A DNA stretch of 35,557 nt, from contig JAITVG010000101.1 in NCBI GenBank assembly GCA_031285925.1, positions 1 through 35,557 on the forward strand, read 5' to 3'. The DNA comes from Tannerellaceae bacterium. GTDB taxonomy: Bacteria; Bacteroidota; Bacteroidia; Bacteroidales; Tannerellaceae. The position numbers were made by a program, and so were the translations under genes. Position 1 is the stretch's first letter. Each line of letters begins with the position of its first letter. Shown here piece by piece: positions 1-35,557 of this stretch. The notes under the pieces were generated by a model. That model saw nothing but the letters and a program-made list of their open reading frames with translations. It had not been told where the DNA came from and did no database searches.

Positions 1-2843
1 AGGATCGTGTAGTCGATCAAGACGATACCGTTCTTCACTACGATACCCATCAGCATGATCACACCGATCAGCGCCATTACTCCTAATGGCGTTTGCGTGA
101 TGGACAATCCGAGCACAACTCCCGTAAAGGCAAACGGGATGGAGAACATGATCACGAATGGATCGACCAGCGATTCAAACTGGGCTGCCATCACGATGAA
201 TACCAGAATGACGATCAACAGCATCAAGATTCCCAGGTCGGCAAACGTTTCCTGCTGATCTTCGTAAGTTCCTCCTATCTGCCAGCTGATGTCGGCGGGA
301 ATTTCCATACTGCGCATTTCCCGGTTGGCGGCGGCAACCACGTCGCTCAATGCGGCGCCCTGTCCCACAACGGCCGATACGGTAATTACGCGCTCACGGT
401 TCTTGCGCTCGATGGTCGGCGGCGTCATCCGTTCAACTACCGTGCCTACGTCGCGGATACGGATACCTTGCCCCATGCTGTTATACATCATAATGTTTTC
501 AAGGTCTTCCAGCGACCGGCGAAATTCCGGTGCGTAGCGCACGCGGATGTCATATTCATCTCCGTCTTCCCTATACTGAGAAGCGATAGAACCGTTGATG
601 CGGTTGCGCAGATACATGGACGCCGTCGTTACGTTCAGTCCGTGCTGGGCTAACTTTTCGCGGTCGAAGTCAATCTGATATTCCGGAATATAATCTTCGC
701 GGCTGATGTTTACCTGCGAAACGCCTTTATCGTTGCGCATACGTTCGGCTATTTGCTGTGCCATCTCATCCGTCTGTGCAAAATCATACCCGTAGATTTC
801 TATATCGACGGATGTTTCTCCGCCCATACCGCCACCGCCACCGGCACTGACGGTGTACTTTTTAATTTCGGAATATTGCCTGAGGTCTTGCCGCATCAAT
901 TCGCAAAGTTCTATCAGGCCACGTTCCCTTCCGTCCACTTTCACACGCTCGCCAACACTTTGCAGTCTGATGTTATATTCAATGATGTGCGTGCCGTTTT
1001 CACTCAACTGTGCAAACGTGTTGTCCGTATCGGCCTGCCCCTCGCTGAAGTTTATGATATCTATTTCCGGGTATTTCTCCGTAAATTCACGATCGATCTT
1101 CATGGCGAGGTCGCGGGTAATTTCCTGACGGGTACCGATCGGCAACTCGACGACAATACCTATACGGGCATTGTCCTGCGTGGGGAAGAACTCCGTTTTT
1201 ACGGTCGGTACAAGCATCATGCTTCCGACAAAGATCAGAAAAGCCCCGATGATGACCGTCGCCCTGTGGCGGACAGACCAGTTCAGGAACCGTGCGTAAT
1301 AAGTATCCAGCGCATTCAATGCTTTTTCTACCGGAATGAATAAAAGTAGGAACAGTTTTCCCTTCTTCGGGTTCAGGCGAAGCAATTTGGAGCAAAGCAT
1401 CGGAATAAGCGTAAGAGCGGCCAGCGTGGATACGATCATAATGATGCTGACGATCCATCCCAATTGCTTAAACAGGATACCGGCCAAACCCGTAACCATT
1501 GTCAGCGGAAGGAATACGGCCAGCATCGTCAGTGTGGAGGCGACTACGGAGATTGCCACTTCGTTGGTTGCATGTACGGCGGCCTCTTTGGGTTTGCTTC
1601 CCCGTTCGATATGCGTAGTCACATTTTCCAAAACCACGATCGCGTCGTCCACCACCATACCGATGGCAATGGAAAGCGAACTCAAGGAGATAATATTCAG
1701 TGTATTGCCCGATGCCAGCAGATAAGCAAAGGCGGCGATCAGGGAAATGGGGATGGTGAGTATAATGATAAACGTAGCTCTCCACCGGCCAAGGAACAGG
1801 AATACAACCAGCATTACGATGATGAACGTGATAGTGATCGTTTCGATCAAACTGTCGATCGTATTCTGAATATTGGTGGAAGTATCTACGATTATTCCCA
1901 GCTTCACGTCGGAAGGAAGGGATTCCTGCAGGGAAGGAAGCAAATCCTGTACTTTTTTGGAGATGTTCACCGAGTTGGCGCCCGCCTGTTTCTGTACGAT
2001 GATCATACCTCCGCGCACACCGTTGTTGTAAGTTTCCTGCGCACGTTCTTCAACCGTGTCTTCCACGCGGGCGACATCCCGCAGGTAGATGGTTTTCCCG
2101 TTCTGATACCCGATCACAATATTCATGATCACCCCGGCATCGATAAATTCACCCTGCACACGAAGGGAGTAGGTATTGGATCCAATATCTATACTTCCGG
2201 CAGGCGTGTTCCTGTTTTCCGAAGCGATAATAGACGAAATGCTTTCGATCGTTTGCCCGTAGGCTTCCAGTTTGTACGGATCGCAATAAACCTGAACTTC
2301 ACGGATGGGCGTACCGGCAATGGAAACGGCACCGACTCCGCCTATACGCGCAATGGGGTTTGCTACCCGGTCGTCCAGTATCTTGTATAACGCATTGGTG
2401 CTTTCTTCCGCCGTTACGGAAAGCATAAGGATCGGAATGTTTTCCGTACCGAACTTGAAAATGACCGGACTTTCGACCGCTTCGGGCAAGAAGGATGTAA
2501 CCATATCCAACTTGTCGCGAACGTCGTTTGTCGCCACGTCGATATCGGTGCCATACTCAAATTCGAGCATGACGATGGAAATATTCTCTTTGGATTGCGA
2601 AACGATACTTTTCAAATCGCTGACGCTGTTCAATGTATTTTCCAAAGGCCTGGAAAGGTTTGTTTCAATGTCCGCGGCGCTCGCTCCGGGATAGGCCGTC
2701 ATGACCAACAGAAAATTGGATTCGATTTCCGGCAGCAAATCGACAGATAACCGGGTCAGGGAATAAAGCCCCATAATCACGACAGCCACAAAGACAAGGG
2801 CTGTCGTAACCGGTTTCTTTACCGCACTACTATATAAACTCAT
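1..2843 (-). CDS. RND (HAE1/AcrB-type) efflux permease, 3' end cut by window edge
   Basis: Inner-membrane proton-driven pump of a tripartite drug/solute exporter. I read this frame from the minus strand; the ORF track misses it because the stop lies beyond base 1. About 947 codons are visible, against roughly 1030 for the family. The protein starts MSLYSSAVKKPVTTAL at 2843, followed by a first membrane helix. The proton-relay helix reads GMVVDDAIVVLENV, with the paired Asp typical of AcrB. The TM10 lysine is kept in GIVVKNGIVLIDY, right at the window edge. Two large periplasmic loops lie between the helix groups. The start is 13 bp after the membrane-fusion stop, so it is the last visible gene of a tetR-tolC-mfp-rnd operon. 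The substrate cannot be told from sequence. The family call is secure; the missing C-terminus holds only the last helices. Confidence 0.95.
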   Translation of the reverse strand, partial: MSLYSSAVKKPVTTALVFVAVVIMGLYSLTRLSVDLLPEIESNFLLVMTAYPGASAADIETNLSRPLENTLNSVSDLKSIVSQSKENISIVMLEFEYGTDIDVATNDVRDKLDMVTSFLPEAVESPVIFKFGTENIPILMLSVTAEESTNALYKILDDRVANPIARIGGVGAVSIAGTPIREVQVYCDPYKLEAYGQTIESISSIIASENRNTPAGSIDIGSNTYSLRVQGEFIDAGVIMNIVIGYQNGKTIYLRDVARVEDTVEERAQETYNNGVRGGMIIVQKQAGANSVNISKKVQDLLPSLQESLPSDVKLGIIVDTSTNIQNTIDSLIETITITFIIVMLVVFLFLGRWRATFIIILTIPISLIAAFAYLLASGNTLNIISLSSLSIAIGMVVDDAIVVLENVTTHIERGSKPKEAAVHATNEVAISVVASTLTMLAVFLPLTMVTGLAGILFKQLGWIVSIIMIVSTLAALTLIPMLCSKLLRLNPKKGKLFLLLFIPVEKALNALDTYYARFLNWSVRHRATVIIGAFLIFVGSMMLVPTVKTEFFPTQDNARIGIVVELPIGTRQEITRDLAMKIDREFTEKYPEIDIINFSEGQADTDNTFAQLSENGTHIIEYNIRLQSVGERVKVDGRERGLIELCELMRQDLRQYSEIKKYTVSAGGGGGMGGETSVDIEIYGYDFAQTDEMAQQIAERMRNDKGVSQVNISREDYIPEYQIDFDREKLAQHGLNVTTASMYLRNRINGSIASQYREDGDEYDIRVRYAPEFRRSLEDLENIMMYNSMGQGIRIRDVGTVVERMTPPTIERKNRERVITVSAVVGQGAALSDVVAAANREMRSMEIPADISWQIGGTYEDQQETFADLGILMLLIVILVFIVMAAQFESLVDPFVIMFSIPFAFTGVVLGLSITQTPLGVMALIGVIMLMGIVVKNGIVLIDYTI

Positions 2844-2856
2844 ATCGTATTATTTC

Positions 2857-3876
2857 TTAATTTACAACTTCAACTTCCATTCCGTTCGTCAAACGGCTTT
2901 GTCCGGTGATCACCACCCGGTCGCCATCGTTTACGCCCGAATTTACTTCATACCGGTTATCCATCCGGCGCCCCAGTATAACCTTCTCGTAAGAAACCGT
3001 ACCGTCTTTATACACATAAACATACCTGTCGCCCGAACCGGCTTGCTTCACTACGGCCTGATCCGGAATAACCACATGATTCATCGTGCCGAGGCTTAAA
3101 GACACACGGGAAAACATTCCCGGACGTATCCGCTGGTCATTGTTGGCGATCCTGATCTCTACGGGGAATGTGCGCGTAGCCGGGTCGATGGTCGGATGAA
3201 CCAGATGTATTTTCCCTTCAAAGGATTCATCTCCGTATACATCCAGTCGAACCGCCACATCCATTCCTTTTTTTACATGTTTGAAGTAACCTTCTGAAAT
3301 GTTAATCATCAACTTTACGGGATTGATCTGTTCCACCGTATACACCGGTGTGGCTCCGTTATACAGATCACCGTTGTCGTAATTGCGGGCGGTCACTATG
3401 CCTGCTATCGGGCTTTGCAAGCGATTGTTTTCCAATAAATTGTTGTATATCGTACGGCTTACTTCCAATGCCGTCTTTTGCGCGTCCCAAGCCGATCTGG
3501 ATACACCGCCGACTTTAAACAGTTCGTCAATACGGCTGAACTCCTTTTCCTGGTTATCCATCTGTATTTTGGTTTGTTGCAGGCTCGTGGCATCCATCGT
3601 GGCAAGCAGTTGTCCGGCATTTACCCGGTCGCCCACTTCCACGTGAAGTTTCTCTATGCGCACGGGAGCCTGAGGCGCTATCGAGTTGGATATGTTTGCC
3701 GTTACGGTAGCCGTAAACTCCGCAACCTGTTCCACCTCCTGCAAGTGTACCGTTTCCAGTTTCACCTTCACTTTTTCCTCAACCGCGGTATTTTCTTTCG
3801 ATTTATCACCTGTGCACGACATTAGAAAGACAATGCTTGCAACCGGTATTACTTTCAGCATTTTACTTGTTTTCAT
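2857..3876 (-). CDS. RND efflux membrane-fusion (periplasmic adaptor) lipoprotein
   Basis: AcrA/MdtA-type adaptor linking the RND pump to the outer-membrane channel. The 339-residue protein starts with a lipoprotein signal (IVFLMSCTG, acylated Cys near residue 21), so it is probably anchored in the inner membrane. Next comes a split lipoyl/biotinyl-like half-motif (APVRIEKLHVEVGDRVNAGQ), a short alpha-helical hairpin (about 95-145), the second half-motif (LQSPIAGIVTARNYDNGD), a beta-barrel (about 185-260) and a membrane-proximal C-terminal domain. The hairpin is short, as in many Bacteroidetes adaptors. It lies 24 bp after the tolC-like gene and 13 bp before the pump gene, consistent with co-transcription. 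The specific substrate is unknown. Confidence 0.93.
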   Translation of the reverse strand: MKTSKMLKVIPVASIVFLMSCTGDKSKENTAVEEKVKVKLETVHLQEVEQVAEFTATVTANISNSIAPQAPVRIEKLHVEVGDRVNAGQLLATMDATSLQQTKIQMDNQEKEFSRIDELFKVGGVSRSAWDAQKTALEVSRTIYNNLLENNRLQSPIAGIVTARNYDNGDLYNGATPVYTVEQINPVKLMINISEGYFKHVKKGMDVAVRLDVYGDESFEGKIHLVHPTIDPATRTFPVEIRIANNDQRIRPGMFSRVSLSLGTMNHVVIPDQAVVKQAGSGDRYVYVYKDGTVSYEKVILGRRMDNRYEVNSGVNDGDRVVITGQSRLTNGMEVEVVN

Positions 3877-3900
3877 TTTATTCCTATGGTTTTATTGTTA

Positions 3901-5391
3901 TCAAATCTTTTGCGTATCTTTTCCTAAAATCTTTTCCAGATCGGCTTTAGCTACTACATAGTCGTAAATCGCCTGATTGTAGTTCAGCCGCGATTGCGTC
4001 AAAGCAAGTTCGGAATCATTCAGTTCCAGTAAAGTTCCGGCGCCTGTTTCGTAACGTTTTTGAGCGATCAACTGTCCTCTTTCAGCCTGTCCCACTCCCC
4101 GGCGGGCAGCTTCGTAGCGTTTGAGGCAGGTATTCATGTTGTCCATGTACTGTTTGACGGCCAATTGCAGGTTTCGTTTCGTGTCGTCGCGCTGTATGGC
4201 CAACTGGTTCATGGTGACCCGCGTTTGATTCATCCGCTGTATGCGGCTTCCGCCCGAATAGATCGGGATGGAGAGGGATAAGCCTACGATTGAAAAAGGA
4301 TTCCACTGGTAGTTCTTGAATTTGAAATCGTTGTTCATCGCACTCCAGTTGTAGGCAGCCGAAAGCGAAAGGGTAGGCAGGAAATCGAGCTTCTGCATTT
4401 CCAGTGTCTTCTTTAACTGCGACGACTGCAAATCGATTTGCTTCAGGTTCGTATTACCGGCCAGCGCCGTATCCGTCGACAGGTAATCATCGAACAGCAG
4501 GGTTTTGTAATCTTCCAGCATTCCTTCGCATTCAACCGACAGTTCAAGGTCTATTCCCAGCAAGGCTTTGAGTTGCCATTTGGCAAGCGTTACCGCGCTT
4601 TCGGCTTGAAGCATATTCGGTTCCAGATTCTTAACGGCAACATCGGCGCGGATCAAGTCGTATTCGGCTACCAGTCCCTGGTCGTATTTGTTTTTAATGT
4701 CCCGGTAGTTTTCCATCGCGTTGTCGTAGCTATCCTTGAATACGCGGTACGAGTCATTCGCCAGCATTACTCCGTAGTAACTCTTTTTCACCTGATTTGC
4801 CATATCTATTTTAGATGAACGCGCCTGTTCGATCGCCAGTTCCACGTCCAGCCCCGAAATCGCCAGGCTCTTCCACAGCGATGCGTTGATCAGAGGCATA
4901 CCGGCGCTGAAGCCAAGGCTCCAGTTGTTGTCGCGGCCTACCGAAATCCCTTCGCTGCCCCCTTCGGAAGGCTCCGGCTTCGGAATGTTTGCATTTATGT
5001 TTTCCGCCAGCGTGCCTTCCTTGTAACCGGGAACCAAATCCGCGATAGTCTTATCCGTTCCTTTTATCAGCGGTTCCGTGATGGGTGCAAGCATGGAAGT
5101 CATATCAAACGCACCATCCATATACATCACCTGCTTTTGCAGCGTCCGCGTATAGTCCGCGCTGAAATTAACCTGCGGAAACAGGGCTGCGTACGATCCT
5201 TTCCTGGCGTATTTCTTCTTTTCAATTTCCCGGTCGGCAACCTTTACCGTCGGGCTTTCAGTCATCGCTATTTCCAGCGCCTTGTCGAGCGTGAGCACAA
5301 TCGTTTCCTGCGCCCGCGTTGAAAAAGCAAAGGATGGCAGTAGCACAAGCACTGCGCAAATCATCTTTCTACTCACAACGAATCGTTTCAT
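3901..5391 (-). CDS. TolC-family outer membrane efflux protein
   Basis: Outer-membrane exit duct for the adjacent RND system. The 496 residues match the family's usual length. A signal peptide with a basic N-terminus and hydrophobic core ends at about FSTRAQ (residue 28). Two OEP-type repeats follow: one begins at LTLDKALEIAMTESPTVKVA and the second contains LPTLSLSAAYNWS. Long heptad-rich helices follow in the C-terminal half, including a segment rich in Leu/Gln around LNDSELALTQSRLNYNQAIYD. It is followed 24 bp later by the adaptor and preceded 30 bp earlier by the TetR gene, all on the minus strand. An insert of about 60 residues before residue 170 (TKTIADLVPGYK..) is a lineage-specific loop. 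Confidence 0.93.
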   Translation of the reverse strand: MKRFVVSRKMICAVLVLLPSFAFSTRAQETIVLTLDKALEIAMTESPTVKVADREIEKKKYARKGSYAALFPQVNFSADYTRTLQKQVMYMDGAFDMTSMLAPITEPLIKGTDKTIADLVPGYKEGTLAENINANIPKPEPSEGGSEGISVGRDNNWSLGFSAGMPLINASLWKSLAISGLDVELAIEQARSSKIDMANQVKKSYYGVMLANDSYRVFKDSYDNAMENYRDIKNKYDQGLVAEYDLIRADVAVKNLEPNMLQAESAVTLAKWQLKALLGIDLELSVECEGMLEDYKTLLFDDYLSTDTALAGNTNLKQIDLQSSQLKKTLEMQKLDFLPTLSLSAAYNWSAMNNDFKFKNYQWNPFSIVGLSLSIPIYSGGSRIQRMNQTRVTMNQLAIQRDDTKRNLQLAVKQYMDNMNTCLKRYEAARRGVGQAERGQLIAQKRYETGAGTLLELNDSELALTQSRLNYNQAIYDYVVAKADLEKILGKDTQKI

Positions 5392-5421
5392 CTGATTTTT
5401 GATTTGAGTTTTAATTAAACT

Positions 5422-6030
5422 TTATGCCTTTGTATAAATCATTTTATTTTTCATCTCCCAACTGTCAAGTATTTGCCTCCCTTTCCCGGTGCTTATTCCA
5501 TGAAGGAAAATAGTCAGTACCGTGTCGTATACCTCTCTGTTTGAATACCGGCAAAATGTTTTCGACGGTTGGAGCATTTGAGCCTGTTCCTCGAACAGAA
5601 GGGCAACGATTTCGAAATTTACTTCTTTCCGGAACACGCCTTCTTTCACTCCCCGATCGAACAGGTAGATACATTTTTTTATATAACTGTTCTTTCCCGT
5701 TTCTACCTCTTCCTGTGCTCTGGGGTATTTCTTCAAATCTTCATAAAATTTCAGGCTATACCACCGGGGATTTTTCATTATCTCGGCGTAGATCAGAATA
5801 AAGATGTCGAGAGCCGTATAGTCTCCCTTCTCTATCTGGTGCAAATGTTCCGCCAGTTGCCGGTGTGCATATTTCAATCCTTCCACCAGCAAGTCTTCCT
5901 TGTCAGCGAAATATTCATACAGCGTACGTTTGGATATGCCTGCGCTGCAAGCAATATCATCCATACTTACCCGCTTTATTCCGTATTGAGCGAATAAATC
6001 CAATGCCGTTGATATGATTTTCCCTTTCAC
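5422..6030 (-). CDS. TetR-family transcriptional regulator of the efflux operon
   Basis: A 202-residue protein with a TetR N-terminal helix-turn-helix. The pattern ALDLFAQYGIKRVSMDDIA..AGISKRTLYEYFADKEDL spans about residues 8-50, including the conserved Tyr/Phe-rich recognition-helix end. The C-terminal part is helical and variable, as expected for a ligand-binding/dimer domain. It is the first gene of the minus-strand tetR-tolC-mfp-rnd cluster, so self-repression and repression of the pump genes is the likely role; that is inference from position. It is divergent from araC with a 171-bp gap. That gap contains a perfect 12-bp palindrome, which is a reasonable operator candidate. The inducer is unknown. 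Confidence 0.9.
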   Translation of the reverse strand: MKGKIISTALDLFAQYGIKRVSMDDIACSAGISKRTLYEYFADKEDLLVEGLKYAHRQLAEHLHQIEKGDYTALDIFILIYAEIMKNPRWYSLKFYEDLKKYPRAQEEVETGKNSYIKKCIYLFDRGVKEGVFRKEVNFEIVALLFEEQAQMLQPSKTFCRYSNREVYDTVLTIFLHGISTGKGRQILDSWEMKNKMIYTKA

Positions 6031-6119
6031 GAAATTGTTTTTTACCGAATAACCGCGGCAAAGGTCTGTTATTTGTCGGAAACCGAAATGGTTTATTCTA
6101 TTACAGGATTGGTATATTT

Positions 6120-6131
6120 CGAATATATTCG
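6120..6131. promoter_or_regulatory. Perfect 12-bp palindrome in the tetR/araC divergent region
   Basis: CGAATATATTCG is its own reverse complement and is extended imperfectly on both sides (TTT..GAA). It lies 89 bp upstream of the tetR start and about 70 bp upstream of araC, with a size and position that fit a dimeric-regulator operator. Assignment to TetR is inference; AraC proteins usually bind direct repeats. Confidence 0.4.
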
Positions 6132-6140
6132 GAAGGAAAA

Positions 6141-6165
6141 GGGGATTTTTTCGGCAAATACTCCC
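6141..6165. promoter_or_regulatory. GGGGAT(T)TTT-N5-AAATACTCCC inverted motif upstream of araC
   Basis: An imperfect inverted repeat with arms GGGGATTTTT and AAATACTCCC directly abuts the putative -7 box of araC. The same motif recurs upstream of the GH31 gene (23902-23925) with arms GGGGATATTT/AAATACTCCC. Sharing between two promoters of one locus suggests a common regulator, either AraC itself or the HTCS. Confidence 0.45.
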
Positions 6166-6173
6166 TACATTTG
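6166..6173 (+). promoter_or_regulatory. Putative -7 box of araC
   Basis: TACATTTG fits the Bacteroidetes -7 consensus TAnnTTTG and lies 28 bp before the araC ATG. No clear -33 TTG is present; that position is occupied by the GGGGAT/AAATACTCCC motif. This would suit an activator-dependent or operator-blocked promoter. Confidence 0.45.
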
Positions 6174-6201
6174 TTGGTCAAAAACGAAACAGTAATTATT
6201 T

Positions 6202-7104
6202 ATGGCAAATCTTCCGGTAATTGAGATGACGGTTGTGAGCGATCTTATAACCGCAACCGATAGTTTTCAGGACATGCTGACGGTAGCGGATGTAGATGCA
6301 ACTATTTCGATTAAACGATATGAATTTGAAGGCTATACGGATCCGGTTCGTTTGAATGCCCTTTTCCTGATACTGGTGTTGAAAGGGGAGGCGAAAATCA
6401 GTCTGGACTATATACATTATACCATTAGCCCGAATATGCTTGTTACCGTAATGCCCGTACATATTCTTCAGGCAGCCGAAGTCAGTCCCGACTTCAAGGC
6501 GGTGATGATCATGATCCACCGCTCTTTCCTTGAAGGATTGAATATAGCCCAACGCACACCTTCGATGACCAACTACATGCTTCTTCGTAAAAACCCCTGC
6601 ACAAATCTGTTGCCGGAAGAAACATTGCATTTGGAGAACTGTACCCGGCAATTGCGCGAGAAGATACACCGGCGCACACATGCCTTTCATAAGGAGCTTA
6701 TGCAAAACGCCTTTGTCGCACTGATGTTGGAGATGGCCGATATTATGGTGGGAAAGAAGGATACGGTTGTACACCGCACACTGTCGCGCAAGGAAGAAAT
6801 CATGAATAAATTCGTGAACCTTCTCATCCGGCACGGCAAGCGCGAACATCATGTGTCTTTTTATGCGGCGAAACTGTTCATCACTCCCCAGTATCTGTCC
6901 CTGATCCTGAAGGAACTGTCCGGAAAGTCGGCCAATAAATGGATTGACGAAGCGCTTGTGATGGAAGCCGGGATATTGTTGAAGACGCCGGAACTGACGG
7001 TACAGCAGGTGGCCGACGAATTAAACTTCTCCGACCAGTCTACCTTCGGCAAGTTCTTCAAGAAGAATACAGGCCTCTCTCCGATGGAATACAGGAAAGT
7101 GTGA
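6202..7104 (+). CDS. AraC-family transcriptional regulator
   Basis: A 300-residue protein with an N-terminal cupin-like sensing domain (about 15-150) and a C-terminal double helix-turn-helix (about 195-300). The DNA-binding half ends with the family signature: VADELNFSDQSTFGKFFKK and the terminal TGLSPMEYRK. It has no signal peptide or membrane helix, so it is cytosolic. The gene is divergent from the efflux tetR and lies next to the PUL, so it could serve either. The duplicated scrap of an araC 3' end beside the GH3 gene (14956-14995) shows that an araC-GH3 pairing existed in this locus, which favours a role in glycan use. The ATG at 6202 follows a -7-like TACATTTG. The effector is unknown. 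Confidence 0.9.
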   Translation: MANLPVIEMTVVSDLITATDSFQDMLTVADVDATISIKRYEFEGYTDPVRLNALFLILVLKGEAKISLDYIHYTISPNMLVTVMPVHILQAAEVSPDFKAVMIMIHRSFLEGLNIAQRTPSMTNYMLLRKNPCTNLLPEETLHLENCTRQLREKIHRRTHAFHKELMQNAFVALMLEMADIMVGKKDTVVHRTLSRKEEIMNKFVNLLIRHGKREHHVSFYAAKLFITPQYLSLILKELSGKSANKWIDEALVMEAGILLKTPELTVQQVADELNFSDQSTFGKFFKKNTGLSPMEYRKV

Positions 7105-7118
7105 TTACTAATGTTCTG

Positions 7119-7177
7119 CTATTTCACTTCAATATCTTTGCTTAACCGGATGTCTGCGGAGGAAGCTCCGGCCATCA
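7119..7177 (-). pseudogene. Remnant of a GH3 gene: last 18 codons plus stop
   Basis: On the minus strand this short piece encodes MAGASSADIRLSKDIEVK followed by TAG. The intact GH3 at 14995-17178 ends MAGASSADIRLSKEIEVK followed by TAA. At DNA level 57 of 58 bases agree with 14996-15053. Homology stops abruptly at 7178, where a palindromic repeat begins. It lies convergent to araC, 14 bp past its stop. It is therefore the stump of a second GH3 copy, or a duplicated junction, and is not a working gene. Confidence 0.85.
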
Positions 7178-7182
7178 CGCAC

Positions 7183-7287
7183 ACACACAGCACATTGCGA
7201 AATGTGAAAAAGTGTTTCTATATATAGTACGCGCTCGTACTACCTATACAACGGCGCCGTACTATAGGTAGTACGCGCTCATACTAC
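7183..7287. repeat. Palindromic intergenic repeat, copy A (inverted partner at 18949-19041)
   Basis: Two stem-loop blocks are visible. The first pairs CACATT with AATGTG. The second is a 38-bp near-palindrome at 7237-7274, with arms GTACTACCTATA / TATAGGTAGTAC and centre CGGCGCCG. A direct repeat AGTACGCGCTC(G/A)TACTACC flanks the second block at 7227 and 7269. Bases 7183-7275 match the reverse complement of 18949-19041 with about 5 differences in 93. Together with the GH3 stump, this fills the 235-bp araC-sigma gap. Confidence 0.85.
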
Positions 7288-7334
7288 CCCATACTTTTTT
7301 ATACAATACTTCGTTAAACTTTCATTTTACTTTT

Positions 7335-7342
7335 TAATTTTG
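7335..7342 (+). promoter_or_regulatory. Putative -7 box of the ECF sigma gene, possibly leaderless
   Basis: TAATTTTG matches TAnnTTTG and ends only 6 bp before the ATG at 7349. Transcription would begin at or next to the start codon. A weak TTA sits about 18 bp upstream in place of a -33 TTG. Confidence 0.4.
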
Positions 7343-7348
7343 CCAAAT

Positions 7349-7921
7349 ATGGAAACCAGAGATATATCGGAAATAGACAAACTCTTTTGGCAGATAGCGT
7401 TAAAGGACGATGAGGGCGCTTTCCGCTCTTTGTTTCTTGATTATTTTTCTTCGCTTTGTGTTTTTGCACACAGGTATATCGAAAGTTGGGAAACGTGTGA
7501 AGATGTAGTGCAGGATACCTTTTATAAAATATGGAAAAACCGCAGGAAACTGGAAATAAGCGCTTCGGGCAGGAATTTTTTGATTACCAGCGTGCGGAAC
7601 GGCTGCATCGACTATCTGCGCAGAAAAGAAACGGAAACCTTATGGAAAGAAAAAGAATTGCAGCATAACACGATATATGCCGCGGAAAATATTTACTCGA
7701 CAACAGAACTGGAAGAAATCTTAAATTCGGCATTGAAACGTTTACCTGAAAATGTGCGCACAGTGTTCGAACAAAGCCGTTTTGAAGGGAAAACTTATGC
7801 GGATATTGCCTCCGGACAATCTATTTCGGTCAAGACGGTGGAAGCCTACATGACGAGGGCATTGAAACAATTGCGCATAGAACTTAAAGATTATTTGCCA
7901 CTGATTTTACTTTTTCTGTAA
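7349..7921 (+). CDS. ECF-type RNA polymerase sigma factor
   Basis: A 190-residue sigma-70 family ECF factor. Region 2 covers about residues 22-90 (CEDVVQDTFYKIWKNR is the core-binding/-10 segment). Region 4 covers about 125-180 (LKRLPENVRTVFEQSRFEGKTYADIA, then SVKTVEAYMTRALKQLR as the -35-binding helix). I chose the ATG at 7349 rather than the upstream in-frame TTG at 7340, because a TAnnTTTG box runs into the TTG. It is followed 60 bp later by a FecR-type anti-sigma and then by a SusC carrying an STN domain. In Bacteroidetes this arrangement passes an outer-membrane ligand signal through FecR to the sigma factor, which activates the susC operon. The target promoter is presumably upstream of 9219. 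Confidence 0.93.
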   Translation: METRDISEIDKLFWQIALKDDEGAFRSLFLDYFSSLCVFAHRYIESWETCEDVVQDTFYKIWKNRRKLEISASGRNFLITSVRNGCIDYLRRKETETLWKEKELQHNTIYAAENIYSTTELEEILNSALKRLPENVRTVFEQSRFEGKTYADIASGQSISVKTVEAYMTRALKQLRIELKDYLPLILLFL

Positions 7922-7940
7922 AAAAAACTTTTTTCATAGG

Positions 7941-7958
7941 GTACAGCTCCACCTGTAC
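7941..7958. promoter_or_regulatory. Small hairpin between sigma and anti-sigma genes
   Basis: GTACAG-CTCCAC-CTGTAC is a perfect 6-bp stem with a 6-base loop. It lies in the 60-bp gap between the sigma stop and the GTG start of the anti-sigma. It could modulate translation or read-through, or be an inverted-repeat binding site; nothing decides between these. Confidence 0.35.
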
Positions 7959-7981
7959 GTCTATTTTTAAAATTAAATGTA

Positions 7982-9010
7982 GTGAACATCACCACGCAAC
8001 ATATATTAGCCTATCTGGATAAAGAATTGTCGACGGAAGAAAGGTATGATTTCGAGAAAACGCTGGAGTCTTCGGCCGAATTGCGGCAGGAATTGGAGGA
8101 AATACGTTTGGCCTGGGAAATGACTGCCGAATTGAAAATGCACAAACGAATCAACACAGCAAAAAACTGGAAAGAATTATCCCGTAGAATAACGGTCGAG
8201 AAATTTCGGAGAAAATTATGGATATTTACACGTAACACTGCCGCCATATTCTTGTTGCCGTTCATGATCGCTGCCCTTTTATTATTCAAAGGCGTAAAAG
8301 AACGTGATCATGCACCTGCTGAGCAGATAGAACTTACGTCGGCCAACGGGCTTGTGTCGAAAGTTTCATTATCTGACGGATCGGAAGTCTGGCTTAACTC
8401 CGGTTCAAAACTGTCTTATCCGCAACGGTTTAAAGAAGGTATCCGTGAAGTTTCCCTTTCCGGAGAAGCCTATTTTAAGGTAAAAGCCGACGATGAAAAC
8501 CGCTTTGTCGTACTTGCCGGCGAGAAGTTGTCGGTAAGCGCTTACGGCACGGAATTTAATATATGCGCATACGAAGATGAACAGACGATCGAAGCGACCC
8601 TGGTTGCCGGAAATATAGAAGTAAGTGTCGTTGCGGACGAAAAGTCCGGAAAAACAAAGATCCTTCGCGAACAGCAAGCCGTGTTTGATAAAGAAAGCGG
8701 AAAATTAACCGCCGGCAGAATCAATGTGGCGGTAGAAACTTCATGGAAAGACGGGAAAATGCTATTTCGCAGAGCAAACATGAAGGAGATAACACGCTGC
8801 CTGTCGCATCATTTCAATGTAGACATATATTTACAGGGCGAAGAACTGCATGACTATGAATATTCCGCAACTTTTACGACAGAAACCCTGGAAGAAATAC
8901 TGTATTTGCTGGAGAAGTCATCGCCTATAAAAATAGAGATAATATATCCGGAACAAGCGGATAATTATTCGTATACAAAACGTTCGGTAGTAATAAGTAT
9001 AAAAGAATAA
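7982..9010 (+). CDS. FecR-family anti-sigma factor
   Basis: A 342-residue single-pass inner-membrane regulator. Residues 1-80 form the cytosolic anti-sigma part (HILAYLDKELSTEERYDFE). One membrane helix is at about 85-103 (TAAIFLLPFMIAALLLF). The periplasmic FecR domain spans about 115-215 (NGLVSKVSLSDGSEVWLNSG, LSGEAYFKV), and a DUF4974-like C-terminal domain about 262-335 (FRRANMKEITRCLSHHFNVD). The DUF4974 domain resembles an STN fold and is thought to contact the STN domain of the partner SusC. The start is GTG at 7982: the nearest upstream ATG is immediately followed by an in-frame TAG. The susC gene begins 208 bp downstream, the usual order for this signalling triad. Confidence 0.92.
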   Translation: MNITTQHILAYLDKELSTEERYDFEKTLESSAELRQELEEIRLAWEMTAELKMHKRINTAKNWKELSRRITVEKFRRKLWIFTRNTAAIFLLPFMIAALLLFKGVKERDHAPAEQIELTSANGLVSKVSLSDGSEVWLNSGSKLSYPQRFKEGIREVSLSGEAYFKVKADDENRFVVLAGEKLSVSAYGTEFNICAYEDEQTIEATLVAGNIEVSVVADEKSGKTKILREQQAVFDKESGKLTAGRINVAVETSWKDGKMLFRRANMKEITRCLSHHFNVDIYLQGEELHDYEYSATFTTETLEEILYLLEKSSPIKIEIIYPEQADNYSYTKRSVVISIKE

Positions 9011-9085
9011 GAGAGATGAAATAAAACGAGTTGTAATCTTAAATTGATATACCTATGGGAAAGTAAATTATGAAGGACAAAAAAA

Positions 9086-9115
9086 ACGGGAACATGTAAA
9101 ATGACATCTTCCCGT
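9086..9115 (+). promoter_or_regulatory. susC leader hairpin 1
   Basis: ACGGGAA-C-ATGT, loop AAAATG, ACAT-C-TTCCCGT gives an 11-bp stem with one mismatch. It lies 104 bp upstream of susC in a 208-bp gene-free leader. There is no U-tract after it, so a simple terminator is unlikely. An RNA element or regulator site in the SusC leader fits better. Confidence 0.45.
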
Positions 9116-9127
9116 AATATCAAACTC

Positions 9128-9166
9128 TGTTACCGATCCGAAAATCTCACCTGACGAACGGTAACA
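9128..9166 (+). promoter_or_regulatory. susC leader inverted repeat 2
   Basis: TGTTACCG at 9128 and CGGTAACA at 9159 are perfect 8-base inverted arms enclosing 23 bases. The element follows leader hairpin 1 by 12 bp and precedes an AT-rich tract (TTAATTAATTAA) next to the susC ATG. Two structured elements in series suggest post-transcriptional control of susC. I see no open reading frame in the leader. Confidence 0.4.
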
Positions 9167-9218
9167 AATCAAGTAAGTACTGTAAACTTAATTAATTAAA
9201 TTTGACAATGTTAAAGAT

Positions 9219-12200
9219 ATGAAGAATCTACTATCAAACAAAGGGTTCAGGTTAAATTACAACTTGATTCCTAAAATCCCAAATTTTATGCGAATAGCCT
9301 TATTGCTTTTATTTGTTATTGCACTTCAGGCCGGAGCAAATTCTCTTTATTCCCAGTCCGCCAAAGTGAGCCTTGAAATGAATAATGCTACTGTGGAAGA
9401 AATTCTTAATACGATTGAAGAAGAATCGGAATTTTATTTTTTGTACAACAGTAAGCTCGTTGACGTAGACCGAAAGGTAAGTGTTAATGTGAAATCACAG
9501 TCTGTTGAAACTGTTTTAGACCAGTTATTTGCTTCAACTGATGTAACCTATAAGATTGAAGACAGGCAAATTATTTTAAGTAAAAAAGAATTTGCAGGAA
9601 ATGAACTCCAGCAAAACAAAAAGACGGTAAGCGGCGTTATTGTAGATAATCAGGGAGAGCCTGTTATCGGAGCAAGTATTGTTGAATCCGGTACGACCAA
9701 TGGTGTTATTTCGGATGTGGACGGCAAATTCAGTATCAGTGTTTCACAGGATGCCATGCTGCAAGTTTCATATATCGGATATGCGGCGCAAACTATCAGT
9801 ACAGCCAATCAGACGAGCCTCCAAATAGTGTTGTTGGAAGATACGCAGGTGTTGGATGAAGTAGTGGTTGTAGGCTACGGCACAGTGAGGAAGAAAGACT
9901 TGACGGGGGCGGTTATTCAGGTTCGCCCCGACCGTTTAGCTAACGAAAATCCTCAAACCATCCAGGATGTGTTGCGCGGAACAGCCGGTTTGAATGTAGG
10001 GATGAGCAATGATGCAAAGGGGGGCGGCTCACTCAATATCCGCGGACAACGTTCGGTTTACACCGATGGTGGTCATAATGACCCATTGTTAATCCTTGAC
10101 GGTATGCAATTCTATGGCGAACTGTCAGAAATCAATCCGGATGATATAGAGCAAATTGACATACTGAAAGATGCCTCTTCGGCTGCCATTTATGGAGCCA
10201 AAGCTGCTAACGGTGTGATTATCATCACCTCAAAAAAAGGTAAAAGCGGCAAGCCTGTCGTGAATTTTACAGGTAGCCTGGGATTGACTACGCGTGCGGA
10301 TTATGAGCGTTATTTCACCGCTGATGAGTATCTGCAACACAAGGTAGACTACTATGAATCGAATACCTTTGGGGTAAATTCTGCCGGTCAATGGTCGCCT
10401 TATCAAACAGGTTCAATTGCAAATAGGCCTTATTATTACACCAACTACAAAAATCTGCCTGAAAGCATCAGTCTGGATCAATGGCGTGGCTATACACAGA
10501 ACGCCGCAGGCGAAAGCGATGAGAGTATTTGGGCAAGACGCATCAACTTTCATGATGAATTGCTTGATAACTATCTGGCAGGCATGTATGTGAATTGGGA
10601 AGACTATGTCTATCGAACGGGTATACAACAGGATTATAATATAAGTGTAGGTGGTGCTTCGGATAAAGCGAACTATTACCTTTCTGCAGGTTACCTGGAC
10701 AATCAGGGAGTGCGTAATGGAAATGATTACAGTACTGTCCGTGTCAATATGAAGTTGAACATGGATGTCACGAAATGGTTCTCCATTGGCGCCAATGTCA
10801 ACTTTCAGGATCGTACAGACGGAGACAACTATAATCCTGAAGGAATGAGAGGTAACGCGCCTTGGGCTAATCGCTACGATGAGAATGGTGACTTGGCGCA
10901 ATACACTTTACCCAGCTATAGTATGAGAGGGAACGCATCCGACTTTAATGCAAGATACCAAGAATTGGAGAAAGGGTATACCGTATTCAACACTCAATTC
11001 AACGCAAAGGTGAAGTTGCCGTTTAACATCACTTACCAATTTAATGCTTCTCCGCGCTACCAATTTTTTTACGACCGTTATTTTACTTCACAGGAATTAC
11101 CCGATTCAAACCCTGTGGATCGTGGTGTGAACCGTGAACAAAGTAAGAGGTTCGACTGGTCGTTAAACAATACCATTACTTGGGATCAGACTTTTGCCGA
11201 AAAGCATCATGCGGTAGTGACTTTGGTACAGGAAGCTGAAGAGCGTCGCTTTTGGAAAGATCGAATTGAAGCACGAGATATACAACCTTCAGATGCACTC
11301 GGGTTCCACAATACGGAGAATGGTAATCTCGAAAACAGCAAATTTTCTTCTGAAGATACCCATGAAACGGCTGATGCTTTGCTCGCCCGTCTGCAATATA
11401 CCTATGATGACCGTTACCTGCTTACCGCTTCCGTACGTCGCGATGGCTATTGCGCATTCGGTGGAAACAATCCTTATGCCACGTTCCCTTCCGTAGCGTT
11501 GGGTTGGACATTTACCAATGAGGAGTTTTGGCAGTGGCAGCATATAATGGACTATGGTAAACTTCGCGTGTCATACGGCAAGAATGGAAACCGTTCGTTG
11601 GCTAACCCCTATTTGGCGCTCTCTAATCTGACAACAGGCAAATACATGGGATATATTTATAATAGCACGATCAACGATATGACATATCTGAGAGTTGAAC
11701 GTTTGGCCAATCCGAATTTGCAATGGGAAAAATCACAGGCATGGAATATTGGCCTCGACTTCGGTTTCTTGAATCAGCGTATCTCGGGTAGCATCGAGTA
11801 CTACAATACACAGACCAAAGATATGATTATGTATCAGAGACTACCTCAGTTCATTGGTTTCGGTGGTATCAACACGAACCTCGGACAGGTAGATAATAAT
11901 GGCTTCGAGTTGACCATCAACTCAAAGAATATGGATTTGCCCAATTTTCAATGGAATACACAGTTTGGTTTTTCTTACAATAAAAACAGGATTGTGCACC
12001 TCTATGGTGAGTACGATGAGAACGGCAAGGAGATGGACGATACTTCAAACGGATGGTTTATCGGCAAATCCATCAACGAGATTTGGGATTATAAGGTGAC
12101 GGGTATTTGGCAAAAAGACCAGATAGAAGATGCTGCCAAATATGGCCAAAAGCCGGGTGACCCGATTGTGTGGAACAACCCCGACAATGATATCAATAAT

Positions 12201-12749
12201 GAAGATGGTACGACTACTATCGTATATGACAACGACGATAAGCAGTTTCTCGGTAAACGTACAGCTCCTATCAATTGGTCCCTGCGTAACGACTTTATCC
12301 TATTTAAAAACATCTCGGTAGGATTCAGCATATACTCATACATGGGACATAAACAACACCGCGAAGGCACCTATGATAGCGATGCTTTCCTTAACAATGA
12401 CAATGGTGGCGGTTTCTTGGAATATGGAATGTACAACCAACCCTGGAAGCGTTACTGGACAATTGACAACCCCGAAACAATGATGGGCCGTATCAATGCC
12501 GTCGGGCCTACAGGTGCGGAAAAGCCCAACCTCTATCTGAACCGTTCTTTTGTACGCTTTGACAATCTCTCGATTGCCTACACCCTACCCAAGGCCTGGG
12601 TAGAGAAACTTCAAGTGAGCAACGTGAAAGTACATGCCAACGTGAAGAATATAGGCACTATCCACTCCGGTGATTGGTACTATGGTGACCCTGAGAATAT
12701 TGGGGTTTCCACTCGCACTTATACCTTCGGTCTTAATGTAACATTCTAA
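9219..12749 (+). CDS. SusC-type TonB-dependent outer membrane transporter with STN domain
   Basis: Outer-membrane importer of oligosaccharides, 1176 residues. In order: signal segment (about 24-45), STN domain (about 50-120; AKVSLEMNNATVEEILNTIE), CarboxypepD-regulatory-like domain (about 136-212; VSGVIVDNQGEPVIGASIVE), the SusC-typical linker DEVVVVGYGT, a plug domain (NIRGQRSVYTDGG, LLILDGM), then a 22-strand barrel ending in YTFGLNVTF with the usual terminal Phe. The STN domain marks it as a signalling transporter partnered with the FecR/ECF pair just upstream. SusD follows 13 bp after the stop. By eye the sigma-SusCD block is more AT-rich and uses different codons from the GH genes. I did not calculate this, but it would fit acquisition as a unit. 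Confidence 0.96.
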   Translation: MKNLLSNKGFRLNYNLIPKIPNFMRIALLLLFVIALQAGANSLYSQSAKVSLEMNNATVEEILNTIEEESEFYFLYNSKLVDVDRKVSVNVKSQSVETVLDQLFASTDVTYKIEDRQIILSKKEFAGNELQQNKKTVSGVIVDNQGEPVIGASIVESGTTNGVISDVDGKFSISVSQDAMLQVSYIGYAAQTISTANQTSLQIVLLEDTQVLDEVVVVGYGTVRKKDLTGAVIQVRPDRLANENPQTIQDVLRGTAGLNVGMSNDAKGGGSLNIRGQRSVYTDGGHNDPLLILDGMQFYGELSEINPDDIEQIDILKDASSAAIYGAKAANGVIIITSKKGKSGKPVVNFTGSLGLTTRADYERYFTADEYLQHKVDYYESNTFGVNSAGQWSPYQTGSIANRPYYYTNYKNLPESISLDQWRGYTQNAAGESDESIWARRINFHDELLDNYLAGMYVNWEDYVYRTGIQQDYNISVGGASDKANYYLSAGYLDNQGVRNGNDYSTVRVNMKLNMDVTKWFSIGANVNFQDRTDGDNYNPEGMRGNAPWANRYDENGDLAQYTLPSYSMRGNASDFNARYQELEKGYTVFNTQFNAKVKLPFNITYQFNASPRYQFFYDRYFTSQELPDSNPVDRGVNREQSKRFDWSLNNTITWDQTFAEKHHAVVTLVQEAEERRFWKDRIEARDIQPSDALGFHNTENGNLENSKFSSEDTHETADALLARLQYTYDDRYLLTASVRRDGYCAFGGNNPYATFPSVALGWTFTNEEFWQWQHIMDYGKLRVSYGKNGNRSLANPYLALSNLTTGKYMGYIYNSTINDMTYLRVERLANPNLQWEKSQAWNIGLDFGFLNQRISGSIEYYNTQTKDMIMYQRLPQFIGFGGINTNLGQVDNNGFELTINSKNMDLPNFQWNTQFGFSYNKNRIVHLYGEYDENGKEMDDTSNGWFIGKSINEIWDYKVTGIWQKDQIEDAAKYGQKPGDPIVWNNPDNDINNEDGTTTIVYDNDDKQFLGKRTAPINWSLRNDFILFKNISVGFSIYSYMGHKQHREGTYDSDAFLNNDNGGGFLEYGMYNQPWKRYWTIDNPETMMGRINAVGPTGAEKPNLYLNRSFVRFDNLSIAYTLPKAWVEKLQVSNVKVHANVKNIGTIHSGDWYYGDPENIGVSTRTYTFGLNVTF

Positions 12750-12762
12750 CAAATTCGTAATT

Positions 12763-14784
12763 ATGAACAAGATGAAATATATCAATAAAATTTGGGGGAT
12801 CATTCTTATTGGAGCAACTGTTATGGTGAGCAGTTGCAGTGAAAATTTTCTCGAACCCGACCCGCTGTCGTTCTATGAACCTTCGGCAACATTTACTACC
12901 GAGGCCGGTCTGAAAGCGGCATTGGCGCAAGCTGATCGCAATATGAAGCTCTATTACACCACCAGTTCGGATGTACTCCTGCCTATCGCTACGGAATTTG
13001 TTTTCTCGGATATGCTTGTTGTTAGCGCAACCGACAAACAGTCACAGATCAGCGATATTGCCAATATGCTGGTGCCCAGTACAGGTGTTTACAATACTGC
13101 TAACGATGGCGCTCGCATGCACAGTATTATTCACTTTTGGAACGAGAATTACGCAGGTATCAAGTATGCCAATACGGTGCTCGATTATGCTCCCCACGTA
13201 ACAACTTTGTCTGAAAAGATCAGGAACGAGTATGTCGGACGCGCTTATTTTCATCGTTCTTTTCGCTACTATGCGATGGTTCATCAGTTTGGAGATGTAC
13301 CCTTAGTGAGCAAACTGGTCGAAGTACCCAAGCAAAATTATCGCTCCACAAAGCGAGAAGCCATTCTTCAGATGATTGAAATTGACATGGAGAAAGCCAT
13401 AGAATGGGTGCCTGAGCAACCTGTCGGTAGCTACACAGTCGGCTATCCCGGCGGTTATATAAATAAGGCAGCCTGCCGCATGTTGCTTGCTAAAATCTAT
13501 ATGGCTAATGGTAAATTCCAGGAGGCTAAGGCTCAGCTTGACATTCTCATTGACCAAAGCGGCTTCAGACTGATGACCGAACCGTTTGGCACAGAAGTAC
13601 AACCTGCTGCTTCGGAAACGTGGAAGGTAGAACGCAACGTTATTTGGGATCTCCACCGTGGCGAAAATATCTATAATGCCGCCAATACGGAACTGATTTT
13701 GGGTATACCCAATCAAGGTGAGAACATTGTGGGTTACACAATTATGCGTTGTCTATCTCCTTTTGTGTTCAACGGCGCTTTGGCAAGCCCGTCAGGCAGA
13801 CAGGGTCTGCAGAACTACAACCGTAGAGACGGCAAGTACAATGCCGAGTATGACTATCAACGCGTGTTCGGTCGTGGCGTAGCTTCCATGCGTCCTTGTA
13901 CTTGGGCGCAGTATGGATTGTGGGAAGTGAACGACAAAACGGATGAGGGTGACCTGCGGCACAGCCGCAAGGCAGGCAACTGGCTCCACATGGGCGACTT
14001 GAAGTACAATAACAAAGACGATCAGGAATGGTTTGGAAAGAACCTCCGTCTATTCGACGACGAAGGTAATCTGCTTTGTAATGACACGATTCGCCGTTGG
14101 TACGACATTCCGCTGTATAAATTCTACTACTACGATAAGGTGCAAGACGACAATCTGAGTTCGGACGGTTTCCGTGGTGCACAAAGGGGTAGTATCGGTG
14201 ACCTCTATCTCTATCGTTTGGCAGAGGCTTATCTGCTGCGTGCAGAGGCTAAATTCTATATCAACCCAAGTGATCCGGGGATTGCCGACGATGTAAACAT
14301 CATCCGCGAACGTGCTCAATGTGAGCAGCTCTACACTGCAGGGCAAGTGACTATCGGCGATATCTTCGACGAACGTGCTCGTGAACTTTACCTAGAAGAG
14401 TGGCGTCACGTTGAGTTGGTTCGCGCTTCTTTCGGCCTTGCTATCAGTGGTCGGCAGGATGAATGGGGAAATACTTACAGCCTTGATAACCTAACCAAGC
14501 AGAGCGGTACCGACCAGTCTGGTGGTAGTTACTGGTATCAGCGTTGTATCAAAAATAATTTCTACAACGATGGTATTACCCGAAATGTAGTTGCTTCCGG
14601 ACAGTCATCCATCAACTACACCATGGATAAGAAAAACATGTTCTGGCCTATTCCCGAAGTGGCCATTACATCAAATAACAAGGGTAAACTCTTTCAAAAT
14701 TATGGTTACAGCGGCTACGATGAAAGTATTTCAGTTTGGGATAACTGGGAAGATGCGGTAGCAAATGAAGACATAATAGAATAA
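12763..14784 (+). CDS. SusD/RagB-family glycan-binding lipoprotein
   Basis: Surface lipoprotein that caps the SusC barrel and captures glycan. It has 673 residues, slightly long for the family. The lipobox VMVSSC places the acylated Cys at residue 25, followed by SusD-type LEPDPLSF. Tetratricopeptide-like helices carry typical SusD motifs (YAGIKYANTVLDYA, EYVGRAYFHRSFRYYAMVHQFGDVPLV, LYLYRLAEAYLLRAEAKF, DDVNIIRERA, ERARELYLEEWRHVELVR). Its start is 13 bp after susC, giving a two-gene susCD operon. No SusE/SusF or surface endo-glycanase follows; instead a MITE-like palindrome starts 16 bp past the stop. The ligand cannot be read from the sequence. Confidence 0.96.
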   Translation: MNKMKYINKIWGIILIGATVMVSSCSENFLEPDPLSFYEPSATFTTEAGLKAALAQADRNMKLYYTTSSDVLLPIATEFVFSDMLVVSATDKQSQISDIANMLVPSTGVYNTANDGARMHSIIHFWNENYAGIKYANTVLDYAPHVTTLSEKIRNEYVGRAYFHRSFRYYAMVHQFGDVPLVSKLVEVPKQNYRSTKREAILQMIEIDMEKAIEWVPEQPVGSYTVGYPGGYINKAACRMLLAKIYMANGKFQEAKAQLDILIDQSGFRLMTEPFGTEVQPAASETWKVERNVIWDLHRGENIYNAANTELILGIPNQGENIVGYTIMRCLSPFVFNGALASPSGRQGLQNYNRRDGKYNAEYDYQRVFGRGVASMRPCTWAQYGLWEVNDKTDEGDLRHSRKAGNWLHMGDLKYNNKDDQEWFGKNLRLFDDEGNLLCNDTIRRWYDIPLYKFYYYDKVQDDNLSSDGFRGAQRGSIGDLYLYRLAEAYLLRAEAKFYINPSDPGIADDVNIIRERAQCEQLYTAGQVTIGDIFDERARELYLEEWRHVELVRASFGLAISGRQDEWGNTYSLDNLTKQSGTDQSGGSYWYQRCIKNNFYNDGITRNVVASGQSSINYTMDKKNMFWPIPEVAITSNNKGKLFQNYGYSGYDESISVWDNWEDAVANEDIIE

Positions 14785-14800
14785 TCTCTAAATCCTTTTT

Positions 14801-14953
14801 GAGGGTGTGTCAAAAGTCAATAAAAGAGATTAAAACACAGAGGCACGGAGGACACGGAGTTTTTTATTTTACTCATTATCAGAATAATAATAAAACTTCG
14901 TGTCCTCTGTGCCTCTGTGTTTAATCTCTTTAAACGACTTTTGACACACCCTC
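14801..14953. mobile_element. MITE-like palindromic element (153 bp)
   Basis: Terminal inverted repeats of 18 bp, perfect: GAGGGTGTGTCAAAAGTC at 14801-14818 and its reverse complement at 14936-14953. An inner stem pairs AAGAGATTAAAACACAGAGG with the matching strand ending at 14931 and continues through CACGGAGGACACGGA. The loop is AT-rich and carries no ORF. It lies between convergent susD and GH3, so if transcribed it would fold into a long hairpin and could terminate both. Related half-copies lie at 26932-26950 and 31753-31836. Its right end falls 2 bp from the araC scrap. Confidence 0.75.
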
Positions 14954-14955
14954 TC

Positions 14956-14995
14956 TACTTTCGGCAAGTTCCTCAAGAAGAATGCAGGCCTCTCT
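14956..14995 (+). pseudogene. Remnant of an araC 3' end
   Basis: Forty bases match 7041-7080 inside the intact araC with 37 identities and would encode TFGKFLKKNAGLS, against TFGKFFKKNTGLS in the intact protein. The last 24 bases of the gene and the spacer (39 bp, 7081-7119) are missing, so the piece joins the GH3 stop directly. It is a rearrangement scar with no start or stop of its own. Confidence 0.82.
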
Positions 14996-17178
14996 TATTT
15001 CACTTCAATCTCTTTGCTTAACCGGATGTCTGCGGAGGAAGCTCCGGCCATCAGTTTTACCTTTCCCGGCTCTATAACGTAAGAGTCTTTGTCGTTATCC
15101 CAATATGCCAGATCGTCGGCGGTCAGGGTGAAGCTGACTGTTTCGCTTTCGCCTTTTCGTATCATCGAACGTTGGAACCCTTTCAATTGTTTGATCGGCC
15201 TTACTACTTTCGAGCGGGGGAAGGATACATATAATTGCACAACCTCTTCGCCGTCCCTGTCGCCCGTATTCTTTACCTTGAGCGACACCGTGATGTCTTT
15301 TCCTTTCGTCAGGGTAGGGGAGGATACCGTAATATCCGAATAGTTGAATCTTGTATAGCTCAATCCGTATCCGAAGGGGTAAAGGGGTTTCTCTTTGGCA
15401 TACATATATGTTCTGCCGTTGCGGATGTCGTAGTCCATCATTGGGGGCAGATCGGCGATGGACTTCACCCATGTCTGGTTTGTTCTTCCCGCCGGATTGA
15501 AGTCGCCGAAGATCACGTCGGCAAGCCCGTTGCCCAGCTCCTGACTGTTGTTCGTGATGTGCAGGATGGCAGGTACGTTTTCCTGCGACCAGTTGATGGC
15601 GAACGGAAAACTGCTGACGAGCACCATCAGTGTATTCGGATTGGCCTTGTGAACTACTTTCACCAGATCTTCCTGTTCAAGCGACAATGCTTTGCGGTCT
15701 ACCGCCTCGCGCCCGTCGCTCGGTACGGGTGAGTATTTCCATCTGGGTTCGGTGCCGTATACATGATTACCCACGCAAACGATGGCTATGTCGGCTTTTT
15801 GCGCTGCGATATATGCCTTGTCCATTTCGTTCGAGGGTTCATAGATTACTTCCACGCTGTTTCCCACCGCATTTTTTATTCCCTGCAATACGGATACGGC
15901 GTAAGGAGGCGTTCCGCTATACCAATCGAGCAATACCTCATTCGCACGGGGGCCTATGACTGCTATGGATTTTATCCGGCTCTTGTTTAGCGGCAGCAGG
16001 TTCTTTTCATTCTTCAGCAGAACTGCGGACTTGGCCGTTACCAGGCGCACGAAATCCTGTACTTCCCTGTTCCGCCAAACGGAAACCGTATCCGTCACTC
16101 CGATGTGCGCATACGGGAGCTTTGTCTGGTCGGCATCCAGCAATCCCAATTTCAGCGCGACATAGAAATTGCCCCGGATGGCTTTGTCTATATCCGCTTC
16201 CGAAACCAATCCTTTTTCAAGGGCTTCGTATATATAAGGCTTGTAAGTGTCGAGAAACTGCCCTACACCGGCCTTGACCACCGCCGCGCTGCCTTCGGTG
16301 TGTGTAGGGAATGCCTTATGCGCCGATATAAGGAGGTTCAACGCTCCGCCGTCGGTACAGATAATCCCTTTCATGTTCCATTCCCTGCGTATCTTTTCGA
16401 ACACGGGATGAATCGTCATCGGTATGCCGTTCCAGCTGTTGTATGCCGCCATGAATGCCTGCGATCCTCCTTCTTCGATCCCTTTCCGGAAAGGATAGGA
16501 GTAGTATTCGTTGAACAGCCGGTTATCGAAGTCGGAAGAAGTAGAATCCCGCCCGTCTTCGTTGCTGTTGGCCAGAAAATGCTTCATTAAAGATGCCGAT
16601 TTCCAATAGCGGGGATTATCTCCCTGCAACCCCTTTACAAAAGCGACTACCATTTCCGATACCAGATAAGCATCTTCTCCATAGCTTTCTTCCGTGCGCC
16701 CCCAGCGCGGATCGCGTGCCAGGTCTGCATTCGGCGCTCTCATCACCATGCCGCCTTTTGCGTATTTACCGTTTTGCGTGTAGAACCTTACTTCGGTAGC
16801 TTCTATATCCGCCACCTTGCGTATCACTTCCGTATCCCAGGTTTCCCCCAGTCCGTAGGCTTGCGGAAAAGTCGTAGTCGGATAGGTATCCGCCACCCGC
16901 TGGTAGTTTACCATCTTGAATCCGCCCCAGTTGCCCGGCCCACCAAGCGCCATGCCGTGAAGCCCTTCGGAATGTCCTGTGCTGCGGATGCCCAGGCGGG
17001 GTACGCCCAGATCGGTGGACAGGGCGTTCACTTTCTCGTCTATCGTCATCAGCGACAGGAGATTGTCCAGTCGCCTGTCATCGCTTAAAGATGTATCCTG
17101 AAACGGATAAACATGCTGCTGCGCAGATAAAAGGCAGGCAGATAAAATACAGAAAACAGACAATGCAATTCTTTTCAT
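14995..17178 (-). CDS. GH3 family glycoside hydrolase (beta-glucosidase/beta-xylosidase type)
   Basis: Exo-acting retaining enzyme that removes beta-linked glucose, xylose or related residues from oligosaccharide ends. The 727 residues include a signal peptide (to about LLSAQ, residue 19), so it is periplasmic. The N-terminal TIM barrel holds VPRLGIRSTGHSEGLHG and the nucleophile region GIICTDGGALNLL (Asp near 278). The alpha/beta sandwich domain starts near IKSIAVIGPRAN. A fibronectin III-like domain ends the protein (about 620-725; VQLYVSFPRS, GESETVSFTL). The TDGGA nucleophile motif resembles the xylosidase-like GH3 branch, but substrate calls within GH3 are unreliable. It lies 28 bp downstream of GH43 on the same strand, so GH43-GH3 is an operon. 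Its last 18 codons are duplicated at 7119-7177. Confidence 0.93.
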   Translation of the reverse strand: MKRIALSVFCILSACLLSAQQHVYPFQDTSLSDDRRLDNLLSLMTIDEKVNALSTDLGVPRLGIRSTGHSEGLHGMALGGPGNWGGFKMVNYQRVADTYPTTTFPQAYGLGETWDTEVIRKVADIEATEVRFYTQNGKYAKGGMVMRAPNADLARDPRWGRTEESYGEDAYLVSEMVVAFVKGLQGDNPRYWKSASLMKHFLANSNEDGRDSTSSDFDNRLFNEYYSYPFRKGIEEGGSQAFMAAYNSWNGIPMTIHPVFEKIRREWNMKGIICTDGGALNLLISAHKAFPTHTEGSAAVVKAGVGQFLDTYKPYIYEALEKGLVSEADIDKAIRGNFYVALKLGLLDADQTKLPYAHIGVTDTVSVWRNREVQDFVRLVTAKSAVLLKNEKNLLPLNKSRIKSIAVIGPRANEVLLDWYSGTPPYAVSVLQGIKNAVGNSVEVIYEPSNEMDKAYIAAQKADIAIVCVGNHVYGTEPRWKYSPVPSDGREAVDRKALSLEQEDLVKVVHKANPNTLMVLVSSFPFAINWSQENVPAILHITNNSQELGNGLADVIFGDFNPAGRTNQTWVKSIADLPPMMDYDIRNGRTYMYAKEKPLYPFGYGLSYTRFNYSDITVSSPTLTKGKDITVSLKVKNTGDRDGEEVVQLYVSFPRSKVVRPIKQLKGFQRSMIRKGESETVSFTLTADDLAYWDNDKDSYVIEPGKVKLMAGASSADIRLSKEIEVK

Positions 17179-17206
17179 ACCCTATAATAGTTGTAAGTGT
17201 TATACA

Positions 17207-18829
<1,623 letters not shown>

Positions 18830-18948
18830 TTAGACAGGCAAGGCGGTAATGATTCATATAACAGCCCTCTATCCGGCCGTTAAGGTAAACTTATGTTGCA
18901 AAAAGGAGTAATTAATGATAGTTGGATTTTCTATTAATAGTATTTCTT

Positions 18949-19041
18949 CGTGCTACCTATAGTACGGCGCCGTTGTATAGGTACTACGCGCTCGTACTAT
19001 ATATAGAAACACTTTTTCACATTTCGTAATGTGCTGTGTGT
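18949..19041. repeat. Palindromic intergenic repeat, copy B (inverted partner of 7183-7275)
   Basis: The reverse complement of 7183-7275 with about 5 differences in 93. It keeps the CGGCGCCG-centred near-palindrome (18950-18987) and the CACATT..AATGTG stem. The hexamer GCGCTC of one copy appears as its reverse complement GAGCGC in the aligned other copy. It lies in the 380-bp gap between GH43 and the toxin gene, about 115 bp upstream of the toxin start. The rest of that gap is AT-rich with promoter boxes at each end. Confidence 0.85.
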
Positions 19042-19123
19042 TAAGCTGGCTGAGATATTGTCCCCTTTTCGGGGAACTGCAAAGAAAAAGTGAGATTTTT
19101 TTTTGAGAAAAGTTGCATGAATG

Positions 19124-19154
19124 TTGTATAATTATATAACTGCGCTTATATTTG
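19124..19154 (+). promoter_or_regulatory. Promoter of the TA-HTCS gene string
   Basis: TTG at 19124-19126 and TATATTTG at 19147-19154 with a 20-bp spacer form a good Bacteroidetes -33/-7 pair. The -7 box ends 4 bp before the toxin ATG, so the transcript would start at or next to the start codon. Confidence 0.55.
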
Positions 19155-19158
19155 CTCC

Positions 19159-19490
19159 ATGAGAAAGATAATAGCTTACAAAGGGTACTTTTCTGACTTT
19201 ATGTCTAAATTGCAAGAGCATGAAAGAAAAAAATATCAAAAGCATTACTGCTATTTGAAACAGAAGACAAGATTCCGGCTCACTATATTAGCTTTATAAG
19301 AGACGGAGTATATGAGTATCGCGTAAACTATGGGAGCAATGAATTTAGAATATTATTTATATACGACGGAAATGACATAGTGATTCTATTCAACGGCTTT
19401 AGAAAGAAAACACAGAAAACTCCTAATAACGAAATCGAAAAAGCGATAAAATTAAAAGCAGAATACAATGGAACTAAAAGAAATCAGTAA
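19159..19490 (+). pseudogene. HigB/RelE-type toxin gene with a -1 frameshift at an A7 run
   Basis: The gene starts ATG at 19159 and reads MRKIIAYKGYFSDFMSKLQEHERKK, then hits TAA at 19297. One frame back, from 19233, it continues ISKALLLFETEDKIPAH, then FIRDGVYEYRVNYGSNEFRI, then VILFNGFRKKTQKTPNNEIEKAIK, to TAA at 19488-19490. That combined protein of about 110 residues is a standard Bacteroidetes RelE/HigB-family mRNA-interferase toxin (phage-derived Gp49-like). The switch lies in AGA-AAA-AAA (A run 19227-19233), a correctly phased A AAA AAA slippery heptamer. It is either a one-base loss that kills the toxin, a phase-variable tract or programmed -1 frameshifting. The reading frame overlaps the antitoxin start by 23 bp. 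It was missed by the ORF track. Confidence 0.8.
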
Positions 19491-19773
19491 GGATGTTTAC
19501 GATGTAAGCGGATACCTTGCAAAAGAATTTGGAGAGATCGGATCTCCTGAGCGGGAAGAATCCACGAAAAAGGCATGGGAAGAGTACAATGCTCAAATAT
19601 TATTGGATGCCCGTAAAAATGCCAGACTAACACAAGAGGAACTGGCTAAACGTATAGGAGTAGACAAAGGATACATTTCAAGAATAGAAAGAGGAATTAT
19701 CGTTCCTACTGTATCTACATTATACCGCATTGCATCAGCTATGGGATTGACCGTAGAATTACGTCCGATGTGA
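19468..19773 (+). CDS. XRE-family antitoxin (HigA-like)
   Basis: A 101-residue protein with an XRE/Cro-type helix-turn-helix at about residues 42-97 (ARKNARLTQEELAKRIGVDKGYISRIERGIIVPTVSTLYRIASAMG). The toxin-first order, the 23-bp overlap with the toxin frame and the size match HigBA-type toxin-antitoxin pairs, in which the antitoxin also represses its own promoter. The ATG at 19468 is the only start that keeps the full N-terminal region (MELKEISKDVYDVSG). Unusually, the stop is followed after TAA by the ATG of the HTCS at 19777, so the antitoxin and the PUL sensor probably share a transcript. Autoregulation by this protein would then touch HTCS expression; this is inference. Confidence 0.88.
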   Translation: MELKEISKDVYDVSGYLAKEFGEIGSPEREESTKKAWEEYNAQILLDARKNARLTQEELAKRIGVDKGYISRIERGIIVPTVSTLYRIASAMGLTVELRPM

Positions 19774-19776
19774 TAA

Positions 19777-22700
19777 ATGATACGATTAATCCTTACATTA
19801 TCGGCCTTCTGTTGCTTCGCCATTCTCTCCGGCGCAAACGAATTTGCGTTCAAGCACTTGGAAATAAACGACGGGCTTTCCAACAGCCAGATCAATTATA
19901 TCACCAAAGATTCGCGCGGCTTCATGTGGTTCTCCACCTCCTACGGGCTTAACCGCTACGACGGCTATGTATTCAAAGTCTTTACCCGCAACAGCAACGA
20001 CCCTCATTCACTGCCCGATAATTATGTACACGACGTGCAGGAAGATGCCGACGGATTGCTTTGGATACGCACGGAAAATGCGGGATATGTCTGTTATGAT
20101 CCGCAGAAGGAAACATTCCGGCCGGCAGGGCCTCTGTTGGAAGAGAAATACGGAATTCCGGATGCACCCGGGCGGATGTACGTGGACAAGGGAAAAAACA
20201 TCTGGTCGTATGCCTATAACGGAACACATTGCTACGATATAAAGGAAAAGAAACTTCACTTCTATCCGGCTGAAGAGGTGTATAAGGAACAGGGCGTAAG
20301 CCTTCTCGCTTTTGAGGAAGATGAAAATGCCGTCGTGCTGCTCTATTCCAACGGTTATTTCGAGTTGATAAGCCGGAAGACGAAAGAAATAACGCACCGC
20401 AACCGGACGCTTGTCAATACCGCGAGCGTTGAACACCGGAAATACGGAATACTCGTCGATGCGGACGGCGACTATTGGCTGTATGGTGATAATGAAGTGT
20501 GGCTCTACTCCGTCGGCGAAGACAAATGGCAACAGGTCAGCACCCGGAAAGACTCCCCCTACGTACTCTCTTCCGGAAGCAACGTGAACGCAATAAAAAA
20601 GGATGCGGAAAACCGGATATGGATAGCCATGGATCACGGAGGCATCAACATCGTCGATAAAAACCTGCACACAGTAAGGCTTCTTCAAAACGACGTATTC
20701 AACGAAAGCAGCATTTTGCAGAACAGCATAAATGCACTCTACTGCGACGAAACCGGCGGAATGTGGGTGGGCTACTACAAGAGAGGGATTTCCTATTACA
20801 ACGAAAGCATATTCAAGTTTCGCACCGACTACCTGTCCGAATTCAACCGGATCGGGAATTTCACATCCGATGTGAATACGATTGTTGAAGACAAGCAGGC
20901 CAACCTGTGGGTAGGAACCAGCAGCGGCCTTGTATTCATCAACCGTGAAACCGATGAACGGAAGATATACCGCCACGAATCAACCGGAAATTCCCTGTCG
21001 GGAGATGTAGTGGTAAGCGTGCTGAAAGCGAAAGACGGGAAAACGTGGATAGGCACTTTCCTCAACGGGCTTAATGCTTTCGACGGACAGACTTTCACCC
21101 GGTACAGGCATCAACCGGACAATGCCAATTCCTTGAGCCACGACAATGTATGGGCACTGGCCGAGGGCGACGACGGATATATCTGGATAGGCACGCACGG
21201 AGGCGGACTGCAGGGACTCGACCCGCGCACGGGGAAGTTCACTACCTGTTCCAAGCCGGGTACGGGATATGACACGGAGTATATAACATCCGTTTTCGTA
21301 GGGCGCGACGCAAACATATACATGGCCACGACCAACGGCATAACCGTCTATTCGTCGGCGACCGGTACATTCGAGAAATGGCTTACAAATAAAAAGGGGA
21401 CGCAAAGTTTTTTGCATCCGAGGCTGAATGAAATATATGAGGATAGCCGGGGGCTGCTTTGGGCTGCTACGGCCGAAGGGCTTAATGTGTACGACCGCAG
21501 ACGGGATGAAATCACTGTGCCCGTGAAAGAGCCGCCTCTGGGAAATGAAATCATTCAGGCCATCATAGAGGATAACGATAAAAACATGTGGGTAACTACA
21601 ACCAGCGGCATATTCAACCTCGTGGTAAACATTGATCCGAAAACGGGGATGTATACTTACGCCTGCCATCGCTATGGTGAATTGGACGGCTTGCGAGGGC
21701 AGCAGTTCAACGCGCGTGCCATAGTCAAGACCTTCCGGGGGGAAATCATATCGGGAGGTATCCGGGGAATAAACTTTTTCGATCCCGCCGGATTAAAATA
21801 CAACAGCAACGCTCCCAAAATAGAATTTACGGGATTGCAACTGTTCAACCGGGAGGTTAAGATAGACGGCGTATATAACGGAAACCGCATCTTAACCCGG
21901 CCACTTAACTATACAGAGTGTATCCGCCTGAAATACAAGCAAAATGTGTTTTCCGTTTTCTTCTCGGCAATGAATTATGTGTTGCCGGAAAAGACCGGAT
22001 ACATGTATATGCTCGAAGGATTTAATCACGATTGGCTTACTACGAATAATAACAACCTGACATATACCAATCTGTCGGCAGGAGAATACGTGCTGAAGGT
22101 GAAGGCTATCAATAGCGACGGTTTCAGCAGCCGGGAAACATCCGAACTCAAGATCATCATCGAACCTCCTTTCTGGGCATCGCCTGTTGCATACGTATTG
22201 TACTTCTTCCTCATAGTCGGCATATTCTTTTTAGTACGCAGGGAAATACTGCACAACGAACGACAAAAGTACCAGCTGGCACAGATCAGGCAGGAAGCTC
22301 AACAAAAGCATGATATCGACGATGTGAAGCTGCGCTTCTTCACCAATATCAGCCATGAGTTGCGCACTCCGCTCACGCTGATTATCTCTCCGCTGGAGAA
22401 TGTGATAAGCCGGATTGCAGACGACGACCAAAAAAACAAGTTGGAGATGGTACACCGCAATGCCCTGCGGTTGCTCGATATGGTTAATCAGCTGCTCGAC
22501 TTCAGGAAGAGCGACGTGAAAGGGCATCGCTTCAATTCGTCGCAGGGAGATATTGTTGATTTCATCCGTAAGGTCAGCTATTCGTTCAATGAATACTCGG
22601 AAAAGAAGAATGTGCGCTTTTTCTTCTTCTCGGCAGTCGAGGAAATGTTTATGGCATTTGATGAAGACAAGATGGGCAAGATTATAATGAACCTGTTGTC

Positions 22701-23889
22701 CAATGCCTTTAAGTTTACCCTTGACGGCGGCAGGGTAGACGTTTCGCTGGATTGCCTGCCGGCTACGGAAGAACAGCCGGAACTGTTTGAAATTAAGATT
22801 TCGGATACAGGCGTAGGCATTAAAGACGAAGACAAAGCACTCATATTCGAACGCTTTTATCAGGCTCAACAGAAAGGAGGGCAGAAAACAGGCGGCAGCG
22901 GCATCGGGCTGCATTTGGTGAAAGAATTTGTTTCCCTGCACAACGGTTCTGTTACCGTGCTCGACAACGTGAGCAAGGGGAGTGTGTTTATAATCACACT
23001 TCCGATAGTTCGCGCACAGACGGCACAGGAACAGGAAGCCAAAGCGATACCGGAAGGCACGGAAGCACCTGTGGAGATGCCTTCGGCCGACGATGTTCCG
23101 ACCGGTAATGCCGCTGACAGGGAGAAGGAATTGCCGATTGTCCTTATTGTCGATGACAATGAAGATTTTCGTCATTTCATGCGCGACAGTTTAAATTCGG
23201 AATACAGGGTGGAAGTTGCCGCAGACGGCGCGAAAGCATGGGCGATAATCCCGGAACTGCAACCGGATGTTATCGTAAGCGATGTGATGATGCCGGAAAT
23301 GGACGGGAATGAGTTGGCCAAATTAGTGAAGACGGACATACGCACCTCACACATCCCCTTGATCCTGCTAACCGCCCGTTCGGCTAAAGAGCATCAACTG
23401 GAAGGATTGGAAAGCGGAGCGGATGATTACATCACCAAGCCGTTTGAATTTAATATATTGAGTTTACGCATTAAAAGGCTGCTGAAGCTCCGCCAAAAGC
23501 GGCAGGAGAATTTTAATCCGCGGATGGAGATTGCTCCCGCTGAAATAACAATCACTTCACTGGACGAGAAGTTGATACGGAAAGCCATCCGCTACGTGGA
23601 AGACAATATCGACAGAAGCGAACTTTCGGTGGAAGAACTTAGCAGCGAACTGAATATGAGTCGGGCGCATCTGTATAAAAAAATTCTATCCATCACGGGA
23701 AAAACACCGATAGAGTTCATACGTGTCATCCGGCTGAAGCGTGCCGCACAGTTTCTGCGTGAAAGCCAGCAAACGGTGTCCGAAATTGCTTATCAGACCG
23801 GGTTCAGCAATCCGAAGTTCTTTAGGAAATACTTCAAGGAAGAGTTTGGTATTCTGCCTTCCGAGTATCAGGACAAAAAGGGGAAATAG
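19777..23889 (+). CDS. Hybrid two-component system (HTCS) sensor-regulator of the PUL
   Basis: One-protein sensor, kinase and activator, 1370 residues. Signal peptide to about residue 20. Periplasmic two-bladed-propeller sensor with repeated Reg_prop motifs (FMWFSTSYGLNRYDG, NLWVGTSSGLVFINR, YIWIGTHGGGLQGLD) to about 690, then a Y_Y_Y domain (MYMLEGFNHDWLTTNNN) to about 795. Membrane helix at about 802-825 (VAYVLYFFLIVGIFFLV). Histidine kinase with phospho-His near 860 (NISHELRTPL), N-box (NLLSNAFKFT) and G-boxes (DTGVGIKDED, GGSGIGLHLV). Receiver domain with phospho-Asp near 1169 (IVSDVMMPEMDG). C-terminal AraC-type DNA-binding domain (about 1270-1365). All key residues are present. The start lies 3 bp after the antitoxin stop. 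It probably activates the flanking GH genes and possibly susCD on sensing an oligosaccharide. Confidence 0.96.
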   Translation: MIRLILTLSAFCCFAILSGANEFAFKHLEINDGLSNSQINYITKDSRGFMWFSTSYGLNRYDGYVFKVFTRNSNDPHSLPDNYVHDVQEDADGLLWIRTENAGYVCYDPQKETFRPAGPLLEEKYGIPDAPGRMYVDKGKNIWSYAYNGTHCYDIKEKKLHFYPAEEVYKEQGVSLLAFEEDENAVVLLYSNGYFELISRKTKEITHRNRTLVNTASVEHRKYGILVDADGDYWLYGDNEVWLYSVGEDKWQQVSTRKDSPYVLSSGSNVNAIKKDAENRIWIAMDHGGINIVDKNLHTVRLLQNDVFNESSILQNSINALYCDETGGMWVGYYKRGISYYNESIFKFRTDYLSEFNRIGNFTSDVNTIVEDKQANLWVGTSSGLVFINRETDERKIYRHESTGNSLSGDVVVSVLKAKDGKTWIGTFLNGLNAFDGQTFTRYRHQPDNANSLSHDNVWALAEGDDGYIWIGTHGGGLQGLDPRTGKFTTCSKPGTGYDTEYITSVFVGRDANIYMATTNGITVYSSATGTFEKWLTNKKGTQSFLHPRLNEIYEDSRGLLWAATAEGLNVYDRRRDEITVPVKEPPLGNEIIQAIIEDNDKNMWVTTTSGIFNLVVNIDPKTGMYTYACHRYGELDGLRGQQFNARAIVKTFRGEIISGGIRGINFFDPAGLKYNSNAPKIEFTGLQLFNREVKIDGVYNGNRILTRPLNYTECIRLKYKQNVFSVFFSAMNYVLPEKTGYMYMLEGFNHDWLTTNNNNLTYTNLSAGEYVLKVKAINSDGFSSRETSELKIIIEPPFWASPVAYVLYFFLIVGIFFLVRREILHNERQKYQLAQIRQEAQQKHDIDDVKLRFFTNISHELRTPLTLIISPLENVISRIADDDQKNKLEMVHRNALRLLDMVNQLLDFRKSDVKGHRFNSSQGDIVDFIRKVSYSFNEYSEKKNVRFFFFSAVEEMFMAFDEDKMGKIIMNLLSNAFKFTLDGGRVDVSLDCLPATEEQPELFEIKISDTGVGIKDEDKALIFERFYQAQQKGGQKTGGSGIGLHLVKEFVSLHNGSVTVLDNVSKGSVFIITLPIVRAQTAQEQEAKAIPEGTEAPVEMPSADDVPTGNAADREKELPIVLIVDDNEDFRHFMRDSLNSEYRVEVAADGAKAWAIIPELQPDVIVSDVMMPEMDGNELAKLVKTDIRTSHIPLILLTARSAKEHQLEGLESGADDYITKPFEFNILSLRIKRLLKLRQKRQENFNPRMEIAPAEITITSLDEKLIRKAIRYVEDNIDRSELSVEELSSELNMSRAHLYKKILSITGKTPIEFIRVIRLKRAAQFLRESQQTVSEIAYQTGFSNPKFFRKYFKEEFGILPSEYQDKKGK

Positions 23890-23901
23890 AATACCGCCCG
23901 G

Positions 23902-23925
23902 GGGGATATTTAACGAAATACTCCC
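23902..23925. promoter_or_regulatory. GGGGATATTT-N4-AAATACTCCC inverted motif upstream of GH31
   Basis: Imperfect inverted repeat with arms agreeing at 8 of 10 positions, 119 bp before the GH31 ATG and just after the HTCS stop. It is closely similar to 6141-6165 upstream of araC, including the following TA. It is a candidate binding site for the HTCS or AraC protein. Confidence 0.5.
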
Positions 23926-24043
23926 TAAACTAAAAACATTGCTATCGCCCCCTGTCCCGCTTACGCAACAAAACATATCCTTTACTTTCCGTTTGTTTCC
24001 CGAATTTTGCGGCATAAATATCAATTGACAAATAGCAAAATTT

Positions 24044-26917
24044 ATGAGAAACCTGAAACACAGCCTGTGGATGCTTGTATGTCTGTTCTTGTTTTCGTGC
24101 GTAAAGGAAAGTTACGAGAAAACACCGGACGGCATCATCATCAACCTGCAACAAGAGCAGTCTTCCGACACGAGAAAAATCAGATTACAAGTGATTAACG
24201 ACAAGGTAATCCGCATTTCGGCCACACCCGGAAAGCAATTCTCGAAAGAGAAAAGCCTCATAATCGTGCCGCAGCCGGAAGCCCCCAAGTTATTCGCAGT
24301 AGAAGAAACAGAGCGACAGATCATCCTCACTACGGCAGCCTTGCAAGTGATCGCAGACCGTACTACCGGCGAAGTGGTATTTACCGATAAGAACGGGAAT
24401 GCCATTCTGCGCGAAAACGAAGGAGGAGGGAAGGCCTTCACACCCGTCACCGTGGATGGGACGAAAGGATATGCCCTGCGGCAGGTATTCGAATCGCCGG
24501 CAGATGAAGCTTTTTACGGATTGGGACAGCATCAGGCCGATGAATTTAATTATAAGGGGAGGAACGAAACCCTGTTGCAGTACAACACCAAAGTATCCGT
24601 CCCCTTTATCCTCTCCAATAAGAATTACGGCATCCTCTGGGATAACTATTCGCTGAGCCGTTTCGGCGATCCGCGCGAATACGCCCAGCTGAACGAGAAC
24701 TTTAAGCTGTTCGATGCCCAAGGAAAGGAGGGTGGACTGACTGCCGTATACACTCCCGTGTCAAAGGATATGGATCCGGTGGAACGTACGGAGAGCACGA
24801 TCTGTTATGAAGATATTCAGACCATAAAGAACCTGCCCGAAGGCTTCCCGCTGTCGGGTTCGTCTGTGGAGTATACCGGAGAAATCGAATCCAAAGAAAG
24901 CGGAACATATCGTTTTCACCTGTATTATGCCGGATATGTAAAGGTTTATGTGGATAATCAACTGATCGTACCCGAACGCTGGCGGACAGCATGGAATCCC
25001 AACAGTTACAAATTCACCCTCAACCTTGAGGCCGGCAAACGCGTACCTGTCCGCATGGAATGGAAGCCCGACGGCGGAGTGTCGTATCTGGGATTGCGCG
25101 CATTAAGCCCCGTGGACGAAGACGAACAGGGCAAACTCTCCATCACCGGCGAGATGGGCAACGAATTGGATTACTATTTTGTCTATGGAAACAGCATGGA
25201 CGAGGTAATCAGCGGTTATCGCACGCTTACCGGCAAAGCGCCGATCATGCCCAAGTGGGCTATGGGCTTTTGGCAAAGCCGCGAACGCTATAAAACGCAG
25301 AAGGAAATACTGGGGGCGCTGAAAGAATTTCGTACGCGCCGCATTCCGATCGACAACATCGTGCTCGACTGGAATTATTGGGAGGACGATGCCTGGGGGA
25401 GCCATGAATTTGAGAAATCGCGCTTCCCCGATCCCAAAGCAATGGTAGATTCCATCCATGCCATGCACGCGCAAATGATGATTTCCGTCTGGCCGAAGTT
25501 CTATGCCTCCACAGAACACTATAAAGAGTTCGACGAAAAAGGCTGGATGTACCGGCAAGCCGTGAAAGACAGTATCCGCGACTGGGTTGGCCCCGGCTAC
25601 ATCGGTTCTTTCTACGACGCCTATTCGGAAGGCGCCCGCAAGCTCTTCTGGCAACAGATGAAGGAACACCTCTATCCCCTGGGCATCGACGGCTGGTGGA
25701 TGGACGCAAGCGAACCGAACGTGCGCGACTGTACGGATATGGAATACCGCAAGGCATTGTGCGGCCCCACCGCCCTTGGCTCTTCAACGCAATACTTCAA
25801 CGCCTACGCCCTCATGAATGCACAGGCCATCTACGAAGGCCTTCGCGAAGCCGACCCCAACCGCCGCGTATTCCAGCTCACACGTTCGGGCTTCGCCGGA
25901 TTGCAACGCTATGCCACAGCCACATGGAGCGGCGACATCGGTACCCGCTGGGAGGACATGAGAGCACAGATTTCCGCCGGATTGAATTTCGCCATGAGCG
26001 GCATTCCCTACTGGACGATGGACATCGGCGGTTTTTGCGTGGAAAGCCGATACGTGAGGGCGCAAGCCGAATTTAATCGCACAGGCAAAGAAAACGAAGA
26101 CATGAAAGAATGGCGCGAACTCAACACGCGCTGGTATCAGTTCGGTGCATTCACACCGTTGTTTCGTGCGCACGGGCAGTTCCCCTTCCGCGAAGTGTAT
26201 AACATCGCTCCCGAAAGCCATCCGGCCTATAAATCCATCGTCGCATACACCCGCCTGCGCTACCGCATGATGCCCTACATTTATTCACTGGCCGGAAAGG
26301 CTTATTTCGATGATTACACCCTCATGCGCGCCCTAGTGATGGACTTCGGCAAGGACAGGCAGGTGGAAAACACGGGCGACCAGTTCATGTTCGGCGCTGC
26401 ACTTATGGTGTGCCCCGTCTACGAATACGGCGCACGCAGCCGTGAGGTCTATTTTCCAGCCACCACCGGCTGGTACGACTTTTATACCGGCGATTACATC
26501 CGGGGCGGACAAAGCCGCACGGTTGCCGCGCCCTACGAGCAGATCCCGCTCTACTTCCGCGAAGGCTCCATCGTTCCTTTAGGGGCGGAAATTGAATACG
26601 TCGATCAGAAGCAACCCGAACGCATCACCCTCTATGTCTACACCGGCAGCAACGGCACGTTTACACTCTACGAAGACGAGGGCGTGAACTACAACTACGA
26701 GAAAGGAAAATACAGCAAGATTCCGTTCCTCTACGACGAAGCATCGCGCACACTGCTTATCGGCAATCGCCAAGGTGAATATCCGGGTATGATTAAAAGC
26801 CGTACATTCAACGTCGTCTTTGTAGATAAAAACCATCCGAAGCCATTCGATGCGGACGCAAAAGGAATAGAAGTTTCATACAGCGGCAAGAAAGAAATCG
26901 TGCGCTGCGAGGCCTGA
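24044..26917 (+). CDS. GH31 alpha-xylosidase-type lipoprotein with PA14 insert
   Basis: Retaining exo-glycosidase that probably removes terminal alpha-1,6-xylose from xyloglucan oligosaccharides. The 957 residues and layout match Bacteroides xyloglucan-locus GH31 enzymes. A lipobox LFLFSC puts the acylated Cys at 19. An N-terminal beta-sandwich is interrupted by a PA14 domain (about 265-365; GTYRFHLYYAGYVKVYVDNQ), which in relatives helps bind longer oligosaccharides. The barrel begins near KAPIMPKWAMGFWQSRERYKT. The nucleophile is Asp554 (GWWMDASEPN) and the acid/base is Asp631 (WSGDIGTRWED). C-terminal beta domains follow (LYVYTGSNGTFTLYEDEG). It is transcribed separately, 154 bp after the HTCS, behind the shared GGGGAT/CTCCC motif. 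Alpha-glucosidase activity is possible but less likely. Confidence 0.93.
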   Translation: MRNLKHSLWMLVCLFLFSCVKESYEKTPDGIIINLQQEQSSDTRKIRLQVINDKVIRISATPGKQFSKEKSLIIVPQPEAPKLFAVEETERQIILTTAALQVIADRTTGEVVFTDKNGNAILRENEGGGKAFTPVTVDGTKGYALRQVFESPADEAFYGLGQHQADEFNYKGRNETLLQYNTKVSVPFILSNKNYGILWDNYSLSRFGDPREYAQLNENFKLFDAQGKEGGLTAVYTPVSKDMDPVERTESTICYEDIQTIKNLPEGFPLSGSSVEYTGEIESKESGTYRFHLYYAGYVKVYVDNQLIVPERWRTAWNPNSYKFTLNLEAGKRVPVRMEWKPDGGVSYLGLRALSPVDEDEQGKLSITGEMGNELDYYFVYGNSMDEVISGYRTLTGKAPIMPKWAMGFWQSRERYKTQKEILGALKEFRTRRIPIDNIVLDWNYWEDDAWGSHEFEKSRFPDPKAMVDSIHAMHAQMMISVWPKFYASTEHYKEFDEKGWMYRQAVKDSIRDWVGPGYIGSFYDAYSEGARKLFWQQMKEHLYPLGIDGWWMDASEPNVRDCTDMEYRKALCGPTALGSSTQYFNAYALMNAQAIYEGLREADPNRRVFQLTRSGFAGLQRYATATWSGDIGTRWEDMRAQISAGLNFAMSGIPYWTMDIGGFCVESRYVRAQAEFNRTGKENEDMKEWRELNTRWYQFGAFTPLFRAHGQFPFREVYNIAPESHPAYKSIVAYTRLRYRMMPYIYSLAGKAYFDDYTLMRALVMDFGKDRQVENTGDQFMFGAALMVCPVYEYGARSREVYFPATTGWYDFYTGDYIRGGQSRTVAAPYEQIPLYFREGSIVPLGAEIEYVDQKQPERITLYVYTGSNGTFTLYEDEGVNYNYEKGKYSKIPFLYDEASRTLLIGNRQGEYPGMIKSRTFNVVFVDKNHPKPFDADAKGIEVSYSGKKEIVRCEA

Positions 26918-26931
26918 CGAAGCAAGGGAGT

Positions 26932-26950
26932 AAACACAGAGGCACGGAGG
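26932..26950 (+). repeat. Short copy of the ACAGAGGCACGGAGG repeat
   Basis: AAACACAGAGGCACGGAGG matches the inner arm of the 14801-14953 element and the 31753-31836 copy. It lies 15 bp after the GH31 stop and lacks a second arm. The 343-bp GH31-M49 gap holds only this piece, the palindrome at 27032 and a promoter box. Confidence 0.65.
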
Positions 26951-27031
26951 GGCGAGCATTATTGCGGTATCGTTTTTTATTCGACGCGCTTATAAATCAC
27001 TATTTTGCTTGCTCGTTTATTTGGGCTTATA

Positions 27032-27205
27032 CCTGCATTATTCATACTAATCGAGTGAAAGTACCCGAACGAAGTGAGGGGGAGGTGGTTGGAGAGTGAG
27101 TTATCCAACCACCTCCCGGCTCGTACCTTGCCGTACTCCTTCTTATCCAAGGAGGAGAGCCTCGCGAAAGTGCCTTTCACTCGGTTTAGTATGAATAATA
27201 CAGGC
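27032..27205. repeat. Large palindromic repeat element (about 174 bp)
   Basis: The ends CCTG(C/T)ATTATTCATACTAA..GAGTGAAAG are inverted repeats: 27032-27061 pairs with the reverse complement of 27175-27204, with a few mismatches. Inside, GGGAGGTGGTTGGA (27080-27093) and TCCAACCACCTCCC (27104-27117) form a perfect 14-bp stem with a 10-base loop. No ORF of note. The nested-hairpin shape and intergenic position suggest a MITE-like or REP-like element, unrelated in sequence to the 14801 element. Confidence 0.75.
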
Positions 27206-27235
27206 TAAATGTTTTTTCAAAAACTACATAGAAAC

Positions 27236-27243
27236 TATATTTG
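27236..27243 (+). promoter_or_regulatory. Putative -7 box of the M49 gene
   Basis: TATATTTG matches TAnnTTTG, 17 bp before the ATG at 27261 and just outside the 27032-27205 palindrome. A T-rich stretch lies where the -33 element would be, without a clear TTG. Confidence 0.45.
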
Positions 27244-27260
27244 CAAATAAAACAAGAGAT

Positions 27261-29321
27261 ATGAAGAAAATAACACTTTTATTTATGACAGTATTAGCAA
27301 TGGCGGGGTGCAATTCTTCCCCGGCCGAAAAAGAAAAAGAGAATGTGGGGAATGATTTCAATTACATCGTAGATCAATTTGCCGATCTTCAAATCCTTCG
27401 CTATCAGGTTCCGGGATTCGAGAACCTTTCCCTGCAACAGAAACAGTTGATCTATCATTTGTCGCAGGCCGCCCAGATGGGAAGGGATATTCTGTTCGAC
27501 CAAAACAACCGCTACAACCTGGCTATCCGCCGCACGCTGGAAACCGTTTACCTCTATTACAGCGGAAGCAGGGAGGACGAACAGTTCAAAGCGCTTGAAA
27601 CATATCTCAAGCGAATATGGTTCTCCAACGGCATCCATCATCATTATGCGGAAGACAAAATTATTCCCACATTTTCTTCCGATTACTTTACGGCCTGCGT
27701 AAAGGCATTGGATCCGTCGAACCTTCCCCTGCGCGAGGGGCAAACGGTTGAACAATTCCTTGCCGAGATCGTTCCGGTGATATTCGACCCGGCGGTGATG
27801 CCCAAGCGTACCGTTCAAAGCGGCGACCGGGATATTATATCGGCATCGGCGAACAACTATTACGGGGAAGGCGTAACCCGGCAGGAAGTAGAGGCTTTCT
27901 ACGCGAACATGAAGAAGCCGAATGATCAAACACCCATATCCTACGGATTGAACAGCCGTCTGGTTAAGGAAAACGGCCAATTGAAGGAAAAGGTTTGGAA
28001 AGTAGGCGGACTTTATACGCAAGCAATCGAACAGATCGCCCGCGAATTGAAAAAAGCCGTTCCGTTCGCGGAGAATACCCGGCAGAAAGAAATCATCGAA
28101 AGGTTGATCGAATACTATGAAACCGGCGATCTGAAAACGTTCGACGTCTATTCGATCCTCTGGGTAGAAGATACGGAGTCCGAAGTGGATTTCATTAATG
28201 GTTTTATAGAAACCTACGGCGATCCGTTAGGATTGAAAGCCAGCTGGGAATCGACCGTAAACTTTATCAATAAGGAAGCTACCAAGCGGACTAAAATTAT
28301 CAGCGACAACGCCCAGTGGTTCGAAGATCGTTCACCCATCGACGAACGCTTCAGGAAGAAAGAAGTGAAAGGGGTTTCCGCGAAAGTGATCACGGTTACG
28401 ATGATAGGCGGAGATTGTTATCCGGCAACGCCTATCGGCATAAACCTGCCGAACGCCGACTGGATTCGCCGGGATCACGGTTCCAAGTCGGTAACTATCG
28501 AGAATATCACGGAAGCCTACGACAGAGCCTCTCAACAGGGCGGAAGTATTGGGCAGGAGTTTATATGGAGCGATGCCGAACGGGAATTGAACAAAAAATA
28601 TGGTTTCCTGACCGGAAATCTGCATACCGACTTGCATGAATGCCTGGGACACGGCTCCGGACAATTACTTCCCGGTGTTGAAACCGATGCGCTGAAAGCA
28701 TACAGTTCCACACTGGAGGAAACTCGTGCCGATCTTTTCGGCCTGTACTACATTGCCGATGATAAACTTGTTGAACTCGGATTGCTCCCCGATACCGAAG
28801 CCTACAAGGCAGAGTATTATAACTTTATGATGAACGGCCTGATGACACAGCTTGTCCGTATCGAAAAGGGGAAAGACATCGAAGAAGCCCACATGCGCAA
28901 CCGGCAGCTGATAGCCAAATGGGTGTATGAAAAGGGGCAGGCGGACAAGGTTGTCGAACTGCGCGAAAAGGACGGAAAGACGTATGTTGCAGTCAATGAT
29001 TACCGGAAACTGCGCGACCTCTTCGGAGAGTTATTGTACGAAGTACAGAGAATCAAAAGCGAAGGCGATTTGGAAGCGGGCAAACAGTTGGTGGAAAACT
29101 ACGCAATCAAGGTAGATCCCACTTTGCACGCGGAAGTGTTGCAGCGCTATGCCCTGCTCAACCTGGCGCCCTACCGCGGTTTTGTCAATCCGGTAATGAC
29201 ACAGGTTAAAGACGATGCCGGCACAGTTACCGACATCACGATGGACTACACGGAAAGTTACGCCGACCAGATGCTGCGTTACAGCCGCGACTATTCCTAT
29301 TTGCCCACATACAATGACTGA
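27261..29321 (+). CDS. Dipeptidyl peptidase III, M49 family zinc peptidase (lipoprotein)
   Basis: Zinc exopeptidase that releases dipeptides from peptide N-termini. The zinc site is H459-E460-CLG-H464 (HECLGH, the bacterial M49 form with a five-residue spacing, where eukaryotic enzymes have HELLGH) together with the Glu of EETRADLFGLYY (486/487). The protein has 686 residues, typical of Bacteroides DPP III. A lipobox MAGC gives an acylated Cys at residue 17, so the protein is exported and membrane-anchored, probably in the periplasm. The stop overlaps the next gene's start by 8 bp, indicating coupled translation with the AlkD-like gene. There is no obvious link to the PUL upstream, from which it is separated by two repeat elements. 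Confidence 0.92.
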   Translation: MKKITLLFMTVLAMAGCNSSPAEKEKENVGNDFNYIVDQFADLQILRYQVPGFENLSLQQKQLIYHLSQAAQMGRDILFDQNNRYNLAIRRTLETVYLYYSGSREDEQFKALETYLKRIWFSNGIHHHYAEDKIIPTFSSDYFTACVKALDPSNLPLREGQTVEQFLAEIVPVIFDPAVMPKRTVQSGDRDIISASANNYYGEGVTRQEVEAFYANMKKPNDQTPISYGLNSRLVKENGQLKEKVWKVGGLYTQAIEQIARELKKAVPFAENTRQKEIIERLIEYYETGDLKTFDVYSILWVEDTESEVDFINGFIETYGDPLGLKASWESTVNFINKEATKRTKIISDNAQWFEDRSPIDERFRKKEVKGVSAKVITVTMIGGDCYPATPIGINLPNADWIRRDHGSKSVTIENITEAYDRASQQGGSIGQEFIWSDAERELNKKYGFLTGNLHTDLHECLGHGSGQLLPGVETDALKAYSSTLEETRADLFGLYYIADDKLVELGLLPDTEAYKAEYYNFMMNGLMTQLVRIEKGKDIEEAHMRNRQLIAKWVYEKGQADKVVELREKDGKTYVAVNDYRKLRDLFGELLYEVQRIKSEGDLEAGKQLVENYAIKVDPTLHAEVLQRYALLNLAPYRGFVNPVMTQVKDDAGTVTDITMDYTESYADQMLRYSRDYSYLPTYND

Positions 29322-29925
29322 TCCTGTACAATCCGCAATAACAGACATACGGAAACGGCTTCGTTTATTCATGAACGGAGCTGTTTCCGCGAGTATGCGC
29401 GAAAAAGGAGCAGTATATAAATTGAATTTCGGCGTATCCCTGCCCGACCTGAAGAGGATCGCCGCCAACTATACTCCGAATGACGATCTGGCCGAAGCCT
29501 TATGGCAGGAAGATGTAAGGGAGATGAAAATACTTGCGGCCATGCTGCAACCGGCCGACTCTTTCAGTAAGGAAGAAGCCCGGCGTTGGGCATCCATGCT
29601 CACGCAACCCGACTTGATCGAATTTGTCAGCACCTTCCTTTTTCGGCGCCTTCCATACGCCGGCGAATTGGCGGCGGAATGGGTCGCACACTCCGAAGAA
29701 CTGATGCAATTGCAAGGCTTTCATCTCTTTGCCCGGATATGTATGGACGGACGATTGCTTTCCCGCCGGGAAGCAGAAGCGCTTTTACGTGAAGCCGAAA
29801 AAGTATCCGCCGACGACGATGCCCGGCGCATACGGCAAGCCGCTTTCCTTGCATTAAAATATTACGGAATACCCGAAGAAAATCTTTGCGCATCAAATAA
29901 ATACGTATCTTTGTTCACTGTGTGA
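29314..29925 (+). CDS. AlkD-like HEAT-repeat protein (putative DNA alkylation repair family)
   Basis: A 203-residue all-helical protein. I use the ATG at 29314, which overlaps the M49 stop. The ORF-track start at 29215 would lie entirely inside the M49 gene. Segments such as KLNFGVSLPDLKRIAANY, LAEALWQEDVREMKILAAMLQP and IRQAAFLALKYYGIPEENL follow the HEAT-like helix pairs of AlkC/AlkD-family glycosylases, and the order (start motif, W-x-E-D-x-R-E-M, final helix) fits AlkD-like proteins. Catalytic residues of characterised AlkD were not securely located, so enzyme activity is uncertain; it may be a non-catalytic relative. It is transcribed with the M49 gene and followed 12 bp later by the Fur-family gene. 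Confidence 0.65.
   Translation: MTDPVQSAITDIRKRLRLFMNGAVSASMREKGAVYKLNFGVSLPDLKRIAANYTPNDDLAEALWQEDVREMKILAAMLQPADSFSKEEARRWASMLTQPDLIEFVSTFLFRRLPYAGELAAEWVAHSEELMQLQGFHLFARICMDGRLLSRREAEALLREAEKVSADDDARRIRQAAFLALKYYGIPEENLCASNKYVSLFTV
29885..29913 (+). promoter_or_regulatory. Putative promoter for the Fur-family gene
   Basis: TTTG at 29885-29888 and TATCTTTG at 29906-29913, 17 bp apart, lie inside the end of the AlkD-like gene and 24 bp before the chosen ATG at 29937. The Fur-purA pair could therefore be transcribed independently of the M49 gene. Confidence 0.4.
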
Positions 29926-29936
29926 AAGCATTGAAA

Positions 29937-30434
29937 ATGGATACAAAAACACATAGTGACCTGCAGGAACAGCTTACCGCTTATATCGTCGGGAAGAAAC
30001 TTCGGAAGACGGAAGAACGGTACACTATACTGCAACAAATAAGTGAATATCCCGGCCATTTCGATATTATTTCCCTCCACGAGAAACTTGAAAGTTTAAA
30101 TTTCCACGTCAGCAAGGCTACATTATATAATAATCTCAACCTGTTTATCGAGGCAGGATTGATCGTGCGCCATTTTATCACGCCGCAAAACGTGCAGTAC
30201 GAGCTGCGTTCGCTTGCGGAAACTCACCAACACCTGATTTGCACATATTGCGGCGATGTAAAGGAGATTCGCAACCAGGCACTGAAAACAAATGCGTGCA
30301 ACCTGAAGTTGCGCCGCTTCACACCTGAATTTTCCAGCCTGTATATATATGGAACATGCAGCCGCTGTACTTACCGAATGAACCGGGATCGCAGGAAACG
30401 CGAAAAGCAGGAAACTCAAAAGAAAATAAAGTAA
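29937..30434 (+). CDS. Fur-family metal-dependent transcriptional regulator
   Basis: 165 residues from the ATG at 29937. The ORF-track GTG start at 29922 adds five residues and sits nearer the -7 box. An N-terminal winged helix (about 18-85; TEERYTILQQISEYPGHFDIISLHEKL, VSKATLYNNLNLFIEAGLIVRH) precedes the dimer/metal domain. Metal ligands are visible: HQHLICTYCG holds a His pair and a CxxC, and GTCSRC is the second CxxC, so a structural zinc site is expected. Whether it senses iron, peroxide or zinc cannot be decided. It lies 12 bp after the AlkD-like gene and 23 bp before purA on the same strand; the Fur-purA neighbourhood is one I recall from other Bacteroidales. Confidence 0.88.
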   Translation: MDTKTHSDLQEQLTAYIVGKKLRKTEERYTILQQISEYPGHFDIISLHEKLESLNFHVSKATLYNNLNLFIEAGLIVRHFITPQNVQYELRSLAETHQHLICTYCGDVKEIRNQALKTNACNLKLRRFTPEFSSLYIYGTCSRCTYRMNRDRRKREKQETQKKIK

Positions 30435-30457
30435 TATAAATTACACACTTGTACAAG

Positions 30458-31735
30458 ATGAAAAAAGTAGATGTTTTATTGGGATTGCAATGGGGCGACG
30501 AAGGAAAAGGGAAGATTGTCGATGTGCTTACTCCAAACTACGATGTTATTTCCCGTTTTCAGGGCGGCCCGAATGCCGGGCATACGCTGGAATTTAACGG
30601 GCGGAAACATATCCTTCGCTCAATCCCTTCGGGTATTTTCCAGGGAGGCAAAGTGAATGTGATCGGGAATGGCGTCGTGCTGGATCCGCTGTTGTTCAAG
30701 CAGGAAGCCGAAAGCTTGGAAGCCGGCGGCCACAACGGCTTGAAGAAACAGCTTTACATATCCAAAAAAGCCCATCTGATCCTGCCTACCCACCGCCTGC
30801 TCGACACCGCTTACGAAGCAGCCAAAGGCGCCGGAAAGATAGGAACGACAGGCAAGGGGATCGGCCCGGCCTACACCGACAAGGTGAGCCGCAACGGCGT
30901 GCGCGTGGGCGACCTGCTTCACAACTTCAGCGAAGTATACGCCAAAGCAAAGGCACGCCACGAGCTTATACTGAAATCCATGAACTGCGAATACGATATA
31001 CGCGAGCTTGAAGAGCAATGGTTCGAAGGCATTGAATATTTGAAGGAGTTCAACCTGATCGACAGCGAGCACGTAATCAACAAATACCTCGGAGAAGACA
31101 AAACCGTTCTGGCGGAAGGCGCGCAAGGCACGATGCTGGATATTGATTTCGGATCCTATCCTTTCGTCACCTCTTCCAATACGGTATGTGCCGGATGCTG
31201 CACCGGTTTGGGCGTTTCGCCCCGTTCGATAGGAGAAGTGTACGGCATCTTCAAAGCCTATTGCACACGCGTGGGAAGCGGCCCGTTCCCCACCGAACTG
31301 CTCGACGAAACGGGTGATAAACTTTGTGAGATCGGCCATGAATTCGGATCCGTCACCGGCCGCCGCCGCCGCTGCGGATGGATTGATCTGGTTGCACTCA
31401 AGTACGCAATTATGATCAACGGAGTAACCCGACTGATCATGATGAAGAGCGATGTGCTCGATACGTTTGAAACGATAAAAGCCTGTATCGCTTACGTGAT
31501 CGACGGAAAGGAAGTAGTTGAATTTCCCTACTCGATCAGCGACGACGTTGAACCTGTCTACGTGGAATTGCCCGGCTGGCAAACCGATATGACCACGATG
31601 ACAAGCGAAGACGAATTTCCCGAAGAGTTCAACAATTATCTCTCCTTCCTTGAAGAAGAACTTGGAATACCCGTCAAGATCGTATCCGTAGGCCCCGACC
31701 GCGAACAAACGATTATCCGCTACGAAGAGCAATAG
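30458..31735 (+). CDS. purA: Adenylosuccinate synthase
   Basis: Cytosolic GTP-dependent ligase joining IMP and aspartate to make adenylosuccinate, the committed step to AMP. 425 residues from the ATG at 30458; the ORF-track TTG at 30449 is unlikely. The signatures are clear: N-terminal QWGDEGKGKIVD P-loop variant, GGPNAGHT, TGKGIGPAYTDK, the GAQGTMLDIDFG segment with PFVTSSN, VGSGPFPTEL and the GRRRRCGWIDL IMP/Asp-binding loop. Length and order match the family fully. It lies 23 bp after the Fur-family gene and is followed by the 31753-31836 hairpin, which may end the transcript. Confidence 0.97.
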   Translation: MKKVDVLLGLQWGDEGKGKIVDVLTPNYDVISRFQGGPNAGHTLEFNGRKHILRSIPSGIFQGGKVNVIGNGVVLDPLLFKQEAESLEAGGHNGLKKQLYISKKAHLILPTHRLLDTAYEAAKGAGKIGTTGKGIGPAYTDKVSRNGVRVGDLLHNFSEVYAKAKARHELILKSMNCEYDIRELEEQWFEGIEYLKEFNLIDSEHVINKYLGEDKTVLAEGAQGTMLDIDFGSYPFVTSSNTVCAGCCTGLGVSPRSIGEVYGIFKAYCTRVGSGPFPTELLDETGDKLCEIGHEFGSVTGRRRRCGWIDLVALKYAIMINGVTRLIMMKSDVLDTFETIKACIAYVIDGKEVVEFPYSISDDVEPVYVELPGWQTDMTTMTSEDEFPEEFNNYLSFLEEELGIPVKIVSVGPDREQTIIRYEEQ

Positions 31736-31752
31736 ACAATTAATCATTGACG

Positions 31753-31836
31753 GCTGCACCAAAAGTCGATTTAAGAGATTAAACGCAGAGGCACGGAGGA
31801 CACGGAGTTTTTACATTTCCCCTCCGTGCCTCCGTG
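31753..31836. repeat. Related ACGGAGG palindromic repeat, possible terminator after purA
   Basis: The left part (AAAAGTCGATTTAAGAGATTAAACGCAGAGGCACGGAGGACACGGAG) follows 14811-14860 closely. The right part gives a stem, CACGGAGGACACGGAG against CTCCGTGCCTCCGTG, with a one-base bulge and an 11-15 base T-rich loop. The GAGGGTGTGT terminal repeat has decayed. It lies 18 bp after the purA stop in a 230-bp gap. The remainder of the gap is AT-rich lpxK upstream sequence, with a TATCTTTG box at 31908-31915. Confidence 0.7.
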
Positions 31837-31965
31837 TTATTTTAGCGAAACGCAAGAGTTATAGCAAATTATAGCGAGGAAATGGTGATTTAAAAGAATT
31901 TGTCAATTATCTTTGTGAAACAGACGTTGGAATGGTTGCTTTGATCCGAATCATTTTTTTGTAAG

Positions 31966-33072
31966 ATGTCATCCGATAGCGAGATAAAATTTAATTATTT
32001 GTTAGCCCCTCTATCTTTTTTGTACGGATTGGGAGTTAAAATAAGGAACAAACTGTTCGATTTGGGGATACTTCCCTGCGAACAGTTTCCTGTCCCCGTT
32101 ATCTGTGTCGGAAACCTGGCGGCCGGCGGAACAGGAAAGACCCCCCATACGGAATACATCATCAGGCTTTTGCTACACAGGCGATACAAAATAGCCGTAC
32201 TCAGCCGCGGATACAAACGCAAAACAACCGGCTACATACTGGCGGAATCCCACCACACAAGCCGGGAAATCGGCGATGAACCCTTTCAGATACGGAGCAA
32301 ATTCCCCGACATAACACTGGCCGTTGATGCCGACCGCAGGCGCGGGATACGGAATCTTCTGCGATTGCCGGAAGACAAACGGCCGGAAGTTATTCTCCTC
32401 GACGACGGCTTTCAGCATCGCTACGTAAAACCTTCCTTCTCTATTATCCTTACCGATTTTCACCGTAAGTTTTCTTCCGACAAACTCCTCCCGGTAGGTT
32501 TGCTGCGCGAACCGGCGGAAGCCGTGCGTCGCGCGGATGTAGTGATCGTAACCAAATGCGAAAAAGACATGAAGCCCATCGAATACCGGATCATGGAGGA
32601 AGATATGCACCTGCTCGCGCATCAGCAGGTCTTTTTCAGCCGTGTGGTTTACAGCGATTTAAAGCCGCTATTCCCCGGTGTTGCCGGCCTGCGGGTGTTG
32701 AGGGATATACGGCGGAACGACGATGTGCTGGTGATTTCGGCTATTGCCAATCCGGCTCCTTTGGAGGATGAAATAAAAAGATATTCCAAAAAGGTACACT
32801 GCGCGAGCTTCCCCGACCATCACGATTTCGACAGGAAGGATTTCGAGGAGCTGGCAAATCTGTTCGACGCAATGGCCTCTTCCGAGAAACTGATCGTCGT
32901 AACCGAAAAGGATGCCGCCCGAATACGGCATAATCCCCTTCTTCCGGAGAAATGGAAAGAAACGATCTATTATCTGCCCATCTCCATTGTTTTCCACGGA
33001 AAGAGGGAAGGCTTCGACGAGATTCTGATTAAACATATCGAAACCATCCGACTGAAAGGTTTCACTGAATAA
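31966..33072 (+). CDS. lpxK: Tetraacyldisaccharide 4'-kinase (lipid A synthesis)
   Basis: Inner-membrane-associated kinase that phosphorylates the 4' position of the lipid A precursor disaccharide. 368 residues, a normal length for Bacteroidetes. The Walker A variant is plain (GNLAAGGTGKTPHTEY), followed by VLSRGYKRKTTGY, GDEPFQI, and the catalytic/Walker B stretch LLDDGFQHRYVKP. A hydrophobic N-terminal stretch (YLLAPLSFLYGLGVKI) fits membrane association. It starts ATG at 31966, 51 bp after a TATCTTTG box, and is followed 6 bp later by thiL, so the two are co-transcribed. Its presence implies a lipid A-bearing outer membrane. Confidence 0.96.
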   Translation: MSSDSEIKFNYLLAPLSFLYGLGVKIRNKLFDLGILPCEQFPVPVICVGNLAAGGTGKTPHTEYIIRLLLHRRYKIAVLSRGYKRKTTGYILAESHHTSREIGDEPFQIRSKFPDITLAVDADRRRGIRNLLRLPEDKRPEVILLDDGFQHRYVKPSFSIILTDFHRKFSSDKLLPVGLLREPAEAVRRADVVIVTKCEKDMKPIEYRIMEEDMHLLAHQQVFFSRVVYSDLKPLFPGVAGLRVLRDIRRNDDVLVISAIANPAPLEDEIKRYSKKVHCASFPDHHDFDRKDFEELANLFDAMASSEKLIVVTEKDAARIRHNPLLPEKWKETIYYLPISIVFHGKREGFDEILIKHIETIRLKGFTE

Positions 33073-33078
33073 TAATAT

Positions 33079-34101
33079 ATGAACCGAACTGAAATTGCAT
33101 CTTTAGGCGAATTCGGACTTATTCGCCACCTGACTGACAGACTGGAAATCAAAAACGACAGTACACTGTTCGGCGTCGGCGACGACGCTGCAGTATTGAA
33201 CTATCCGCACAGACAGATCCTTGTAGCTACCGACCTGCTGCTCGAAGGCGTCCACTTTGATCTAACGTATGTCCCTCTGAAACATCTGGGATACAAATCC
33301 GCGATCGTAAACTTCTCGGATATTTACGCCATGAACGGCCTGCCCAAGCAAATCACCGTTTCCTTAGGCATCTCCAAACGCTTTTCCGTGGAAGACCTTG
33401 ATGAATTTTATTCCGGATTGAAACTTGCCTGCGACATCTATGGCGTCGATATTGTCGGCGGCGATACCTCGGCGTCATTGACGGGACTAACCGTTAGTAT
33501 CACCTGCATCGGCGAAGTGGATAAGGAGAAAGCCGTTTACCGCAACGGCGCCAAGGATACGGATCTGATCTGTGTGTCCGGCGATTTGGGCGCCGCGTAT
33601 ATGGGATTGCAGTTGCTGGAAAGGGAAAAAAAGGTGTTCAGCGAGGATAAGCAATTCGCCCCGGACTTTTCCGGCAAGGAATATCTGCTGGAAAGACAGT
33701 TGAAACCCGAAGCGCGCAAGGATATTATTGAGTTGCTGGAGCAGGCGGGAATTGTTCCGACGGCGATGATTGATATTTCCGACGGCCTTTCTTCCGAACT
33801 GCTGCATATTTCAAAGGAAAGCAACACGGGATGCCGCATCTACGAAGAGCGTATCCCCATAGACTTTCAAACTGCATCTATGGCCGAACAATTCAATATG
33901 AATGTCTACACGGTAGCCCTCAACGGCGGGGAAGACTACGAACTGCTGTTCACCGTCCCCCTTTCCGCACACGAGCAGGTGGAAAGTATCGAAGGCATCC
34001 ATGTCATCGGTCACATCACCCGGCCGGAACTGGGTAATTATCTCATTGGCCGCGACGGAGGAGAAGTGCAATTAAAAGCGCAGGGCTGGGGTCATTCATA
34101 G
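33079..34101 (+). CDS. thiL: Thiamine-monophosphate kinase
   Basis: ATP-dependent kinase making thiamine pyrophosphate from thiamine monophosphate, the last step of cofactor synthesis. 340 residues of the AIR-synthase-like fold. The N-terminal GEFGLIRHLTDR is typical, with motifs GVGDDAAVL, ATDLLLEGVHFD, VNFSDIYAMNGLPK, DIVGGDTSAS and MIDISDGLSSEL carrying the Mg/ATP-binding Asp residues; ALNGGEDYELLF is the C-terminal motif. It begins 6 bp after lpxK and its last 10 bases overlap the end of the convergent hflX gene. Confidence 0.95.
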   Translation: MNRTEIASLGEFGLIRHLTDRLEIKNDSTLFGVGDDAAVLNYPHRQILVATDLLLEGVHFDLTYVPLKHLGYKSAIVNFSDIYAMNGLPKQITVSLGISKRFSVEDLDEFYSGLKLACDIYGVDIVGGDTSASLTGLTVSITCIGEVDKEKAVYRNGAKDTDLICVSGDLGAAYMGLQLLEREKKVFSEDKQFAPDFSGKEYLLERQLKPEARKDIIELLEQAGIVPTAMIDISDGLSSELLHISKESNTGCRIYEERIPIDFQTASMAEQFNMNVYTVALNGGEDYELLFTVPLSAHEQVESIEGIHVIGHITRPELGNYLIGRDGGEVQLKAQGWGHS

Positions 34102-35300
34102 TTTTGGAAAAGGAAATCGTTGTAAGGGAAGCGGGTGATATGGATTTCCTTCACCCGCCGGTACAGCAACTCCTTTAATGTTTCCACATTGGTTTTTTGC
34201 CGGGCTGAAACAAATGCCGTGTTCTCCGGCTGCCTGTTCATCCAGGTCTGTTTTAATTCATCTAGGTCGATATTTTCACGCGTGCGGGGTGTCAGGTCGT
34301 CTTCCTCTTTCTGTACGAAACTGAAGGCATCGATCTTATTGAATACCATGATCATCGGTTTCTCCGTACCGTCAATCTCGATCAAGGTTTTATTTACTAC
34401 CTCGATCTGTTCTTCAAAGTCCGGATGGGATATATCGACGACATGAACCAGCAAGTCGGCTTCCCGCACTTCGTCCAGCGTCGATTTGAAAGATTCCACG
34501 AGTTCCGTAGGAAGTTTGCGGATAAACCCGACGGTATCGGAAAGGAGGAAAGGCAAGTTGTCCACAATCACTTTCCGCACGGTCGTATCCAGTGTGGCAA
34601 ACAGTTTGTTTTCGGCAAACACTTCGCTTTTGCTAAGCAGGTTCATTAAGGTAGATTTCCCCACATTCGTATAACCGACCAGTGCCACGCGCACCATCTT
34701 CCCCCGGTTTTTCCGCTGCACGCTTTTCTGCTTGTCGATGGCAACCAACTCTTTCTTCAGCAGAGCAATTTTATCCTGTATGATACGCTTGTCCGTTTCC
34801 AGCTGCGTTTCGCCCGGCCCGCGCATCATGGCGCTTCCGCCTCTTTGCCTTTCCAGGTGAGTCCACAAGCGGGTCAATCGGGGTAACATATATTGATATT
34901 GCGCCAGCTCCACCTGTGTTTTCGCATGGGCGGTCTGTGCGCGCAAGGCAAAGATATCCAGTATTAGGCTGGTACGGTCCATGATACGCACCTGCAATTC
35001 CTTTTCTATATTGCGCAGTTGCTTGGGCGACAATTCATCGTCGAATATAATCTGCCCTACTTCGTTCTCTACGATATATTCTTTTATCTCCTGCAATTTC
35101 CCGGAACCGACAAAGGTTACCGGATGCGCGTAATCGAGTTTTTGCGTAAACCGCTTAACTGCATCCATCCCGGCCGTTTCTGCCAGAAAGGCAAGTTCGT
35201 CCAGATATTCTTTCACCCGCTGTTCGTTCTGTGTCGGCGTAACCAGTCCTACCAGAACGGCCTTTTCGGTCTGATTTTCAGTAATAATAAAATCTTTCAT
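34092..35300 (-). CDS. hflX: Ribosome-associated GTPase HflX
   Basis: GTPase that binds and splits stalled or stressed 70S ribosomes. 402 residues. The N-terminal HflX domain contains VGSGKLQEIKEYI, IIFDDELSPKQLRNIE and DRTSLILDIFALRAQT. A helical linker carries the glycine-rich GGSAMMRGPGETQLETDKR. The G domain has G1 GYTNVGKST, G3 DTVGF, G4 NKID and a G5-like SAR. Length and motif order are standard. The start is ATG at 35300, with a TACCTTTG box only 4 bp upstream on the minus strand. It converges on thiL with a 10-bp overlap. Confidence 0.96.
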   Translation of the reverse strand: MKDFIITENQTEKAVLVGLVTPTQNEQRVKEYLDELAFLAETAGMDAVKRFTQKLDYAHPVTFVGSGKLQEIKEYIVENEVGQIIFDDELSPKQLRNIEKELQVRIMDRTSLILDIFALRAQTAHAKTQVELAQYQYMLPRLTRLWTHLERQRGGSAMMRGPGETQLETDKRIIQDKIALLKKELVAIDKQKSVQRKNRGKMVRVALVGYTNVGKSTLMNLLSKSEVFAENKLFATLDTTVRKVIVDNLPFLLSDTVGFIRKLPTELVESFKSTLDEVREADLLVHVVDISHPDFEEQIEVVNKTLIEIDGTEKPMIMVFNKIDAFSFVQKEEDDLTPRTRENIDLDELKQTWMNRQPENTAFVSARQKTNVETLKELLYRRVKEIHITRFPYNDFLFQNYE

Positions 35301-35304
35301 GCAG

Positions 35305-35312
35305 CAAAGGTA
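35305..35312 (-). promoter_or_regulatory. Putative -7 box of hflX, possibly leaderless
   Basis: Minus-strand TACCTTTG fits TAnnTTTG and ends 4 bp before the hflX ATG, so the mRNA would start at or next to the start codon. No -33 TTG is clear at 19-21 bp spacing. Confidence 0.4.
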
Positions 35313-35372
35313 GTTTTTTTGGATTATTTATCTATTTTTGGCGTCATCATATATAACAAACAACCTAAAACT

Positions 35373-35557
35373 ATGGAAATTAGAAAGGTCACAAAGCATT
35401 TTTATTCTTTTTCGGTACTGTCTTTCCTATTGATTTGCGCCCCCTCGCCGGCGCAAAAAGTGATTAATCCATCGACATGGGATTCTTTCGTCGCGGGAAG
35501 TGAAAACAGTGTGCTCTGCGACACTTTCAAGGTGCAAAGCTTTATTCCGGCTTCAGC
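35373..35557 (+). CDS. Secreted protein of unknown function, 3' part beyond the window
   Basis: An ATG at 35373 opens a frame that continues to the window edge (61 codons visible). It starts MEIRKVTKHFYSFSVLSFLLI with a signal peptide, cleaved at about APSPAQ-K (residue 28), so the product is exported. The mature start (VINPSTWDSFVAGSENSVLCD) is not enough to name a family. It is divergent from hflX with a 72-bp gap containing a plus-strand TATTTTTG box (35333-35340). Confidence 0.75.
   Translation, partial: MEIRKVTKHFYSFSVLSFLLICAPSPAQKVINPSTWDSFVAGSENSVLCDTFKVQSFIPAS

Follow-up and report, generated by a model that had tools for sequence, protein, structure and literature searches.

The HigA antitoxin of Pseudomonas aeruginosa binds palindromes in promoters and represses them (PMC6987408), and both this protein and the HigA of Mycobacterium tuberculosis also regulate other genes (PMC6987408, PMC11205783). 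In Bacteroides fragilis, a strain-variable higBA insertion lies upstream of a beta-propeller-encoding gene and is flanked by 52-bp direct repeats, one of which is positioned 61 bp upstream of that gene (PMC5705921). Bacteroides promoters have the consensus TTTG at -33 and TAnnTTTG at -7 (PMC7366714). According to the original prediction, no toxin-antitoxin (TA) module had been described at the head of an operon for the hybrid two-component sensor/regulator (HTCS) of a PUL, and the open-licence literature on TA systems with PUL or HTCS genes and on Bacteroides higBA likewise yielded none.

The window, a stretch of 35,557 nucleotides, comes from a Tannerellaceae draft genome of 2.82 Mb in 293 contigs, estimated at about 80% completeness, that is most likely metagenome-assembled. 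Its PUL comprises, in order, an ECF sigma/FecR pair (7340-9010), SusC (9219-12749), SusD (12763-14784), GH3 and GH43 on the minus strand, and the HTCS and GH31 on the plus strand, and is followed by housekeeping genes. SusC, SusD, GH3, GH43, GH31, and the HTCS are each full-length open frames. The cluster carries two kinds of PUL control, the ECF sigma/FecR pair, which adjoins SusC, and the HTCS (19777-23889). GH43 and the HTCS are separated by a HigBA-family cassette and, upstream of it, a dispersed repeat with its core at 18949-19041. The cassette is AT-rich, with a GC content of 0.32-0.37 compared to 0.46-0.56 in the neighbouring genes, and this low GC agrees with its insertion at the site. 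Known RNA families were not found in the window.

The reading that we favour, with a probability of roughly 0.62, is that the HTCS would be the third gene of the HigBA cassette transcript, placed under an antitoxin-repressed promoter through the replacement of its native leader. At the level of sequence, this reading draws on the tight junction between antitoxin and HTCS, the conserved promoter-operator, the lack of any other recognisable promoter, the cassette-free ortholog loci, and the broken toxin.

The genes ahead of the HTCS had been taken for a complete TA pair, and this description is not confirmed in the window, which has no complete open toxin gene. The 5' part of the HigB/Gp49-type toxin gene (19159-19299, plus strand) is opened by the ATG at 19159, and translation of this frame reaches a stop at 19297-19299 after 46 aa, a product with no family match. 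The toxin remainder, Gp49 (PF05973; 19224-19490, plus strand), is encoded in another frame, with a Pfam match (E=2.6e-17) that spans profile positions 12-88 of 90. It has no start codon ahead of its domain, and its 3' end overlaps the antitoxin start by 23 nt. Comparison of the frames with those of homologs places the point of frame loss at an A7 run (19227-19233, plus strand).

The XRE-family antitoxin (19468-19773, plus strand) is an intact open reading frame of 101 aa (HTH_3, E=1.6e-16). Its homologs are full-length and up to 79% identical, and as in HigBA-type modules, and as in the window, the toxin is encoded upstream and the antitoxin second. The HTCS, on the plus strand, is intact as well (1370 aa; orthologs at 60-78% over the full length), and Pfam finds Reg_prop repeats, Y_Y_Y, HisKA, HATPase, a receiver, and an AraC HTH in the one protein. 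With this full domain set, and with SusC/SusD and glycoside hydrolases (GH3, GH43, GH31) adjoining it, it is a PUL HTCS. Its start codon is sound, because the N-terminus is signal-peptide-like and aligns with the orthologs from residue 1. The antitoxin ends at 19773 and the HTCS begins at 19777, so the predicted 3-bp gap between them is real. It consists of the TAA at 19774-19776 (plus strand), and the resulting TGA-TAA-ATG is a possible stop/restart coupling site.

A promoter scan located a Bacteroidetes-type promoter, GTTG-N20-TATATTTG (19123-19154, plus strand), which ends 4 nt before the toxin ATG and whose -7 element TAnnTTTG lies at the same place in homologous cassettes. This is the only site scoring at least 9/10 in 18990-20000. 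As nothing in 19159-19776 reached 8/10 in the same scan, it is the sole recognisable candidate for the toxin remnant, the antitoxin, and the HTCS, and the expectation of one good promoter upstream and none right before the HTCS was borne out. An E. coli-type match upstream of the toxin, TTGAGA-N18-TATAAT, was discarded as the wrong model for this phylum. Owing to the short distance between promoter and start codon, the cassette mRNA would be nearly leaderless.

The palindrome GTTGTATAATTATATAAC (19123-19140, plus strand) overlaps the -33 box of this promoter and is a putative operator bound by the antitoxin. In 37 of 53 cassettes, TAnnTTTG directly precedes the toxin start. The operator centre is palindromic in 37 cassettes, where on average 5.8 of 9 pairs are complementary, compared to a median of 2.7 for other centres. 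The centre of the 18-nt palindrome between the -33 and -7 boxes is fixed, while its letters vary among cassettes (GTTGTAT..ATACAAC, GTTTCAT..ATGAAAC, AATTGTAC..GTGCAATT). The window cassette thus possesses the promoter with putative palindromic operator of a HigBA module, at a position kept in 37 cassettes. This arrangement matches that of autorepressed TA operons, of which P. aeruginosa HigA is a solved example; in the window, operator and antitoxin are matched only through their positions and conservation within the family. Across the order, HigBA cassettes (e.g. L015, L016, L018, L019, and L021) also have TAnnTTTG a few nt before the toxin start and the operator between -33 and -7, which implies that their mRNAs, too, would be nearly leaderless.

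The HTCS is likely co-transcribed with the antitoxin, given the 3-bp gap and the lack of another consensus promoter. A lesser possibility, to which we assign a real but clearly minor chance, is that the HTCS is transcribed independently, from a non-consensus promoter of its own within the antitoxin gene, which would make the cassette a passenger and the HTCS level independent of the antitoxin. Among 93 other HTCS upstream regions, only 27 carry a promoter resembling the consensus in the nearest 150 nt, where chance would give 5.5, so the unmatched antitoxin gene may still hold a promoter of non-consensus type. The genes behind the other 66, which have no consensus-like site in the last 150 nt, must be transcribed all the same, and many HTCS genes sit well away from the preceding gene. 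On the other hand, the scan of 19159-19776 stands against such a promoter, and the conserved antitoxin coding sequence runs to its stop codon and leaves little room for a native leader. A native HTCS promoter remaining upstream of the cassette was also considered, as the T9...GTTGCATGAA before 19123 resembles the T8-9...TTG of the ortholog leaders. It was rejected because the GTTGCNTGAA part is also present before the nearest cassette homolog, L015, and more likely belongs to the cassette.

The nearest HTCS orthologs come from other genera of the family. Three are in one genome (L154, L155, and L156, at 78%, 71%, and 60%, respectively) and one is in another (L157, 60%), and a closely similar HTCS was not found in the same genus as the window, where the best match is 40%. 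L158, L159, and L160 are partial HTCS copies whose 5' ends are off the contig. The cassette is absent at all four ortholog loci with the HTCS start region (L154 to L157), and each of them has its own sequence before the HTCS ATG, the upstream region of L156 containing a run of N further up. L154 carries GH3 (89%), the HTCS (78%), and GH31 (84%) in the same order and orientations as the window, with about 460 bp of its own sequence upstream of the HTCS. Between GH3 and the HTCS of L154, a GH43 remnant (C-terminal piece) can be read by eye at 6607-7068, and this suggests that the ancestor had the gene order of the window. The homology of the HTCS begins at its ATG and that of the cassette stops at the antitoxin stop codon. 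These boundaries, together with the cassette-free orthologs and their own upstream sequence, make it most likely that the cassette took the place of the native leader of the HTCS. A link between the HTCS level and the antitoxin level is plausible, since the only recognisable promoter is that of the cassette, the operator is conserved, and the HTCS lacks the upstream region of its orthologs.

The arrangement of antitoxin and HTCS has one metagenome-assembled contig as its sole witness, and the junction or the toxin frameshift could be an error in a fragmented assembly (293 contigs, 80% complete). The cassette has as its upstream neighbour a palindromic intergenic repeat of MITE/REP-like type (18949-19041, plus strand), a high-copy element prone to misjoins. 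A DNA search of the own 2.8 Mb draft genome and alignment of the copies gave about 40 strong matches, mostly 87-97% identical, with the core CTATAGTACGGCGCCGTTGTATAGGTACTACG..TATATAGAAACACTTTTT and no Rfam match; a second window copy lies at 7183-7275 on the minus strand. However, the junction itself is unique sequence more than 700 bp away from this repeat, a search of the genome gave a single further cassette-like copy, at 68% identity, and no additional broken frame was seen in the main genes of the window, so that an assembly artefact is improbable. The junction had no match in viral contigs. The genome also holds a second, diverged HigBA-like antitoxin with a truncated toxin (G000:C99:310-667; L161, L220). 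A second family of dispersed short repeats, with about 50 matches in the genome, is present in the window at 31760-31838, 14811-14864, and 14892-14943, with two of these copies in facing orientation in the interval from SusD to GH3.

Loss of the PUL was expected to be penalised if the toxin works. Such addiction needs a complete toxin to begin with, and it is not supported here because the toxin gene carries a frameshift. A working addiction module that stabilises the PUL would have to obtain full-length toxin by -1 ribosomal or transcriptional slippage on the A7 run. The run reads A_AAA_AAA in the zero frame, a possible slippery site from which a -1 slip would enter the HigB frame, and the antitoxin is intact; slippage could in principle still yield some toxin. 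In contrast, 38 of 53 homologous toxins are unbroken by a coverage test, a number that includes a few with partial deletions (e.g. L026, L027, and L204), and these are read directly, which argues against slippage as a trait of the family. Broken toxins are, moreover, common (about 15 of 53), and addiction by slippage is quite improbable. A programmed frameshift as a family trait was rejected as well, since most homologous toxins lie in one frame, and the prevalence of unbroken toxins among homologous cassettes marks the window frameshift as an apparent local lesion. Least probable of all is that the HTCS has been poorly expressed or silent since the loss of its native leader and that the PUL is decaying, because the HTCS, SusC, SusD, GH3, GH43, and GH31 all remain full-length open frames.

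At the thresholds used, 54 of 125 genomes of the family contain antitoxin homologs, as do 20 of 393 genomes sampled from the order. None of the 52 other cassette loci has an HTCS-like sequence within about 1.5 kb. Conversely, no TA module was found before about 90 further HTCS genes when their upstream regions were compared with the cassette panel (96 regions, of which three are either the window's own or duplicates of ortholog loci already included), and the best match outside the window has E=0.004 on the opposite strand at 27% identity. The search for higBA before HTCS genes elsewhere thus gives no support to a TA-led HTCS operon as a general design. The arrangement is not conserved across genomes, and the pairing of TA and HTCS appears to be a one-off.

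Tight placement of the cassette before other genes does recur. In L233 (4195-5640 on the minus strand, and flanks), a thiamine operon is interrupted by a cassette that ends 2 bp ahead of thiH (thiG ... thiC - cassette - thiH), and this parallel indicates that the cassette family lands tightly before genes. The L233 cassette lies between thiC and thiH, and about 11 internal residues are deleted from its toxin. Other tight downstream genes are radA-like (27 bp), AraC-like (36 bp), a TonB receptor (44 bp), and acetolactate-synthase-like (52 bp); apart from the thi genes, all were named by reading the translation. Because tight placement before unrelated genes recurs, the HTCS case looks like one outcome of a cassette dropping before genes rather than a device specific to PULs. 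An association of toxin loss with closely following genes was considered and dropped. Among the six tight cases, the toxin is not intact in L014 and L222 and is internally deleted in L027, but these numbers are too small and broken toxins are common overall. On plasmids and phages, the antitoxin has relatives below 60% identity only, and no source element was identified among them. No convincing direct repeats flank the cassette as a mark of insertion.

In the favoured reading of the HTCS as third gene of the cassette transcript, a cassette of the HigBA family, bringing its promoter and operator along, would have arrived directly before the HTCS start codon and displaced the leader that is present in the orthologs. 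The HTCS would then be transcribed as the last gene on the cassette mRNA, perhaps with stop/restart coupling at TGA-TAA-ATG. The XRE antitoxin would bind the palindromic operator of the shared promoter, so that antitoxin abundance would set the HTCS level, with a presumed effect on the PUL. The frameshift would have inactivated the toxin and left the promoter, the operator, and the antitoxin in place. As the toxin is broken here and the arrangement occurs in no other genome compared, it appears to be an accidental promoter takeover and not an addiction device that protects a sugar locus.

If the HTCS is read from the antitoxin-repressed promoter, the locus would be a natural case of a TA cassette rewiring the control of a polysaccharide sensor by leader replacement, and it would suggest a route by which antitoxins become stand-alone regulators. 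A further step, which we consider doubtful, is that the antitoxin was kept after toxin loss as a dedicated repressor that couples the PUL sensor to conditions destabilising the antitoxin; if true, a nutrient regulator would gain an input responsive to stress or proteases. As the example of thiH suggests, the cassette family also lands before genes of unrelated pathways. The window locus does not show addiction of a PUL.

Compared to HigBA type II operons, in which the toxin comes first, the cassette has the same succession of PF05973 and HTH_3, a short gene overlap, and a palindrome overlapping the promoter, whereas its toxin is frameshifted and a PUL sensor gene follows after 3 bp. Similar to the HigA proteins of P. 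aeruginosa and M. tuberculosis, its antitoxin is predicted to be a DNA-binding regulator reaching beyond its own pair. In contrast, the targets of those proteins are separate palindrome-bearing sites in the genome, while the target gene in the window would share the cassette promoter. The HTCS resembles those of other Bacteroidetes PULs in its full domain set and its adjoining SusCD and glycoside hydrolases, and it differs from its orthologs in having the cassette instead of an upstream region of its own. The cassette homolog in L233 belongs to the same family and has the same tight placement before an unrelated gene (thiH, 2 bp), but was inserted inside a thiamine biosynthesis operon. Finally, as with the higBA of B. 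fragilis (PMC5705921), a higBA pair is located upstream of a beta-propeller-encoding gene, and unlike that insertion, the window cassette is without flanking repeats of this kind.
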